Of a stretch of 64,000 nt of DNA, positions 1 through 64,000 are shown piece after piece. Numbering within the stretch: position 1 is the first letter of the stretch; every line of letters starts with the position of its first letter. The position numbers were made by a program, and so were the translations under genes. The DNA comes from an uncultured Veillonellaceae bacterium. GTDB lineage: Bacteria > Bacillota > Negativicutes > Veillonellales > Negativicoccaceae. The notes beneath the pieces were generated by a model. That model had not been told where the DNA came from. It saw nothing but the letters and a program-made list of their open reading frames with translations, and did no database searches. The stretch lies in contig CAMCNU010000001.1 in assembly GCA_945876385.1 (NCBI GenBank), positions 62,001-126,000 on the forward strand. The letters run 5' to 3'.

Positions 1-772
1 GCAGGGCCTGTCGTGCAATCAGGTCAAGGCGGCCGCCGTAGAGGTCGTCGCCTAAAAGCGGATAGCCTAGGTGGGCAAGATGCACGCGAATCTGGTGCGT
101 ACGTCCGGTCGCCAACACGAGTTGCAAGCGGGAGGCGGACGGCCGGGCGGCGAGACGGCGAACATAGGTGCGTGCCGTCTGCCCACGCATCAGATGGACC
201 TCGCGCTCGATGATACTCCCTTCTTTCCGTGCGATCGGCAGTCGAATGTCAGCCAGCGGCGCCGGGAAATATCCCGTGACGACCGCCTCGTAGTGACGTT
301 CGAGACCGGCGAAGGCGCGTTGCATAAAATCGTGTTGCGCTTTAGCGCTGAGCGCGACGACGAGCAGGCCCGAGGTTTGTCTGTCCAGGCGGTGAATCGG
401 GTGCGGGCGGGTTTGGCCGCGCGTGTCGTCCAAGTAGGCTTGCAGTGCATGTAACAGCGTATGCCGACGTTCCTGCGCGGTCGCGTGAGTCAGCATGCCG
501 GCCGGTTTGTTGACAACTAAAAAATCGCTATCCTCATAGACAATATCGAGGGGGATTCGCCACGGGAGGAGCGGTTGCGGGTCGTCCCAGTTGAGGACGA
601 CCGTGTCGCCGTGACCGACGATTGCATCCCATGTCACCGGCGTGCCGTTGCAGGTGATACGTGCGAGGCGACGCAGGCGGCGGCGTTGCGAAAGCGAATA
701 GCCGCGTTTTTTTATCAGCCGCGAGAGGCGATGGCCCGCTTCATCGGCGGTAACAGTCCAAGTGATATGCAT
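1..772 (-). CDS. RluA-family 23S/tRNA pseudouridine synthase (3' end cut by window)
   Basis: Isomerises specific uridines in structured RNA to pseudouridine. I translated the minus strand from the ATG at 772; the frame is open to base 1, giving 257 codons without a stop, so the C-terminus lies outside the window. Residues about 10-60 look like an S4 RNA-binding domain. The catalytic motif HRLDRQTSG places the active-site aspartate near residue 130, and TGRTHQIRVH follows further on, as in RluA/RluD/RluC proteins. Which uridine is modified cannot be told. There is no Shine-Dalgarno before the ATG, but a TACAAT box (minus, 784-779) sits only 6 nt upstream, so the message may be leaderless. It is divergent from polA. 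Confidence 0.88.
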   Translation of the reverse strand, partial: MHITWTVTADEAGHRLSRLIKKRGYSLSQRRRLRRLARITCNGTPVTWDAIVGHGDTVVLNWDDPQPLLPWRIPLDIVYEDSDFLVVNKPAGMLTHATAQERRHTLLHALQAYLDDTRGQTRPHPIHRLDRQTSGLLVVALSAKAQHDFMQRAFAGLERHYEAVVTGYFPAPLADIRLPIARKEGSIIEREVHLMRGQTARTYVRRLAARPSASRLQLVLATGRTHQIRVHLAHLGYPLLGDDLYGGRLDLIARQAL

Positions 773-826
773 AGGTGTATTGTACCGTACGGCGGTGCAA
801 AATGGAAATGCGGACAGCGGCGGGTA

Positions 827-851
827 TGCTATAATGATAGCAATAAGGAGG
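827..851 (+). promoter_or_regulatory. Extended -10 promoter and ribosome binding site of polA
   Basis: TGCTATAAT at 827-835 is an extended -10 element; no good -35 box is seen 17 nt upstream. A strong ribosome binding site AAGGAGG at 845-851 precedes the polA ATG at 856, so the leader would be only about 14 nt. Confidence 0.55.
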
Positions 852-855
852 AACT

Positions 856-3447
856 ATGACACCAAAATTAGTCCTGATTGACGGAAACAGTTTGCTATAT
901 CGGGCGTTTTTCGCCTTGCCGCCGCTGTCGACACCGCAGGGGGTACCGACGCATGCGGTATACGGTTTTTTGTTGATGCTGGCCAAGTTGTATGCGGAAT
1001 TGCGCCCGGACAGAATCGCCGTCGCGTTCGATCGGGGACGGGTGACGTTTCGGAACGAAAAGTATGCCGATTACAAAGGACATCGTCCCGACGCGCCGGA
1101 GGATTTGGTGCCGCAATTTGCGCTCATTCGCGAGGTACTGACTACGCTGGGCATTGCCCGCTATGAGCAGGAAGGCTATGAGGGTGACGACCTCATCGGC
1201 ACATTGGCCAAGGCGGCGGCAGGGAAGTATCGCGTCGCGATTGTCACGGGCGATCGGGATACCTTGCAATTGGTCGATGACAATACGACGGTCTATTTGA
1301 CAAAAAAAGGTATCACCCAAATGGAGACGATGACGGCGGATCGTGTCGAGGAAGTCTATCGGATTACTCCGGCACAAGTCGTCGACTTGAAAGCACTGAT
1401 GGGAGATGCATCCGACAATATTCCCGGTGTGCCCGGGGTCGGGGAAAAGACCGCCCAAAAATTGCTGGCGGAATACGGCAATTTGGATGAAGTGTATGCG
1501 CATTTGGATGAAATCCGCGGCCCGAAGTTGCAAGAACGATTGCGGGAGCATAGGGACAGCGCCTACTTGTCGCAGGAGCTGGCGACCATCGAGCGGGATG
1601 TGCCGCTGGCGTTTGATTGGGAGGAGATGATACCGCAGGCACGCCCGGCGGAAGTGGAAGAGCTGTTCCGTCGGTTGGGATTTCAGCAGGTACTGAGCAA
1701 GTTGGAGCAGGCGAGATTGGTCGCGACGGCGGGTGATTTGTTTGCGCTTCCGGCAGAGAGCGCGCCGGTCGAAGCGATTGCGTATGTCGAAAATGCCGCT
1801 GCCCAAGTCGTCGCTGCGTGGGACAGCATTGCCGTCGCTATGCAGGTGAGCGGACGCGTGCCGCATGTGGTGTGTGAGGGGTTGGCGGTCGCCGCCGGCG
1901 ATACGATGTACTACTGGGACGGTACGCGGGCAGGCGAGATTATCGAAGCCGTATTGGCGTCGGAATTGCATGTCGTGACGACATCGGCCAAAATGCTGTA
2001 TGCTGTCGGCGGCGTGGCGCTGTCCGTGGCCGATGTGCAGGATGTCGCGATTGCGTCCTACTTGCTCGAGCCGACGCGGACGGCGTATCCCTTGTCATAT
2101 ATGGCGGAGAAATTCGGCGTGACGCTGCCGGAGACCGCCGACGAACGACAATCCTTGCTGCAGGCCGCACGAACGCTGCAGGCGCTGGATGAGCCGGTGG
2201 CGACAGCGCTGGCAGATGCGGGACTGGCGGCGTTGTATCGGGATATTGAGATGCCGCTGGTGCAGGTTCTTGCTGCGCTGGAGCGTTGCGGTATCGGTGT
2301 CGATACGGCGCGTTTGGCCGCGATTCGTGACGAACTCAACGAGCGGATTGCGCAGCTGGAGACGGATATTTATGAATCGGCCGGCGAGTCGTTTACGATT
2401 CTCAGTCCGAAGCAACTGGGGACGATTTTGTTTGACAAGCTGGGACTTCCGCCGGCGAAAAAGACGAAAACCGGTTATTCGACCAGTGCCGAGGTCCTGG
2501 AAGGATTGCGAGATGCCCATCCCGTGGTATCGCAAGTCTTGGCATATCGGACGCTCACCAAGTTGGTATCGACCTATTTGGACGGGATGGAAGGTTTGAT
2601 TGATGCCCAAACGCATCGTATCCATACTTCGTTCAATCAGACGGTGACGGCCACGGGACGCTTGAGCAGTTCGGATCCGAATTTGCAAAACATCCCGATT
2701 CGGACGGAAGAAGGTCGGCGGATTCGCTCTATCTTCGTGCCGGGGGCGGGGTATGACGGATTTTTGTCCGCGGATTATTCGCAAATCGAGTTGCGGATTT
2801 TGGCGCATGTGTCCGGCGATACGGGATTGCAGGCGGCATTTTTGCGCGGCGAAGATATTCACCGGCGGACGGCGGCGGAAGTGTTGCATATCGCGCCCGA
2901 GGACGTGACGGCCGCCCAGCGTTCGCATGCCAAGGCCGTCAATTTCGGCATCATCTACGGCATCAGTGATTACGGCCTGGCGCAGGATTTGGGAATCACC
3001 CGCGCCGAGGCGGGAGCCTATATCGACAAGTATTTGGCACGGTATCCGAAAGTGCATGAGTTTATGGAACGTATCGTGGCAACTGCACGGGAAACCGGGC
3101 AGGTAGAAACCTTATTCGGCCGCGTGCGACAACTGCCCGACATCCACAGTCGTAATTTCAACCGCCGCTCGTTTGCGGAACGGACCGCACTGAATACCCC
3201 GATTCAGGGGACGGCGGCGGATATTATCAAAATCGCGATGAATCGGGTGTATTGGGCACTGCATATGGCCGGTCTGCAAAGTCGGATGGTGGTGCAGGTA
3301 CATGATGAATTGGTGCTGGAAATTTGTGAGTCCGAGCGCGACGAAGTGACCGCCATCGTGACGCGCTGTATGGAAAATGCGGCGGTGTTGGATGTGCCGC
3401 TGGCGGTAGACATTCATTACGGGCATAATTGGGAGGCGGCGAAGTAA
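856..3447 (+). CDS. polA: DNA polymerase I with inactive proofreading domain
   Basis: Fills gaps in excision repair and removes Okazaki RNA primers. At 863 aa it has three parts: an N-terminal 5'-3' exonuclease (about 1-290, starting KLVLIDGNSLLYRAFFALP), a middle 3'-5' exonuclease fold (about 310-470), and a polymerase domain with motif A (DYSQIELRILAH), motif B (RSHAKAVNFGIIYGIS) and motif C (VQVHDELVLEI). The middle domain lacks the acidic metal ligands of the E. coli enzyme (no D-x-E start motif), as in Bacillus and Thermus enzymes, so proofreading is probably absent. The stop overlaps the next gene's ATG by one base (TAATG), which suggests coupled translation with mutM. Confidence 0.97.
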   Translation: MTPKLVLIDGNSLLYRAFFALPPLSTPQGVPTHAVYGFLLMLAKLYAELRPDRIAVAFDRGRVTFRNEKYADYKGHRPDAPEDLVPQFALIREVLTTLGIARYEQEGYEGDDLIGTLAKAAAGKYRVAIVTGDRDTLQLVDDNTTVYLTKKGITQMETMTADRVEEVYRITPAQVVDLKALMGDASDNIPGVPGVGEKTAQKLLAEYGNLDEVYAHLDEIRGPKLQERLREHRDSAYLSQELATIERDVPLAFDWEEMIPQARPAEVEELFRRLGFQQVLSKLEQARLVATAGDLFALPAESAPVEAIAYVENAAAQVVAAWDSIAVAMQVSGRVPHVVCEGLAVAAGDTMYYWDGTRAGEIIEAVLASELHVVTTSAKMLYAVGGVALSVADVQDVAIASYLLEPTRTAYPLSYMAEKFGVTLPETADERQSLLQAARTLQALDEPVATALADAGLAALYRDIEMPLVQVLAALERCGIGVDTARLAAIRDELNERIAQLETDIYESAGESFTILSPKQLGTILFDKLGLPPAKKTKTGYSTSAEVLEGLRDAHPVVSQVLAYRTLTKLVSTYLDGMEGLIDAQTHRIHTSFNQTVTATGRLSSSDPNLQNIPIRTEEGRRIRSIFVPGAGYDGFLSADYSQIELRILAHVSGDTGLQAAFLRGEDIHRRTAAEVLHIAPEDVTAAQRSHAKAVNFGIIYGISDYGLAQDLGITRAEAGAYIDKYLARYPKVHEFMERIVATARETGQVETLFGRVRQLPDIHSRNFNRRSFAERTALNTPIQGTAADIIKIAMNRVYWALHMAGLQSRMVVQVHDELVLEICESERDEVTAIVTRCMENAAVLDVPLAVDIHYGHNWEAAK

Positions 3448-4262
3448 TGCCGGAGCTACCGGAAGTGGAAGTCATCCGCCGTCAGTTGGCGGACGTGCTG
3501 CCCGGCAGGCAGGTCGCTTGCTGTACGGTGACGCTGGCGAAGGCGTTTCGTAATCTGACGGAGGCCGTATCGGCACCGTGCGGCGAAGTGTTTACCGACG
3601 TGCGACGGCGCGGGAAATACTTGCTGTTGGATACGGACAAGGCGCATACCTTACTGGTGCATTTACGTATGACGGGCGCGTTGCTCTATGATACGACGCC
3701 GGTCGAGCGAAGCCATGTGCGCGTGCGGTTCGGATTGGATAACGGCGCGGAACTGGCGTTTCGCGATGTGCGGACATTCGGCTCGGTGACGGTACTGACC
3801 GCGGCGGCGGCCGCGGCATATCCGCCTCTGACCAAACTCGGACCGGAGCCGCTGGGGCCGGACTGGACACCGGCGTACTTGTATGCGGCGACACGGCGCA
3901 GAACGGCCGCGATTAAAACGGTGCTGCTCAATCAAGAAATCGTGGCCGGCATCGGTAATATTTATGCGGATGAATCGTTGTTTGCGGCGGGGATTCGCCC
4001 GACACGACCGGCGCGCAAGCTGTCCAAAGTCGCATGTCGGCGGTTATGTGAATCGGTGCGTCATGTACTGGAGGCATCGCTGGCGCACGGCGGTACCTCG
4101 TTTCGCGACTATCGGGACAGTACGGGGGCGCGCGGGGATAATGTACGATACTTGCAGGTGTACGGTCGGGGCGGCGCACCGTGTCGGCACTGCGGTGCGA
4201 CACTGGCTAAAGTACGATTGGGCGGGCGGACGACAGTCTATTGTCCGCATTGCCAACGGTAG
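3447..4262 (+). CDS. mutM: Formamidopyrimidine-DNA glycosylase
   Basis: Excises 8-oxoguanine and formamidopyrimidines and nicks the abasic site (beta,delta-elimination). The start at 3447 gives MPELPEVEV; the proline directly after Met is the catalytic nucleophile of the family and Glu3 its partner, so an upstream in-frame ATG at 3429 would be wrong. The protein is 271 aa, normal for Fpg. The C-terminus carries the zinc finger C-x2-C-x16-C-x2-C ending CPHCQR. It overlaps polA by one base and is followed 4-7 nt later by coaE, making a polA-mutM-coaE repair/metabolism operon typical of Firmicutes. Confidence 0.97.
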   Translation: MPELPEVEVIRRQLADVLPGRQVACCTVTLAKAFRNLTEAVSAPCGEVFTDVRRRGKYLLLDTDKAHTLLVHLRMTGALLYDTTPVERSHVRVRFGLDNGAELAFRDVRTFGSVTVLTAAAAAAYPPLTKLGPEPLGPDWTPAYLYAATRRRTAAIKTVLLNQEIVAGIGNIYADESLFAAGIRPTRPARKLSKVACRRLCESVRHVLEASLAHGGTSFRDYRDSTGARGDNVRYLQVYGRGGAPCRHCGATLAKVRLGGRTTVYCPHCQR

Positions 4263-4269
4263 GTGAATG

Positions 4270-4887
4270 ATGATTATCGGATTGACAGGCGGAATTGCCT
4301 CGGGGAAAAGTGCGGTGTCGTCGTGGCTGCGTGCGCACGGCGTACCCGTCGTCGATGCGGATGCGGCGGCGCGGGCAGTGGTCGCGCCGGGGACGGCTTT
4401 GCTACAGCAAATCGGGGAAGAACTCGGCGCGGACTTGATTGCATCGGACGGGACATTGGATCGGCCGGCGACGGCACGACGGATTTTTGACGACCCCGAG
4501 GCCCGCCGGCGACTGAACGCGCTGATGCACCCCGCCATATGGAAGCACTTGCAAGCGGAAAGCGATGCGGCCGTTGCGCGCGGAGCGTCGCTGATCGTCT
4601 GGGATGTGCCGTTGTTGGTCGATATCGGCTGGCACGACAAGGTCGATGCGGTGTGGGTCGTGCGCGCCCATCCGGACCGGCAGGTGGAGCGCTTGCAGGC
4701 GCGTGACGGACTGACACCCGAGGCGGCACGCTTGCGCCTGGCGGCGCAAATCGATGCCTCGCGGCGAGAAGCGGCCGCTGACGAAATCATTGACAATAAC
4801 GGCAGTTTAGCGGAGTTATATGCACAGGTGGAGGCACTGGTGAAGACATATCGGGAGAACGCGCGTGAACAGAAGAAACGGATATAG
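4270..4887 (+). CDS. coaE: Dephospho-CoA kinase
   Basis: Phosphorylates the 3'-hydroxyl of dephospho-CoA with ATP, the last step of coenzyme A synthesis. The P-loop GLTGGIASGKS lies at the extreme N-terminus, followed by the lid and CoA-binding segments usual in this small kinase. Two ATGs are adjacent (4267 and 4270); I prefer 4270 because the AGGTG ribosome binding site at 4261-4265 is then better spaced. Length is 205 aa. The 3' end overlaps the next gene by 23 nt. Confidence 0.95.
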   Translation: MIIGLTGGIASGKSAVSSWLRAHGVPVVDADAAARAVVAPGTALLQQIGEELGADLIASDGTLDRPATARRIFDDPEARRRLNALMHPAIWKHLQAESDAAVARGASLIVWDVPLLVDIGWHDKVDAVWVVRAHPDRQVERLQARDGLTPEAARLRLAAQIDASRREAAADEIIDNNGSLAELYAQVEALVKTYRENAREQKKRI

Positions 4888-5422
4888 GCGGCATGTCGGT
4901 TGCTGGCTCATGGCGGCATGGGTGCTGTGGTTTTGGTGCGGCGGAAATGACTACTTGAATCATACGTGGTGGTATCGCGTCGAATATCGCGAGCTGATTA
5001 CGCGCTATGCACACATCAACGAATTGCCGCCGGAGTTGGTCGCGGCCGTCATCTACACGGAAAGCCGATTTACTCCCGATGCCGAATCACCGCGCGGGGC
5101 GGTCGGCCTGATGCAGTTGATGCCCGATACCGCCGCATGGGTGGCTGAGCAGCAAGGCACACAGGTGCACGACCTGCGTGACCCCGAGGAAAATATTCGG
5201 CTGGGGACGTGGTATCTGCGGTACCTGCGTACGCGCTTTACGTCGCCGGAGATGGCGCTCGCCGCGTACAATGCCGGTCACGGGCATGTAGAGGATTGGC
5301 TCGAAGCGGCACAAGCGGCCAATGTGTCGTTGTCGGTCGAGGCGATACCCTTCCCGGAGACCAGAGAGTTTGTCAAATCGGTGACCGGCCGCGAGGAAGC
5401 ATATCGAATACATTGGCAGTGA
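4865..5422 (+). CDS. Membrane-anchored lytic transglycosylase (SLT domain)
   Basis: Cleaves the MurNAc-GlcNAc bond of peptidoglycan to form 1,6-anhydro ends. The GTG start at 4865 gives 185 aa: a short basic N-terminus, one membrane segment (about 11-27, rich in Trp, Leu and Ala) and a soluble-lytic-transglycosylase domain. The catalytic glutamate is Glu66 in AVIYTESRFTP; AVGLMQLMP and the ALAAYNAGHGHV motif follow as expected. It is the short Firmicute form seen next to coaE. The gene overlaps coaE by 23 nt and is followed 6 nt later by an unknown gene. Cell-wall remodelling is likely; a link to pilus or secretion assembly cannot be shown. Confidence 0.9.
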   Translation: MNRRNGYRRHVGCWLMAAWVLWFWCGGNDYLNHTWWYRVEYRELITRYAHINELPPELVAAVIYTESRFTPDAESPRGAVGLMQLMPDTAAWVAEQQGTQVHDLRDPEENIRLGTWYLRYLRTRFTSPEMALAAYNAGHGHVEDWLEAAQAANVSLSVEAIPFPETREFVKSVTGREEAYRIHWQ

Positions 5423-5428
5423 GGAACT

Positions 5429-6091
5429 ATGGATACGGAAACCTATCGGCAGTGGCCGACAAAATGGCAGTTGGATACGATTTTACCGGCGCAAATCGGC
5501 GGATTTGTGCGTCGCGACCTGACGGAAGATGATGCCCGAAACCGCATCTTCTTTCGCTATGAAGAGGGAAAACGGAATTGGCGCATCGAAGGATTTTTCC
5601 AAGAGGAGACGCAAGATTTTGTCGTCAAGTACGATATCGGTGTCGCCGTGTGGACGGAGTTACAGTTTTTACTCGGTGACGGGGATGCCTTCGGCAAGGC
5701 ACTGGCGGCCGAGTTTGTGACGCGCGTCACGAATCGTTTCATCGAGCCGGCCGGGCATCTGCCGCGCGCGGTGGCGGATTTGCATCTGGATACGTATGAA
5801 TGGGAGGACATACTGCCCGCCCGCTGCGGCATCCTGGAGCGCAAGATTCATCCCGCCGCACCGATTGAGGGACTGAACGGTTCGTATGTGGTCGGTCTGT
5901 ATGCCGATGCGGCCAACGAATACGGTGTCTTGCTGTTTTACAATACGTTTCGCGACGAGTTTTTTGCGGAGACCTGTCATCGACGGGTGCCGGGGATGAT
6001 ACACGACTTGGATGCCGATACCGTCGAGGCGTGGCGGCATGTGCTGACGGAGCGCTTGCCGGCGGTAGTGGAACGTCTGCTGGCACAGTGA
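5429..6091 (+). CDS. Conserved hypothetical protein, 220 aa
   Basis: I do not recognise a domain. The protein is 220 aa, soluble, rich in acidic and aromatic residues, with no signal peptide and no membrane segment. Its middle (about 55-110) reads like alternating beta strands. It sits 6 nt after the transglycosylase gene and ends 2 nt before the -35 box of the rimP operon promoter, so it closes the polA transcription unit. Codon use resembles that of its neighbours, so it looks like a resident gene. Function unknown. Confidence 0.8.
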   Translation: MDTETYRQWPTKWQLDTILPAQIGGFVRRDLTEDDARNRIFFRYEEGKRNWRIEGFFQEETQDFVVKYDIGVAVWTELQFLLGDGDAFGKALAAEFVTRVTNRFIEPAGHLPRAVADLHLDTYEWEDILPARCGILERKIHPAAPIEGLNGSYVVGLYADAANEYGVLLFYNTFRDEFFAETCHRRVPGMIHDLDADTVEAWRHVLTERLPAVVERLLAQ

Positions 6092-6092
6092 C

Positions 6093-6121
6093 TTGCGCGT
6101 GCGGTCAAGTAATGATATACT
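6093..6121 (+). promoter_or_regulatory. Promoter of the rimP-nusA-infB operon
   Basis: TTGCGC (6093-6098), 17 nt spacer, TATACT (6116-6121), with the extended TG at 6113-6114. This predicts a start near 6128, about 90 nt upstream of rimP. Confidence 0.75.
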
Positions 6122-6149
6122 GTATATATAATTCAGGTGAAATGGGGGG

Positions 6150-6174
6150 AGTGAGCTGCGGCTCACTTTTTCTT
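6150..6174 (+). terminator. Attenuator-like intrinsic terminator in the rimP-nusA leader
   Basis: A perfect 7-bp stem (AGTGAGC / GCTCACT, loop TGCG) is followed by TTTTCTT. It lies between the operon promoter and rimP, so it should stop a share of transcripts before the coding region. The interrupted U tract is the sort that often depends on NusA, which is encoded in this operon. A second small stem (GGGGA/TCCCC, 6181-6194) follows it. Confidence 0.6.
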
Positions 6175-6219
6175 ATGATGGGGGACAGGTCCCCGACAGC
6201 GGCAGGTAAGGAGGGAATG

Positions 6220-6681
6220 ATGAGGCAGACAAGTATTGCGGCACGTGTGGAGCATTTGGCACAACCGTTGGCGGCCGCGCACGGCATGGAGGTCGTCGAT
6301 GTGGAGTATATCCGCGCACATGACAGCATCTTGCGGGTGTATCTCGACAAAGAAGGCGGCGTCGATTTGAACGATTGCCAGGCAGTCAGTGAAGCGCTCG
6401 GTGAACTGCTGGATCGGGAAGATATCATTCGGGACAACTATTTACTCGAAGTGTCCTCACCGGGAATCGACCGTGTCATCAAAAAAGAAAAAGACATGCG
6501 GCGGTTTGCCGGATCGAAGGTCGACGTCAAACTGTTTGCGCCGACAGCGCTCGGAAAAGAATTTACCGCGGTCTTGAACGGGGTGACGGATGACGGTCAA
6601 ATCCGCCTGCTGACGGATGACGGGGAAACGTTGCTCGACAACTCGCAACTGGCGCAGATGCGGTTGCACGTGGAATTTTGA
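6220..6681 (+). CDS. rimP: Ribosome maturation factor RimP
   Basis: Assists maturation of the 30S ribosomal subunit. I chose the ATG at 6220, 5 nt after the GGAGG core (6210-6214); the ATG at 6217 is too close. That gives 153 aa, the usual length. The N-terminal domain contains the family's EVVDVEY and LRVYLDKEGGV strands, the SSPGIDRVIK motif follows near residue 85, and the C-terminal SH3-like barrel ends the protein. It is first in the operon before nusA, as in most bacteria, and downstream of an attenuator-like hairpin. Confidence 0.95.
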   Translation: MRQTSIAARVEHLAQPLAAAHGMEVVDVEYIRAHDSILRVYLDKEGGVDLNDCQAVSEALGELLDREDIIRDNYLLEVSSPGIDRVIKKEKDMRRFAGSKVDVKLFAPTALGKEFTAVLNGVTDDGQIRLLTDDGETLLDNSQLAQMRLHVEF

Positions 6682-6702
6682 CAGGAGGAATCAGGGTCAG
6701 TC

Positions 6703-7866
6703 ATGATGAACAGTGAAGAATTATTACAGGCCGTCCGGGTGCTGAAAACGGAGAAAGGACTCAGCGAAGAGGTCATCTTTGAGGCGTTGGAAGCGGTACT
6801 GTTGACCGCGTACAAGCGGGAAACGGGCGCGCAAGGAAATATTGTCGTCGACATCGATCGCCAAACCGGTGTGTACGCGATTCGCGCGTTGAAAGAAGTG
6901 GTGGACGAGGTCACCGACCCGGAGACGCAACTCACCCTCGAAGAGGCGCGCAAAATCAGCACGTCGTATGCCGTCGGCGACAGTCTTTACCAAGACGTCA
7001 CCCCGAAAAGCTTCGGACGGATGGCGGCGCAAACGGCCAAGCAAGTATTGATTCAGCGGCTCAAAGAAGCGGAGCGCAACGCGGTCTATGAAGAGTTTGC
7101 CCATCGGCAGGGAGAAATGATTACCGTCCAAATCGGGCGCGTCGATACCAAAACCGTATACGCGGACCTCGGCAAGACGGAAGGGATACTGCCGCAAACG
7201 GAACAAATCCCCGGGGAACGGTACAAACCGAAAATGCGCCTCAAGTGCTACATCGTCGAAGTCAAAAAGACATCCAAGGGACCGCAGATTATCCTTTCGC
7301 GGACGCATCCGGGATTGCTCAAACGCCTGTTTGAACTGGAAGTGCCGGAAATCCATGACGGTACGGTCGAAATTAAATCGGTCGCTCGGGAAGCCGGCTC
7401 GCGTTCAAAAATCGCCGTCTATGCCGTTGACGGCAATATCGACCCGGTCGGCGCCTGTGTCGGACCGAAAGGACAACGCGTCCAAAATATCGTGGACGAA
7501 CTCCATAATGAAAAAATCGATATTGTACGTTGGGACGAAGATCCGGCGTTTTATATCGCCAACTCGCTCAGTCCCTCCAAAGTCATCTCGGTCAGTGTGT
7601 GGGAAGAAGGCAAAGTCTCCCATGTCATCGTGCCGGATTACCAGCTCTCGCTGGCTATCGGCAAGGCCGGCCAAAATGCACGTTTGGCGGCCAAGCTGAC
7701 CAATTGGAAAATTGATATTAAGAGTGAATCGCAGGCATCGGAAGAAGGATTTGAAGATTTCTACGACGAAGAAGAGGAATTCGATCTTGATGCGGAAATG
7801 ATGGCGGCCTCGACAGAGGATACCGATGCGGTTGCGGAAACGGAAGCGGATTATGAAAACGCGTAA
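6703..7866 (+). CDS. nusA: Transcription termination/antitermination factor NusA
   Basis: Binds RNA polymerase and stimulates pausing and intrinsic termination. The 387 aa protein has the N-terminal polymerase-binding domain (1-130), an S1 domain (about 132-200) and two KH domains (about 205-350; GPKGQRVQNI and GKAGQNARLA are the GxxG loops). It ends in an acidic tail, like other Firmicute forms, without the extra C-terminal repeats of E. coli. ATGs at 6703 and 6706 are both possible; the AGGAGG at 6683-6688 is rather far for either. The 3' end overlaps rnpM by 14 nt. The operon's own leader hairpin may be a NusA target. Confidence 0.97.
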   Translation: MMNSEELLQAVRVLKTEKGLSEEVIFEALEAVLLTAYKRETGAQGNIVVDIDRQTGVYAIRALKEVVDEVTDPETQLTLEEARKISTSYAVGDSLYQDVTPKSFGRMAAQTAKQVLIQRLKEAERNAVYEEFAHRQGEMITVQIGRVDTKTVYADLGKTEGILPQTEQIPGERYKPKMRLKCYIVEVKKTSKGPQIILSRTHPGLLKRLFELEVPEIHDGTVEIKSVAREAGSRSKIAVYAVDGNIDPVGACVGPKGQRVQNIVDELHNEKIDIVRWDEDPAFYIANSLSPSKVISVSVWEEGKVSHVIVPDYQLSLAIGKAGQNARLAAKLTNWKIDIKSESQASEEGFEDFYDEEEEFDLDAEMMAASTEDTDAVAETEADYENA

Positions 7867-8113
7867 AATTCCGCTGCGTTGTTGTGTCGGCTGCCAACAG
7901 ATGAAGCCGAAAAAGGAGCTGGTGCGTGTCGTGGCGGCACCGACCGGTGAAATCGGAATCGATCGGACGGGGAAGGCGGCAGGGCGAGGTGCCTATATTT
8001 GCCCGACGGCCGCTTGCTTGGAGAAGGCCTATACCGCGCACGGATTGGAACGTTCGTTGAAACAGAAGGTCAGCCCGGATATCTATCGGGCCTTGACGGA
8101 GATGTTGTCATGA
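7853..8113 (+). CDS. rnpM: YlxR family RNA-binding protein (RNase P modulator)
   Basis: Small basic protein of 86 aa of the YlxR (DUF448) family, reported to bind RNase P RNA and modulate its activity. The motifs PLRCCVGCQQMKPKKEL and GRGAYIC are characteristic. The start at 7853 overlaps the end of nusA by 14 nt, and the family N-terminus (MKTRKIPLR) fits it. It lies between nusA and ylxQ, the conserved order in Firmicutes. Its stop overlaps the ylxQ start (ATGA). Confidence 0.92.
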   Translation: MKTRKIPLRCCVGCQQMKPKKELVRVVAAPTGEIGIDRTGKAAGRGAYICPTAACLEKAYTAHGLERSLKQKVSPDIYRALTEMLS

Positions 8114-8424
8114 ATGAACGTCAGCAGCAGGCCGCACAGTCCCTGCTGGGCATTGCGCAGCGCGCCGGCAAAGCGATATCGGGCGATGCGGCGCTGGTGG
8201 TCAGTCTGCGGCGGGGTGAGGGGGAGCTTCTCATCCTCGCGACAGACTGTGCGAAAAACAATCGGGAGCGGTATACCCACTTGGCGGATCGGGAAGGCAT
8301 ACGGCTCTGCTCGTTCGGTACCAAAACAAGTCTCGGCGCGGCCATCGGGAAAGCGCAGCGGGCGGCGGTATTGGTCACGGACAAAGGACTTGCGGATGCG
8401 ATTATCGCAAAGACGAAAGAGTAA
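8110..8424 (+). CDS. ylxQ: L7Ae-like RNA-binding protein YlxQ
   Basis: A 104 aa member of the L7Ae/L30e/S12e family, which binds kink-turn RNA. Motifs include LLGIAQRAGKAISGDAA and the LLILATDCAKNN segment typical of YlxQ. The start at 8110 overlaps the rnpM stop (ATGA). Its biological RNA target is not known. The gene sits immediately before infB, 12 nt away. Confidence 0.9.
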   Translation: MNERQQQAAQSLLGIAQRAGKAISGDAALVVSLRRGEGELLILATDCAKNNRERYTHLADREGIRLCSFGTKTSLGAAIGKAQRAAVLVTDKGLADAIIAKTKE

Positions 8425-8436
8425 GGAGGTTCGCGC

Positions 8437-11067
8437 ATGAGGATATACGACTTAGCAAAAGAATACGGGAAATCAAGCAGTGAATTGCTCGCCGTGCTGA
8501 AAGCGCATCAGATTGACAAGAAAGCGAGCAGCGGTGTGAGCGAAGGAGACAGGAAAATTATCGAACAGGCATTGGGAAAACCGTCGGCAGGACAGCGCTC
8601 CGCCACGGTGAACAAAGCGGAACATACGACAAGCGACACGAAAGCGGCGACACCGACTGTCAACCAAGAGAAGACACCTCGTCGTCCTCGTCCGGCGCGG
8701 ACGGTACGATTTGATCAGCAGTCGGGGAAACCGAAAGAAGAATATCTCATCGACGGCAAGGGACGGCGCATCGAAAATCCGCAACCGCCGGCGAAGCAAG
8801 CCCGGCCGCAGGAGCCGCGTCGGCAGGACACGCCCAAAGACGCGCACAAACAAGACACACGCAAGCAGGATACGCACAAACAGGACGCGCGCAAGCAGGA
8901 TACGCACAAACAGGACGCACACAAGCAGGATATGCACAAACAGGACGCGCACAAGCAGGATATGCACAAACAGGACGCGCGCAAGCAAGATACGCACAAA
9001 CAAGATGCGCACAAGCAGGAACCGCGCAAGCAGGAACCGCGGCGTGACGCAGAGAAACCGGCGCGTACCAATCCGAAACGTGAGCGCGGCCATATCGCCG
9101 CACCGGCGGCGGAATCCTCGCGGCAGGGCGGCGACAATCGCCGCAATGAGCGCAATGAGCGCAATGAACGCCGTGACCGCAATCGTCGCGGCAAAAACCG
9201 TCGCGGTCAGGACGATCGTCGCAAACAAGGCAAAGGATCGTCGCTTTTGGCGCAGTCGATTCGCAAAGCAAAACGCCCCGTCAAGAATCGCCAAGCGGAA
9301 CGGACGCCTGCGGAATTGCCGACCGAAGTCGCGTTGCCGCCGTCCGTGACGGTCAAAGAACTGGCGGAACTGTTCGGACGGGAAGTCAGCGACATCATCA
9401 AGCGCCTGATGATGCTCGGCATTATGGCGACCATCAATCAGGAAGTGGATCGGGACGCCATCGAGTATTTGGCGGATGATTACGGCATTACCCTGACCGA
9501 CATGGAACCGGAAGAAGACGAAACGGAAGTGGAAGAAATCATCGACGATCCGAAAGATTTGCTCCCGCGTCCGGCAGTCGTGACCATCATGGGGCATGTC
9601 GACCACGGGAAAACATCGCTCTTGGATACCATCCGCAAGACGAATGTGACAGCGCGCGAAGCCGGCGGGATTACCCAGCATATCGGTGCGTATCAGATTC
9701 GCTATCAGGGCAATAAGATTGTCTTTCTCGACACCCCGGGCCACGAAGCCTTTACGGCGATGCGGGCGCGCGGGGCGCAGGTCACGGATATCGCCATCCT
9801 GGTCGTCGCGGCCGATGACGGTGTCATGCCGCAAACGATTGAAGCGATTAATCACGCCAAGGCGGCGGGCGTGCCGATTTTGGTGGCGATTAACAAAATG
9901 GACAAACCGTCGGCCAACCCCGACCATGTCAAACAGCAATTGGCGGAACACGGATTGTTGCCGGAAGAATGGGGCGGCGATGTCATCATGGTGCCGGTAT
10001 CCGCGAAACAAGGCGACGGCATCAGCGATTTGCTGGACAATATCCTGCTGATTGCCGAAGTGCTGGAACTCAAGGCCAACCCGAACCGTGCCGCGGTCGG
10101 CGTCGTCGTCGAAGGCGAACTCGACAAAGGCCGCGGGCCGGTGGTCACGGTGCTCGTCCAAAACGGGACGATGCATAACGGTGACGGCTTGCTCGCAGGG
10201 ACGGCGTTCGGCCGTGTCCGTGCCATGCAAAACGAAAAGGGCGAACAGCTGAAGAAAGCCGAACCGTCGACACCGGTGGAAATCCTCGGCCTGAGCGAAG
10301 TGCCGGAAGCGGGCGAAATCATTTACGCGATGGATGAACGCCGGGCACGCACCATTGCGGAAAAACGCTTGGCCAAGCATAAAGTGGAAGAACAGAATCG
10401 CAAGCAAAAAGTCACGTTGGACGATTTGTTCAATCAAATCAAAGAAGGCGAACTCAAAAACCTGCACATCATCATCAAAGCGGACGTACAGGGCTCCGTG
10501 GAAGCCTTGCGGCAATCCTTGGAAAGTATCACCCACGACGAGGTGCGCATTGATATTGTGCATGCCGCGGTCGGGGCGATTACCGAGTCGGATATTATGC
10601 TGGCTGCCGCCGTCAATGCCTTGATTATCGGGTTCAATGTCCGTCCGGATTCGCATATCCGCAAAATTGCCGAAACCGAGCAAGTGGATATGCGTACGTA
10701 TCGGGTCATCTATGACGCGATTGATGATGTCAAGATGGCGATGCAGGGGATGCTGGCACCGAAGTTCCGCGAATTGGTACTCGGTCGCGCGGAAGTCCGG
10801 CAAGTCATCCCGACACCGAAGGTCATTGTCGCCGGTTCCTATGTGACGGAAGGCAAGATCACCAATTCGGCGCAGCTGCGCTTGATTCGCGACGGCATTG
10901 TCATTCATGAAGGGCAAATCGCGTCGTTGCGCCGCTTCAAAGATGACGTGCGGGAAGTCGCGGAAGGCTATGAATGCGGGATTTCCATTGAAAGCTATCG
11001 CGATGTCAAGGAAGGCGATATCATCGAAGCGTTTACCGAAGAAGAAATCGAGCAGACGCTGGAATAA
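8437..11067 (+). CDS. infB: Translation initiation factor IF-2
   Basis: GTPase that brings fMet-tRNA to the 30S subunit and drives subunit joining. The 876 aa protein has the IF2N helix at the start ([18 protein letters not shown]), a long low-complexity region (about 45-285), a second IF2N-like segment (about 300-350), the G domain from about 385 ([21 protein letters not shown]) and the C-terminal domains. A strong AAGGAGG precedes the ATG. The low-complexity region carries 13 tandem pentapeptides (see repeat entry), followed by an Arg/Asn-rich stretch. It is larger than many IF-2 proteins because of this linker. Confidence 0.97.
8845..9039 (+). repeat. 13 tandem 15-bp units coding KQ(D/E)-x-(H/R) pentapeptides in infB
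   Basis: 195 bp in exact 15-bp register encode thirteen units of the type [15 protein letters not shown] or RKQDT; the last two end in EP ([10 protein letters not shown]). Within the unit, positions 1 and 5 vary and KQ is fixed. The DNA units are close to identical, which suggests expansion by slippage. Confidence 0.95.
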
Positions 11068-11078
11068 GGAGGGAGACT

Positions 11079-11447
11079 ATGCCGCGGATACGCGTGGAAC
11101 GAATGCAGGAATTTATCAAGCAGGAAATCGGCAAACTGCTGCTGGACGGGCTGAAGGATCGGCGGCTCGGATTTGTCACGGTGACCGATGTCAGTGTCAC
11201 GGGAGATTTGCGCGAGGCGACGGTCTATGTGAGTTTGATGGGGACGCCGGACGAGCAGGCGGCCTCCATGCAGGCGCTGGAGTCGGCGCGAGGCTTTATC
11301 CGCAGTAAAATCGGCGAGGTGCTGCATGTGCGGTATACGCCGGAGATTCGTTTTGCGGTGGATGAATCGGTGGCGTACGGCAGCCGGATCGAGAAAGTAT
11401 TGCAGACGCTGAAATGGACGGAGGATGACCATGGCGACGATGCTTGA
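11079..11447 (+). CDS. rbfA: Ribosome-binding factor A
   Basis: KH-fold protein (122 aa) that acts in late 30S maturation and cold adaptation. The family pattern is clear: MPRIRVERMQEFIKQEIGKL at the N-terminus, the strand VTVTDVSVTGDLREATVYVS, and the C-terminal PEIRFAVDES. A full AAGGAGGGAGACT stretch gives an excellent ribosome binding site. It follows infB by 11 nt and overlaps nrnA by 17 nt. Confidence 0.96.
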   Translation: MPRIRVERMQEFIKQEIGKLLLDGLKDRRLGFVTVTDVSVTGDLREATVYVSLMGTPDEQAASMQALESARGFIRSKIGEVLHVRYTPEIRFAVDESVAYGSRIEKVLQTLKWTEDDHGDDA

Positions 11448-12393
11448 CCGCGCGGCACTGCGCCGGCGCTTGGAAGCGGCGAAGACAGCCTTGGTCGTCG
11501 GCCACATCAAACCGGACGGCGACTGTATCGGCTCGGTACTGGCGCTGACCGAAGCGCTTCGCCTTCGCGGTGTCGATGCGGACGCGCTGATTGCCGATGA
11601 CGTTGCGGCGAAGTTCTATTACCTGGACGGTGCGGCGGAGATTGTTGCGACGATCCCCGACAAGGCGTACGATACGGTGCTCTTCATGGATTTGAGTACG
11701 GCGGAGCGGGCGGGCGAGTTGCCCTGGCCTGCCGTGCCGATTGTCAATATCGACCACCACATCTCCAATCCCGGCTATGCCGATGAGCTGTACCTCGATG
11801 CGACGGCGGCGGCCGTCGGAGAAATCCTGACGGAGCTGTTTTTGGAATGGGACTGGGAGATAACGCCGACGATGGCGCAGGCACTGTATACCGCGATTGC
11901 GACGGACTGCGGATTCTTCAAGTATGCCAATACTACGGAGAAGACGATGCGGGTGGCGGCGGCACTTCTGGCGCGCGGGGCCGATCAGGCCGAAGTCGCG
12001 CAGCGTACGGAAGAATTGCCGCCGGCGGCGCTCCGGGTGTTGCCGCAGATTATGGCGACGCTCACCATGGAGGCGGACGGCGCCCTCTCCGCCATCACGA
12101 TGGATGAAGCCGCGATGGCAGCGGGCGGCGATTATGTCGATACCTATCTCGAGCTCGCACGAAATATCGAAGGCGTCGAAGTGACGCTGCAATTTAAGTA
12201 CGCCGAACCGGAAAAGACATATGTCAGCTTCCGCTCCAAAACAACGGTGGATGTGAGTGCCTTGGCGGCGGAATTCGGCGGGGGCGGACATATCCGTGCG
12301 GCCGGCTGTACGGTGTGGAAATCACTCGCCGACACGATTAGTACGGTGATGCCGGTTGCCGTCGCGTGGACGCATCATGGACGGCGTCATTAA
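11431..12393 (+). CDS. nrnA: DHH-family bifunctional oligoribonuclease / PAP phosphatase
   Basis: Degrades short RNA oligonucleotides and dephosphorylates 3'-phosphoadenosine 5'-phosphate. The N-terminal DHH domain shows VVGHIKPDGDCIGS and the NIDHHISN motif that names the family; the C-terminal DHHA1 domain ends with FGGGGHIRAAG. About 320 aa. Starts at 11425 and 11431 are both in frame; 11431 has 6 nt spacing from the GGAGG at 11420-11424 and is preferred. The rbfA-nrnA-truB order is usual in Firmicutes. It overlaps truB by 17 nt. Confidence 0.95.
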   Translation: MATMLDRAALRRRLEAAKTALVVGHIKPDGDCIGSVLALTEALRLRGVDADALIADDVAAKFYYLDGAAEIVATIPDKAYDTVLFMDLSTAERAGELPWPAVPIVNIDHHISNPGYADELYLDATAAAVGEILTELFLEWDWEITPTMAQALYTAIATDCGFFKYANTTEKTMRVAAALLARGADQAEVAQRTEELPPAALRVLPQIMATLTMEADGALSAITMDEAAMAAGGDYVDTYLELARNIEGVEVTLQFKYAEPEKTYVSFRSKTTVDVSALAAEFGGGGHIRAAGCTVWKSLADTISTVMPVAVAWTHHGRRH

Positions 12394-13237
12394 TCTCTTA
12401 AAACCGGCCGGCATGACCTCCCATGATGCCGTGGCCTTTGTCCGTCGTGTCACCGGCGTCAAAAAAGTCGGTCACAGCGGGACGCTCGATCCGCTCGCGG
12501 CCGGTGTATTGCCGGTCTTTGTCGGGCAGGCGACTCGCAGTATCGAATACATGCCGAGTGAACCGAAAACGTATATCGCGGAATGGATTGTCGGCATCGC
12601 CACGGATACGGAGGATACGTCGGGGACGGTGTGCCGCGCCGCCGCCGCTCCGCCGCTCACGACTGCGGACTGGCGCACGGCGGTACAAGCGTATATCGGG
12701 ACGATACGGCAGCGACCGTCGGCGTATTCCGCCGTCAAAGTGAACGGCCGCAAGGCCTATGAATTGGCACGGCGGCAAGAGACGCCGATACTGCCCGCAC
12801 GCACGGTACGCATTGACGCCGTCGAGGATATCGATTGGCGGCCGCCCTGCTTGACGGCGACGGTTACCTGCTCGGCAGGGACGTATATCCGTGCACTCGG
12901 GCGTGATTGGGCGCGCTCGCTCGGTACGGACATGGCGATGTCGTTCTTGTTGCGTAGTCGTATCGGTCCGTATTGGACCGTGGAGACGGCGCTGACATTG
13001 GAAGAAATAGCGGCCGATCCGGTCGCCGCGTGTCGCCCGATAGAAACGGTATTGGGACACTTGCCCCGGATCGAGCTGACGAGTGAGCAACGGGCGGATT
13101 TTGCCTGCGGCAAGCGTATATCCGCGCCTGCCGGATTCTCGCCGGCGGCCGTCTGGGAAAACGGGCGCTGCATCGGTATCGCTTGCTATGATGAAGACGC
13201 AAAGGAGTGGCAACCGCACAAAGTATGGATACGATAA
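12377..13237 (+). CDS. truB: tRNA pseudouridine-55 synthase
   Basis: Converts U55 in the T-psi-C loop of tRNAs to pseudouridine. The ATG at 12377 gives the family N-terminus MDGVINLLKPAGMTSHDAV. The catalytic aspartate is Asp38 in GHSGTLDPLA. A C-terminal extension follows the catalytic domain (about 210-286) and fits a PUA-like domain. 286 aa. It overlaps nrnA and ribF, so these genes are translationally coupled. Confidence 0.96.
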   Translation: MDGVINLLKPAGMTSHDAVAFVRRVTGVKKVGHSGTLDPLAAGVLPVFVGQATRSIEYMPSEPKTYIAEWIVGIATDTEDTSGTVCRAAAAPPLTTADWRTAVQAYIGTIRQRPSAYSAVKVNGRKAYELARRQETPILPARTVRIDAVEDIDWRPPCLTATVTCSAGTYIRALGRDWARSLGTDMAMSFLLRSRIGPYWTVETALTLEEIAADPVAACRPIETVLGHLPRIELTSEQRADFACGKRISAPAGFSPAAVWENGRCIGIACYDEDAKEWQPHKVWIR

Positions 13238-14127
13238 CACGACTACCCGCCGTCATCACCGTCGGCAATTTTGACGGCATGCATCGCGGTCACGCCGCGG
13301 TCGTTGAGGCCGCGCTCGAGCTGGCGCGGGAATGTGCGTGCCGTTGCGCGGCGGTGACGTTTACGGCCTCCCCGCTCAGCGTCTTACGTCCGCAGGCCTA
13401 TACGGGCAGTATTATCACCGAACAGGAAAAAGAGGCACTCTTGCATGCGGCAGGGGTACATGATATCCTGGCCTTGGAACCGACACGGCAAGTACTGGGA
13501 CAATCGCCGGACGACTTTATCGGTCTCCTGAGCAAGCGCTACGACCTGCGCGGCATCGTCGTCGGGGAGAATTTCCGCTTCGGCGCGGGGGCGGCGGGGG
13601 ACACCGCATATTTAGCGGAGTACGGACGCGCGCAGGGGATACCGGTCAGGGTGATGCCGCTGCTGCGTGACGATACCGATACGGTCATCAGCAGTACCCG
13701 TATCCGCCGGGCACTGACCGCCGGCGAGATGACGACCGTCACCGCGTGCCTGGGACGCTATTGGCGCGTGACCGGTACGGTGCTGCACGGCGATGCCCGC
13801 GGCCGCCTGCTCGGCTATCCGACGGCAAATCTGGATGCGCCGCAAGGGCGCGTGTTGCCGCCGGACGGCGTCTATGCTGCGTGGGTCACCTATCGGGGGA
13901 CACGCTATGCTGCCGCGACCAATATCGGGACAAACCCGACCTTCGCCGGCCTCGAGCGCCGCATTGAGGCGCATCTGCTCGATATGAAGGCCGATATGTA
14001 CGGCGCGGAGATACATGTCGATTTTGTCGTCTACACCCGTCCGCAAATCACATTTGCCGGTGCGGACGCACTGAAGCGGCAATTGGCATCGGATACGGAA
14101 ACGGTGCGCCGCATATTGCAACCATAA
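13225..14127 (+). CDS. ribF: Bifunctional riboflavin kinase / FAD synthetase
   Basis: Makes FMN from riboflavin and ATP, then FAD from FMN. The N-terminal nucleotidyltransferase part begins VITVGNFDGMHRGHAAVV with its HxGH-like site; the C-terminal flavokinase part carries GRLLGYPTANL. About 300 aa. I use the ATG at 13225; an in-frame GTG at 13207 lies inside the ribosome binding site (AAAGGAG, 13201-13207) and is less likely, though the spacing to 13225 is long. Last gene of the rimP operon; a strong terminator follows. Confidence 0.95.
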   Translation: MDTITRLPAVITVGNFDGMHRGHAAVVEAALELARECACRCAAVTFTASPLSVLRPQAYTGSIITEQEKEALLHAAGVHDILALEPTRQVLGQSPDDFIGLLSKRYDLRGIVVGENFRFGAGAAGDTAYLAEYGRAQGIPVRVMPLLRDDTDTVISSTRIRRALTAGEMTTVTACLGRYWRVTGTVLHGDARGRLLGYPTANLDAPQGRVLPPDGVYAAWVTYRGTRYAAATNIGTNPTFAGLERRIEAHLLDMKADMYGAEIHVDFVVYTRPQITFAGADALKRQLASDTETVRRILQP

Positions 14128-14150
14128 AAGTCGCGTACGCGACTTTTTTT
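14127..14150 (+). terminator. Intrinsic terminator after ribF
   Basis: The palindrome AAAGTCGCGTACGCGACTTT is followed by a run of T to 14150. It ends the rimP-ribF operon. Confidence 0.9.
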
Positions 14151-14197
14151 CTTGCCCGAACGAATCGCCTGCCGCACAAATGGTCCGGGTCAGATGC

Positions 14198-14225
14198 TGT
14201 CCGGCGGCATCATTTGCGTTATAAT
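14198..14225 (+). promoter_or_regulatory. Probable promoter for the chorismate mutase-like gene
   Basis: TATAAT at 14220-14225, with a poor -35 region (CTGTCC, 14197-14202) at 17 nt spacing. A new unit starting here fits the terminator just upstream. Confidence 0.5.
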
Positions 14226-14245
14226 GGAGAAAAGGAGTGACGGCA

Positions 14246-14506
14246 GTGGAAACGTTGGATTCGTTGCGGGCGCAAATGCGGCAGACGGATGAAGCGATGC
14301 AGGACTTGTTCATACAGCGGTGCCGATTGGCGCGGCGCATCGGTGCATACAAACAACAGCACGGACTGGCGGTGTTCGACCCGACGAGGGAAGAGGAGAA
14401 CCGGCGCGTCTTGGCGGGCGCGGTCGATGCGGAATGGCGGAGTTATTATATGGAGTTTTTACAGACGGTGATGGACTTGGCCAAGCGGGTACAGCATGAT
14501 GGATGA
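14246..14506 (+). CDS. Chorismate mutase type II-like protein (AroQ fold)
   Basis: Small all-helical protein of 86 aa. METLDSLRAQMRQTDEAMQDLF with RRIGAYKQQHGLAVFDPTREEE is the classical AroQ pattern: Arg, Lys (in AYKQ) and Glu residues that hold chorismate and catalyse its rearrangement to prephenate. I use the GTG at 14246, 8 nt after AAAGGAG (14231-14237); the GTG at 14237 overlaps that site. It overlaps recD2 by 11 nt. No shikimate genes lie nearby, so its route into Phe/Tyr synthesis is inferred only. Confidence 0.8.
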   Translation: METLDSLRAQMRQTDEAMQDLFIQRCRLARRIGAYKQQHGLAVFDPTREEENRRVLAGAVDAEWRSYYMEFLQTVMDLAKRVQHDG

Positions 14507-16643
14507 GAAGCAACAAGGCGCGGAGCGGTTTCGCGGGACGGTCGATCGGATTGTATTTGCGGCGCAGGACGGTTCGTTTTGTGTGTTCAAAATGGCGCTA
14601 TCCGATCGCTTGCAGTCGGTGACGGTCGCCGGTCAAGTTGCGCCGCCGTTGGTGGGAGAAGAGGTGGAAGTACTGGGCGGCTGGATGCGTCATCCGCGTT
14701 TCGGGGAGCAGTTGCGTGCGGTGGCCTTGCACCGCCGTCCGCCGACGGAAACAGCCGCCATTGTCCGCTATCTGTCTTCGGGATTGTTCAGCGGTATCGG
14801 CAAAGCGATGGCCGGACGCATCGTGGCGGCGTTCGGTAGCGATACCTTGCGCGTCTTGGAGGAAGAGCCGCAACGGCTTTTGACGGTGTCCGGTATCGGG
14901 GAAAAGACTTTGGCGCGGATTCGCGAATCGGTCACCGCATCGGCGGCCCTGCAGAAACTGACATGGTACTTGGAAGAGGCGGGCGTGGCGGGGAGATACG
15001 CGCCGGCGTTACAAAAACTCTACGGCGAGGATGCCCTGACTGTCTTGCAGGAGGATCCGTATCGAATCAGTCGTGAAGTGGACGGCATCGGATTTACGGT
15101 AGCGGATCGGATTGCGCAGTTTCACGGGACGGACGCGCTGGCGGAAGGGCGCATCGAAGCGGCGGCGGCGTATGTGTTGGCGACGTGCGAACAGGACGGG
15201 GAGTGCTGCGTGCCGTCAACGCGCTTGGTACAGCAGGTAGCGGCGGTGTTGCAGACGGATTCGGAGGAAGTGGGACGCATCCTCGGCGAATTGCTGGAGT
15301 ATGGCGTATTTCCGACAGAAGCACAGGCGGAAACGGTGTACGTCTATGCACCGGATGTATACGAAGCGGAAACGGGGATTCCGTATCACTTGGAGCGCTT
15401 GATACGGACGTGCAAGGAGCCGGTGGCGCTGTCCGACTTGGTCCGTGAGCACATGGCGGCCATCTTGGAGGTTACGCTCGCGCCGGCGCAAACGGACGCG
15501 ATAGAGACGGCACTCAGCCACCCGGTGACGGTGATTACGGGCGGTCCGGGTACCGGCAAGACGACGTTACTGCGCGGCTGTCTGTACTGTCTCGAACAAG
15601 CGGGGCTCAAGACGGTACTCGCGGCGCCGACGGGGCGTGCGGCCAAGCGTCTGGCGGAATCGGCACGGCGTGAGGCATCGACATTGCATAAATTATTGGA
15701 GGCCGGTGCCATCGGCGCGGAAACGGTATTCCAGCGCAACTATACCAAGCCGCTCGGGGCGGATGTCGTCATCGTCGATGAGGCATCGATGCTGGACGTG
15801 CGGCTGATGTATCATTTACTCGAAGCGATGAAAGACGGTGCGCGGTTGTTGTTGGTAGGCGATGTCCACCAATTGCCGCCGGTCGGGCCGGGCAACGTTT
15901 TGCGGGATTTAATCAGCTCGGAAACGGTGGCGGTGGTGCGGTTGACGGAGTTGTTTCGCCAGGCGGAGGGGAGCGAGATTGCGCGCAGCGCGCAACAGAT
16001 TCATCACGGGATCGTGCCGCAGTGGACGGATGATGAGCACGGCGATGTCGTTTTTTATGATTGCCGGGACGAAGAGGCTTTACAGCGGGTCTGTGCATTG
16101 TGCCGCCTGCTGGATTACGGCCATGTCGAGCAGCAGTTTCAGGTACAGGTGCTGTCACCGATGCACAAAGGTGTCTGCGGTGTGACCAATCTGAATCGCG
16201 AGTTGCAGGCGTTGTGGCAGGGCGAAGGTGCCCGCGGGATTACGGTCGGCGACAAGGTCATGCAGCGGCGTAATAATTACGAAAAAGGCGTCTACAACGG
16301 CGATGTCGGCCGTGTGTACGCCTGCACGGACAATGTGATTCGGGTCGATTACCAGGTGCGCAATGTGGTCTACGAAGCGGAAGAAACGGAAGAATTACAG
16401 CTGGCGTACGCGATGACGGTGCATAAGAGTCAGGGCAGTGAGTACGATACGGTGATTATCGTGTTGCAGCCGTCACACTATGTGATGTTGCAGCGCAATT
16501 TGCTCTATACCGCACTGACGCGGGCTAAGAAAAAAGCGTATATCATTTCGACACCGGAGGCGCTCGCGCGCGCCGTGCGGACACAGCGGGTGAATCGACG
16601 GTGCAGTCTGCTGGCGACGCGCTTGCGGGAGGTATTGTCATGA
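14496..16643 (+). CDS. recD2: RecD2-type ATP-dependent 5'-3' DNA helicase
   Basis: Superfamily 1B helicase acting in DNA repair without RecBC. The 715 aa protein has an N-terminal OB-like region (1-80), helix-hairpin-helix repeats (about 90-200), Walker A GGPGTGKTT near residue 349, Walker B VVIVDEASML, motif III GDVHQLPPVG and the C-terminal AYAMTVHKSQGSEYD. This arrangement separates RecD2 from the RecD of RecBCD. The neighbouring comF gene makes a link to uptake of single strands plausible but unproven. Start and stop overlap the genes on both sides. Confidence 0.94.
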   Translation: MMDEKQQGAERFRGTVDRIVFAAQDGSFCVFKMALSDRLQSVTVAGQVAPPLVGEEVEVLGGWMRHPRFGEQLRAVALHRRPPTETAAIVRYLSSGLFSGIGKAMAGRIVAAFGSDTLRVLEEEPQRLLTVSGIGEKTLARIRESVTASAALQKLTWYLEEAGVAGRYAPALQKLYGEDALTVLQEDPYRISREVDGIGFTVADRIAQFHGTDALAEGRIEAAAAYVLATCEQDGECCVPSTRLVQQVAAVLQTDSEEVGRILGELLEYGVFPTEAQAETVYVYAPDVYEAETGIPYHLERLIRTCKEPVALSDLVREHMAAILEVTLAPAQTDAIETALSHPVTVITGGPGTGKTTLLRGCLYCLEQAGLKTVLAAPTGRAAKRLAESARREASTLHKLLEAGAIGAETVFQRNYTKPLGADVVIVDEASMLDVRLMYHLLEAMKDGARLLLVGDVHQLPPVGPGNVLRDLISSETVAVVRLTELFRQAEGSEIARSAQQIHHGIVPQWTDDEHGDVVFYDCRDEEALQRVCALCRLLDYGHVEQQFQVQVLSPMHKGVCGVTNLNRELQALWQGEGARGITVGDKVMQRRNNYEKGVYNGDVGRVYACTDNVIRVDYQVRNVVYEAEETEELQLAYAMTVHKSQGSEYDTVIIVLQPSHYVMLQRNLLYTALTRAKKKAYIISTPEALARAVRTQRVNRRCSLLATRLREVLS

Positions 16644-17284
16644 AGCCGGCGTCGTGGCTGCGCTTTTTGTATCCGCCGCATTGTCCCGGATGTCAGGCCG
16701 CGGTGCGCGCTCACGGCGTGTGGTGTGCGGATTGCTATGCGACGATTTGGCATCCGCGACTGATTCGCGGTTCGCGCAAAGGGTGCTTGGACGGTTGCTA
16801 TGCGCTCGGTGATTACCGCGGTCCGTTACGGCAAGCGTTGATTGATTTAAAATTCTACGGCAAGTTGAGTCAAGCTGCCGCTTTTACCCGCTTGTTGGAG
16901 GAATTTCCGTGGCCGGAGCGCTGGTGCCGTGTCACGACGGTGCTCGGCGTGCCGATTTCCGCACAGCGCAAGAAGGAGCGGGGATTCGATCAAACGGAGG
17001 AAATTTTTCGGGAGTTTTTCCGTCTGCGCGGCATCGGCTGGCGGGAAGGCTTACGCAAGGTGCGGCACACATTGCCGCAATCGGGACTGCAACGCGCGGA
17101 GCGAGCGGCCAATATAAAACACTCCTTCGCTTATGAAGGAGTGTTGTTCAGTCCGTATGATACGGTGTTACTGGTCGATGATATTTATACCACGGGCTGT
17201 ACCATGCGCGAGGCTGCCCGCGTCTTGCACCGCGCTGGTGCGGGACGTATGGTAGGGCTGGTCATCGCGAGCGGTGCCGATTAG
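16640..17284 (+). CDS. comF: ComF-family competence protein (phosphoribosyltransferase-like)
   Basis: Cytoplasmic protein needed for natural transformation in several bacteria. At 214 aa it has an N-terminal zinc ribbon (CPGC ... CADC, residues about 14-35) and a phosphoribosyltransferase fold with the PRPP loop VLLVDDIYTTGCT near residue 175. The ATG at 16640 overlaps the recD2 stop (ATGA). Only the ComFC-like gene is here; no comFA helicase is adjacent. The stop overlaps the stop of the opposite-strand HD-GYP gene by 4 nt, and a hairpin inside its last part looks like that gene's terminator. Confidence 0.9.
   Translation: MKPASWLRFLYPPHCPGCQAAVRAHGVWCADCYATIWHPRLIRGSRKGCLDGCYALGDYRGPLRQALIDLKFYGKLSQAAAFTRLLEEFPWPERWCRVTTVLGVPISAQRKKERGFDQTEEIFREFFRLRGIGWREGLRKVRHTLPQSGLQRAERAANIKHSFAYEGVLFSPYDTVLLVDDIYTTGCTMREAARVLHRAGAGRMVGLVIASGAD
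17112..17148 (-). terminator. Minus-strand terminator embedded in comF
   Basis: An 11-bp perfect stem (17118-17128 with 17135-17145, loop of 6) is followed on the minus strand by TTTTATATT. On the + strand no U tract follows. It would end the HD-GYP transcript about 130 nt past its stop, making RNA antisense to the end of comF. Confidence 0.55.
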
Positions 17285-17886
17285 CGGCCGAGAATTTCCA
17301 CAAAATTTCTGACAATCGTCGGGTCGAACAGCAATCCGGACGCACTGTACAATTCGCTGATGGCTTCCTGCTTGGTTTTGCCGACGTTGCGGTCGGACGG
17401 ATAGAGCAAATGGTCGTAATAATCCGCGACGGCAATGATGCGTGCGCCTTGCGGGATGTTCAACTGCTTGCAACGGCGGGGGAATCCCGTCCCGTCCCAG
17501 CGTTCATGGTGATGTAAAATGCAAGGGATGACTTCCTGACAAGAGGGAATCAGCTCCAGCATCGCCGCGCCCTGCTCGGGATGACGGCGATAGGCGGCGC
17601 GCTCGCGCGTCGTCAGAAACGGCCGTTTTTGCAGTACCAGGTAAGGCACGCTTAATAATCCGATATCGTGCAGGATACCGGCGGCCTGAATCGTATTGAT
17701 TTCCGTATGTGACAGTCCCATGCGGGCCGCAATGGCGCCGGCATAATCCGACACGCGCAGCGAGTGTTCCGCGAGTTGCTTGCTTTTTCGTTGCAACAAA
17801 AAGGAAAACACTTCCACCACATAGGACAGCTCTTTCTTGTTTTCCGCATACATGTCGTTGACATGCATTAAACTTTGTGGGTACAT
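17281..17886 (-). CDS. HD-GYP domain protein (probable cyclic-di-nucleotide phosphodiesterase)
   Basis: 201 aa, soluble, with an HD-GYP domain over nearly its full length. The metal-binding residues are visible: His41, His73-Asp74 in ILHDIGLL, His102, and HHHERWDGTGFP (125-136), where the usual GYP is GTGFP. Proteins of this family hydrolyse c-di-GMP or related dinucleotides; some act on others, so the substrate is uncertain. No sensor or receiver domain is attached. A GAGG-type ribosome binding site precedes the ATG, and a TATAAT lies at 17919-17914 (minus). It is convergent with comF, with a 4-nt overlap of stop codons. Confidence 0.85.
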   Translation of the reverse strand: MYPQSLMHVNDMYAENKKELSYVVEVFSFLLQRKSKQLAEHSLRVSDYAGAIAARMGLSHTEINTIQAAGILHDIGLLSVPYLVLQKRPFLTTRERAAYRRHPEQGAAMLELIPSCQEVIPCILHHHERWDGTGFPRRCKQLNIPQGARIIAVADYYDHLLYPSDRNVGKTKQEAISELYSASGLLFDPTIVRNFVEILGR

Positions 17887-17913
17887 AATCCGATCCTCTT
17901 TCCGTTGCTTTCT

Positions 17914-17919
17914 ATTATA
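17914..17919 (-). promoter_or_regulatory. -10 box of the HD-GYP gene
   Basis: TATAAT read on the minus strand; the -35 region at 17 nt spacing (CCCACA) is poor. It lies about 28 nt from the start codon. Confidence 0.4.
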
Positions 17920-17999
17920 CGATGAAATGCGGAACTTGTGGGGGAATAGGTGAGAAAGAAGTCATACAAAATTGATATACTTCATTTCGGGGAAAAGGC

Positions 18000-18028
18000 T
18001 TGACAGTCTGAAAAAACTTCATTACAAT
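18000..18028 (+). promoter_or_regulatory. Consensus promoter of the 18035-18236 RNA
   Basis: TTGACA (18000-18005), 17 nt spacer, TACAAT (18023-18028). The expected start, about 7 nt downstream, is A18035, which is exactly the first base of the RNA's closing stem. Confidence 0.85.
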
Positions 18029-18034
18029 GGCGAC

Positions 18035-18236
18035 ATCTATCAAACGGGTCTGTGGTTGAAAGTCGAGGCCAGTCGCAGGCAAAACGATCCACGTAAGGAA
18101 ATGAGATTTCTGAGCATGGTGCGGCTTAGGGGTAAGACCTGCCGGGAAAACCGAGAGGGCGAGTAGTGAAGGAAACCGAGCGAAACCTCCAGCAGGCGAG
18201 TGTGGGGGCAAAGACCAGGTCAGCCGTTTGGTAGAT
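18035..18236 (+). ncRNA. Structured noncoding RNA, about 202 nt, possible raiA-type RNA
   Basis: No credible ORF is present, yet the segment has a consensus promoter and its two ends pair: bases 18035-18047 with 18224-18236 form 13 bp with a single G-U. A second long-range pairing is GACCTG (18136-18141) with CAGGTC (18216-18221). The body is rich in GAAA and GGAAA motifs, as in compact tertiary-folded RNAs. Length, closed ends and a nearby comF gene fit raiA RNA, a Firmicute/Actinobacterial RNA of about 205 nt often near comF and raiA genes; I cannot check the consensus, and no raiA gene is here. It lacks hallmark sequences of RNase P RNA, SRP RNA or tmRNA; 6S RNA is less likely because no long central bubble is seen. 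Confidence 0.6.
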
Positions 18237-18241
18237 TCGGC

Positions 18242-18270
18242 TTGACAAAAAAGGCATTTTCAGATACGAT
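18242..18270 (+). promoter_or_regulatory. Promoter of the Cys T-box leader
   Basis: TTGACA (18242-18247), 17 nt spacer, TACGAT (18265-18270), predicted start near 18277. It begins 6 nt after the end of the upstream RNA, with no terminator in between. Confidence 0.85.
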
Positions 18271-18276
18271 TAAATA

Positions 18277-18505
18277 TACATATTTACATGCGATGAACGG
18301 AAGAGTAAGCGTAAGTGTTCTCACAGAGACGACATTTCACGGCTGGAAGAATGTCGGTGAAGACTACGGTGAAGTGCATCCGTGAGCACAATCATGGAAA
18401 TCAAGTACATGGTTGCGTCCTGTCACGTTACGACACATGAGATTGCAGCTATCTGTAAAGCAGAGTGGAACCGCGAATAACGCCTCTGTACAGGATAGCT
18501 TTTTT
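18277..18505 (+). promoter_or_regulatory. Cysteine T-box riboswitch controlling cysE-cysS
   Basis: The leader senses uncharged tRNA-Cys and lets transcription continue when cysteine is short. Stem I elements are visible: AGAGTAAGC near 18302, AGAGA at 18325-18329, GGCTG at 18341-18345. The specifier loop GAAGTGCATC holds the codon TGC (18375-18377), cysteine. The T-box sequence AGAGTGGAACCGCG is at 18462-18475. It is followed by a terminator in which AGCTATCTGT...CAGAG pairs with CTCTG...ACAGGATAGCT, then a T run at 18500-18505. Downstream genes make and charge cysteine, which agrees. Confidence 0.95.
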
Positions 18506-18525
18506 ATATGGGAAACGGAGTGCGT

Positions 18526-19230
18526 ATGTGGAAACGGTTGCGAAATGATATACGGGTGGTGTTTGCGCGTGACCCGGCGGCGCGAAATGTGTGGGAAGTG
18601 ATTCTTTGCTATCCGGGCCTGCATGCCATCTGGTGGCATCGGTTGTCGCATTGGCTGTATGTGCGACAATGGTTTACAGCCGCACGCTGTGTATCGCACT
18701 GGGCGCGGTTTTGGACAGGGATTGAGATTCATCCCGGCGCGCAGCTCGGCGAGGGGGTATTCATCGATCACGGCGGCGGTGTAGTCATCGGTGAGACGGC
18801 GGTCGTCGGTAATAATGTCACGCTGTACCAGGGGGTCACCTTGGGCGGTACCGGCAAAGAAAAAGGCAAACGCCATCCGACGCTGGAAGACTATGTCGTG
18901 GTCGCGAGCGGTGCCAAAGTGCTCGGCTCGTTTACCGTCGGAGAAGGGGCCAAAATCGGCGCCGGCTCGGTGGTGTTAAAGCCCGTTCCGGCACACAGTA
19001 CGGTGGTCGGCATCCCCGGACAGGTGATTATGCGTAAGGGCTTGCGGGCGATTCAATGGGAGCACGGCGGGGAAGAAGAGGTCAACTTAGATCATGCGGT
19101 ATTGCCCGACCCGACGAAAGAAAAAATTACGGATTTGAAGGAACAGATTGCCCGCTTGGAGCGGCGGTTACAAAAATTGGAGGAAGAGCATGCAGGAAAT
19201 TCAAGTGTACAACACACTGACAAAGCGTAA
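18526..19230 (+). CDS. cysE: Serine O-acetyltransferase
   Basis: Transfers acetyl from acetyl-CoA to serine, the first step of cysteine synthesis. The left-handed beta-helix is obvious from the hexapeptide repeats, e.g. [20 protein letters not shown] and [23 protein letters not shown] at 18526 has ACGGAG 5 nt upstream; an in-frame ATG at 18508 lies inside the T-box terminator tail, so I reject it. 234 aa, with a charged coiled-coil-like end (about 205-230). It overlaps cysS by 41 nt. Expression should rise when tRNA-Cys is uncharged. Confidence 0.96.
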
Positions 19231-20626
19231 AGAAGTATTTCAGCCGATAGAAGACGGGAAAGTGAGTATCTACGTCTGCGGGGTCACCCCGTATAATCAT
19301 CCGCATATCGGTAACGCCCGGCCGTTTGTCACTTGGGATGTCATTCATCGCTTTTTGGAATATTGCGGCTATGAAGTCCGTCATATCCAAAATTTTACGG
19401 ATGTCGATGACAAAATCATTCAGGCGGCACGGTTGGCGGAGCGCAGTTGGGATGAGATTGCCGAAGAGAATATCGCGGCGTATTTTACGGCGATGGATGC
19501 CCTGCATGTGCGCCGAACGGATAACTATCCGCGCGTGTCGGAGCATATCGGCGAGATTATCGCGATGATTGAGGGCCTTTTGGCCAAGGGGCACGCGTAT
19601 ACGTTGCACGGGGATGTCTATTATGATATTTCGACATTTGCCGCCTACGGGGAGCTGAGCGGCCGCACGGTCGAGGACATGCTGGCGGGAGCACGTGTGG
19701 AAGTCGACGGCGAAAAACGCAATCCGGGGGATTTTGCCCTTTGGAAAGCCGCCAAACCGGAAGAACCGGCGTGGGAGAGTCCGTGGGGGCAGGGGCGACC
19801 GGGGTGGCATATCGAATGCTCCGCGATGAGCACGAAGTACTTGGGCGATACCTTTGATTTTCACGGCGGCGGCAGTGACTTGATTTTCCCGCATCATGAA
19901 AATGAAATCGCCCAGTCGGAAGGATGTACGGGACGGCATTTTGTCAATTATTGGGTGCACAACGGATTTATTACTATCAATCAGGAGAAGATGAGCAAGT
20001 CGCTGGACAATTTCTTCTTGGTGAAAGATATTTTGGCACATTACAGTGCCGATGCATTGCGTTTCTTCCTGATATCGACCCATTACCGCAGTCCGCTCGA
20101 TTTCAGTGATGAGCGATTGGAAGAGGCGGAGCGTACCCTTGAGCGTATCGACGGGGCGATTCGCAAAGCGAGATTTCGTCTGGACGGCGCGGCCGCTGTC
20201 CGCAACGAGGCGGCACAGGCCATGCAGGCAGCGGCCGAGGCGGCCAAGGCGGAATTTATCGCCGCGATGAGCGATGATTTCAATACCGCGATGGCGTTGG
20301 GCGTGCTCTTTACCTTGGTGCGACGTTTGAATACGTACTTGGCGGAGGAGGCAGTGGCCGACCGGACGGCGTTGGAAACCGTGCTACGCGTATTGCGGGA
20401 CATGACGGAGATATTGGGCATATTGCCGCAGTCGTGGACAGAAGGCAATGCTGCCGATGCGCACGCGTATCGCGAGTTGATGGATGTCATTTTGGCGGTA
20501 CGGCAAGAGGCGCGGACACAAAAACAATATGCCGTGGCCGATGCGATACGGGATCGCTTGCAGGCCATCGGCATCACCTTGGAAGACGGTCCGGAAGGAA
20601 CCGTGTGGACGAAAAGTGAAGTTTAA
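19190..20626 (+). CDS. cysS: Cysteinyl-tRNA synthetase
   Basis: Charges tRNA-Cys with cysteine. Class I synthetase of 478 aa with HIGN (about 39-42) and the KMSKS loop ([10 protein letters not shown]). The zinc-binding residues Cys30, HIECSAM and the PHHENE segment are in place. The ATG at 19190 follows GGAGGAAGAGC. It overlaps cysE by 41 nt, so both genes are read from the same T-box controlled transcript; the cysE-cysS-mrnC order is standard for Firmicutes. Confidence 0.97.
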
Positions 20627-21089
20627 TCAGTACTTGCGTCTGCGTCGTCGCGCCGTCGATGAGCTTGTCGCACGGGCGGAAGGGAGCGAGCGGACAACGC
20701 GGGAGCCGGATGTGCGTTCCTATGCGTATCTGGGTGATGCGGTGTACAGTCTGTACGTGCGGCGCAAACTGGTGGAAACCGGTATCGTTTCCACGCGCGT
20801 GTTGCATGACTTGGCGGCGCAAATCGTGTCGGCCAAAGCCCAAAGTCGTGTCCTGCTGCAGATGGAAGATGAGCTCACTGCAGAAGAGCGGGAGTTTTGC
20901 CGTCGGGCGCGGAATGCTTCCGTACATACCCCGGCGAGCGCGACAGTCGGCGAATACCATCGCAGTACCGCGTGGGAAGCGTTGTTGGGATACTATGCCT
21001 GGCGCGAGCGGCACGACCGAATCGATACGCTCTTGGCGTCGGCATGGCGGATAGTGACGGGAGAGTTGGCGGATGAAATCATCGCATAA
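20616..21089 (+). CDS. mrnC: Mini-ribonuclease III
   Basis: Homodimeric RNase III without a dsRNA-binding domain, used in 23S rRNA 3' maturation. About 157 aa. The catalytic helix SYAYLGDAVYSLYVR carries the metal-binding Asp, and EAXX GYY (WEALLGYYAW) the second site. The GTG at 20616 lies within the end of cysS; I chose it because the family begins near residue KFNQYLRL. Its position between cysS and rlmB is conserved. Confidence 0.92.
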   Translation: MKFNQYLRLRRRAVDELVARAEGSERTTREPDVRSYAYLGDAVYSLYVRRKLVETGIVSTRVLHDLAAQIVSAKAQSRVLLQMEDELTAEEREFCRRARNASVHTPASATVGEYHRSTAWEALLGYYAWRERHDRIDTLLASAWRIVTGELADEIIA

Positions 21090-21819
21090 ACAGATGTATA
21101 TTGCCGGGCGCAATGCCGCGAAAGAAGCTTTGGCGGCCGGACGGGCGGAGCATTGCTACTTGACGGGACGCGCCCAAGGCGAATTGGTGCGAATCGAAGC
21201 GGACGCCGAGCGGCGCGGCGTCCCGGTGTCGTGGCTGTCTGCGCAGGAATTGCAGGCGCTGGTGCCGCATGTCCGGCATCAAGGTGTGGTAGTGCAGGCG
21301 CGTCCGTATGCGTATGCATCGCTGGAGCGCGTCACGGCGCAGGCGCTGTCCCGTCCGCACTCGTTGTTGGTCTTGCTGGACGGCGTCGAAGATCCGCACA
21401 ATGTCGGTGCCATTATCCGGACGGCGGATGCGGCAGGCGCCGATGCCGTGCTTTTGCCGGAACGACGCGCCGCGCAGATTACGGAAACGGTGCATCGCAC
21501 TTCGGCAGGGGCGACGGCCTGGATGCCGATTGTCCGTATCGGCAATGTGGCACGGACATTGGCGGAGCTCAAAGCACAGGGGTACTGGGTCTTCGGTACG
21601 GATATGGAGGGCTCGATTTCCTATCGGGATGCGGACTTCAACGGGCATTGTGTCTTGGTCGTCGGCAATGAAGGCAAAGGCATGGCGAGGTTGACGCGGG
21701 AAGCGTGTGATTACCTGGTGAAGATTCCGATGTACGGTCATGTCGAATCGCTGAATGTGTCGGTCGCGGCGGGCTTGCTGCTGTATGCCGCCGCCGGGGC
21801 GGTGCCGCATGAAACGTGA
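21073..21819 (+). CDS. rlmB: 23S rRNA (guanosine-2'-O-)-methyltransferase RlmB/TrmH family
   Basis: SPOUT-fold enzyme that methylates the ribose of an rRNA guanosine (G2251 in E. coli) using S-adenosylmethionine. 248 aa: an N-terminal L30e-like substrate domain (1-80) and the knotted SPOUT domain with LLDGVEDPHNVGAIIRTA, VVGNEGKGM and IPMYGHVESLNVSVAAG. Overlaps mrnC by 17 nt and yacP by 11 nt. TrmH-type tRNA methylation is an alternative that sequence alone does not exclude. Confidence 0.93.
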   Translation: MKSSHKQMYIAGRNAAKEALAAGRAEHCYLTGRAQGELVRIEADAERRGVPVSWLSAQELQALVPHVRHQGVVVQARPYAYASLERVTAQALSRPHSLLVLLDGVEDPHNVGAIIRTADAAGADAVLLPERRAAQITETVHRTSAGATAWMPIVRIGNVARTLAELKAQGYWVFGTDMEGSISYRDADFNGHCVLVVGNEGKGMARLTREACDYLVKIPMYGHVESLNVSVAAGLLLYAAAGAVPHET

Positions 21820-22330
21820 TTTGTGGCTGATTGACGGATACAATGTCTTGCATAGCGATCGGGAGTATTGGAAATTTACTTTGCAGGACACCGGCCATGC
21901 GCGTGAGCGTCTGCAGGAGGCCTTGCTTGATTTCGGCGGTCATCGTCACTTGGATATTATTTTGGTGTTTGACGGCAAGAGCAGCGGTGCGGCGGAAGAA
22001 CTCGATTTGAATCGTCATTTTCGGGTGGTGTATACGCGTCGCGGGCAAACGGCGGACAGCGACATCGAACAGCAAGTCTATCGCTTGCAAGACAGTTTCC
22101 GCTATGTCTATGTCGTGACTTCGGACGGTGCGGAACAGAGCCAAATCAGCGGCAACGGCGGGATCCGCAAACCGTCACGGGAGCTGATGCAGGAGATGGA
22201 GGCGGATAAACATGCCCAGGCGGATGATCGCCGCCGCAGTAAGAAAGCGCCGCAGGGCTTTTCCGTCGGGGAGCGAATCGACGCCGAATCACGGGCGATA
22301 CTGGAACGGATTCGGCACGGGCGGAAGTGA
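21809..22330 (+). CDS. yacP: NYN-domain ribonuclease YacP (Rae1)
   Basis: A PIN/NYN-type nuclease of 173 aa; the Bacillus homologue Rae1 cuts mRNA in the ribosomal A site. The N-terminus DLWLIDGYNVLHS and the acidic residues LVFDGK and TSDGAEQ are the expected metal site. The ATG at 21809 overlaps rlmB by 11 nt. The tail from about 130 is charged and low-complexity. Last gene of the cysE operon; sigH has its own promoter. Confidence 0.92.
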   Translation: MKRDLWLIDGYNVLHSDREYWKFTLQDTGHARERLQEALLDFGGHRHLDIILVFDGKSSGAAEELDLNRHFRVVYTRRGQTADSDIEQQVYRLQDSFRYVYVVTSDGAEQSQISGNGGIRKPSRELMQEMEADKHAQADDRRRSKKAPQGFSVGERIDAESRAILERIRHGRK

Positions 22331-22338
22331 CTTGCGGC

Positions 22339-22367
22339 TTGCACGTCGTGTCTGAATCACGTATAAT
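22339..22367 (+). promoter_or_regulatory. Promoter of sigH
   Basis: TTGCAC (22339-22344), 17 nt spacer, TATAAT (22362-22367); start near 22374, some 30 nt before the likely TTG start codon. Confidence 0.8.
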
Positions 22368-22403
22368 AACTATATTAATATGGGGCAGTGTGGGAGGAGT
22401 ATC

Positions 22404-23036
22404 TTGCAGAATCTGATGAACACACCGGATTGGGCGTCACTGACGGATGAAGAAGCCGTGCAGTTGGCACAGCAGGGCAACAGCGCGGCGACGGAGCACT
22501 TGATTAAGAAGTATGCCGATACCATCGAAATGCGCAAGCACGGGTATTTTTTACCCGGCGGCGATGATGACGATTTGCGCCAGGAAGCGCGTATCGGTCT
22601 GCTCAAAGCCATTCGTGATTATGACGCAAGGCGCAATGCCACGTTCAAGACATTTGCCAACTTGTGTATTACGCGACAGATTTTGACATCCGTCAAAAAT
22701 GCCAATCGGCGCAAGCACGGTGTACTCAGTACGGCGGAGTCGTTGGATGCGCCGGCGTACGGCGAGGAGACCACACGGACATTGTGGGAAACCGTAGCCG
22801 ACAGCCGTTCGGAAAATCCGGAAGCGACGTATTTGCGACGGGCGCTGTTGGACTCGGTGAGCCGACGGATTCCGCAGTTGCTCAGCCATTTGGAGTTGCA
22901 AGTGCTGCTCGCCTATGTGCGCGGTGAGAGTTACCGGGACATTGCGCGACGGCTGGAGCGCTCGCCCAAATCCATTGACAATGCCATTCAGCGGGCAAAA
23001 CAGAAATTGTCTCGCTATGTACATGAATTCAAATAA
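22404..23036 (+). CDS. sigH: RNA polymerase sigma factor SigH-type
   Basis: Sigma-70 family factor of about 210 aa. Region 2 (ADTIEMRKHGYFLPGGDDDD and RQEARIGLLKAIRDYD) and the region 4 helix-turn-helix (YRDIARRLERSPKSIDN) are clear; the pattern fits SigH/sigma-30. I use the TTG at 22404, placed 5-7 nt after GGGAGGAG; an ATG at 22380 lies too close to the predicted transcript start, and 22416 is another option. In Bacillus SigH drives early sporulation and competence; which role it has here is not visible, but several competence genes lie in this window. It precedes secG, as in many Firmicutes. Confidence 0.88.
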   Translation: MQNLMNTPDWASLTDEEAVQLAQQGNSAATEHLIKKYADTIEMRKHGYFLPGGDDDDLRQEARIGLLKAIRDYDARRNATFKTFANLCITRQILTSVKNANRRKHGVLSTAESLDAPAYGEETTRTLWETVADSRSENPEATYLRRALLDSVSRRIPQLLSHLELQVLLAYVRGESYRDIARRLERSPKSIDNAIQRAKQKLSRYVHEFK

Positions 23037-23055
23037 TGAAAGGCGGAGACGGTAA

Positions 23056-23292
23056 GTGAAGACGACATTGATGATTATGGAAGTTATCATCGGGATTTTA
23101 TTGATTGTGGTAGTGGTATTGCAAGAGGCGAAAACGGCCGGCATGGGCAGTTCCATCGGCGGGGCGGGCGATACCTTTTTCGGCGGCAAGGCGCGGGGCA
23201 AGGATGCGATACTGTCGCGTCTGACGGTGATATTAGGCGTCGCTTTTGCACTGGTCAGTCTGGCCTTGGGAAAATATTTGAATACATTTTAA
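23056..23292 (+). CDS. secG: Protein translocase subunit SecG
   Basis: Small membrane subunit of SecYEG, 78 aa, with two membrane segments (about 5-22 and 54-73) flanking a Gly-rich loop (GMGSSIGGAGDTFFGG). GTG start with GGCGGAG 8-9 nt upstream. An intrinsic terminator follows immediately. Confidence 0.95.
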   Translation: MKTTLMIMEVIIGILLIVVVVLQEAKTAGMGSSIGGAGDTFFGGKARGKDAILSRLTVILGVAFALVSLALGKYLNTF

Positions 23293-23295
23293 TTC

Positions 23296-23320
23296 AACCC
23301 GCGGCAGCGGGTTTTTCTTT
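23296..23320 (+). terminator. Terminator between secG and rnr
   Basis: AACCCGC-GGCA-GCGGGTT then TTTCTTTT. It comes just 25 nt before the rnr start, and no new promoter is visible, so some read-through must feed rnr. Confidence 0.8.
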
Positions 23321-23344
23321 TAGGAGAACGGAGGCGGTGAACGG

Positions 23345-25447
23345 ATGCTGCACCGACAAAGCAGTGTGCCGATGACATATCGGCCGGGGGACTCGGTGGA
23401 AGGGGTCTACAAAGGCTATGCCAAACATTTCGGTTTTTTGATTACGGAAGATGAGCAAAAGGATGTCTATATCAGTAAAGCCAATCGCGGTGAAGCGATG
23501 CACAACGACCGGGTCGAGGTCGAGATCATCGCGGTCAATCATCGGCGCGGCCGCTGTGAGGGGCGCGTTCGGCGTGTCATTACGCATGCCAATGAAACGG
23601 TGGTCGGTACCTTTGCATTGGCGGGGCAGTTTGCGACGGTGATGCCCGATGACGAGCGCATCGGTACGGACGTATGGATACCGCTCAACGGTACGGCGCA
23701 CGCCAAAAGCGGTGCCAAGGTCTTGGTCAGGCTGACCAAATGGCCGCAGTCACAACGCATGGCGGAAGGGGTCGTGGAAGAAGTACTCGGCTATGAGGGA
23801 GATACGGGGCTGGACATTACCATGATTGTCGCCAATCACAAGATTCCGGCCGTGTTTCCGGAAGAGGCGTTGGCGGAGGCCGAGCAAGTCGCCCGAGAAG
23901 CGGTCGTGCCGGAAGGCCGTACGGACTATCGGGAGTTGCCGGTAGTCACGGTGGACGGAGCGGACGCCAAGGACTTGGACGATGCGGTATATTGCGAAGA
24001 ACTCGGCAACGGGCATTTTCGGTTGAGCGTTCATATCGCCGATGTCAGCCACTATGTACGGGCCGGCAGTGCGCTGGACAAAGAAGCCTTTCGTCGCGGC
24101 ACGAGCGTGTACTTGGCGGATCGCGTGATTCCAATGCTGCCGGAGATTTTGTCCAACGGCGTCTGCAGTTTGAACGAAGGCGTGGACCGCTATACCATGT
24201 CGGTGGAAATGGAAATCGACGAGGCGGGGAAGGTCGTCCGTTCGCACGTCGGACCGGGAATTATTCGCAGTGCACGGCGCTGTACCTATGACGAATTAAA
24301 AAAAGCCTTGCTCGAAGATGTGTATCCCGAGGATATCAAGCCGCATTTGCCGATGTTTCGGGCGTGGCGGCGGCTGGCAGAACGCTTGATCCGGATGCGC
24401 GCAGGGCGGGGCGCGTTGGATTTTGATTTTCCCGAATATAAAATCATATTGGCTACGGACGGTCGACCACTACAAATCGTGCAGCGGGAGCGGACGATTG
24501 CGGAGCGGATGATTGAACAGGCGATGCTGATTGCCAATGAAACGGTCGCCAAGTACATCGCGCCGGAAGGCAGAACGGCGATATTCCGCGTACACGGCAG
24601 TCCCGATACGGAAAAGCTTCAGCATGTATTGACCTTGATGGAGGCGATGGGCGCGCCGTGCCGTCTCCCGGAAGAGGTGCGCACGGAAGATGTGCGGAAA
24701 CTGCTCGATGCCGCGCGCGAACACGGTATCGCCAAAACGGCGGAGGTCATGGTGCTGCGTGCGCTGCCGCAAGCGTACTATGATACGGTCAATCTGGGGC
24801 ATTTCGCGCTGGCATCGACCGACTATACGCATTTTACTTCGCCGATACGTCGCTATCCCGACCTTGTGGTACATCGCTTGGTGCGTGAAATCGCAGGTGG
24901 TCGCAGACAACGCAAAATCGATATCTCACGTCTGGAAAAGGCGGCACTGCAGTCATCCATGGCGGAGCGTCGTGCGGTCGAGGCCGAACGGGAAACGATG
25001 GATCTCAAACGGGTAGAATACATGGCGCCTTTTGTCGGAGAAGCCTTCGATGCAACCGTTACGGGAATTACCGATTTCGGTATTTTCGTCGGGCTTGGCA
25101 ACGGCGCCGAGGGACTTGTGCATGCGGAATTATTGGCAGACGGCAGCGGGTATTTTGACGAACGGACCTACCAATATAAGGATCGGCAAGGCACACCGCT
25201 GTATACTATCGGTGATGAGATGCGTGTCACGCTGATTAAGGCGGACATCGAGAAACGCATGCTCGACTTTGCGCCCGGCGAAATTCGCTCGTGGACGGAT
25301 TTGGAAACATGGCAGAAGCAATTATCGGGGACGAAAGACCGCCATCCGAAGACGGCAAAAGCCAAAGGCGGCGGACGTCGTAAAAAGGGCAAAACCGGTA
25401 AAAAGAAAAAAGGGCGACATCATAAACAGGCACACAAACGGAGGTAA
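23345..25447 (+). CDS. rnr: Ribonuclease R
   Basis: 3'-5' exoribonuclease able to degrade structured RNA and act with tmRNA on faulty messages. The 700 aa protein has cold-shock-like domains (1-190), the RNB catalytic domain ([12 protein letters not shown] acidic cluster near 205-215; [15 protein letters not shown]), an S1 domain (about 560-640) and a Lys/Arg-rich tail. GGAGG 10 nt before the ATG. Followed 2 nt later by smpB, the usual rnr-smpB pairing. Confidence 0.96.
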
Positions 25448-25449
25448 GT

Positions 25450-25908
25450 ATGGGAGAAAACGGACAACGGCGCATTGCCGACAACCGCAAAGCGCGGCAT
25501 GATTACTTTGTCCATGAAAGCTATGAAGCAGGCATTGCGCTCGTCGGTACGGAAGTCAAATCAATCCGACAAGGAAAAGTCAACCTCAAAGACGGCTATG
25601 CCCAAATTCGGGGCGGTGAACTGTGGCTCTACAATGTCCATATCAGTCCTTACGAAGAGGGCAATCGTTTCAATGTAGAGCCGCTGCGTCCGCGCAAACT
25701 CCTCATGCATCGCGGTGAGATAAATAAGCTGGCGGGCAAGGTGCAGCAGAAGGGATATACCCTGATTCCGCTGGCATTATATTGGGGACGCGGCAAAGTC
25801 AAAGTCAACTTGGGCGTATGCACCGGCAAGAAAATCTATGACAAACGCAAAGATTTGGCGGAGAAAACCGCACGCCGGGATATGGAACGCGGTATGGCAC
25901 GGCACTGA
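25450..25908 (+). CDS. smpB: SsrA-binding protein SmpB
   Basis: Binds tmRNA and places it in the A site of a stalled ribosome. 152 aa, with [35 protein letters not shown] and the basic C-terminus [20 protein letters not shown]. Typical length. The ssrA promoter -35 box begins right after its stop codon. Confidence 0.97.
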
Positions 25909-25937
25909 TTGAGATGTCAACGTCGGTGTGGTATAAT
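25909..25937 (+). promoter_or_regulatory. Promoter of ssrA
   Basis: TTGAGA (25909-25914), 17 nt spacer, TATAAT (25932-25937) with an extended TG. Mature tmRNA begins about 11 nt further. Confidence 0.85.
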
Positions 25938-25947
25938 GACTACATAT

Positions 25948-26288
25948 GGGGGCGCATCGGTTTCGACAGGAGTAGGTGTGCTATCGACAGCGGGTCGGGG
26001 TCTCGGTCACCCCGTAAAACCACCGAAACAAACATAAACGCAAATAACGAATTTGCACTGGCAGCATAAGCCACGCCGCCTTATGTTCTCCCGAGACATA
26101 AGCTCGGCGTCACTCATCGGGATACCTTTACGGAACGTCGGATACCGCTGAAGGGAAACACATCCGAATCGTCTTTGTCGGCTTGTTCATGAGCGAAACA
26201 AAGATTAACACCCGATCATGAACTGCACCCGGAGCGGTCGGTAGGGCAATATTTTTGGACAGGGGTTCGACTCCCCTCGTCTCCACCA
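25948..26288 (+). ncRNA. ssrA: Transfer-messenger RNA (tmRNA)
   Basis: Rescues stalled ribosomes by acting as alanyl-tRNA and as mRNA. The 5' end GGGGGCGC pairs with the 3' end of the acceptor stem, and the T arm GGGGTTCGACTCCCC plus the encoded CCA close the tRNA-like part. The tag frame, GCA at 26040-26042 to TAA at 26067-26069, encodes ANNEFALAA, so the appended tag would be A-ANNEFALAA, ending in the LAA degradation signal. Single-piece form, 341 nt. Confidence 0.97.
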
Positions 26289-26299
26289 GAGGACAAGGT

Positions 26300-26329
26300 A
26301 GCGCATATCCGTACGGATATGCGCTTTTT
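26300..26329 (+). terminator. Terminator of ssrA
   Basis: AGCGCATATCC-GTAC-GGATATGCGCT, 11 bp, then TTTTG. Confidence 0.9.
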
Positions 26330-26464
26330 GTGTGTGCATCGGTGCGGGTGCTTGGCAGATTCTCCGCGCGGGATACAATGATTGCCGATACTCCATTGCC
26401 AAAACGCAAGAAACAGTAGATAATGATAGTAGAGATACAGCGGAAGACGCAGGGGGTGAAACGA

Positions 26465-26656
26465 ATGGCAGGAATGACACACGAGGAAATGCTGGAACAG
26501 ACGAGAGCATTCATGAAGAAACTGAACAGCCGACCGATGACACCCGAAACGAAAGCGTACATCGAGTACATGGATTGGGTGGATTCGCAGGAGTACAACA
26601 ATCTCCCGGAAACAATCAAGCGGCGGAAAGAACTGGCCGACAGTCTGACCATCTAG
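26465..26656 (+). CDS. Small protein, possible antitoxin-like partner of the zeta-like remnant
   Basis: 63 aa, charged and helical: MAGMTHEEMLEQTRAFMKKL at the start and ending RRKELADSLTI. It has a usable ribosome binding site (AGGGGGTGA, 26451-26459). I infer an antitoxin-type role only from its size and its place just before a zeta-toxin-like sequence; no family was recognised with confidence. It lies in the short accessory stretch between ssrA and the pilus operon, which is visibly less GC-rich than neighbouring genes. Confidence 0.45.
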   Translation: MAGMTHEEMLEQTRAFMKKLNSRPMTPETKAYIEYMDWVDSQEYNNLPETIKRRKELADSLTI

Positions 26657-26662
26657 GGCATA

Positions 26663-27105
26663 CTAAAGAGGGCGATGCCCATATTGCCTACATTGAGAAT
26701 TTGCCGTATACCGTGGAAGTAGGCGAACCGCGTCGCGTGAAACTGGAGGCGGAAGGCAAAGACACGGGATTTGGCGGAATTGCCGTTGATGAACGGATAG
26801 CCGCACAAAATCAAATGAATGAGCACGGTGTATTGTTGGTGGAATGGGCAAAGGAACACGGGATTTCAAAAACGCACACAACTGCTGAAAGGCGAGAGTT
26901 GCGCGCAAACATTGTTGACGACTATTATGACAAAGGCACGTATGCTAAAGGCAGACAGGCCTTTTTAATTTTGGGCTTACCCGCGGCGGGTAAATCAAGC
27001 CTTGCCGACCCGTTGGCGAAAAATATGCAGGCGATTATCGTCGATAGTGATGAACTCAACAGCAGTAGCAATATCATGGAAACAAGCAACGATATCAGGC
27101 TATGA
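26663..27105 (+). pseudogene. Truncated zeta-toxin / UDP-GlcNAc kinase-like gene
   Basis: Open frame without a clear start codon. From about 26670 it reads GDAHIAYIENLPYTVEVGEP, later a Walker A (ILGLPAAGKSSLADPLA, around 26968-27018) and AIIVDSDE, the spot where zeta-type kinases have their catalytic Asp and Glu. Then the sequence leaves the family pattern, and the frame stops at 27105; the rest of the toxin fold (substrate part, second half) is missing. Intact relatives occur as modules of large mobile-element proteins, from memory. I conclude it is a decayed piece. Confidence 0.6.
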
Positions 27106-27362
27106 CGTGGTTGGGGGTATCTGTGCGCTTTCGGGACGCAAAAAAAGGAGCTGCTCTTTATCGAGGGGCGGTCAATGTTGACCCGCAGCCCGATAAGGCG
27201 AACTCCTTTATTGAGTCCATAATAGCAAACGGACGTCCCTACGTCAAGAGTCAAAGAACATTCGTGATAATAGAATACAAAAAGGAACAAATCTGTTTGC
27301 CGCGGCGAATCTTAGCCCGCGGTCTTATAACACGATTTGCTCCTTTACTGATAATAGTATAG
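27102..27362 (+). pseudogene. Remnant of an accessory ORF
   Basis: 86 codons containing the protein-like stretch NVDPQPDKANSFIESIIANG and GRPYVKSQRTFVIIEYKKE. It overlaps the truncated toxin gene by 4 nt. A run of seven A at 27139-27145 sits where another frame (GYDVVGGICALSG) could join it by a frameshift. Family not recognised; likely part of the same broken element. Confidence 0.35.
27284..27343. repeat. Imperfect inverted repeat with paired CCGCGG boxes
   Basis: GGAACAAATC (27284-27293) mirrors GATTTGCTCC (27334-27343) with one mismatch, and inside them CCGCGG occurs twice (27300-27305, 27317-27322), each itself a palindrome. It closes the decayed segment on its right side; the about 180 bases between here and the pilus operon hold no gene. 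Confidence 0.5.
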
Positions 27363-27456
27363 CAAGAAATGAATTGTCTATCTATCTGTCGTAACAATGT
27401 GCGCCGCCTGCTGTCTTGACAGACGACAATATTCTTCGGGAGCGGGATTTTGCGCT

Positions 27457-27485
27457 GTGACTTGATTTTCATCGCGCTTTATACT
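27457..27485 (+). promoter_or_regulatory. Possible promoter of the pilus operon
   Basis: GTGACT (27457-27462), 17 nt spacer, TATACT (27480-27485). The -35 is weak, which would suit an activated promoter. Confidence 0.45.
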
Positions 27486-27544
27486 ATCCTAATAATCGGA
27501 AAGATAAAATTAATGTAAGAAATCGGCTGCAGGGGAGAGGCGAT

Positions 27545-28681
27545 ATGGTGATGACCTATTCGGTAGCGGCGGAGGTGGATCGCACGATTGAGGAGGCTGT
27601 TCGGTTCGGCGCGAGCGATATTCACTGGGACCCGCAAGCATCCGGGGTGCGTGTCCGGTATCGCATTCACGGACGGTTGCGAGATGTAAGGGAGTTGCCG
27701 TCGGCGATGTGTGAGGCGGTGGTCATCCGCGTAAAGGGAATGGCGCGGATGAATGTAGCGGAAAAGCGATTGCCCCAAGACGGCAGCTGCTCGTGCGTCG
27801 TCGACGGGCGGTCGTATGAGCTAAGGATTGCCGTGTTGCCGGTGTTGTACGGCGAATCGGTGGCGGTGCGTATTTTGGGGAATGCTTTACGTAGTCCGAC
27901 GCTGGACAATATCGGGTTGACAGAGGTGCAGCGGCAGGTGTTGCGGGGGTACTTGCAGCGGCCGTACGGGCTCATCGTCACGGGCGGCGCGACGGGGACG
28001 GGCAAGAGTACGACGCTGTATGCCGCACTTAAGGAAATCGATCGGGAGCGCTTGCACGTCGTCACCATTGAAGATCCGATTGAATACCGCGTGGCGGGTG
28101 TCAATCAAATGCAGGTGGGCGAATCGGGCCGGGTTTCATTTGCGGCGGGATTGCGCTCTGTTTTGCGTGCCGACCCGGATGTCATCATGGTAGGAGAAAT
28201 CCGTGATGCCGAGACGGCGGAAATTGCTGTCCGTGCCGCCATGACAGGGCATCTTGTGTTAGCGACCATTCATGCGGGGCGTGCCGAGGAGATACCGGCA
28301 CGTTTTTTTGAAATGGGAATTGAACCGTACTTGCTGGCGGCGGCGTTGCGGGTCGTCATCGCCCAGCGTTTGGTCGGTGAGTTGTGTCCGCATTGTCGCT
28401 ATGCGGTCGATGAGAGCGGTCAGGCGGCGGGCGCGGAGCCGTGTCGGGGTTATGAGGCGCGCGGGTGTGATGCCTGTCGGCAGACGGGCATTGCGCGGCG
28501 GCACGGTGTGTTTGAGGTACTGCCTATCGATGCGCAGATACGACGTCGCTGGCAGGAGGGGAGTACTTCTTTGCCGGATGCTCCGCAAGACACGATGGCG
28601 GCGCAGATAGCACGCTTGGCGGCAGCGGGGAAAATCGGTCGGTGCGAGGCGGCAGGATGGTTGGCGGAGGCGGAATGGTGA
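27545..28681 (+). CDS. pilB: Type IV pilus / pseudopilus extension ATPase (PilB/GspE/ComGA)
   Basis: Hexameric ATPase that drives pilin polymerisation. 378 aa: the N-terminal part is short (about 100 aa), then Walker A GGATGTGKSTT near 147, the Asp box VVTIEDPIEY, Walker B DPDVIMVGEIRD and a His box AMTGHLVLATIHAG. A zinc-binding tetracysteine (CPHC ... CDAC) lies near 280-325. The short N-terminus resembles ComGA of Gram-positives more than full-length PilB. AGGGGAGAGG precedes the ATG. First gene of the operon. Confidence 0.93.
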   Translation: MVMTYSVAAEVDRTIEEAVRFGASDIHWDPQASGVRVRYRIHGRLRDVRELPSAMCEAVVIRVKGMARMNVAEKRLPQDGSCSCVVDGRSYELRIAVLPVLYGESVAVRILGNALRSPTLDNIGLTEVQRQVLRGYLQRPYGLIVTGGATGTGKSTTLYAALKEIDRERLHVVTIEDPIEYRVAGVNQMQVGESGRVSFAAGLRSVLRADPDVIMVGEIRDAETAEIAVRAAMTGHLVLATIHAGRAEEIPARFFEMGIEPYLLAAALRVVIAQRLVGELCPHCRYAVDESGQAAGAEPCRGYEARGCDACRQTGIARRHGVFEVLPIDAQIRRRWQEGSTSLPDAPQDTMAAQIARLAAAGKIGRCEAAGWLAEAEW

Positions 28682-29679
28682 TGGAAAAGATTATTTCCCG
28701 GGCACGTGAAGCGGGCGTCAGCGATATCCATATTACGGCGGGGGAACGAATCCGCTTTCGGCGCTTGGGGCGACTGGAGGTCACGGATTACCGCGCGGAT
28801 CCGGCGTGCTGGCGGGAGTGGTGGCAGGGTCTTTTGGGGGAATATGAAACCGCGGTGCTGGCACAATCGGGCGCGGTCGAAGTTTCGCCGCAGAGCGGTG
28901 TGCGGGTGTCACTGTTTCGGACGTGGGGAGAAGTAGCGGGGGCGATTCGTCTGCTGGCACGGCCGGAAGAGTTGCCGCCGGATCCCGACCCGGCATTGCT
29001 GGAAAAGGTGGCCGGCCTGACGGGCGGGTTGGTTGTCATCGGCGGCGTGACGGGAAGCGGCAAAACAACGACACTGCGGCGCATTTTGCAAATCATCAAT
29101 CGAATGCGGCCGGTGCATGTCATCACGCTGGAAGATCCGCCGGAGTATCGACTGGTGTCGGATGTGGCCTGTATTCATCAGCGGGGCATCGGCAGTGACG
29201 TGCCGGATTGGGAAACGGGACTGGCGTCGGCGTTACGTGAAGATCCGGATGTATTGGTTATCGGCGAGTTGCGGACGACAGAGACGGTGTCCGCCGCATT
29301 GCGCGCTGCGCAGACCGGACACTTGGTGCTGGCGACGGTGCATGCAGGGTCAATCGAGACAATCATCGGGCGGTTGGTACATCTGTTTCCGGCACACAGT
29401 CGAGACGATATCCGCTATCGATTGGCGGCGGTGGTGCAGTTGCTGGCGGTGCAGGAGTTGGTGCCGCTCGTGCAATCACAGGTCGTGTTGCGGGAGTGGG
29501 TACAGCGCAATCCCGCGCTGGTGACGGTCGTACGGGACGGAAAAGAAAATCAGTTGCCCGCCTACCTGCAGACGATGGGAGCGGCCGCGCAGAATTGGGA
29601 GCAATCACGCCAACGTGTGTGCATGATGCTTGCCGATCGGCCTGCTGACGCGGCTCTGCTGCGGGGGTGGTGTCGATGA
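28675..29679 (+). CDS. pilT: PilT-like retraction ATPase
   Basis: Paralogue of the preceding gene, about 334 aa, without the zinc-binding cysteines. Walker A GGVTGSGKTTT, Asp box VHVITLEDPPEY, Walker B DPDVLVIGELR and the His box QTGHLVLATVHAG are present. Starts at 28675 or 28681; it overlaps pilB by 7 nt with GGAGG at 28666-28670. In PilT proteins this ATPase depolymerises the pilus; two ATPases in one operon suggest a retractile pilus rather than a simple comG pseudopilus. Sequence is divergent from classical PilT, so the role is inferred. Confidence 0.8.
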   Translation: MVMEKIISRAREAGVSDIHITAGERIRFRRLGRLEVTDYRADPACWREWWQGLLGEYETAVLAQSGAVEVSPQSGVRVSLFRTWGEVAGAIRLLARPEELPPDPDPALLEKVAGLTGGLVVIGGVTGSGKTTTLRRILQIINRMRPVHVITLEDPPEYRLVSDVACIHQRGIGSDVPDWETGLASALREDPDVLVIGELRTTETVSAALRAAQTGHLVLATVHAGSIETIIGRLVHLFPAHSRDDIRYRLAAVVQLLAVQELVPLVQSQVVLREWVQRNPALVTVVRDGKENQLPAYLQTMGAAAQNWEQSRQRVCMMLADRPADAALLRGWCR

Positions 29680-30863
29680 AACGACAGTATCGCTATAAAG
29701 CGTTTGATGCGGCCGAAGCGGCATGGCAACGCGGTATCGTGACGGCGAGTAATGCGACGGAAGCGGCTACGCAGTTGCGCGGGCGCGGCTGGCAGGTGGC
29801 GCGGTTGGAGCGTGACTATCGTATCCCGTGGCAAGGCAGGCAGTGGTCCAAGCGGCAGACGGCGTTTTTGGCGACACAATTGGCGACGTTGCTGACGGCG
29901 GATATCGATTTGATACGGGCGTTGGATATGTTGGCCGGCACGTATGGAGGGGGCCGGCGCGAGGTCTTGGCGCAAGCGGCGGCGCAAATTCGCTTAGGGA
30001 AGTCCGCTGCAGAGGCGCTCACGCAGGCGGGCGTGTTTCCGTTCTTATTTGTCCGTCTGGCGGATGTCGGTGAACGGAGCGGCATGCTGGCGGAAAATTT
30101 ACAGCGGGCGGCGGCCTACTTCGAGACACAGGATCGGGCGGACAGGGCATGGCAAGAGGCACTGGCGTACCCGCTACTGGTGTCGATGTTGGCGGCGGCG
30201 GTGACCGGGATATTCATGACGGTGGTGTTGCCGACGTTTGCCCGGCTCTTTGCAGAGCTTGATGTGACACCGTCGGCAACGACGGTATGGATTTTGCAAG
30301 GCGGTACATGGTTGGCAGCGGCATGGCCGTGGCTAGCGGTCGCGGCGACAGGGGTGCTGCTGATCGGCGGATTGACAGGGAAGTATCCGCCGTGGCAGCA
30401 GCGGCGTCGGGCGTTTATCTGGCGGTGGAAACCGCACCGATACCGCTCTTTGTCGGTGCTTTGTCATGTTTGGAGTGCGGTCTTGTACGCCGGTATTGAT
30501 GTGGCGCAGGGGCTCGATATTGCCGGCGAAACGCTTGCGGACAGTGCTTGCGGGATACGCCTCAAACGTGCCGGCAGACAGGTGTTGCAAGGCAGTGCGC
30601 CGCATCGGGCACTTCGTGCATGCGGAATCGAAGATGAATTATTGCTTCATATGGTGGAGGTCGGAACGGAAACGGGGCGCCTGCCGGAATTGTTGCAGGA
30701 CGCAGGGAGTTTTTATGATGAACAGATTGCCGAGTTGACGCAACGATACAAGGCGTACTTGGGACCGGCCGTACTGGTGGCAGTCGGCGGTATTGTGGCG
30801 GCGGTCATGTACGGCATGTTGATGCCGATTTTGGATGCGATTACAACGCCGCTGAACGGATAG
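29676..30863 (+). CDS. pilC: Type IV pilus inner-membrane platform protein (PilC/GspF)
   Basis: 395 aa polytopic protein that recruits the ATPases and moves pilins. Two GspF repeats are seen: a cytoplasmic helical part (about 55-160), one membrane segment near 168-190, another near 215-235 and the last near 365-388. The ATG at 29676 overlaps the pilT stop (ATGA). Standard position after the ATPases. Confidence 0.93.
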   Translation: MKRQYRYKAFDAAEAAWQRGIVTASNATEAATQLRGRGWQVARLERDYRIPWQGRQWSKRQTAFLATQLATLLTADIDLIRALDMLAGTYGGGRREVLAQAAAQIRLGKSAAEALTQAGVFPFLFVRLADVGERSGMLAENLQRAAAYFETQDRADRAWQEALAYPLLVSMLAAAVTGIFMTVVLPTFARLFAELDVTPSATTVWILQGGTWLAAAWPWLAVAATGVLLIGGLTGKYPPWQQRRRAFIWRWKPHRYRSLSVLCHVWSAVLYAGIDVAQGLDIAGETLADSACGIRLKRAGRQVLQGSAPHRALRACGIEDELLLHMVEVGTETGRLPELLQDAGSFYDEQIAELTQRYKAYLGPAVLVAVGGIVAAVMYGMLMPILDAITTPLNG

Positions 30864-30872
30864 GAGGAGTGT

Positions 30873-31250
30873 ATGATGAGACAGGGCGCGGGGCGTGGCG
30901 GTTTTACGTTGATTGAATTATTGGTGGTTATCGCGATTATCGGGGTAATGGCGTCGCTTGCCGTTCCGAAATTCGTCGGGGTGACGGATACGGCCAAAGC
31001 GGCCAAAATTCAGGCGGATCTGCATACCATCGGCGTGGCGGTAGCGTTGTATCAGGCGGAGCACGGAACCTATCCGCGGGCATTGTCCGATTTGGTCGAT
31101 GCGTCCGGGAACAAGGGCTATTTGCAAAGTGTGCCGCAAGCTCCGGAGCCTGCGTCATATGATACGGCCCGACTGGCACAATCGGGCGAAGTGCGGTGCA
31201 CCTTTAAGAATACGACGTATTCGTCATACGGAACTAAAGAGAATGGGTAA
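30873..31250 (+). CDS. Major type IV pilin / pseudopilin (GspG-like)
   Basis: 125 aa prepilin with the class III signal GRGGFTLIELLVVIAIIGV: cleavage before Phe and Glu at +5. The hydrophobic helix is followed by a soluble domain with a GspG-like pattern (LHTIGVAVALYQAEHGTYP, residues about 50-70). ATG at 30873 or 30876 after TAGGAGGAG. Likely the main subunit, because it alone keeps the full consensus and a strong ribosome binding site. Confidence 0.93.
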   Translation: MMRQGAGRGGFTLIELLVVIAIIGVMASLAVPKFVGVTDTAKAAKIQADLHTIGVAVALYQAEHGTYPRALSDLVDASGNKGYLQSVPQAPEPASYDTARLAQSGEVRCTFKNTTYSSYGTKENG

Positions 31251-31890
31251 CTATTTCTTCGTGGCGGCACTTAGCGGACTTTTGGCCGGTCTATGGTGGC
31301 CCTATCTCGGCGCGTATTTTTCGCGTCGGTATCGTGTATCGGTGTCGATGCCGATATTGCCTTGGCAATCGTGGGAGCCGGTAGCCGGCATGGTCATCGG
31401 CGTATTGTTGGCGATTTGGGTGCCGACATCGTTGCCGCTGTGGGCGGCCTGGTGGTTTGCGCTGGCGGCATTGCTCGCCGCCCGTATCGATTTGTTTTGC
31501 GGGGTGCTTCCGTATCGCTTTTCGGCGGGCTTGGCGCTGTGCGGCTGGGCAGTGCAGTGGTGGGCAGAGACCGGCGTGGAGTCACTGCTGGCCAGTGCGG
31601 CGACGGCCGGATTGATGGGGCTGATTGCGTGGGTTTCACGTGGCGGTATGGGCGGCGGTGATGTCTGGTTTGCGGCCGGCATGGCGGCGTGGCTGTCACC
31701 GCTTACCGCATGGATGTTTGTATGCACCGCGTTTATCGGCGGTGCCGTGGTCGGCGGTGCCTATTGGTTGCAGCACGGGCGACAACGAGGTATGACGATT
31801 CCTTTCGGTCCGTGCTTGGCGGTCGCGGGGATTTGGGTGCTGTGGTTCGGAGAGCGGATGAGTGGGTGGAGTGAACAAATCATCGGTTGA
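31243..31890 (+). CDS. Prepilin peptidase lacking the methylase domain
   Basis: Aspartic membrane protease that cleaves prepilin signals. 215 aa with six or so membrane segments. The two catalytic Asp are in RIDLFCGVLPYRF and GGMGGGDVWFAAG (GxGD motif); IPFGPCLAVAG near the end also fits. The N-terminal region lacks the cytoplasmic loop with paired CxxC motifs that carries out N-methylation in PilD/ComC/GspO, so only the protease half is left. The ATG at 31243 overlaps the pilin stop. Confidence 0.85.
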   Translation: MGNYFFVAALSGLLAGLWWPYLGAYFSRRYRVSVSMPILPWQSWEPVAGMVIGVLLAIWVPTSLPLWAAWWFALAALLAARIDLFCGVLPYRFSAGLALCGWAVQWWAETGVESLLASAATAGLMGLIAWVSRGGMGGGDVWFAAGMAAWLSPLTAWMFVCTAFIGGAVVGGAYWLQHGRQRGMTIPFGPCLAVAGIWVLWFGERMSGWSEQIIG

Positions 31891-32344
31891 GCGGCGGAGT
31901 GGCTACCTGCTGGCGGAGTTGTGTTGGGGCATCGCGCTGATGGCGCTGGTCGCGTCCGTGACCATTCCTTTCGGTCATCATTGGCAAGAAACGATACGGT
32001 CGGACTGGGTCATGCAGGAACTCGTCAATGCGATTGAAGAAACCCAGGCGGTAGCGCGCGGAAATTCGTTGGTGACGCCGATACTCATCGTATCCGGTAC
32101 GCCGGAGAATGCATGGTACGTCGTGTATCAATCAAGACAGCTGCCGATTCGAGGAACATTGCCGAAGGGGTATTCGTTTACGGCAGGCAAGAGGCTCTTT
32201 TTGACGTTTCAGAAAAACGGTCGTGTCGGTACCGTCGGGTACGGTGCCGAGCGGGTGCATCGGATTGCGGTGCGTACGCCGTCAGGACGTGTGCGTACGG
32301 TCGTCATCAGTGCACAGACGGGACGGGTCAGGGTAGAAGGATGA
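31862..32344 (+). CDS. Minor pilin (GspH/FimT-like)
   Basis: 160 aa. Type III signal with SGYLLAEL: Tyr at +1 and Glu at +5, followed by a hydrophobic helix and a beta-rich domain ending in VVISAQTGRVRVEG, which resembles GspH tips. GTG start at 31862 is 7 nt after GGAGAG (31849-31854); GTG at 31871 is possible. It overlaps the peptidase gene by 29 nt and the next gene by 4 nt. Confidence 0.75.
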   Translation: MGGVNKSSVERRSGYLLAELCWGIALMALVASVTIPFGHHWQETIRSDWVMQELVNAIEETQAVARGNSLVTPILIVSGTPENAWYVVYQSRQLPIRGTLPKGYSFTAGKRLFLTFQKNGRVGTVGYGAERVHRIAVRTPSGRVRTVVISAQTGRVRVEG

Positions 32345-32712
32345 AACGGGACGGATTTATTTTGATCGCGGTCTTGGTTGCCGCCACGATGCTGGCGGTT
32401 GTCGCAGGCGCGTTGGGATTGGCGCTGCGGCAAGGTCTGCATCTGACCGCCGGCTATACGGAAGCGGTGGTTCGTATGTGTCTGAACCGGCGTGTGACCG
32501 AAACGCTAAAATATGAATATCGGCAGACGGGATTACCGGCTGCCCGCGAATTTGATGAGCGCTATGATACGATGACATTGCATGTGCGCGTGGTATATGA
32601 GCCGCAAACACAGCAATCCGTACCTGTGCATGCGTATCGGGTGACGACGACGGGATATTACGGCAGTACGACGTATGTGCTTTGGTTGCCGGCAGGAGGT
32701 CGCCATGCGTAA
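32341..32712 (+). CDS. Minor pilin without Glu+5
   Basis: 123 aa. Short basic start MKRDGFILIAVLVAATMLAV: after the Gly the +5 position is Ala, not Glu, as in GspK/PilX-type tip pilins. One hydrophobic helix, then a small soluble domain. ATG at 32341 overlaps the previous stop (ATGA). Assignment to a pilin set rests on context and the N-terminus. Confidence 0.65.
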   Translation: MKRDGFILIAVLVAATMLAVVAGALGLALRQGLHLTAGYTEAVVRMCLNRRVTETLKYEYRQTGLPAAREFDERYDTMTLHVRVVYEPQTQQSVPVHAYRVTTTGYYGSTTYVLWLPAGGRHA

Positions 32713-33220
32713 CGGATATATGATGGTGGAATGGTTGGTGGCCATTTGTCTGACCGCCTTGTTGATGACAGGCATCGCGCCGCTCATCGGGGGCAGTATC
32801 CGTGCGTGCGGGGACATGTTCGCACGGCTGTATTGTGCACGGGAAAGCATGCAGATTGCGGGGGTTTTGGACAGTTATTTGGATGATGCGACCGTGACGG
32901 AAGCACCGGGAAACCGACAGAGTGTCGCGTTTCAGAAAGCCAATGACTTGCCGCAACGCTGGCTGGCAGGGACTGAGCAGCTATACTTGGTATTGTCGGA
33001 CGGGCAGCGACAGCCGGTGACCCTACCGGGAAAAGGAACGGTCACTGCACCGTCATGGCAGGCGGGAGAAGGCGGGCAGGCGATGTTTACGGTCAGTGAG
33101 GGCGGATTTGTCACATACGCCTATGCTTGGCAATACGGCGGGCGTACGCTGACGGTGCGCGGCGGGATTTGTCCGTTGCCGACGGCGTATTCAATCGGGA
33201 GTGCTTATGTGTATCGATAA
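32705..33220 (+). CDS. Minor pilin (GspJ/ComGF-like)
   Basis: 171 aa. Signal NGYMMVEWLVAICLTALL has Tyr at +1 and Glu at +5. The soluble domain (about 45-171) is beta-rich with a Cys in RGGICPL. AGGAGG 5 nt before the ATG at 32705. Overlaps the previous gene by 8 nt and the next by 14 nt. Confidence 0.75.
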   Translation: MRNGYMMVEWLVAICLTALLMTGIAPLIGGSIRACGDMFARLYCARESMQIAGVLDSYLDDATVTEAPGNRQSVAFQKANDLPQRWLAGTEQLYLVLSDGQRQPVTLPGKGTVTAPSWQAGEGGQAMFTVSEGGFVTYAYAWQYGGRTLTVRGGICPLPTAYSIGSAYVYR

Positions 33221-33617
33221 GGTGCCGCGCGGCAGTGTGGCCATCGTGTTGCTCGTTGTTCTGACGGGGGTGCTCCTGCTGGTCGGCTACGGCTTACATG
33301 TGGTGCGGAGTGCGGTGCATCTGCAACAGCGCGAGGAGTGGCGCATGGCAACGGAATATGCAAGCGAATCCGCCGTCAATTGGGCACTGGGGTATTGTCG
33401 TCAATACGGGATTCCCCGACAAAGGTTACAGACTGTGATTGCGTATCCGCATCCGCAAATTCGTGCGGAGGTGACCGTTCGCCCGCAAAGTGAACAGGAC
33501 GCTGTCATTGTCGGAACGGCAACAGGCCCGGATACGAATCGTCGGATTTGGCTGCGAATGCATACGGTTGTGCGAGAAGGGGAGATAGAGGTGCACGTAG
33601 ACGAGGTGCGCGGATGA
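33207..33617 (+). CDS. PilX/GspK-like minor pilin
   Basis: 136 aa with PRGSVAIVLLVVLTGVLLLV: a Gly-Ser junction and no Glu at +5, followed by a helix and YASESAVNWALGYCRQYG, the helical pattern seen after the signal in PilX-like proteins. ATG at 33207. Its place at the end of the pilin set fits a tip component. Confidence 0.65.
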   Translation: MCIDKVPRGSVAIVLLVVLTGVLLLVGYGLHVVRSAVHLQQREEWRMATEYASESAVNWALGYCRQYGIPRQRLQTVIAYPHPQIRAEVTVRPQSEQDAVIVGTATGPDTNRRIWLRMHTVVREGEIEVHVDEVRG

Positions 33618-34903
33618 ATTGGCCGTGGAAGAGGAAACGCCATGCGGCTTGCCCGGTCGTCGTATGGGACGGCCGGGAGGGACGCTTGTGGGCGCAAGCG
33701 GAACCGACGGAGGGCATGGCGGCGCGACATTGGTTTTGGCAAGAGCGGGAGCAACCGCTGCCGGCGGATTTATTGCATACCGACATGCGTACGATAGGGG
33801 CACTGCTGCCGTGCGGATCGGTACGGTGGCATCTGTTGACGTTGCCGCGTGCGACGGAGGAAGAGAACGCCCACATGGCGGAATGGGAGATGGCGGAGCG
33901 CATCGGCCCGGAGGATCATCGCTATTGGATACGGCAGACGTTGCCGGCGGCGGATGATGCGGTGATGAGCGAAACCGTCGTCGGTGTCGTGCGCCAAGAA
34001 ATCCTGGAGCGCAGCCGAACTGTTCTCCCGCAAGGAACGCAAGCATGCAAGATGGTTCCGGAAGAAGTGGCCATCGGCTGCGCCTTGCCGTGCACGGATG
34101 CTCGCGTGTTGCGCGTCGGCGAGAGCGAGTTGACCGTACTGGTCTATCGTCAGCGCCTTCCCGTCGAGGTCAGGCCGGTGCAAGACGAGTCGTTTATGCG
34201 CAACCCGCATTGGGAAAGCGAATTGCCGTGGTATGTCGTTGCCGATACCGAAGCACAACATCGGTTATGGCAGGACAGATTGCAGGCGCAAGCGTGGCCG
34301 CTTTTAGCACACGCCGACTATTTGACGGCCGGCGGCGAGCGTTACGAACGGTATCCGCAGATTGTACTGGGAGCCTCACAAGCGGCACGGGGGATGCTTT
34401 GTTGGACGCAGACGCTGTCCGCCGAGACGGTGCTTTGGCATGCATGGCACGAGCGTCGGCCATATCGATGGGCGGCGATAGCATTCGGGATGGCCGGGCT
34501 GTGCTTGGCGGGTGTCGGCGGATATACGTATCAGACAAGCGACGAGGTCTATCAGCAGACGCTGGCGGTCGAGAGAAGTCGGGAATCGGAGCGGCAGGAA
34601 CTGGCGGCATTGCAGGCGGCGGAACAGGTACTGCAAGAGCGGCAACGTACACGCAATGTCTGGAGCAAACTTTTATTGATTATTGCGGACAGCAAGCCAC
34701 AGAGTGTGTACCTTACCGCTGTCTTGGAAGACGGTGAGCGGATTGTGCTGAGGGGGATTTGCTTACAGCCGGAGGCGTTACAAGAGTGGAAAGAATATTT
34801 GCGCTTGCGCTTGCAAAGGCGGGCGACAGTGAAATACATACATACGGAGCAGCAAAGCAAGCGGGAATTTCAACTGGTGTTGGCCGATGATGAAGAACAT
34901 TGA
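33614..34903 (+). CDS. PilM-PilN-like fusion protein of the pilus assembly platform
   Basis: 429 aa. The first about 270 residues look like a degenerate actin-like PilM/GspL cytoplasmic domain, then a single membrane segment (about 280-300, AAIAFGMAGLCLAGVGGYTY), a coiled coil (TLAVERSRESERQELAAL) and a small C-terminal domain as in PilN. In other bacteria these are two proteins (PilM, PilN) or one GspL; here I see one ORF. The ATG overlaps the previous stop. Function assigned mostly from context. Confidence 0.65.
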   Translation: MNWPWKRKRHAACPVVVWDGREGRLWAQAEPTEGMAARHWFWQEREQPLPADLLHTDMRTIGALLPCGSVRWHLLTLPRATEEENAHMAEWEMAERIGPEDHRYWIRQTLPAADDAVMSETVVGVVRQEILERSRTVLPQGTQACKMVPEEVAIGCALPCTDARVLRVGESELTVLVYRQRLPVEVRPVQDESFMRNPHWESELPWYVVADTEAQHRLWQDRLQAQAWPLLAHADYLTAGGERYERYPQIVLGASQAARGMLCWTQTLSAETVLWHAWHERRPYRWAAIAFGMAGLCLAGVGGYTYQTSDEVYQQTLAVERSRESERQELAALQAAEQVLQERQRTRNVWSKLLLIIADSKPQSVYLTAVLEDGERIVLRGICLQPEALQEWKEYLRLRLQRRATVKYIHTEQQSKREFQLVLADDEEH

Positions 34904-35438
34904 CAGCCGGTGGGCGCGCCGGAGTGCCTGGCGGCCATATATAGAATACCTGTGGCCGGTTGTCGGTATTGTCGGAATCGTCATCGGAGTGACGGCTTGG
35001 CAGGCGGCGCAAGACAAGCGTCAGGAAGACGAGCAGCTGCACGTACAGATGAGCCGTCAGGCACAGGCGCTGGAGTTGCATCGTGTTCGTATGCGGCAAC
35101 AATCGCAGCAAGGGGATGCACTTGCGGAGTTGTTGGCGGATTGCGACGATTATCACGCAAAGGTCCTCGCCGCGGAAGAAGGGGCGCCGACGGAAACGGA
35201 CTTATGGCGGCAAATACCGATAGAGCTGACATTGGAAACCGACTATCTGCAATTGATTGCGCTGTTGGCCGTATGGGAAAGCGGTACGCCTTGGCGGGAA
35301 GTGCACTTACTGCAAGCCATACCGGTTGCCGGCGGTGCACGGACACAGGCGACCCTGCAAATCGTGTCCTATCGTTTTATCGGCGACCGTCACGAGGAAA
35401 AGAAATCAACTAAAAACGTGGGACAGATGCAGCAGTAG
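34887..35438 (+). CDS. PilO-like pilus assembly protein
   Basis: 183 aa: a short cytoplasmic N-terminus, one membrane segment (about 20-41), a coiled coil (DEQLHVQMSRQAQALELHRV) and a C-terminal alpha/beta domain like PilO/GspM. ATGs at 34887 and 34890 both overlap the previous gene. Last gene of the pilus operon; no secretin (PilQ) or PilP follows, and tRNA-Val begins 48 nt later. Confidence 0.65.
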   Translation: MMKNIDSRWARRSAWRPYIEYLWPVVGIVGIVIGVTAWQAAQDKRQEDEQLHVQMSRQAQALELHRVRMRQQSQQGDALAELLADCDDYHAKVLAAEEGAPTETDLWRQIPIELTLETDYLQLIALLAVWESGTPWREVHLLQAIPVAGGARTQATLQIVSYRFIGDRHEEKKSTKNVGQMQQ

Positions 35439-35440
35439 AC

Positions 35441-35470
35441 TTGACAATTGTCTGTCAATTCAAGTACAAT
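35441..35470 (+). promoter_or_regulatory. Promoter of tRNA-Val
   Basis: TTGACA (35441-35446), 18 nt spacer, TACAAT (35465-35470). The palindrome GACAATTGTC (35443-35452) overlaps the -35 and could be an operator. Confidence 0.75.
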
Positions 35471-35486
35471 ATCGATATACTTATTC

Positions 35487-35563
<77 letters not shown>

Positions 35564-35575
35564 TATGCAGTACAA

Positions 35576-35602
35576 GGGTTAGCAGACTTTCGCTAGCCTT
35601 TT
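35576..35602 (+). terminator. Terminator of tRNA-Val
   Basis: GGGTTAGC ... GCTAGCC (one G-U) followed by TTTTC. Confidence 0.75.
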
Positions 35603-35689
35603 CGTGTTTTCCAAAAGACACTGTTTTGGACATTTTTTTACCCTGTCAATTAAGCGTACCGGATAAAGACTACATGGACAATTTACTTC

Positions 35690-36139
35690 TTACGGTATCA
35701 TACCCCACACGAGTACAGATGCCGTCAAAACTGTAACGGTGCACACGCAGTAGCGAGAAGGCAAATCGCAACGAAAGGAGAGGTATCCCCATCTCCTTTC
35801 GTTGCGTGTTTCTTTCTGCTTACTTGATGCTTTGGTGCTAGTGATGAGACAGCCCATTTCACCTGCTCGATAGATGATGATAGGTTTGCTATCGTCAACT
35901 ACTTCAAGCTTGGTAACGGTTTCCCAGTCGTCTCTGATTTTCAGCCAACGCGCTTCCCAAAAGACTTGGCAGACGGCGTAGTGGTCGGGGACGGAGCATT
36001 CGTTGAGGTCCGGGATGGTGTGGATGGTATAGTCACCGTCTCCACCGAAGTAGACAAAACCCGCTTCGTCATGGGTTTCGTATATGAGTCGTGCAATGTC
36101 GCTGTATCCTGCGTAGAAGTCGTTATCTTTGTAATACAT
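35690..36139 (-). CDS. Accessory hypothetical protein, 149 aa
   Basis: Not recognised. The first about 100 residues are acidic and protein-like (MYYKDNDFYAGYSDIARLIY, later VTKLEVVDDSKPIIIYRAGE). AAGGAGG lies 7 nt before the ATG. From about residue 108 the frame crosses a 15-bp perfect hairpin (35767-35806), and the tail reads poorly; a one-base frameshift before it would stop the protein early. So the original product may have been about 105 aa with the hairpin as its 3' end. Composition is AT-richer than the flanks. Confidence 0.6.
   Translation of the reverse strand: MYYKDNDFYAGYSDIARLIYETHDEAGFVYFGGDGDYTIHTIPDLNECSVPDHYAVCQVFWEARWLKIRDDWETVTKLEVVDDSKPIIIYRAGEMGCLITSTKASSKQKETRNERRWGYLSFRCDLPSRYCVCTVTVLTASVLVWGMIP
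35767..35806. repeat. Perfect 15-bp hairpin
   Basis: Arms 35767-35781 and 35792-35806 are fully complementary, loop of 10. A T-rich tail (TGTTTCTTTC) follows on the + strand, none on the minus strand. Confidence 0.9.
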
Positions 36140-36229
36140 GGTTATTCCTCCTTGTTGTAAACCGATATATATTAGTCGTGATTGCCCTAATTGGGCGGGG
36201 AACGTATCATGTTCTCACTCCTTTCTTGA

Positions 36230-36256
36230 CAAACAACGTACTGTGTAGTACGCTTT
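36230..36256 (-). terminator. Terminator of the 36266-36541 gene
   Basis: On the minus strand CGTACT-ACAC-AGTACG is followed by TTGTTTGT, just after the stop. Confidence 0.6.
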
Positions 36257-36265
36257 AAATAAGGG

Positions 36266-36541
36266 TTATTCCCCGATTCTGTTTACTTCGTAGAGAGCTA
36301 AGTAGAACATATGTGTGAAGCTCCACGCGAGAAACAGGAATATGAATTCGCTGTGGGAGTAGTCTATGATAATCATAAGGATTACCACGGATACTCCCAG
36401 AGCAATCACTGTCGCAAGCAGGTATCTGCATGCGTGGTAGAAGCTTGCCAGTTTCAGTATCCACAGGTAGATACAACCGGCGGTAATTGCGAGCGTTTCT
36501 GTCATACTGATTTGTTTTGCTTTTTTCATGTGTTCGTTCAT
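36266..36541 (-). CDS. Small membrane protein, 91 aa
   Basis: Not recognised. Two or three hydrophobic segments (about 16-33, 40-60, 65-83) after a short basic start (MNEHMKKAKQ). GGAGG 9 nt before the ATG. Located between two other minus-strand small genes, each with its own hairpin; the leader shares a 17-18 nt motif with that of the next gene. Likely accessory. Confidence 0.6.
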   Translation of the reverse strand: MNEHMKKAKQISMTETLAITAGCIYLWILKLASFYHACRYLLATVIALGVSVVILMIIIDYSHSEFIFLFLAWSFTHMFYLALYEVNRIGE

Positions 36542-36629
36542 TGTTTGTGACCTCCAATATTGAATATATTGTTATTACCGGGGGAGAAGGAGATATGTGC
36601 TCACTCCTTTCTAAATCTGTCCTTACTCC

Positions 36630-36664
36630 CATATAGATACATAAACGAGTTATGTACCTATATG
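36630..36664. repeat. 15-bp inverted repeat
   Basis: CATATAGATACATAA pairs with TTATGTACCTATATG (one wobble), loop ACGAG; it lies between two minus-strand genes, upstream of the membrane-protein gene. A second small hairpin (GGGC-GAAT-GCCC) sits at 36673-36684 after the next gene's stop. Confidence 0.75.
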
Positions 36665-36690
36665 AAAGCAAGGGCGAATGCCCTCACTTT

Positions 36691-36945
36691 CTATTTCGTG
36701 ATGCGGATGAGTTCTTCCGACATGTAGCAACCGTTACCTCGGTACTTGATGTCGGCGTTACGAATCTTCCGTAGCATCGTGACGAACTTTTCCGAGTCAG
36801 GCTGGCGCACAGCCATTTCCATGCCCTTGTTGTAGAGGTCGTCAGCCTCTGCGACCAATCGTGTTTCTCGGGAGAGTTCCTCGGAAACGAGACCTGCATA
36901 TTTCGTGCGGGTCTTTTTCGATTTTGCCGTGTCGCGTTTTGCCAT
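36691..36945 (-). CDS. Small basic accessory protein, 84 aa
   Basis: Not recognised. MAKRDTAKSKKTRTKYAGLV followed by a helical region (LVAEADDLYNKGMEMAV). A basic N-terminus could bind nucleic acid, but no known fold is seen. The start at 36945 (MAKRD) is a guess; the frame is open to an ATG at 36981, inside a hairpin. It has a promoter (37049-37021) and an attenuator-like hairpin upstream. Confidence 0.55.
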   Translation of the reverse strand: MAKRDTAKSKKTRTKYAGLVSEELSRETRLVAEADDLYNKGMEMAVRQPDSEKFVTMLRKIRNADIKYRGNGCYMSEELIRITK

Positions 36946-36959
36946 GTATGCAGACATTG

Positions 36960-36998
36960 AAAAACAGAAAGAGTAGCACATAGCTAATCTTTCTGTTT
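36960..36998 (-). terminator. Attenuator-like hairpin upstream of the 36945 gene
   Basis: On the minus strand AAACAGAAAGA ... TCTTTCTGTTT, with an inner TAGC/GCTA, then TTTTTC counting the stem end. It lies between the promoter and the gene. Confidence 0.6.
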
Positions 36999-37020
36999 GG
37001 TGTACATGTGAAAAATAAAA

Positions 37021-37049
37021 TATGTAGAACTTGTGTTGTGATTAATCAA
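37021..37049 (-). promoter_or_regulatory. Promoter of the minus-strand accessory cassette
   Basis: On the minus strand TTGATT (37049-37044), 17 nt spacer, TACATA (37026-37021). Expected start near 37014. Confidence 0.5.
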
Positions 37050-37054
37050 AGTAT

Positions 37055-37317
37055 ATGATGAGACTGCCAATCGTCATTCCGGCGGCAGCGGCACTATTTG
37101 TTGTTACACTGTGCGGACATACCGAGGGAATGGTGATTATTGTATGGATAGGCACTGCGGCAGTGCAAGTAAGCGGATGTAAATACACAGGCCAAAATGA
37201 TACAATCAATACAGGTGGGAACGTGGTTACTTTGCTTGTGGTAAGGTGTGACGCCCCGGATGAATGGGAATCCGCAGGCGTTGCGATAAACGGAATCGGG
37301 GGCATAGGAAGAGATAT
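37055..37317 (+). other. Region without a secure gene (37050-37317)
   Basis: The + frame is open over 88 codons (ends at 37321) and reads partly protein-like (CGHTEGMVIIVWIGTAAVQV), while the opposite frame is also open. No ribosome binding site supports either. It may be a fragment of a mobile-element gene; I leave it unassigned. Confidence 0.3.
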
Positions 37318-38187
37318 ATGATAGATGTCGGAGCAGTCATTTTGGCGGCGATTTGTTGGGGGTTGAGCGGTGTCGTCGCGCAACATTTGTTTACCGTGTC
37401 GGCGATGACGGCCGGAGATTTGACAGTGGCGAGGCTATTGTTGTCGGGCGTATTGTTTTGGGTTCCGGCGCTGCTTAGGGGAAAAGTTCATTCATTGGCC
37501 GGCAGCAAAAAGGACTGGTTGTGGCGGATACCGGTGTTCGGTATCGTCGGCATTCTGACGGTGCAGTTTACCTATTTCGCATCCATTTTTCACGGCAATG
37601 CCGCAACGGCTACGGTGTTGCAATACTTGGCGCCGGTCTTGATTGTCTTGTACTTGGCATTGCGGCATCGTCGCTTGCCGAATGCGGTCGAGGCCCTCGG
37701 TGCGTTGCTCGCTGTCGTCGGGGTGGTGCTGATGGTGTCGGGCGGGCGTACGGATCGATTGATTGTACCGTTTGCGGGCGTGGCGTGGGGGCTGGTATCG
37801 GCGTTGAGCTTGGCGTTTTATACATTGTATCCGGCAGAATTGTTGAAAAAAATTCCGGCCTACCAATTGCTTGGTGCCGGAATGTTGTGGGGCGGTGTGT
37901 TCGGGTATTTGACCATGGGGTTTGAGCGGCCGGAGTTGTTTGTGCAACCGCAGGTATGGTGGCCTTTTTTGGTGATTGTCGTTGTCGGAACGGTGATTCC
38001 GTTCTACCTGTATTTGTACGCGCTGCGTTCGCTGTCGCCGACGGCGGTCAGTATTTTCGCGTGCAGTGAGCCGTTTGCCGCGATTGTGTTTTCGGCAGTG
38101 TTCTTGCAAATGCACTTCGGTATCGGCGAGCTGATCGGTGCGTTGGCAGTCGTCTGCGCGATTATTCTGCTGGCGTTACGTCGATAG
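37318..38187 (+). CDS. EamA-family (DMT) transporter
   Basis: 289 aa with about ten membrane segments in two homologous EamA halves. LAAICWGLSGVVAQHLF starts the first half, VAWGLVSALSLAFYTLYP the second. Drug/metabolite export is the family function; substrate unknown. The ATG at 37318 follows AGGAAGAG. Its last 26 bp overlap the end of the opposite-strand aminopeptidase gene. Confidence 0.85.
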   Translation: MIDVGAVILAAICWGLSGVVAQHLFTVSAMTAGDLTVARLLLSGVLFWVPALLRGKVHSLAGSKKDWLWRIPVFGIVGILTVQFTYFASIFHGNAATATVLQYLAPVLIVLYLALRHRRLPNAVEALGALLAVVGVVLMVSGGRTDRLIVPFAGVAWGLVSALSLAFYTLYPAELLKKIPAYQLLGAGMLWGGVFGYLTMGFERPELFVQPQVWWPFLVIVVVGTVIPFYLYLYALRSLSPTAVSIFACSEPFAAIVFSAVFLQMHFGIGELIGALAVVCAIILLALRR

Positions 38188-39430
38188 CGGCGGCCCGCTG
38201 CTGCATCAACTCCGACCAGCGGCCGTTTTGAAAAATCGGTACGGTTTCACCGCTGCGTGTATGGCCGATGATTTGCATGTCGTTACTGCCGACCATAAAG
38301 TCGACGTGTATTTGGGAGCGGTTGATATCTGCGGCAATGAGATCTTCCTCGTTCATCGTTTTGCCGTCAGTAATGCAGGTCGGATAGGCGGCACCCAACG
38401 CCAAATGGCAGGAGGCGTTTTCGTCAATCAGTGTCTCGTAAAACGAGTAGGGGATTTGCGAAATCGGTGAATCGCAGGGAACCAATGCGACCTCGCCCAG
38501 ACGGGAAGCGCCGTCGTCGGCTTGCAACAAGCGTTGTAAGGCTTCGTTTCCTTCCGTAGCGGAGGCCTCGATGACGCGCCCGTCACGGAAGGTGAGGCGG
38601 ATGTCACGGACGACTTGGTTGTATACAACCAGCGGGCGTGTACTGTAGACGGTGCCTTGAATATCGGTCGCGTGCGGTGCGGTGAACACTTCTTCTGTAG
38701 GAATGTTGGCGGCAAAGGGGACGACCCGGCCGCTTTTTTCGTTGCCGCCTTGCCAAATATGAGTCGCCGGCAGACCGACATGCAGGTCGGTACCGTTTTC
38801 GGAATGGTATTGCAGCGATGTCAATTGGAGGTCGTTTAAGACGCGGCGCATGCGGTGCAGTGTTTCCAAATGCCGCTCCCAATGTTGTAGCGGATTTTCA
38901 CGCTGTACGCGGGCGACGGAAAAAATCGCATCCCATAGCGTTTTCAGCGGATTTTCGCTTTCGGGGAAGAGCATTTGTGCCCATGTCGGGGTGGCGACGG
39001 CGGCGACGAGCCATTGGACCTGTGAATTCATAATGGCGTCGGAATAAAATCCGAACGTCTTGTTTTTGGCCTGCTGTAAAGCGGAAATCCGCTGCGGCGA
39101 AACATGTTGAAAATGCGGTGATTGGCAGGACACCAAGGAAATAATCGCGGTGTTTTCATCGATGAGTTCGTGATACTTGGCAATCATGGACGGCGGGAAA
39201 TGACACAGATGCTGTTCGTCCGCATACTGCATACGCGCCGCGGCGTGTGCGGCGGAGCTCCATTCGATGCGGACATCTCCGGCGCCGTATGCGAAGGCTT
39301 CGCGGCATAATATCTCGGTGAATTCCGCGCTGTCGACGGGCGCATTGATGACGACCTTTTGCCCGGGTTGTAAATTGACTCCGTAACGGAGCAAGATTAA
39401 TGCATAATTTTTAGCTAATACAGTATCCAT
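38162..39430 (-). CDS. pepS: M29-family metallo-aminopeptidase (PepS/AmpS)
   Basis: Cytosolic aminopeptidase with two metals. 422 aa. Expected ligands are visible: the NIPTEEVFTAP motif, ALGAAYP, and HVDFMVGSNDM near the end. AAGGAG 6 nt before the ATG. Divergent from comEA; its role is peptide degradation. Gene end overlaps the transporter gene on the other strand. Confidence 0.92.
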   Translation of the reverse strand: MDTVLAKNYALILLRYGVNLQPGQKVVINAPVDSAEFTEILCREAFAYGAGDVRIEWSSAAHAAARMQYADEQHLCHFPPSMIAKYHELIDENTAIISLVSCQSPHFQHVSPQRISALQQAKNKTFGFYSDAIMNSQVQWLVAAVATPTWAQMLFPESENPLKTLWDAIFSVARVQRENPLQHWERHLETLHRMRRVLNDLQLTSLQYHSENGTDLHVGLPATHIWQGGNEKSGRVVPFAANIPTEEVFTAPHATDIQGTVYSTRPLVVYNQVVRDIRLTFRDGRVIEASATEGNEALQRLLQADDGASRLGEVALVPCDSPISQIPYSFYETLIDENASCHLALGAAYPTCITDGKTMNEEDLIAADINRSQIHVDFMVGSNDMQIIGHTRSGETVPIFQNGRWSELMQQRAAAIDVTPAE

Positions 39431-39496
39431 TTTATTCTCCTTTTTCTAAAACTGATATATAATAAACAGGACAGCGATTAACCGGGAGGTGCGAGA

Positions 39497-40027
39497 ATGG
39501 AACGTCGCCATTGGGGCTGGCTGATGGCCGGTGTCATCGGTATTTCATTTATCTATTATAGCGTGTTTTCGCCGGCGGATGAAATGGTACCGATTGCGAC
39601 GCCGCAAGGGGAAACGGATATCGATAGCGTAGCGGTGTATGTATCCGGTGCGGTGGAATGTCCGGGCGTCTATATTTTACCGCAAGGCAGTCGGGTGGCG
39701 GATGCGGTGAAAGCGGCAGGGAATTGGCTGCCGTACGCCGATGCGGAAAGTGTCAATTTGGCACAAAAGGTAAGCGAAGGAGACCATATCTCGGTCGGCT
39801 ACGATTTTGCTCCGCCGGAGTCTGCGCTGGGGATTACCTTGGTCAATTTAAATCGTGCGACGGAAAAAGAGCTGGAGACGCTGCCGGGGGTCGGGCCGGC
39901 GACCGCACGGAAAATCGTTGAGTATCGCACGGAGAACGGATTGTTTGGAGTCACTGAAGATCTCAAAAAAGTGAAAGGTATCGGTGAGGGAAAATTCCAA
40001 AAAATTCGCGCGCATATTACGGTATAG
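39497..40027 (+). CDS. comEA: Competence protein ComEA
   Basis: DNA receptor for uptake. 176 aa: one N-terminal membrane segment (about 7-24), a SLBB domain (about 45-105, VAVYVSGAVECPGVYILP) and two helix-hairpin-helix motifs (LNRATEKELETLPGVGPATA). GGGAGGTG precedes the ATG. Adjacent comEC confirms a competence locus. A possible -10 (TATAAT, 39458-39463) lies upstream without a good -35. Confidence 0.95.
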   Translation: MERRHWGWLMAGVIGISFIYYSVFSPADEMVPIATPQGETDIDSVAVYVSGAVECPGVYILPQGSRVADAVKAAGNWLPYADAESVNLAQKVSEGDHISVGYDFAPPESALGITLVNLNRATEKELETLPGVGPATARKIVEYRTENGLFGVTEDLKKVKGIGEGKFQKIRAHITV

Positions 40028-40059
40028 CCAATTACGGCGCGCTGATCGGGGCGTGTTTA

Positions 40060-42243
40060 TTGGCATTGGGAATCGGGTTGCAAGCAAGCGGCACGCTACC
40101 CGCTTGGAGTTGGGGCGGGTGTGCGGCGGCGGCTTTTGCGTGTCTCGGTTACGGAGTGTGGCGCGGCGACAGGAAATGGTGTGTCGTCGGCGCGGCATTC
40201 CTTTTTTTGTGGGGCGGCGGGATGCGATGTGTGTGGATGGAAGCGCATGAGCGTACGTTGTCACATCATTTGGTCGGCGGCAGCGGCCGATATGTCGGCA
40301 CCGTGATGACCGAGGGAGAGGTGTTCGGGAACGGTACGGAGGGTGTGATGCGCTACGGGGTGGACTTGCGTCAGGTCGCATATGATGACGGTACGACGCG
40401 CCCGGCAAAGGGGAATGTGTACTGGTATACGGCGGATACGGAGCGCGTGTATCGTATCGGGGACTGTGTGCAGATTGACGGTCGCATCGGTGCATTTCAT
40501 TACTATCGCAACCCGGGGAATATTCTTTTGGAGTATCGGCGACGGGCACAGGACACCATCGGGAATTTGTATGAACAAGAGGCGGCGGTGCCGGTTCTCG
40601 TGGGACTCGATCCGTCCTATCGATGGTCGCGGTATATACAGTCCGTGCGGGCACAAATTCATACATTTTTGGATGGGCATATGACGTCGCGCGAAACGGC
40701 GGCGTTGGCGGAATCGTTACTTTTCGGCGGAAACTATCGGCAGTTGCCGGTGGAGGTGGTGAATGATTTTGCCACGACAGGCATGATTCACATATTATCG
40801 GTTTCCGGGTCGCACATTTCGTTGCTTTTCGGTGTGTTGATGGGAGCCGGTGCGATGCTCGGCGTATCGCGCAAGGTCGTGTTTGTCACGGCGGTGGCTG
40901 TGGTCGGCGTGTATGCGGCCTTGGCGGGATGGGTGCCGCCGGTGGTCCGCTCGTTTGTCATGGGGACGGCGGCCATCGGCGCGGTGGTATGGCGTCAACA
41001 GTATGCCGCACCCCATTGGCTGGGATTGGCTGTCGGCGGGATGCTGCTGTATCAGCCGTATGCGATGTATGATGTCAGTTTTCAATTGTCGGTCGGAGCG
41101 ACGGCAGGAATCTTGCTCTTGGCAAGTCCTATCTACCGGTACGGACGGCGATATATTCCGTCTTCTGCGGCCCTGGCGATAGCCGTGACGATATCGGCAC
41201 AGGTGTTGCTCGTGCCATTTTTATTGTATTATTTTCACATGCTACCCGCGTATGCCGTTATCAGCAATTTGACTGTAGGCGTATTGTTGGAGATGGCCAT
41301 TGTCGTCTGTCTGGCCGCCATCATCGGACAGTGGATTCCGCTGGTCGGAGGATATTTGGCGTGGTGGGGCAGCCGATGTATTGAGGCGGCGGTGGTGATA
41401 AACAGCCGGATTGCACATTGGTCGGGGGCAAACTGGTATGGTCGCGGTTGGGAATGGCCGGAAGCGGCTGTCTATTATGTGTTGATTTTCGGCGGCTACA
41501 TGGCATGGCGTGCACAGGGGAAGAACCGTCGAAAGTGGTGGGCGGTATGTGTGTGTGGCGTATTGTGTATGGTTGCGGTATCTTGGGTCAGACAAGATGT
41601 CGATGCCGGAGTTGTCGTACCGGATGCGGGGGCATCACGCGGAGTGATGATTGAACATGCGGGGACTTGTTTGGTATATTATAAAGAGGGAAGTTATGCC
41701 AATTCCCGTACGCGGGAGTTGGCGGAGTTTGTTTCCGCAGCGGAATATTTCGGAGGATTTCGTCCGACAGTATGGATACACGAACCGGCTGTGGAGGACG
41801 CGGTGGCGGGACTGTTGACAGGCGTGCCGATAGCACCGCAGGAGGTGCGTATCTACCCTCCGCGGGCGGAGCATGGCGAAACCGCGTGGCGCTGGGCTGA
41901 CGGTTGGACGGCGGAGTATACAACGGCCGGAATGACACTCCGTAATGACCGCGGGGAGACAGTCGTGGCGGTACCCATGGGAGCACACATGGTGCAGGCA
42001 TCCGTCGGTGCATCTACCTGTCTGGTGCTGACAGATACTCGCCAGCATACACTATACGGAAAGCGGTTGGCGCAAGGAGAACATCCGGCGGCATTGATTA
42101 CTGCGCCGGTACGCACAAGGTATGAAGACAATACGGAAACGGTTTTCACTTGGCTGGAGTTGACGCAATACCGCACGGATATCGACGGTTGTATCGACGG
42201 GACGTATCGGGACGGGAAGTGGAAGATACATACTTATGAATAA
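40060..42243 (+). CDS. comEC: Competence channel ComEC, C-terminal domain without MBL motif
   Basis: Membrane channel for single-stranded DNA during transformation. The N-terminal OB-like part (about 60-150) and the competence domain (LLFGGNYRQ, DFATTGMIHILSVSGSHISL) with ten or so membrane segments are typical. Start uncertain: TTG at 40060 gives 727 aa, but the hydrophobic stretch continues upstream in frame to 40027. Residues from about 515 have the position of the metallo-beta-lactamase domain but lack DVGQGD and HxHxDH-type metal ligands entirely. Overlaps holA by 8 nt. Confidence 0.9.
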   Translation: MALGIGLQASGTLPAWSWGGCAAAAFACLGYGVWRGDRKWCVVGAAFLFLWGGGMRCVWMEAHERTLSHHLVGGSGRYVGTVMTEGEVFGNGTEGVMRYGVDLRQVAYDDGTTRPAKGNVYWYTADTERVYRIGDCVQIDGRIGAFHYYRNPGNILLEYRRRAQDTIGNLYEQEAAVPVLVGLDPSYRWSRYIQSVRAQIHTFLDGHMTSRETAALAESLLFGGNYRQLPVEVVNDFATTGMIHILSVSGSHISLLFGVLMGAGAMLGVSRKVVFVTAVAVVGVYAALAGWVPPVVRSFVMGTAAIGAVVWRQQYAAPHWLGLAVGGMLLYQPYAMYDVSFQLSVGATAGILLLASPIYRYGRRYIPSSAALAIAVTISAQVLLVPFLLYYFHMLPAYAVISNLTVGVLLEMAIVVCLAAIIGQWIPLVGGYLAWWGSRCIEAAVVINSRIAHWSGANWYGRGWEWPEAAVYYVLIFGGYMAWRAQGKNRRKWWAVCVCGVLCMVAVSWVRQDVDAGVVVPDAGASRGVMIEHAGTCLVYYKEGSYANSRTRELAEFVSAAEYFGGFRPTVWIHEPAVEDAVAGLLTGVPIAPQEVRIYPPRAEHGETAWRWADGWTAEYTTAGMTLRNDRGETVVAVPMGAHMVQASVGASTCLVLTDTRQHTLYGKRLAQGEHPAALITAPVRTRYEDNTETVFTWLELTQYRTDIDGCIDGTYRDGKWKIHTYE

Positions 42244-43210
42244 CAAACACACACAGATTCCTGCGGTCGTTTTTTACGGTACGGATATACCGGCACTGTA
42301 TGAGGCGCGCAGGCAATACGTCGCTCCCGATGACACGGCGGATGTGATTCGACTGGAAGGGGCGTCGACGGCGGAAATATTGCGCCAAATTGAGACGATG
42401 GATTTGTTTTCGTCCGCACGGCGGATCGAAGCGGTGAATCCGATTTGCCTGACCGCTTCTTCCGAGGGGGATGCGGAGGAATTCTCGCGCTTGCTCGACA
42501 AGATACAACACTTGCCGCCGGCGACACGATTGTTTATCATCGTGGAAGGTCCCTTGGACCGGCGCAAAAAGAATACAAAGGCGTTGCTCAAGTCGGCCGC
42601 CGTTCATCAGGCGGATTTATTGACCGGGCGGGAACTGATGCAGGCATTCGAGTCGTATTTGCGCTTGCGCAATGCCAAGCTGGACTCGGCGGCACGTGCC
42701 TATGTACAACAAATGACGGAGCGCTGGGAAAATGTTTCCGGCGTTTTTGTCACGACGGAATGCGAAAAATGGCTCCTGCAATCTCCGCACGGTATTGTGC
42801 ATGCTGATGTCGTACGGTCTTCTCTGCCGACGTACATGCAGCATCGCGTATTTGCGTTTTGGGATGATTTTTTGGCAGGGAATTTGGCGGCGGTGTTGCG
42901 GGCCAATGACAAGCTGTTTGACGGCGCCAAGGAAGAGTTGAAAAATGTCGGGTATGTGACGTCACAGTTGCGGCTGTACGTGCAGATTGACGAATGGGAA
43001 CGCAGCGGATTCAGTCCGACGGAAATCGCGGGCAAGCTGGGGATTAAAAGCTCGTGGCGCTGGAATGCATTGGAGCGCGCCCGGAGAGCCATCGGTGCAA
43101 CCAAAGCGCGGGCATTGCTGCTGGCTGTGTATCGATGCCAATATGCCGGGCGGACAGGGGCGGCCGGACAGAGCATGCGGGATATTTGGCTTCGATATAT
43201 CGGTAAATGA
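42236..43210 (+). CDS. holA: DNA polymerase III delta subunit
   Basis: Opens the sliding clamp within the clamp loader. 324 aa, three-domain protein; IPAVVFYGTDIPALYEARR begins domain I, LFIIVEGPLDRRKKNTKALL lies mid-domain, and the helical C-terminal region (DEWERSGFSPTEIAGKLGI) matches the family. Follows comEC directly, as in Bacillus and relatives. Overlap of 8 nt suggests coupling. Confidence 0.92.
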   Translation: MNNKHTQIPAVVFYGTDIPALYEARRQYVAPDDTADVIRLEGASTAEILRQIETMDLFSSARRIEAVNPICLTASSEGDAEEFSRLLDKIQHLPPATRLFIIVEGPLDRRKKNTKALLKSAAVHQADLLTGRELMQAFESYLRLRNAKLDSAARAYVQQMTERWENVSGVFVTTECEKWLLQSPHGIVHADVVRSSLPTYMQHRVFAFWDDFLAGNLAAVLRANDKLFDGAKEELKNVGYVTSQLRLYVQIDEWERSGFSPTEIAGKLGIKSSWRWNALERARRAIGATKARALLLAVYRCQYAGRTGAAGQSMRDIWLRYIGK

Positions 43211-43220
43211 AGGGATTACG

Positions 43221-44639
43221 ATGAAAAAAACATGGTGGGCGGCCGTCGGGCTGTTGGGGATGATGTCGGTTGTCGGTGTCTATCCGTTTTGGGAAACCGC
43301 TGACGGATACAGTGTGCCGGGATTGCAGGTAGCGGGTACTGACATCGGCGGCTTGTCGAAACATGAATTGCAGACGGTATTGGAATCGAAAAACCGCTTG
43401 CTGAAGGAACGGACGATGTATATTACGCATGATCGCTATCGCTATCCGCTTACGGCGGAGGATACCGGATTGCGGGTCGATACGGAGAAGAGTGTGCGCG
43501 AGATTCTTGCGTACGGGCGGCGCGGGTCACTGTGGACGCAGTGGCGGGAACGGGTGTGGAGTCGATTTTCCCGGCCGGAAATTGCGCCGCAAGTCGTGTA
43601 TGATGCGGCTCGTGTGGACGCTTGGGTGACTGATTTTCAAAAGGCGGTTGCGCAGCCCGCGCAAAATGCGGCATTGGATTGGTCGGCGGACGGTAGGGTC
43701 GACGTGATTGAGGAGCGACCGTTTTTCCGCTTTTCTGCGGAGCAGTTGACGCAACGCATTCGGCAAGCTTTGCCGATATTGGGGCAGGACGAAATCGCCT
43801 TAAATCCGGAAGAAGTGACGTTGCCGACGGTTACGAAGGACATGTTGCAGGGGATTGACAGCTTGCTGGGACAATATATCACGTATTTTGCCGAAGACGG
43901 CAACCGTGCGGCGAATATTCGACGGGCGGCGGCTGCGGTGGATCAGCAGGTGTTGCAGCCCGGGGAGTGGATGTCGTTTAATACGGTGACCGGCTTGCGT
44001 ACGGAAGGGCAAGGGTATTTGCCCGCGCCCGTGTTTATCAACGGCAAACTGGAGCCGGATTTCGGCGGCGGGGTTTGTCAGGTCAGCAGCACATTATTCA
44101 ACAGCGCACTGCTGAGCGGATTGGATATTATGGAGCGGACGTCGCATTTTGCGCCGGTCGGCTATGTGGAAATCGGTCGTGATGCGACGGTGGCGGATCA
44201 TTATTTGGATTTGGTTATCGCCAATTCATATGGCCATCCCGTTTGTATTGTGACACGTGCCGGTGAAGGGACGTTGCAAATCGCCGTGTTGGGACATCAT
44301 ACAGACAGACCCGGTACTGTGAATCTGGAGCAAGTGGAGTATCGGGTCATCCCGCATGACACGATTGAGCGGGTCGTGCAGGGCACAGCCGACGTACCCG
44401 CCCGCGAGGACGGCCATGACGGCTACCAAGTGGCGTGGACGCGCAGTGTGAGTTGGGATGACGGCCAAACGAAAACGGATTCGTTTGCGTCGTATTATGA
44501 ACCGGTCGCGACGACGGTATTTGTATCCGCGAAGGATAGGCAAGACGCCAAGCAGGCGGGCGGTCAACATACGACTGCAGCGAATCGGGCGGCTGACAAA
44601 TCGGCAGATGACGGACAGGGTGTAGCAAAAGAAGAGTAG
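43221..44639 (+). CDS. VanW-family cell-envelope protein
   Basis: 472 aa: signal/anchor segment (about 5-22), a peptidoglycan-binding_4-like region (about 35-215) and the VanW domain (LEPDFGGGVCQVSSTLFNSA, near 275-295), with a G5-like piece and a low-complexity tail (AANRAADKSADDGQGVAKEE). ATG at 43221 in the middle of an open frame. VanW proteins occur next to glycopeptide resistance genes, but such housekeeping relatives are common in Firmicutes, so I do not infer resistance. Confidence 0.85.
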   Translation: MKKTWWAAVGLLGMMSVVGVYPFWETADGYSVPGLQVAGTDIGGLSKHELQTVLESKNRLLKERTMYITHDRYRYPLTAEDTGLRVDTEKSVREILAYGRRGSLWTQWRERVWSRFSRPEIAPQVVYDAARVDAWVTDFQKAVAQPAQNAALDWSADGRVDVIEERPFFRFSAEQLTQRIRQALPILGQDEIALNPEEVTLPTVTKDMLQGIDSLLGQYITYFAEDGNRAANIRRAAAAVDQQVLQPGEWMSFNTVTGLRTEGQGYLPAPVFINGKLEPDFGGGVCQVSSTLFNSALLSGLDIMERTSHFAPVGYVEIGRDATVADHYLDLVIANSYGHPVCIVTRAGEGTLQIAVLGHHTDRPGTVNLEQVEYRVIPHDTIERVVQGTADVPAREDGHDGYQVAWTRSVSWDDGQTKTDSFASYYEPVATTVFVSAKDRQDAKQAGGQHTTAANRAADKSADDGQGVAKEE

Positions 44640-44667
44640 GTGAGAGCGTACCGACGCGAATAGAGTA

Positions 44668-47600
44668 ATGAGTGAATATAAGTTAGTCATACATGTTGCC
44701 GCCGATGCGGTCGAATTGCAGATTCGCTTCAGTCGCGAGGAGTGTCGTGTGTATTGTGCGGAAACGGCACTGCCCGCTGCGCGTCAATGGGCGGAGCGCA
44801 CATTACCGGATATTGTTCCCGAGATGGCGGTATATATTAATGATATGGAATGGCAGGCAGCTGTGCCGGCAAGTGCCACGCTGTCGGCCGGCGTGGACGT
44901 ATCCCCTGCGGCTCTTTCGGGGGGCGTTCTTTCGTCAAGCGATGAGTCGCCGGCCGTTGCGCAGGCGCAGCCAAACGCGGCGACGGAGCCCGTTGCGCCG
45001 CCGGCGGCGAATACGCTGGCCGGTATGGTGGCCGGCTGGGAAGAAGAACTGTATAATGACGGATTTCAGCAGGCGTTGGCGGCAGGAAAAACGCGAGCGG
45101 ATACCGGTATCTTAATCGGACGCACACCGATCAAGAAAAAACCGGCTCCGATTGCTTCAATCACGGAAGAACAGCCTAAAGTGGTCGTGGAAGGTGACAT
45201 CATTACGGCGGAAATGCGAGAGTTGCGTACCGGACGGAAACTGTTGGTGATGCAAGTCGCGGATGAAACAAACGGAATCAAGGCGCAGCATTTCTTTGAT
45301 GAGGCGGAAGATGTCAGTTCTTTGGAACGGACGCTCGGGAAAGGTGTGCGGGTGCGGATACGCGGTGATGCCAAGTACGATAAATACAGTCATGATTTGG
45401 TGCTGGACATTCGCGCGATGACAATCGTCAAGGTGGAGAAAAAACAATTGCGGGACGAGCATCCTACGCCGCGGGTAGAGTTGCATTTGCATACCAAAAT
45501 GAGTAATGACGCCCTGATTGATGTCAAACAGTTGATGAAGACGATTAAAGCATGGCGGCATCCGGCGATTGCGATTACCGACCATGGCGTCGTGCAGTCG
45601 TTTCCGCTGGTGCAGGCACTGGCGGAAGAAAACGGCGTGAAAGTGATTTACGGGATGGAAGGCTACTTGATTGAGGACGTCCCGGAGGATATTGCGCAGG
45701 ACCGTCAGAAGTATGCGCATATTATCATTTTGGCGAAGAACCGAACCGGTCTGCGCAATCTGTATCGGCTGGTATCTCTCTCGCATTTATTGTATTTCAA
45801 AAAGAGACCGCTGATACCGCGGGCAGTGTTGGAAGAGAACCGGGAGGGATTGATTCTCGGCTCGGCTTGCGTGGCTGGGGAACTCTTTCGGGCGATTTTA
45901 GAGCATGAGCCGCAGGCTAAAATCGAAGAAATTGCTCGGTTTTATGATTATTTGGAAGTACAGCCGATTTCCGACAATCGATTTTTGGTGCGGGACAATC
46001 GCTACCCGGATGTACGTACGGATGACGATTTGCGTCAGCTCAATCGTACGATTGTCGAGCTGGGCGAAAAACTGGGCATACCGGTCTGCGCGACCTGTGA
46101 TTCCCACTACCTGTTTGCGGAAGACAAAATCTACCGCGGGATTTTATTGAGCCGCTGGGCCAAGGACGATGAGCGGTTGGAAGATATGCCGGATTTGTTT
46201 TTGCGTACGACGGAGCAAATGTTGGCCGAGTTTTCCTACCTGGGCGAAGAAAAGGCGCAGAAGATTGTCATTACCAATACGCGGGCATTGAATGATACGG
46301 TGGAAGAGTTGCACCCGATACCGCCGGAAAGCAAGTTGTATTCGCCGAAGATACAGGGATCGGACGATGAATTGGTGACTATGTGCTATGCCAAAGCGCG
46401 CCGGATTTACGGTGAAGTATTGCCGCCGGAGGTGGAAACACGGCTCAAAGAAGAGTTCGATGCGATTATCGGCAACGGTTTCGGCGTGTTGTATTACATT
46501 GCGCACAAGTTGGTCAAGCATTCGCTGGATGACGGTTACTTGGTCGGTTCACGAGGCTCGGTCGGGTCATCTTTTGTCGCGACGATGGCGGATATTACCG
46601 AGGTGAACCCGCTGCCGCCGCATTATGTATGTCCGTCCTGCCAATATACCGAGTTTGCACCGCCGGGTTCTGTCGGCGGGGGCTTTGACTTGCCGGACAA
46701 GTCGTGCCCGCAGTGCGGGAGCGCGTTGAATAAAGACGGGCACAATATTCCGTTTGCCGTATTCCTCGGGTTTGAAGGGGACAAAGTACCGGACATCGAC
46801 TTGAATTTTTCGGGAGATTACCAGCCGAATGCACATAAGTATACGGAAGAGCTGTTCGGGAAAGATAATGTGTTTCGCGCGGGAACTATCAGCGGAATCC
46901 AAGACCGGACCGCATTCGGCTACGTCAAAAAGTATAAAGAGCAAAACCAGCTAACCTTTAACGATATTTATGCGGCCAAGATGGCGACGGGGATTTTGGA
47001 TGTCAAGAATACGACAGGGCAGCACCCCGGTGGGATTATGGTCTGCCCGCGCGACATGGATATTTTGGCCTTTACTCCGATTCAGCACCCGGCCAACAAA
47101 AAGGAGTCGGGGATTATTACGACGCATTTCGATTATCACTCGATTGAAGGTCGAATGGTCAAGCTCGATATCCTCGGTCACGATGATCCGACGGTGATTC
47201 GTATGCTGCAGGACATTACGGGGATTTCGCCACAGAGTATTCCGTTCGACGACCCGCAGACGTTGAGTCTCTTTTCTTCGCCGGAGGCCTTGGGGTTGAC
47301 ACCGGATGACCTGAACGGCGACACGGTCGGGACATTGGGAATACCGGAATACGGTACGCAGTTCGTCCGGCAAATGCTGGCGGACACACACCCGCAGAAT
47401 TTCAGTGAGTTGGTACGCATCAGCGGGTTTTCGCACGGTACGGATGTATGGCTCAACAATGCCAAAGACCTCATCGCAGCGGGCACGGTCAAGCTCGAAG
47501 AGGCGATTTCCACCCGTGACGATATTATGAACTATCTCATTTTGCACGGGATTCCGCCGAAAATCGCATTCAATGTGATGGAGAATGTACGCAAAGGCAA

Positions 47601-48246
47601 GGGGCTGGAGAAGAAGAACAAACAAGGGGAAGCGGTCACCGACAACGAGAAGGTATTGCGGGAGCATCACATTCCGGATTGGTTCATTACATCCTGCAAA
47701 CGGATTTCCTATCTTTTTCCGCGTGCGCATGCGGTCGCCTATGTCATGATGGCGTTTCGCATTGCCTGGTTCAAGATTAATTATCCGCTGGCATTTTATG
47801 CGGCGTATTTCACGGTGCGTGCACGCGGCGCATTTGACGGGCAAATCATTTTGCAAGGATTGGAAGCACAGCGTCGTACCTGGCAATATATTGTTGCAAA
47901 AGGCCGCGAGGCGAGTGCGGTCGAAAAGGACTTGCAGACAACGTTGGAAGTATCGATGGAAATGGGGCTGCGGGGATTTTCTTTTGCCAATGTGGATTTG
48001 TTGCATTCGGATGCCCGTCGCTTTTTGGTGGCAGGAGGCGCCCTGTTGCCGCCGTTGTCATGTGTGCCCGGACTGGGAGAAACCGTAGCCGAAGAAATTG
48101 TCAAAGCGAGAACGGAATCGCCCTTTACGTCCAAGGAAGACTTGCGCAGGCGGGGCAAGGTGAGCCAGGCGATTGTGGATGTGCTGACCGCGATGCATGT
48201 GGTGGACGATTTGCCGGAGGAAGAGCAGCTGAACTTGTTTTTCTGA
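44668..48246 (+). CDS. polC: DNA polymerase III alpha subunit PolC without the exonuclease domain
   Basis: Replicative polymerase. 1192 aa, about 240 less than Bacillus PolC. Order: N-terminal domain with a Ser/Ala/Pro-rich linker (about 60-115), OB domain (about 170-260), PHP domain (VELHLHTKMSNDALIDVKQL; AITDHGVVQ), zinc-binding cysteines (about 655-690), catalytic VPDIDLNFSG near 710, and a C-terminal clamp-binding motif QLNLFF. The DnaQ-like exonuclease normally inserted in PHP is missing: EGYLIED runs straight into RQKYAHIIILAKN (about residues 331-350). The ATG has a weak ribosome binding site. Confidence 0.95.
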   Translation: MSEYKLVIHVAADAVELQIRFSREECRVYCAETALPAARQWAERTLPDIVPEMAVYINDMEWQAAVPASATLSAGVDVSPAALSGGVLSSSDESPAVAQAQPNAATEPVAPPAANTLAGMVAGWEEELYNDGFQQALAAGKTRADTGILIGRTPIKKKPAPIASITEEQPKVVVEGDIITAEMRELRTGRKLLVMQVADETNGIKAQHFFDEAEDVSSLERTLGKGVRVRIRGDAKYDKYSHDLVLDIRAMTIVKVEKKQLRDEHPTPRVELHLHTKMSNDALIDVKQLMKTIKAWRHPAIAITDHGVVQSFPLVQALAEENGVKVIYGMEGYLIEDVPEDIAQDRQKYAHIIILAKNRTGLRNLYRLVSLSHLLYFKKRPLIPRAVLEENREGLILGSACVAGELFRAILEHEPQAKIEEIARFYDYLEVQPISDNRFLVRDNRYPDVRTDDDLRQLNRTIVELGEKLGIPVCATCDSHYLFAEDKIYRGILLSRWAKDDERLEDMPDLFLRTTEQMLAEFSYLGEEKAQKIVITNTRALNDTVEELHPIPPESKLYSPKIQGSDDELVTMCYAKARRIYGEVLPPEVETRLKEEFDAIIGNGFGVLYYIAHKLVKHSLDDGYLVGSRGSVGSSFVATMADITEVNPLPPHYVCPSCQYTEFAPPGSVGGGFDLPDKSCPQCGSALNKDGHNIPFAVFLGFEGDKVPDIDLNFSGDYQPNAHKYTEELFGKDNVFRAGTISGIQDRTAFGYVKKYKEQNQLTFNDIYAAKMATGILDVKNTTGQHPGGIMVCPRDMDILAFTPIQHPANKKESGIITTHFDYHSIEGRMVKLDILGHDDPTVIRMLQDITGISPQSIPFDDPQTLSLFSSPEALGLTPDDLNGDTVGTLGIPEYGTQFVRQMLADTHPQNFSELVRISGFSHGTDVWLNNAKDLIAAGTVKLEEAISTRDDIMNYLILHGIPPKIAFNVMENVRKGKGLEKKNKQGEAVTDNEKVLREHHIPDWFITSCKRISYLFPRAHAVAYVMMAFRIAWFKINYPLAFYAAYFTVRARGAFDGQIILQGLEAQRRTWQYIVAKGREASAVEKDLQTTLEVSMEMGLRGFSFANVDLLHSDARRFLVAGGALLPPLSCVPGLGETVAEEIVKARTESPFTSKEDLRRRGKVSQAIVDVLTAMHVVDDLPEEEQLNLFF

Positions 48247-48260
48247 TTCGCGGGCGTATC

Positions 48261-48289
48261 TTGCATTGACACGCGCCCTGTGATATACT
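48261..48289 (+). promoter_or_regulatory. Promoter of rpsB-tsf
   Basis: TTGCAT (48261-48266), 17 nt spacer, TATACT (48284-48289) with an extended TG. A second TTGACA at 48266-48271 is spaced too closely. Confidence 0.75.
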
Positions 48290-48295
48290 TATGCA

Positions 48296-48395
48296 GGTTA
48301 AATTACGCACGTCGACGGACTCGGGCAGCTGTGCTTTGTCATCAAAGTTCTGCCGGGCAGGAAGCGACGGAGGTTACAAAACAGGAGGTGCCATT
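48296..48395 (+). promoter_or_regulatory. rpsB leader with hairpin
   Basis: About 100 nt leader. GGCAG (48324-48328) pairs with CTGCC (48350-48354), enclosing CTTTG-TCAT-CAAAG (48334-48347). Such leaders may bind S2 or other regulators; not proven here. AGGAGGTG at 48383-48390 is the ribosome binding site. Confidence 0.4.
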
Positions 48396-49133
48396 ATGGC
48401 AGTCGTATCAATGAAACAATTGTTGGAAGCAGGGGTTCATTTCGGACACCAAACACGTCGTTGGAATCCGAAAATGGCAAAGTTTATCTTTACGGAACGC
48501 AACGGGATTTATATCATCGATTTGCAGAAGACCGTAAAAAAAGTGGACGAAGCATATGACTTCCTGCGCGAAGTAGCGCAAAGCGGGCAGGCAGTATTGT
48601 TTGTCGGCACGAAGAAACAGGCGCAAGGCACGATTCGCGAAGAAGCGGAACGGGCGAATATGTTTTATGTGAATGAACGTTGGTTGGGCGGTATGCTGAC
48701 CAATTTCAAAACCATTCAACTGCGCATCAAGCGGTTGAAAGAATTGGAAAAGATGGAAGAAGAAGGCGGTTTTGACGTGTTGCCGAAAAAAGAAGTCATC
48801 GGCTTGCGTCGTGAAATGGCCAAGTTGAATAAATCGCTGGGCGGTATTAAAGAAATGAAAGGATTGCCGGCAGCGATGGTGATCGTCGATCCGAAGAAGG
48901 AAGCCAACGCGGTTGCGGAAGCACGGAAGTTGCACATTCCGATTGTTGCGACGGTCGACACCAACTGTGACCCGGATGAAATCGATTATCCGATTCCGGC
49001 AAACGATGATGCGATTCGCGCGATTAAATTGTTGGTCGGTAAGATGGCGGACGCGGTCTTGGAAGGCCGTCAGGGTGAACAGACGGAAGAAACGGCACCG
49101 GCAGAAGCGCAAGCAACGGAAGCAGACGAATAA
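48396..49133 (+). CDS. rpsB: 30S ribosomal protein S2
   Basis: 245 aa with [32 protein letters not shown] and the [11 protein letters not shown] segment; acidic tail rich in Glu and Thr. AGGAGGTG 5 nt before the ATG. First of the rpsB-tsf pair. Confidence 0.98.
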
Positions 49134-49155
49134 TCAGCATCGGGGAGGATTAGAC

Positions 49156-49806
49156 ATGGCAATTACTGCGGGTATGGTGAAAGAACTGCGCGGAATTACC
49201 GGCGCAGGTATGATGGAATGTAAAAAAGCATTGGTTGAAACGGACGGCGATTTACAAAAAGCTGTTGACTATCTTCGTGAGAAGGGATTGGCAGCAGCGG
49301 CGAAAAAAGCCGACCGTGTGGCGGCGGAAGGGGTAGTCGGTTCGTATATTCACGCCGGCGGTAAAATCGGTGTATTGGTCGAAGTCAATTGCGAAACGGA
49401 CTTTGTCGCCAAAACGGATGATTTCCAAGCGTTGGTGAAGGATATCGCGATGCAGATTGCCGCGACCAATCCGACGTTTTTGAAACGGGAAGATGTACCG
49501 AGCGATGTGATTGCGCATGAACGCGAAGTGTTGCGCGTCCAAGCGCTGAATGAAGGCAAGCCGGAAGCGATTGTGGAACGGATGATTGACGGTCGTATCG
49601 AAAAGTTCTACAAGGAAAACTGCTTGCTGGAACAGCCGTTTATTAAAGACGGCGATCAATCCGTATCCGACATTATTACGGAAAAAATTGCAAAGATCGG
49701 TGAAAACATCAGCGTGCGTCGGTTTACACGTTATCAATTAGGCGAAGGCATTGAAAAGAAAGAAGACGATTTCGTTTCTGAAGTGATGGCCACTGTGAAT
49801 CAATAA
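49156..49806 (+). CDS. tsf: Elongation factor Ts
   Basis: Nucleotide exchange factor for EF-Tu. 216 aa, shorter than the E. coli protein but usual for Firmicutes and relatives. [20 protein letters not shown] and the core [10 protein letters not shown] ([12 protein letters not shown]) are clear. Ribosome binding site GGGGAGGAT. A terminator follows directly. Confidence 0.98.
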
Positions 49807-49836
49807 GAGAACACGTTTGTGTTCTCTTATTTTCTA
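49803..49836 (+). terminator. Terminator after tsf
   Basis: ATAAGAGAACAC-GTTT-GTGTTCTCTTAT, 12 bp, then TTTCT. The stem begins inside the tsf stop codon. Confidence 0.9.
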
Positions 49837-49856
49837 AGTGGATTCCGGAGGTCGAC

Positions 49857-50591
49857 ATGGATACGAAAACCAATTATCAACGAATTGTATTGAAGGTCAG
49901 CGGAGAAGCATTGGCGGGGGAAGCCGGGCACGGGATTGACGCGCGGGTGGCGGAGTCTATCGCGAAGGATATTGCGGAAGTGGCGCATACGGGCAAAGAG
50001 ATTGCCGTGGTTGTCGGCGGCGGCAATATCTGGCGCGGTATTTCCGGCAGTGCGAACGGGATGGATCGGGCATCTGCCGACTATATGGGCATGCTGGCGA
50101 CGGTAATCAACGGTCTGGCGTTGCAAGAGGCATTGGAGCAAGTCGGCATCAGCACCCGTGTACAGACGGCAATTGAAATGCGGCAAGTCGCCGAACCGTA
50201 TATTCGGCGGCGGGCGATTCGCCATTTGGAAAAAAAGCGGATTGTGATTTTTGCCGGCGGAACGGGCAATCCCTTCTTCTCGACGGATACCACGGCGGCG
50301 TTGCGTGCGGCGGAAATTGAGGCCGATGTCATCATGATGGCGAAGCGATTTACGGACGGTGTGTATGATAGCGATCCGAAGACAAATCCGAATGCCAAAA
50401 AGTTTACCAGTTTAAGCTATTTTGAAGTGATTCAACGAAAGTTGGAAGTCATGGACAATACGGCGATTACGTTGTGCATGAACAATAATATTCCGATTGT
50501 CGTATTTAATATCGATACGCCCGGAAATATTGTCAAGGCGTGTATGGGCGAACAAATCGGCACGTTTATCGGAGGTGAATCTCATGTTTGA
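49857..50591 (+). CDS. pyrH: UMP kinase
   Basis: Phosphorylates UMP to UDP; hexameric amino-acid-kinase fold. 244 aa, with [26 protein letters not shown] and the [17 protein letters not shown] motif. GGAGG before the ATG. No promoter was identified after the tsf terminator, so read-through or a weak promoter must feed it. The next gene frr overlaps by 8 nt. Confidence 0.97.
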
Positions 50592-51141
50592 AGAGTTGAT
50601 GATGGAGCTGGAAGAGCGGATGAATAAGGCGCTGGAGGCGTTGAAGGAGGAGTTCGCGACCATTCGTACCGGTCGTGCCAATGTCAGCTTGCTCGAAGGG
50701 TTGACGGTTGATTACTACGGCGCGCCGACTCCCGTTACTCAGGTGGCGACGGTGACGGTACCGGAACCGCGCTTACTGATGATTCAGCCGTGGGATAAAA
50801 GCTTGTTGCATGCAGTGGAAAAAGCCATTCAGCAGTCGGATTTGGGGCTGGCGCCGAACAATGACGGAGCCGTTATTCGCTTGCATATCCCGCAACTGAC
50901 GGAAGAACGACGCAAGGAATTGGTTAAGGTTGTCCATAAACGTACGGAAGATGCCCGGGTGGCTGTACGCAATATCCGTCGTGACGGAAATGATGCACTG
51001 AAAAAGAAAGAAAAACAGGACGGTGTATCTGAGGATGCCGTCAAATCCGCAATGGACAAGGTGCAGGAACTGACGGATAAGAAAATGACAAAAATTGATG
51101 AATTGATGGCAGCCAAAGAAAAAGAAGTAATGGAAGTATAG
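50584..51141 (+). CDS. frr: Ribosome recycling factor
   Basis: Splits post-termination ribosomes with EF-G. 185 aa, with the N-terminal helix and the [20 protein letters not shown] and [13 protein letters not shown] motifs. GGAGGTGAATCTC precedes the ATG; start overlaps pyrH by 8 nt. Confidence 0.98.
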
Positions 51142-51142
51142 T

Positions 51143-51391
51143 ATGACAATTGACGAGGTCCAATTGGGCAGACCGCTGGTGCAGGCTGAATCGGCTTTGC
51201 CGGAAGGCGGTTTGCCCTATTCTTTTATACAGACGGAGGCCATCAGCCGGCATTATCGCACTGCTGCGGCCAAACGCTATGCTGTGCGCATACGGGAGAA
51301 TACATGTACCTGGTGTGCCCAGCAAGTGTACAGTGAATCGGTTAATGCCGCGATAGCCGCATTATATGGAGCGCAGTATGAAGTCGGATGA
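51143..51391 (+). CDS. Small conserved hypothetical protein with CxxC
   Basis: 82 aa, unrecognised. It has NTCTWCAQQVY, a CxxC pair that could bind metal or be redox active, and a helical C-terminus. It sits between frr and uppS, overlapping the latter by 14 nt, with weak GGAAG as ribosome binding site. Its retention between two essential genes suggests real expression. Confidence 0.6.
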   Translation: MTIDEVQLGRPLVQAESALPEGGLPYSFIQTEAISRHYRTAAAKRYAVRIRENTCTWCAQQVYSESVNAAIAALYGAQYEVG

Positions 51392-52103
51392 GATGTCCGC
51401 GGTACCGTCTCATGTCGCCATCATCATGGACGGTAACGGCCGTTGGGCACAAGCGCAGGGGCAGGTGCGCGGATACGGTCACAAGCAGGGGGCGGCAAAT
51501 GTCAAAGAAGTCGTTCGTTGTGCTGCGGAAATCGGTATTCAGCGCTTGACGCTGTATGCGTTTTCCACGGAAAACTGGCGACGTTCGGCACTGGAAGTCA
51601 ACTTTTTGATGCGACTTTTTTCTACGTATATTGATGAATATACCCGGGAATTGGTAGCGGAAAATATTCAAGCGCATGTGGTGGGGGATGTGAGTGCTCT
51701 CTCTCGTACGTTGCGGGAAAAAATTGAACGCATGGAAGAGCTGACCGCAGCGGGTACAGGCCTGGTGCTGAATTTGGCAATCAATTACGGCGGTCGTGCG
51801 GAACTGGTACGAGCGATGCGTCGGTATGCCGCGGAGTGTCTCAACGGCGGGCAGATAGAAGAGCTGACGGAAGCAGATGTCGCACGGTATTTATATCCGT
51901 CTGCGGCGGCAGATGTGGACCTATTGATTCGCACGGGCGGAGAGCGCAGAATCAGTAATTTTTTGTTGTGGCAAGTGTCGTATGCGGAGATGTATTTCAG
52001 CGAGGTGTTGTGGCCTGAATTCGGACGGGACGAATTGGCAAAAGCGGTTTCCTATTTTGCCCATTGCGAGCGTCGTTTCGGGGCGGTAAAGGCAGGAGAC
52101 TGA
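51378..52103 (+). CDS. uppS: Undecaprenyl diphosphate synthase
   Basis: Makes C55 prenyl diphosphate for cell-wall lipid carrier. 241 aa with HVAIIMDGNGRWAQ at the active site, LTLYAFSTENWRR, and DLLIRTGGERRISNFLLWQ. The ATG at 51378 follows GGAG by 6 nt; the ATG at 51366 is less well placed. Confidence 0.96.
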   Translation: MKSDEMSAVPSHVAIIMDGNGRWAQAQGQVRGYGHKQGAANVKEVVRCAAEIGIQRLTLYAFSTENWRRSALEVNFLMRLFSTYIDEYTRELVAENIQAHVVGDVSALSRTLREKIERMEELTAAGTGLVLNLAINYGGRAELVRAMRRYAAECLNGGQIEELTEADVARYLYPSAAADVDLLIRTGGERRISNFLLWQVSYAEMYFSEVLWPEFGRDELAKAVSYFAHCERRFGAVKAGD

Positions 52104-52106
52104 AGA

Positions 52107-52928
52107 ATGTTGCGTGCACGGGTAATCACCGGATTAATCGGGGCGATTGTCGCCATCGGCGTCGTCTGGCTGGGCGGCTGGTGGCTGACGGCAATGGTCG
52201 TGTTGCTGGCCCTGTTGGCGATGTGGGAGTATCGGCGGTTGTTGTTTCATTTGCAAATTCATGCCTCCTTTGTCGTGATGGCGGCCGTGGTTTTGCTGTT
52301 GATTTGCGGCGCGCAAATCGGGAAAAGCACGTTGTTTTTAGCAGTCTTTCCGGCGTTGTTGCCGGTTCTGTTTGCGATTTCTCTGTTCGTTAAACGTACG
52401 AACGATTTCTTGTCACTGTTTTTTACCATTGGCGGTGCACTGTATATCGGCGTCGGCTTTGCCTCGTTGGTGTTGTTGCGACGTGCGGATACATGGGTTT
52501 GGCACGCTCCGGTTGCGGATTTGGGGCTGTTTATGGTCTTTTTTGCGCTTGTCGGTACATGGCTGAGCGATATCGGCGCATTTTTTGTCGGGCGGCGGTT
52601 CGGCAAGCATCCGCTGGCACCTGAAATCAGTCCGAATAAAACATGGGAAGGTTTTTGGGGCGGAGTGGTGCTGACCGTTTTCGGGTTGACGTCGTATGCC
52701 TACTGGTATGATTTTCCTCTGGGGACTGCTGTGTTGTTAGGAGTACTGTTGGCATTTTCTGCGCCGGCCGGCGATTTATTTGAATCCATGCTGAAGCGTT
52801 TTGCCAAGGAAAAAGATTCCGGACAAATTTTACCGGGGCATGGCGGTATTTTAGACCGATTTGACAGCTTGTTGTTCGTGGCGCCGGTGATGGTGTCGGC
52901 GATATTGCTGTTGCTGGAGCGTTTATGA
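52107..52928 (+). CDS. cdsA: Phosphatidate cytidylyltransferase
   Basis: Makes CDP-diacylglycerol from phosphatidic acid and CTP. 273 aa with about eight membrane segments; the signature runs from ISPNKTWEGFWGG to SGQILPGHGGILDRFDSL. GGAG site before the ATG; overlaps dxr (ATGA). Confidence 0.96.
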   Translation: MLRARVITGLIGAIVAIGVVWLGGWWLTAMVVLLALLAMWEYRRLLFHLQIHASFVVMAAVVLLLICGAQIGKSTLFLAVFPALLPVLFAISLFVKRTNDFLSLFFTIGGALYIGVGFASLVLLRRADTWVWHAPVADLGLFMVFFALVGTWLSDIGAFFVGRRFGKHPLAPEISPNKTWEGFWGGVVLTVFGLTSYAYWYDFPLGTAVLLGVLLAFSAPAGDLFESMLKRFAKEKDSGQILPGHGGILDRFDSLLFVAPVMVSAILLLLERL

Positions 52929-54076
52929 AACAAATTGCGATTTTAGGTAGTACCGGTTCAATCGGACGACAGGCGTTGGAGGTTATTCGCAGTTATCCCG
53001 ATCGATTGCGTGCGACGGTGCTGACCGCTCATCGAAATATTGATTTACTGGAACAACAAATAGAGGAGTTTCAGCCGCTGTTGGCGGTCGTGACGGATAC
53101 GGCGGCAGCGGAACGCCTGCGTGCGCGCTATGCAGGGAAAACCCGTATCCGGAGCGGGCCGGATGCATTGGTAGAGGCGGGAACGGTTGCCGCTTGTGAC
53201 ACCGTGTTGACGGCCGTTTCCGGCGCAGTCGGGATTCAGCCGACGCTGGCGGCGATTGCGGCAGGGAAAGATATTGCGCTGGCGAACAAAGAAACGCTCG
53301 TGGCAGCGGGCGATTTGGTGATGGAAACGGTCGACAAACAAGGGGTTGCATTGCTTCCGGTAGACAGTGAGCACAGTGCCATCTTTCAGTGTTTGGATAC
53401 GCAGCGTCAGGCCGAAGTCGCCGGTCTGGTTTTGACGGCATCCGGCGGCCCGTTTCGCGGCAAAACGAAAGCTGATTTGGCGCATGTAACCCGGGCGGAT
53501 TGTTTACGGCATCCGACGTGGCGGATGGGACCGAAGATTACTGTTGACTCGGCAACGTTGTTCAATAAAGGACTGGAGGTCATCGAGGCACATCATTTAT
53601 TCGCGATGCCGTATGAGCGGATTCGTGTCGCAGTACATCCCCAGAGCATTGTGCACTCGATGGTAGAATATGTTGACGGTGCGGTGTTGGCGCAACTCGG
53701 CACGCCGGATATGAAGCTGCCGATTCAGTTGGCGTTTTCGTATCCGGAGCGGTGGCAGGTCGTACAGGAAACATTGTCCTGGGAAGAGCGGCACTGCTTG
53801 ACTTTTGAAGCGCCGGACACCGACACGTTCCCGGCGCTGACGCTTGCCTACCGCGTAGGACGCACGGGAAAAAGTTTGCCGCTGGTGATGAATGCGGCCA
53901 ATGAAGTCGCGGTCCATGCCTTTTTGGAAGAGAAAATCTCGTTTTTACAAATTTATGAAACGGTAGAGACGATAGTACAGCGACATCGCCCGCAAGCGTT
54001 ACGGGACATACACGATGTCGCTTGCATTGACAGGGAAATTCGCCGTGAAGCAAAGGCGCTACTGTCGATAGAATAA
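52925..54076 (+). CDS. dxr: 1-deoxy-D-xylulose 5-phosphate reductoisomerase
   Basis: Second step of the MEP isoprenoid pathway, NADPH-dependent. 383 aa with IAILGSTGSIGRQALEVIR, the ANKETLVAAG loop and the metal site VDSEHSAIFQCL. Starts in the cdsA stop (ATGA). ispG is two genes downstream, so the pathway genes are clustered. Confidence 0.97.
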   Translation: MKQIAILGSTGSIGRQALEVIRSYPDRLRATVLTAHRNIDLLEQQIEEFQPLLAVVTDTAAAERLRARYAGKTRIRSGPDALVEAGTVAACDTVLTAVSGAVGIQPTLAAIAAGKDIALANKETLVAAGDLVMETVDKQGVALLPVDSEHSAIFQCLDTQRQAEVAGLVLTASGGPFRGKTKADLAHVTRADCLRHPTWRMGPKITVDSATLFNKGLEVIEAHHLFAMPYERIRVAVHPQSIVHSMVEYVDGAVLAQLGTPDMKLPIQLAFSYPERWQVVQETLSWEERHCLTFEAPDTDTFPALTLAYRVGRTGKSLPLVMNAANEVAVHAFLEEKISFLQIYETVETIVQRHRPQALRDIHDVACIDREIRREAKALLSIE

Positions 54077-54091
54077 AGGAGGAACTACGGA

Positions 54092-55129
54092 GTGGTTACA
54101 CTGATAGCGACCGTATTTGTATTTGCCGTGATTGTGCTGATTCATGAATGGGGGCATTATATTACGGCAAAATGGACAGGGATGCGTGTCGATGAATTTG
54201 CCATCGGTTTCGGGCCGAAGGTGTGGAGCACGACGCGCGGAGAGACGGAATACTCCGTACGGGCAGTGCCTTTGGGAGGATTTACGGCGATTGCGGGGAT
54301 GACGCAGGAAGATGTAGAAACGAATCAAGTGCCTGCGTCACGTGCGTTTGTTTCCAAGTCGGCGCCTCGACGTTTTTTGGTGATTGTCGCCGGTGCCATG
54401 ATGAATTTTATTTTGGCGATTGTGCTGATGGCCGGTATTTTTGCGACGCAGGGAGTCACAAGTCTTTCCACGGAGCCGCGAGTCGGGGGCGTTGTTGCGC
54501 AATCGGCGGCCGCGCAAGCGGGAATTGTGGCAGGAGATAGGATTTTGGCGATTGACGGTACGCCGATATCTGTTTGGACGGATATTTCCCCGCAAGTGGA
54601 AAAAGCGGGCGGAAATGTCATTCATATCACTGTCGACCGAAACGGCAGTGTGCGGGAACTGGAAACGATTCCGCAGTCAAAAGACGGACGTGTGTTGCTG
54701 GGAATTACTCCTTCGACGATTGTACAAGAGGTTTCGCCGATCGACGCGATATTGCTCAGTGTCGAGCGGTGTTACCTGACAGTCGTGCAAATGTTGCAAG
54801 CGTTGGCCGGCATGGTAACCGGTGAAACATCCGGTGCGGACTTGGCAGGGCCGGTCGGTATTGCGCAGCTGGCAGGTAATGTCGCGCGCACCGGGTTCAG
54901 CAATTTGCTGATGTTTACCGCGGTGCTCAGCTTGAATTTGGGATTGATTAACTTACTGCCGATTCCGGTGTTGGACGGCGGGAGGTTGGTGCAGATTATT
55001 TGGGAAGCCATTCGCGGAAAACGATTGCCGGATGAAGCGTTGTATCGAATCCAAATGGTCGGACTGGTGTTTTTGGCCGGCGTCTTTATTCTGGCGACGG
55101 GAAATGATTTGTTACGATTTTTGAAATAA
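54092..55129 (+). CDS. rseP: Site-2 zinc metalloprotease (RseP/RasP-like)
   Basis: Intramembrane protease of 345 aa. HExxH (LIHEWGHYI) near residue 18, a PDZ domain (about 110-205) and the second metal site LNLGLINLLPIPVLDGGR. GTG start with AAAGGAGG. Placed between dxr and ispG as in many bacteria; its targets (anti-sigma factors, signal peptides) are not visible here. Confidence 0.95.
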   Translation: MVTLIATVFVFAVIVLIHEWGHYITAKWTGMRVDEFAIGFGPKVWSTTRGETEYSVRAVPLGGFTAIAGMTQEDVETNQVPASRAFVSKSAPRRFLVIVAGAMMNFILAIVLMAGIFATQGVTSLSTEPRVGGVVAQSAAAQAGIVAGDRILAIDGTPISVWTDISPQVEKAGGNVIHITVDRNGSVRELETIPQSKDGRVLLGITPSTIVQEVSPIDAILLSVERCYLTVVQMLQALAGMVTGETSGADLAGPVGIAQLAGNVARTGFSNLLMFTAVLSLNLGLINLLPIPVLDGGRLVQIIWEAIRGKRLPDEALYRIQMVGLVFLAGVFILATGNDLLRFLK

Positions 55130-55139
55130 GGGTGTGTAC

Positions 55140-56216
55140 ATGGAGCAAGGAAAGCGGAGAGTCACGCGGCAAATTCAGTTGGGAAGTGTCGCTATCGGCG
55201 GTGATGCGCCGGTATCGATTCAGTCGATGTCGACATTCAGTCCGACCGATGTTGCGCAGGCATCCGAGCAAATCAATCGGCTTGCTGCGGCCGGATGCGA
55301 TATTGTACGATTGGCCGTACCGAACCGTATGGCGGCGCTTGCCATTCGCGAGGTAAAGGCAAGAACTGCCATTCCGCTGGTGGCGGATATCCATTTTGAT
55401 TATCGTCTGGCGTTGGATGCCATCGAAAGCGGGATTGACGGATTGCGGATTAATCCGGGCAATATCGGCAGCAATGACAATGTGATGGCGGTCATTGAAA
55501 AAGCCAAACCGAAGCGGATACCGATACGGATCGGCATTAATGCCGGCTCCTTGCCGGAGCATATTTTAGCGCAGTACGGCGGTCACCCTACCGCAGAAGG
55601 AATGGTGGCCGGCGCATTGGAACATATCCGTATTTTAGAGGCAAACGATTATCGCGAGTTGAAAGTATCGCTGAAATCGACCGATGTGCCGATGATGGTG
55701 CGGGCGTATCGCGTATTGGCGGAAAAAGTGGACTACCCCTTGCATTTAGGTGTAACGGAGGCGGGAACGGTGCAACGGGGCAGCATCAAATCGGCGATGG
55801 GAATCGGTGCGCTGCTGTTGGACGGTATCGGCGATACGATTCGCGTATCGTTGACAGCAGATCCGTTGGAAGAAGTCTCCGTTGCCAAAATGATTTTAGA
55901 TGCGGCCGGATTGATGTCATACGGTGCCGTGATGATTTCGTGTCCGACTTGCGGTCGTTGCCAAGTGAATCTTATCTCGCTGGCCGAGCAAGTGGAACGC
56001 CGTTTGGAAGGAATCAAAACGCCGCTGCGTGTAGCCGTGATGGGTTGTGTCGTAAACGGTCCCGGTGAAGCGCGGGAGGCGGATTTCGGGGTGGCCGGCG
56101 GCAAGGGGCGCGGCGTGATTTTCCGAAAAGGAAAAGTCTTGCGTACCGTCCCGGAGGCGGATCTGGTGGATGAATTGATGAAAGAGATTGAACAGTATTT
56201 GGAACAGGAGCGATAA
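55140..56216 (+). CDS. ispG: 4-hydroxy-3-methylbut-2-en-1-yl diphosphate synthase
   Basis: Reduces MEcPP to HMBPP with a [4Fe-4S] cluster. 358 aa; cluster ligands in SCPTCGRC and the MGCVVNGPGEA motif. TIM-barrel residues VADIHFDYRLAL and GLRINPGNIG. ATG at 55140 after AAGGGTG; GTG at 55134 is the alternative. Completes the MEP pair with dxr. Confidence 0.97.
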   Translation: MEQGKRRVTRQIQLGSVAIGGDAPVSIQSMSTFSPTDVAQASEQINRLAAAGCDIVRLAVPNRMAALAIREVKARTAIPLVADIHFDYRLALDAIESGIDGLRINPGNIGSNDNVMAVIEKAKPKRIPIRIGINAGSLPEHILAQYGGHPTAEGMVAGALEHIRILEANDYRELKVSLKSTDVPMMVRAYRVLAEKVDYPLHLGVTEAGTVQRGSIKSAMGIGALLLDGIGDTIRVSLTADPLEEVSVAKMILDAAGLMSYGAVMISCPTCGRCQVNLISLAEQVERRLEGIKTPLRVAVMGCVVNGPGEAREADFGVAGGKGRGVIFRKGKVLRTVPEADLVDELMKEIEQYLEQER

Positions 56217-56217
56217 C

Positions 56218-57936
56218 ATGTTAGCCTCTCAATTGTACAGCCCGACCTTGCGGGAGATGCCGGCCGACGCCGAGATGATGAGCCATAAGCTGATGTTGCG
56301 GGCAGGGATGATTCGCAAAGTCGGCAACGGATTGTATACGTACTTGCCGCTGGCACGGCGAGTCATCAGAAAAATCGAAGCGATTATTCATGAAGAAATG
56401 GTTGCCATCGGCGCCCAAGAGGTCATGATGCCGATCGTACAGCCGGCGGAAATCTGGCAGGCCAGCGGTCGCTGGGACGTTTACGGCAAGGAAATGTTTC
56501 GCTTGCAAGATCGTCATCAGCGCGAATATTGCTTGGGCCCGACACATGAAGAGTTGGTGACGACCCTGGTGCACATGGATGTCAGCTCATATAAACAAAT
56601 GCCGTTGACCTTGTACCAAATTCAAAATAAGTACCGCGATGAAGTGCGTCCCCGTTTCGGGTTGATGCGAAGCCGCGAATTTATTATGAAAGATGCCTAT
56701 TCGTTTGATGTTTCGCAAGAGGGGCTGGATGTGCAATATCAGGCGATGTATGATGCGTATTCGAGGATTTTTAGCCGTTGCGGGTTGTCTTTCCGACCGG
56801 TAGAGGCGGATTCGGGGGCCATCGGCGGGAGCGGATCGCATGAATTCATGGCATTTGCTGAGGCAGGAGAGGCAGCGGTTGTGCGCTGCCATACATGCAC
56901 CTATGCCGCCAACTTGGAGGCGGCGGTACCGCAGACGCAACAAGTCCCGAATGCTGATGACGGAGAAGTCGGGCCTGCAGAAAAAGTCGCGACGCCGAAT
57001 GCGAAAACCATTGAGGCAGTCGCCTCCTTCTTACAATTGCCGGTTGAACAGACAATCAAGGCAGTTGTATTTGCGGCGGGTGAGACGGTCATTGTAGCGA
57101 TGGTGCGCGGCGATGCGGATGTGAATGATGTCCAAGTCGGCAAGCAGTACGGATTGGTAGATTTGGAGATGGCCGACCAAGCGGCACTGGAGCGTGTCGG
57201 GCTGGTGGCCGGGTATATCAGTCCGCTGGGGCTGGCGCAATCCGACAACTTGAAGTTCGTCGTTGATGAATCCGTCATGCAAATGCGGGATGCGGTGTGC
57301 GGTGCGAACGAAGAAGGGATGCATTATCGACATGTTGTGCCGCAGCGGGATTTCCAAAACGTGGATGTGGCAGTCATTCGGTTGATTACCGAACAGGATG
57401 CTTGTCCGCATTGCGGCGGGACACTTGATTTTGTTCGCGGGATTGAGGTCGGACAGGTGTTTAAGCTGGGAACCAAGTACAGTGAAGCCTTGGGAGCGAC
57501 GTATCTCAACGAAAACGGTAAATCCGCACCGATGGTCATGGGGTGCTACGGAATCGGTGTTTCACGGACAATGGCGGCGGCCATTGAGCAGAATTTTGAT
57601 GAAAACGGTATCGTTTGGCCGTGTGCGCTGGCGCCGTATCAAGCGGTCATTGTACCGGTCAATGTAAAAGATGACGAATTGATGCGGGCGGCGCAATCGT
57701 TGTACGATCAATTCACCGCATGCGGGGTAGAAACCGTGCTGGATGATCGCAATGAGCGTGCGGGCATCAAATTTAAGGATGCGGATTTGATTGGCTATCC
57801 GTTGCGTATTACAGTAGGCAAGACGTTTGTCAATGGCGGTACAGTGGAAATCAAGGTGCGACGCGACGGGACGGTTTCCGAAATGCCGATTGCCGATGTG
57901 CCGGCGTTTGTGATGCAGTGGATACGCGAGAATTGA
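56218..57936 (+). CDS. proS: Prolyl-tRNA synthetase with editing domain
   Basis: Class II synthetase of 572 aa. Motif 1 region (RKVGNGLYTYLPLARRVI), motif 2 (FGLMRSREFIMKDAYSF), motif 3 (VMGCYGIGVSRTMA), and between 225 and 400 a YbaK-like insertion that removes mischarged Ala. ATG at 56218 follows AGGAG by 7 nt. Ends the rpsB-linked cluster; terminator follows. Confidence 0.97.
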   Translation: MLASQLYSPTLREMPADAEMMSHKLMLRAGMIRKVGNGLYTYLPLARRVIRKIEAIIHEEMVAIGAQEVMMPIVQPAEIWQASGRWDVYGKEMFRLQDRHQREYCLGPTHEELVTTLVHMDVSSYKQMPLTLYQIQNKYRDEVRPRFGLMRSREFIMKDAYSFDVSQEGLDVQYQAMYDAYSRIFSRCGLSFRPVEADSGAIGGSGSHEFMAFAEAGEAAVVRCHTCTYAANLEAAVPQTQQVPNADDGEVGPAEKVATPNAKTIEAVASFLQLPVEQTIKAVVFAAGETVIVAMVRGDADVNDVQVGKQYGLVDLEMADQAALERVGLVAGYISPLGLAQSDNLKFVVDESVMQMRDAVCGANEEGMHYRHVVPQRDFQNVDVAVIRLITEQDACPHCGGTLDFVRGIEVGQVFKLGTKYSEALGATYLNENGKSAPMVMGCYGIGVSRTMAAAIEQNFDENGIVWPCALAPYQAVIVPVNVKDDELMRAAQSLYDQFTACGVETVLDDRNERAGIKFKDADLIGYPLRITVGKTFVNGGTVEIKVRRDGTVSEMPIADVPAFVMQWIREN

Positions 57937-57958
57937 CCGCCGACGGCGGTTTTTTCTT
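57936..57958 (+). terminator. Terminator after proS
   Basis: ACCGCC-GAC-GGCGGT followed by TTTTTCTT. Confidence 0.9.
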
Positions 57959-57981
57959 GCATTATCGAGGAATCGTGGCGA

Positions 57982-60366
57982 GTGAGTAAGAGTACGGACG
58001 GAGCGGTTGAACAGATGGAAGAACGGACGCTGGAATTACTTGAGTTTCATCGGATTTTAGACATGGCGGCCGATGAATGTATATCCGGAGAGGCGCGACG
58101 CTATGCGGCTAACTGGAGACCGACGGCGGACGCGGCACAAATCGACAGATGGTTGCGCGAGACAGAAGAAGCGGTGCAGTGCTTGGCAGAAGAAACTAAT
58201 CCCCCCTTTGCGGGATTACGTGATGTCGACGCGCTGCTTACGCGCGCCCAAAAAGAGTCGGTATTGACTTCCGAAGACTGCTTGCAATTGGGTTCATCCT
58301 TGGACGCGTATCGGGGGATCGCAGCGTGTTTGGCGGATATGCAGGAAAATAGCGGCGAGTTGTTCGCCTTGGCATCGCAATTGGTGCTGTTCCCGCAGTT
58401 GCAACAACGCTTGCGGGAAACCTTTGACGAGCACGGACAAATTCGCGATTCGGCTACACCGAGACTGTCCCGTTTACGTAGAGAAATCAGTCGTTTGCAA
58501 GAGAAAATCAAATCTTCGCTCGATGCGTTGGCACATCGCAAAGACACGGAAAAGTATTTACAAGAATCATTGGTGACAATACGCAACGATCGCTATGTCA
58601 TACCGGTAAAGGCGGAGTATCGGCATTCCATACCGGGGATTGTGCATGACCGCTCCGCGACAGGACAGACGCTGTATATCGAACCGATGGTATCGGTCGA
58701 GCTGAATAATGACTTGCAGGAAGCGGTGATGGCCGAGCATGAGGAAGTGCTCCGCTTGCTACGGGAGATTACGCGATTGGTCGCAGAGGTCGGAGATGAG
58801 TTGCGTCACAATGCTCGTGTCGCCTCGTATTTGGATTTTGTTTTTGCGAGGGCCCGCCTGGCAGCTCACATGGATGCCGTGCAGGCAGGACGCTCTGCAG
58901 GCCAATCTGTCAATATGCGGTCGATGCGGCATCCGCTATTGCCGTCGGATCAGGTCGTACCGATTTCTTTGCATGTCGGGGAGACATTTCGGATATTGGT
59001 CATTACCGGCTCCAATATGGGCGGTAAGACGGTTGCCATCAAAACGCTCGGTTTGCTGGCTGCGATGAATCAGGCGGGCTTTTTTGTGCCGGCGCAAGCA
59101 GGATCGACGCTGCCGCTGTTTCAACATATTTGGGCCGCGATCGGCGACGATCAAAGCTTGGCGGAAAATTTGTCGACCTTTTCCGGACACATGAAGCGTG
59201 TGATTCAGATTGTCGAGCAAGCATCCGCGCAAGATTTGGTGCTGCTGGATGAGTTGGAAACGGGGACGGATCCTTTTGAAGGAGCGGCGCTTGCGATTGC
59301 CGTTTTGGATGATTTTGTCGGTAAAGGCGTATTGGCATTGGTGACTACGCATTATAGCGAGGTCAAGCAATATGTGCAACTGCATGCAGTGATGGAAAAT
59401 GCCCACGTCGAGTTCGACACGGTGTCGCTACGGCCGACATATCGCTTGCATATCGGTGTGGCGGGCAACAGCCAGGCACTCAACATTACGCGTCGGCTCG
59501 GAATGCCGGAACCGATTTTGCGTCGTGCGGAAGAATTGCGAAAAGCGTCCGCTTACTATGATATGGAACGATTGGTCGAGCAGTTGAATGCGCAACAAAA
59601 AGAGTTGGCAGGCTTGCAAGAGGCGGCGGCAGAGGAGTTGGCAAAAGCACGGTTGTCGCATCGCGAGTGGGACAAGCGTAATGAGGAAATCAAGGAATGC
59701 CGTCGGGATATTTTGACCAAAGCGCGGGATGACGCACACCGCATGAAACGAGAATTGCGCGTAGAAACAGAACGAATCATCAAGCAGCTTAAACAAGCGG
59801 CCAAAGCCGGCGAAAATGCCCAAGAGACATTTACCCGAACGCGGCGTGCGGTGGAAAACATTTCCGTTCCGCAAAGTCAGGAGCGCGAGAAGATTCCGAC
59901 GCGCAAGCTGACTGTCGGCAGTACCGTGTACTTGGACGCATTGGGCAAGCTGGGGACAATCGAAGAGGTGCAGGGGCGCCGCTGCCAAGTTCGTGTCGAC
60001 GGGATGGTGGTGACAGTCCCCGCGGCGCGCTGCTTTTACCCCTTGGCAGACGAACGAATTGCCCCCGGCGGGCCGAAGCAGCCGATCGGGAAGCGGCATG
60101 TACAGCCGCAAGTGCATGCGGTGTCCAATGAGTTGAATATTATCGGTGAGACGGTAGCGGATGCGGAAATACAAATCGAGCGTTTTCTGGATACCGCGCT
60201 TGTCTCCGGATTGCGGGAAGTGGATATTATTCACGGTAAAGGTACGGGGGCATTGCGCAAGGGCGTACATGCATTGTTGCGCCGCCATCGGGCGGTGGAG
60301 ACGTTTCGGTTGGCAGATTCTGTACAAGGAGGCAGCGGCGTGACCGTCGTCACGTTGCGACAGTAA
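57982..60366 (+). CDS. mutS2: MutS2 family protein
   Basis: ATPase with a MutS core and a C-terminal Smr nuclease domain; Bacillus MutS2 rescues collided ribosomes. 794 aa from GTG at 57982. Walker A ITGSNMGGKTVAIK near 343, Walker B and LLDELETGTDP, a long coiled coil (about 520-625), the KOW-like part, and Smr IIHGKGTGALRKGV at about 748-762. ATG at 58015 is an alternative start. Recombination suppression is another reported role. Confidence 0.95.
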   Translation: MSKSTDGAVEQMEERTLELLEFHRILDMAADECISGEARRYAANWRPTADAAQIDRWLRETEEAVQCLAEETNPPFAGLRDVDALLTRAQKESVLTSEDCLQLGSSLDAYRGIAACLADMQENSGELFALASQLVLFPQLQQRLRETFDEHGQIRDSATPRLSRLRREISRLQEKIKSSLDALAHRKDTEKYLQESLVTIRNDRYVIPVKAEYRHSIPGIVHDRSATGQTLYIEPMVSVELNNDLQEAVMAEHEEVLRLLREITRLVAEVGDELRHNARVASYLDFVFARARLAAHMDAVQAGRSAGQSVNMRSMRHPLLPSDQVVPISLHVGETFRILVITGSNMGGKTVAIKTLGLLAAMNQAGFFVPAQAGSTLPLFQHIWAAIGDDQSLAENLSTFSGHMKRVIQIVEQASAQDLVLLDELETGTDPFEGAALAIAVLDDFVGKGVLALVTTHYSEVKQYVQLHAVMENAHVEFDTVSLRPTYRLHIGVAGNSQALNITRRLGMPEPILRRAEELRKASAYYDMERLVEQLNAQQKELAGLQEAAAEELAKARLSHREWDKRNEEIKECRRDILTKARDDAHRMKRELRVETERIIKQLKQAAKAGENAQETFTRTRRAVENISVPQSQEREKIPTRKLTVGSTVYLDALGKLGTIEEVQGRRCQVRVDGMVVTVPAARCFYPLADERIAPGGPKQPIGKRHVQPQVHAVSNELNIIGETVADAEIQIERFLDTALVSGLREVDIIHGKGTGALRKGVHALLRRHRAVETFRLADSVQGGSGVTVVTLRQ

Positions 60367-60371
60367 GCGGC

Positions 60372-61328
60372 ATGGAGAGTGCAGCAAGTAAAGCGGTGCG
60401 TTGGTTGCTCCGGTTAAGCGGTGTCAAGGCGCTGACGGAGTGGACTGACGGGGATATTTTGAGCTGGATTATCGAAAAAGATTTGATTTGGGATGCGGAG
60501 ATACCTGCCCGCATGCAGGAGCGGTATCAAGTGGCGGAATGTCGTCGTGCGGATGAACATTATTTCCGTTTTTTTGCAGATGCGGGGAAGACAAATCGGG
60601 ACTATATTTTTTATGTTCACGGCGGCGGATTTATTATCGAGATGTATTTTCTGTATTGGTTATTTGTAGAGCGATTGCTCGAGGCGACTCGTGCAGAAGT
60701 CATGGTGCCGATTTATCCGCTTTATCCGCAGGCGGATTTTGACGGCGCATATCGACATGTCCGCGCTTGCTATTACAAGTGGCGGGAACTGCTGGCACCC
60801 AATGCGAGAATTCATTTGGTGTCGGATTCGTCCGGTTGCGCACTGGCCTTGCGTTTGGCTCAGGAGCTCGCCGGCTGCGGTCAGTCGCCGATGCATTGCG
60901 TGTTGATTTCTCCTTGGGTGGATATGAATGTACGGGAAAACATACGGGCTCCCTATGCGGAAAAAGATCCGTTCGTATCGCCGCAAGCATTGCGCAGCTG
61001 CGCATTGAATGTCGTTCCCGCCGATGAACTGGGGGCACCGCAGTATAGTCCGTTGTTCGGCGAGTTGCGCGGAATACGAGGGCTGACCGTGTTTGCCGGG
61101 ACGGCGGATACACTCTATCCGGATGCACTGGCGTTACGGCGGCAGGCAGAAAAGCAGCATGTCGAAATGTATTATTATGAGCATCAAAACATGTTTCATA
61201 TTTATCCGCATTTTCCGGCAGTACCGGAAGGAATGGCGGCATTTGAGGCGTTAATCGCCCTGTTGATGCCGGAGCGTGTGCAGCATAATGTATGGCAACA
61301 AGGCAAGACGGTTATTTGCGGTAAATAA
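60372..61328 (+). CDS. Alpha/beta hydrolase (HSL-like esterase)
   Basis: 318 aa. The oxyanion motif HGGGF at about 81-85 and nucleophile serine in VSDSSGCALAL fit a hormone-sensitive-lipase-type esterase; Asp in AGTADTLYP and His in HIYPHFP complete the triad. The nucleophile elbow differs slightly from the usual GDSAG. Substrate unknown. 5 nt after mutS2, so probably in the same unit. Confidence 0.85.
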   Translation: MESAASKAVRWLLRLSGVKALTEWTDGDILSWIIEKDLIWDAEIPARMQERYQVAECRRADEHYFRFFADAGKTNRDYIFYVHGGGFIIEMYFLYWLFVERLLEATRAEVMVPIYPLYPQADFDGAYRHVRACYYKWRELLAPNARIHLVSDSSGCALALRLAQELAGCGQSPMHCVLISPWVDMNVRENIRAPYAEKDPFVSPQALRSCALNVVPADELGAPQYSPLFGELRGIRGLTVFAGTADTLYPDALALRRQAEKQHVEMYYYEHQNMFHIYPHFPAVPEGMAAFEALIALLMPERVQHNVWQQGKTVICGK

Positions 61329-61341
61329 AGGAGGAGTAGTC

Positions 61342-61698
61342 ATGTTTTCCAGCACGGAAAAAATGGTGGATGTCGGAGGGTTTCCGATACCGGTCGACCA
61401 GGCCGATACTTTTCGCACGATGCGTGAAGAAATGGCGACAGCCGCGGCGGAGGTATTGCAGACGTTTTGTGTCAAGGTGGAACGAAAAGTAGTCGATGAC
61501 ATTTTAGGCGAAGGTGTTGTCGGATATGCGTCCGACGGAGAAGAAGAAGCACGCGTGTCATTGGATCCGTTTGAAGTGAGCGCCATGCATGTGGCGCAAG
61601 AACGGGGAAAGCTATTGGAGTATATATTGGCTGCAAACGGATTACCGTATGCGTACTATGAACAGCAGAAACAGGCGGTGCAGACGAATAAAGGTTGA
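61342..61698 (+). CDS. Hypothetical protein, 118 aa
   Basis: Not recognised. MFSSTEKMVDVGGFPIPVDQ at the start, then acidic and helical, ending with YAYYEQQKQ. AAAGGAGGAG 5-8 nt before the ATG gives strong translation. It lies 13 nt after the hydrolase and before the fakB promoter. Confidence 0.7.
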   Translation: MFSSTEKMVDVGGFPIPVDQADTFRTMREEMATAAAEVLQTFCVKVERKVVDDILGEGVVGYASDGEEEARVSLDPFEVSAMHVAQERGKLLEYILAANGLPYAYYEQQKQAVQTNKG

Positions 61699-61702
61699 TT
61701 CA

Positions 61703-61732
61703 TTGACGGCAGATGCGTTACAATAATATAGT
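61703..61732 (+). promoter_or_regulatory. Probable promoter of fakB-fakA
   Basis: TTGACG (61703-61708), 18 nt spacer, TATAGT (61727-61732). An alternative pair is TTGATT (61695-61700) and TACAAT (61719-61724), also 18 nt apart. Confidence 0.5.
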
Positions 61733-61789
61733 ATGTAATGTTAATATACAGGTAAAATGTTGTCATTGATGATGGGGATAGGAGAATGT

Positions 61790-62647
61790 ATGATTCACGT
61801 TATTTGCGATACGACGGCCTCCTTGCCGGAAAGTTATTGTAAGCAATATCCCAATTTGCATTTGGTTTCGTTGGCAGTCGCATTGGGCGGCGAGTATATC
61901 CCGGAAGGCGGATTGTCCGCGGAAGATGTGGTTCAATTTGTGGAACGTACCGGTGAGCAGCCGCTAACCAGTCAACCTTCAATTGGTGAAGTGCAGGAAG
62001 TGGTTTCTCAAATTCCCGAAACAGACGGGATTATTATGATTGGTGTGACCGGAGGTGTGAGCGGTACGATTCGGACGATGCAGGCGGTTGCCGCACAGTC
62101 GGGGCGTAAGCAGATTGTTGCGTTGGATTCGCATACGACGGCGGTCGGGATGCGATTTTTGATTGACGATGCCTTGCAGATGATTGCCGACGGCGTAGAT
62201 TTTGACAGCATCGTCCGCGCATTGGAACGCTCGATTCGCAATATACGCACCATGTTTGTGCCGAGCACATTACGCTATTTGGAGCGCGGCGGGCGCATCG
62301 GGAAAGCGGCTATGTTGCTGGGAGCGTTGTTGAAGATTAATCCGATCATTTACGTTAATGACGAGAATCAAGTCGATGTGCTTGATAAGATTCGAACAAC
62401 GAAAAAAGCATATGCCAGAATGATGTCGGAAGCATTGTCCCGACCGGTACGAAAGTTGGCAGTGGTGCATTTGATGGGGCTGAAAAAGGCGGAAGAAATT
62501 TCGGCCGAGTTGCAACAACAAGTTGACGTCCCGCTTTATCCGGTGACAACCGGCAGTGCGTCTTTGACCTGCCATTTGGGTCCCGACTTAATAGCGATTA
62601 TGGTGGAATGGGAACCGAAGGAGGACGAAGATGTACAGTCAAATTGA
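61790..62647 (+). CDS. fakB: DegV/FakB fatty-acid-binding protein
   Basis: Binds fatty acids for phosphorylation by FakA. 285 aa with VICDTTASLPESY, TSQPSIGEV (the lipid-phosphate-binding Ser/Thr), and RYLERGGRIGKAAMLLGALL near 160-180. ATG at 61790 follows AGGAG by 5 nt. Overlaps fakA by 17 nt, which supports the pairing. Confidence 0.92.
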   Translation: MIHVICDTTASLPESYCKQYPNLHLVSLAVALGGEYIPEGGLSAEDVVQFVERTGEQPLTSQPSIGEVQEVVSQIPETDGIIMIGVTGGVSGTIRTMQAVAAQSGRKQIVALDSHTTAVGMRFLIDDALQMIADGVDFDSIVRALERSIRNIRTMFVPSTLRYLERGGRIGKAAMLLGALLKINPIIYVNDENQVDVLDKIRTTKKAYARMMSEALSRPVRKLAVVHLMGLKKAEEISAELQQQVDVPLYPVTTGSASLTCHLGPDLIAIMVEWEPKEDEDVQSN

Positions 62648-64000
62648 CGGAACGCATTATAAACGGATGCTGGTCGGTGCCTATCAGGCATTCAAAGAAA
62701 ATTATGAACAAATCAATGAGTTGAATGTATTTCCGGTGCCGGACGGCGACACGGGAACCAATATGCTGAATACCTTACGCTCCATGTACAGCGTCATTGC
62801 CGAGGAAGAAACGGAATTTATCGGTGTGTTGGCCGAAAAGGCGGCAACCGGCGCGATTATGGGGGCACGCGGGAACTCCGGTGTCATCTTATCGCAAATT
62901 ATCCAAGGTTGTGCCAAGGGCCTGCGCGGCAAGAAGACAGCGTCATGCCGGGAAGTCGGGAAGGCGTTTCAGTACGGCATTTTATATGCGTATCGAGCAG
63001 TGGTAAAGCCGGTGGAAGGGACCATCCTGTCTGTGGCTCGCGGTATTGCGAAAGGGACAAGAGAAGTAACGAAATCGGAGCGCGACTTTGCCCAAGTCTT
63101 GCGAACGGCGATTATCAGCGGGGAAGAAGCATTGGCCAAGACCCCCGAGCAGTTGCCGATATTGAAAGAAGCCAATGTCGTAGATGCGGGCGGACAGGGA
63201 CTGCTGTTGTTTTTGAAAGGCTGTTTGGAAGGGCTGACCGGCGAGATTCAAGTGCCGCAGGAAAAAGTACCGACCGAAGTCAAGCAATTGCAAGTCAAGG
63301 GGGAAAGTTTTTCGATTGAGTACCCTTACTGCACGGAATTTATTGTCAATCCCTGCAAAGTGCGCGGCAATGAGGCACGCCAAACGTTGGAGTCGTGGGG
63401 CGAGTCGATGATTGTTGCCGAAGGCGACGGACTGTTGAAGGTGCATATCCATACGCAGCGTCCGGGGCATGTACTGGACATGGCGGCAGACTGGGGCACG
63501 TTGCATGATATTAAAGTGGATAACATGGTTGACCAGTTTAATAAAAACAAGCACATTCAGCATCCGGTGAAAAAGAAAGATTGGGGCGTTTTGGCGGTCG
63601 TTTCCGGCGAAGGTTGGAATGAATTGATGGCCGGACTTCATGTGGAAGTGATGCCGGGCGGGCAGACGATGAATCCGTCCGTGCAGGAAATCATGCACGC
63701 AATCGATAACGGCCATGCAGAGCGATATATTATTTTGCCGAATAACAAGAATATTATTTTGGCGGCCAAGCAAACACAAAAGATTGTCGGCCAACGATTG
63801 GAAATTGTCGAGACAAGAAATCCTGCGGAGGGGGCTGCAGTCGCCATGCTGTATGACCCGCATCAACACTTGGATGTCGTGCTGGAGAAAATGAAGGGTC
63901 GACTGCAAGAAATAGTATCCGGCGGGATTACACAGGCCGTCCGTGACAGCCAGGTAGACGGCGTTGAGATTCATTGCGATGATTATATGGGGTTGGTGTC
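62631..64000 (+). CDS. fakA: Fatty acid kinase FakA (3' end cut by window)
   Basis: Phosphorylates FakB-bound fatty acids with ATP so they can enter phospholipids. Translated from the ATG at 62631; open to the window end (456 codons). The DhaL-like domain carries the Mg-binding PVPDGDTGTNM (residues about 34-44), and GARGNSGVILSQI; the domain after about 210 is the FakA middle and C-terminal part. Site GGAGGACGAAG. Confidence 0.93.
   Translation, partial: MYSQIDGTHYKRMLVGAYQAFKENYEQINELNVFPVPDGDTGTNMLNTLRSMYSVIAEEETEFIGVLAEKAATGAIMGARGNSGVILSQIIQGCAKGLRGKKTASCREVGKAFQYGILYAYRAVVKPVEGTILSVARGIAKGTREVTKSERDFAQVLRTAIISGEEALAKTPEQLPILKEANVVDAGGQGLLLFLKGCLEGLTGEIQVPQEKVPTEVKQLQVKGESFSIEYPYCTEFIVNPCKVRGNEARQTLESWGESMIVAEGDGLLKVHIHTQRPGHVLDMAADWGTLHDIKVDNMVDQFNKNKHIQHPVKKKDWGVLAVVSGEGWNELMAGLHVEVMPGGQTMNPSVQEIMHAIDNGHAERYIILPNNKNIILAAKQTQKIVGQRLEIVETRNPAEGAAVAMLYDPHQHLDVVLEKMKGRLQEIVSGGITQAVRDSQVDGVEIHCDDYMGLV

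Follow-up and report, generated by a model that had tools for sequence, protein, structure and literature searches.

The raiA or ModT RNA (Rfam RF03072) is under study in C. difficile and C. acetobutylicum. The family entry is classed by Rfam as cis-regulatory. Its usual neighbours, neither of them strictly defining, are comFC (74%) and the raiA gene, whose adjacency to the RNA is limited to 66% of cases and does not extend to C. difficile (PMC11706538). The raiA RNA of C. difficile, named ModT, is highly abundant and stable and is required for timely growth transitions; a long isoform arises by read-through to a downstream terminator (PMC11706538). Deletion of ModT raises c-di-GMP, which has been linked to a sporulation defect, and ModT can be complemented in trans (PMC11706538).

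The window analysed here is a stretch of 64,000 nucleotides from an uncultured Veillonellaceae bacterium, and the segment at 18035-18236 is a full-length member of this family. It shares P1, P3, pk-1 and the CCUGC/GCAGG arm with the family and has comFC nearby. Like ModT of C. difficile, it has its own sigma-70 type promoter and lacks an adjoining raiA gene. In contrast to the family, the arm is shorter than that of the model (194 nt vs 209), no terminator follows P1, a second promoter and the T-box of a cysE-cysS unit lie downstream, a divergent HD-GYP gene separates the RNA from comFC, and the host has no GGDEF proteins. The RNA itself is of a known family; what is new here is its gene context and the absence of its proposed partners from the host. 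The features of the locus are listed in Table 1.

Table 1. Features of the raiA/ModT locus, in window coordinates
Feature	Position	Strand	Basis
comFC-like gene	16601-17284	+	TIGR00201 E 5e-23, below model cut-off; DZR_2 match
HD-GYP domain gene, divergent from the RNA	17281-17886	-	PF13487, 128.9 bits
Sigma-70 type promoter, -35 TTGACA (18000-18005), -10 TACAAT (18023-18028)	18000-18028	+	11/12 consensus
raiA/ModT RNA gene, predicted transcript core	18035-18236	+	RF03072; ends inferred from promoter and P1 stem
P1 closing stem, 5' strand	18035-18047	+	Minimum-energy fold; covariation
pk-1 first half, AGUCGCA, in P3 loop	18071-18077	+	Covariation; family structure PMC11751092
pk-1 second half, UGCGGCU	18120-18126	+	Covariation
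P1 closing stem, 3' strand	18224-18236	+	Minimum-energy fold; covariation
Second promoter, TTGACA-17-TACGAT, before the T-box and outside the RNA	18242-18270	+	10/12; in 4/4 genomes of the window's family
T-box leader RF00230	18284-18490	+	96.7 bits vs gathering 93
cysE, serine O-acetyltransferase	18508-19230	+	TIGR01172, 250.6 bits

The segment is a raiA/ModT RNA

A scan of the window with Rfam matched RF03072 at 18039-18232; the score of 181.6 bits (E 3e-46) exceeds the gathering score of 101.3, and the covariance model was matched end to end (model positions 1-209). No other Rfam family, 6S RNA included, was found inside 18035-18236, even at E values up to 10. A search of the host genome returned this single copy. 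An earlier sequence-only reading had entitled the segment an RNA with no known label and had guessed at a raiA-type RNA. The match rules out an unlabelled new RNA and bears out the guess, and the checks which that reading had asked for, with the Rfam model and for covariation in relatives, both came out positive. ORFs of 61-98 aa overlap the segment. A coding ORF can be set aside as the source of conservation, which is accounted for by the family match together with structural covariation. The statistical significance of the segment likewise comes from the covariance model and from covariation rather than from fold energy, which is weak evidence here. The energy of the RNA segment is unremarkable (z -1.8, with 9 of 200 shuffles equally good), and the RNA and the T-box folded together gave a z of +0.4.

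Covariation backs the family structure, including the pseudoknot

Covariation was assessed in an alignment of 77 distinct raiA RNAs from the class of the host. In the Rfam structure both partners have changed at 23 pairs, more than in shuffled or slid controls, and in the outer P1 helix this holds for 11 of 12 pairs. The 13-bp closing stem that the sequence-only reading had drawn between the two ends of the segment is P1, and it is present in the minimum-energy fold. A second structure, written after PMC11751092 with the P3 hairpin, CCAC/GUGG and pk-1, fits better than the Rfam structure: 92.1% of cells are paired compared to 85.2% in shuffles, and its 24 double-change pairs compare with 17.1 in shuffles and lie far above every slid version. 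The seven pairs of pk-1, which join the P3 loop to the pk-loop, are standard throughout in the window; across the 77 sequences 98% of their cells are paired, with double changes at two pairs. The family structure, including pk-1, is backed by covariation over these relatives. P4 was set at CCAC/GUGG by interpreting PMC11751092, and its four pairs are invariant and so silent on covariation. In the P5 arm 54% of cells are paired, in a poorly aligned region where the alignment is unfit to judge P5.

A further long-range helix that had been proposed inside the RNA, 18136-18141 with 18216-18221 (GACCUG/CAGGUC), is pairable on paper. It shows no covariation among the 77 sequences, 43 of which cannot form its second pair, and its strands are taken in the Rfam structure by P1 (CUG/CAG, UGGUU/GACCA) and by CCUGC/GCAGG. 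We therefore rejected this helix.

The RNA has a conserved promoter and is followed by a probable cysteine T-box unit

The TTGACA-17-TACAAT promoter of the earlier reading was recovered with its 17-nt spacer. Since shuffles of the region gave 1.0 +/- 1.0 such sites by chance, a lone site would be weak, and the promoter is believed because it recurs at the same place in relatives. Sites scoring at least 9/12 were found there in 4/4 loci of the window's own family (f1), 5/5 of the sister family (f4), and 23/23, 33/33 and 8/9 of three other families of the class (f3, f18 and f2, respectively).

The second promoter and the T-box had gone unmentioned in the earlier reading. The T-box leader, also a structured RNA, shares the intergenic interval with the raiA RNA and is a separate element outside it. 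It leads into cysE and the cysS gene that comes next, and its likely ligand, judging by a TGC where the specifier is expected, is tRNA-Cys. No terminator was found between the raiA RNA and the T-box in f1. In f2 (9/9 loci) and f3 (23/23), the 60 nt that follow the RNA contain a terminator-like hairpin.

In f4, the T-box of cysS starts 11-40 nt after the raiA RNA (L122, L123, L124, L093 and L147), and four of the five T-boxes fall short of the gathering score, some of them narrowly. A second promoter of at least 9/12 is lacking in four of the five, and the candidate in L122 sits inside its T-box. With mostly neither promoter nor terminator between the two elements, the raiA promoter of f4 appears to drive the RNA and the T-box as one transcript.

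We infer from the sequence that the RNA is transcribed in the host and where its 3' end would lie. Transcription from the conserved promoter would start near 18035, and the transcript would fold compactly into a long P1, the P3 hairpin, pk-1 and a multi-stem arm. Because the interval up to the T-box contains no terminator, we propose that some transcripts read on to the T-box terminator and that trimming of these back to P1 probably yields the 3' end. A tentative extension covers f1 and f4 together: the raiA RNA may now form the 5' segment of a cysteine T-box transcription unit, whose T-box terminator would give the RNA its 3' end. Each start at the promoter would yield the RNA regardless of read-through into cysS, and the core activity of the RNA in these families would need no c-di-GMP synthesis, no neighbouring raiA gene and none of the zinc-ribbon genes that adjoin it elsewhere in the class. 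We regard this as possible, with the odds somewhat against it. A limited literature search found no paper treating raiA, the T-box and Veillonella together.

Proposed partners of the RNA are missing from the host and from many relatives

The comF gene noted earlier upstream of the RNA is present as a comFC-like gene, but the opposite-strand HD-GYP gene lies between the two. The absence of a raiA gene nearby, also noted earlier, was confirmed: the only PF02482 (raiA) gene of the host is 240 kb from the RNA, beside secA. This is no argument against family membership, since the raiA gene is so often absent from the side of the RNA, as it is in C. difficile. The genes downstream of the raiA RNA differ between families. 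Across most of the remaining families of the class (f5-f35, e.g. L130, L151 and L168), the start codon of a zf_Tbcl-type zinc-ribbon gene (MAFQDKTLKCKDCG...) follows the full-length RNA at a distance of about 35 nt. This gene is a neighbour that we did not find named in the raiA/ModT literature consulted for comparison.

The host genome (99.98% complete) has no GGDEF domain and no zf_Tbcl gene. The raiA RNA is present in 150 of the 201 genomes of the class. GGDEF is lacking from 64 of these 150 and both GGDEF and zf_Tbcl from 43, counts to be read as non-independent, as GGDEF-free genomes belong mainly to the window's order and f18. Conversely, 46 genomes of the class have GGDEF and lack the RNA. 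The zf_Tbcl zinc-ribbon protein was rejected as a required partner, being absent from the host and from 54 of the 150 RNA-bearing genomes. Small genomes like that of the host, which keep the RNA without GGDEF, the zinc-ribbon gene or raiA linkage, narrow the possible core function, and in GGDEF-free hosts the function of the RNA could be studied apart from the c-di-GMP effects seen in clostridia. No member of the large family f14 carries the raiA RNA, while GGDEF, zf_Tbcl and raiA genes are kept there, which looks like a clade-wide loss of the RNA.

The RNA very probably acts in trans

We consider it very probable that the segment is a raiA/ModT RNA gene that is independently transcribed from its own promoter, acts in trans and does not control the downstream gene. 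By analogy with ModT of C. difficile, its product would work as a stable, abundant RNA. No adjacent gene is an obvious cis target, since the raiA gene is remote and a separate promoter precedes the T-box unit in all four f1 genomes. As diguanylate cyclases are missing from the host and from many relatives, the molecular activity would be expected upstream of, or apart from, c-di-GMP. Against a purely trans-acting RNA stand the Rfam label, the missing terminator in f1, the apparent shared transcript in f4 and the position of the RNA shortly before the zinc-ribbon gene in many families; the f1 gap and the f4 transcript leave room for a cis effect.

An alternative is a partnership between the RNA and the divergent HD-GYP protein in the turnover of a nucleotide second messenger, in which the RNA might, for instance, bind the protein as a ligand or regulate it. 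The HD-GYP gene and the RNA are divergently oriented at every locus examined of f1 (4), f3 (23) and f18 (33), the gene is the only one with PF13487 in the host genome, and ModT alters c-di-GMP in C. difficile (PMC11706538). However, in a host without GGDEF proteins there is no c-di-GMP to degrade, and almost all orthologues carry another residue in place of the HDIGK lysine. Moreover, the RNA lies elsewhere in f2 and f4, where the HD-GYP orthologue was still detected beside comFC in 6 of 11 loci, so the adjacency may be an old inherited synteny and not a partnership. This weakens the HD-GYP protein as a dedicated partner, and we hold the alternative to be unlikely. The metal-ligand residues of the protein are kept across 71 aligned homologues. 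As the sole HD-GYP of a GGDEF-free genome, with that lysine substituted across almost all orthologues, it may have a substrate other than c-di-GMP.

It is quite improbable that the raiA RNA is instead a cis-acting, riboswitch-like leader of cysE-cysS in tandem with the T-box. Such a role would agree with the cis-regulatory typing by Rfam, with the lack of a terminator before the T-box in f1 and with the close spacing in f4, mostly without an intervening promoter. Yet the T-box unit of f1 is started independently by the second promoter, a terminator follows the RNA throughout f2 and f3, the downstream gene varies elsewhere, and complementation of ModT works in trans (PMC11706538).

The remaining alternative, that control of the c-di-GMP level is the core function of the RNA, draws on the effect of the ModT deletion in C. 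difficile (PMC11706538) and can be given hardly any weight, since the host and 64 RNA-bearing genomes, albeit mainly of two clades and not 64 independent cases, are without GGDEF and 46 genomes have GGDEF without the RNA. On these counts the c-di-GMP effect of ModT cannot be a common core function, unless these lineages use an unrecognised c-di-GMP enzyme.

Miniature raiA-like RNAs and other observations

Outside the class, weak raiA matches were obtained that include RNAs of about 100 nt (L272-L290; also L248-L250 and L255-L258). These miniature RNAs score below the Rfam gathering score. They keep P1, the P3 hairpin and an apparent pk-1, and a short stem replaces the remainder. The apparent pk-1 partners read GCCGC/GCGGC in one family and GCCGUA/UACGGC in the second; by visual inspection the change is compensatory. 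With a model of the miniature form, built from seven sequences, matches were obtained at E below 1e-19 in 19 of the 26 genomes of a second class in the phylum. In all 18 miniature loci readable by pattern, the distance from GTCTGTGG to the start of a zf_Tbcl-type gene is 138-150 nt; the same kind of gene lies about 35 nt downstream of full-length raiA RNAs in many families of the host's class. One further raiA match, L253:1002-1116 (genome G007), lies upstream of a zinc-ribbon gene and has an internal deletion from P3 to P5; this short form is either real or an assembly error. The window also contains an ordinary tmRNA gene at 25948-26288 (RF00023, 170.9 bits).
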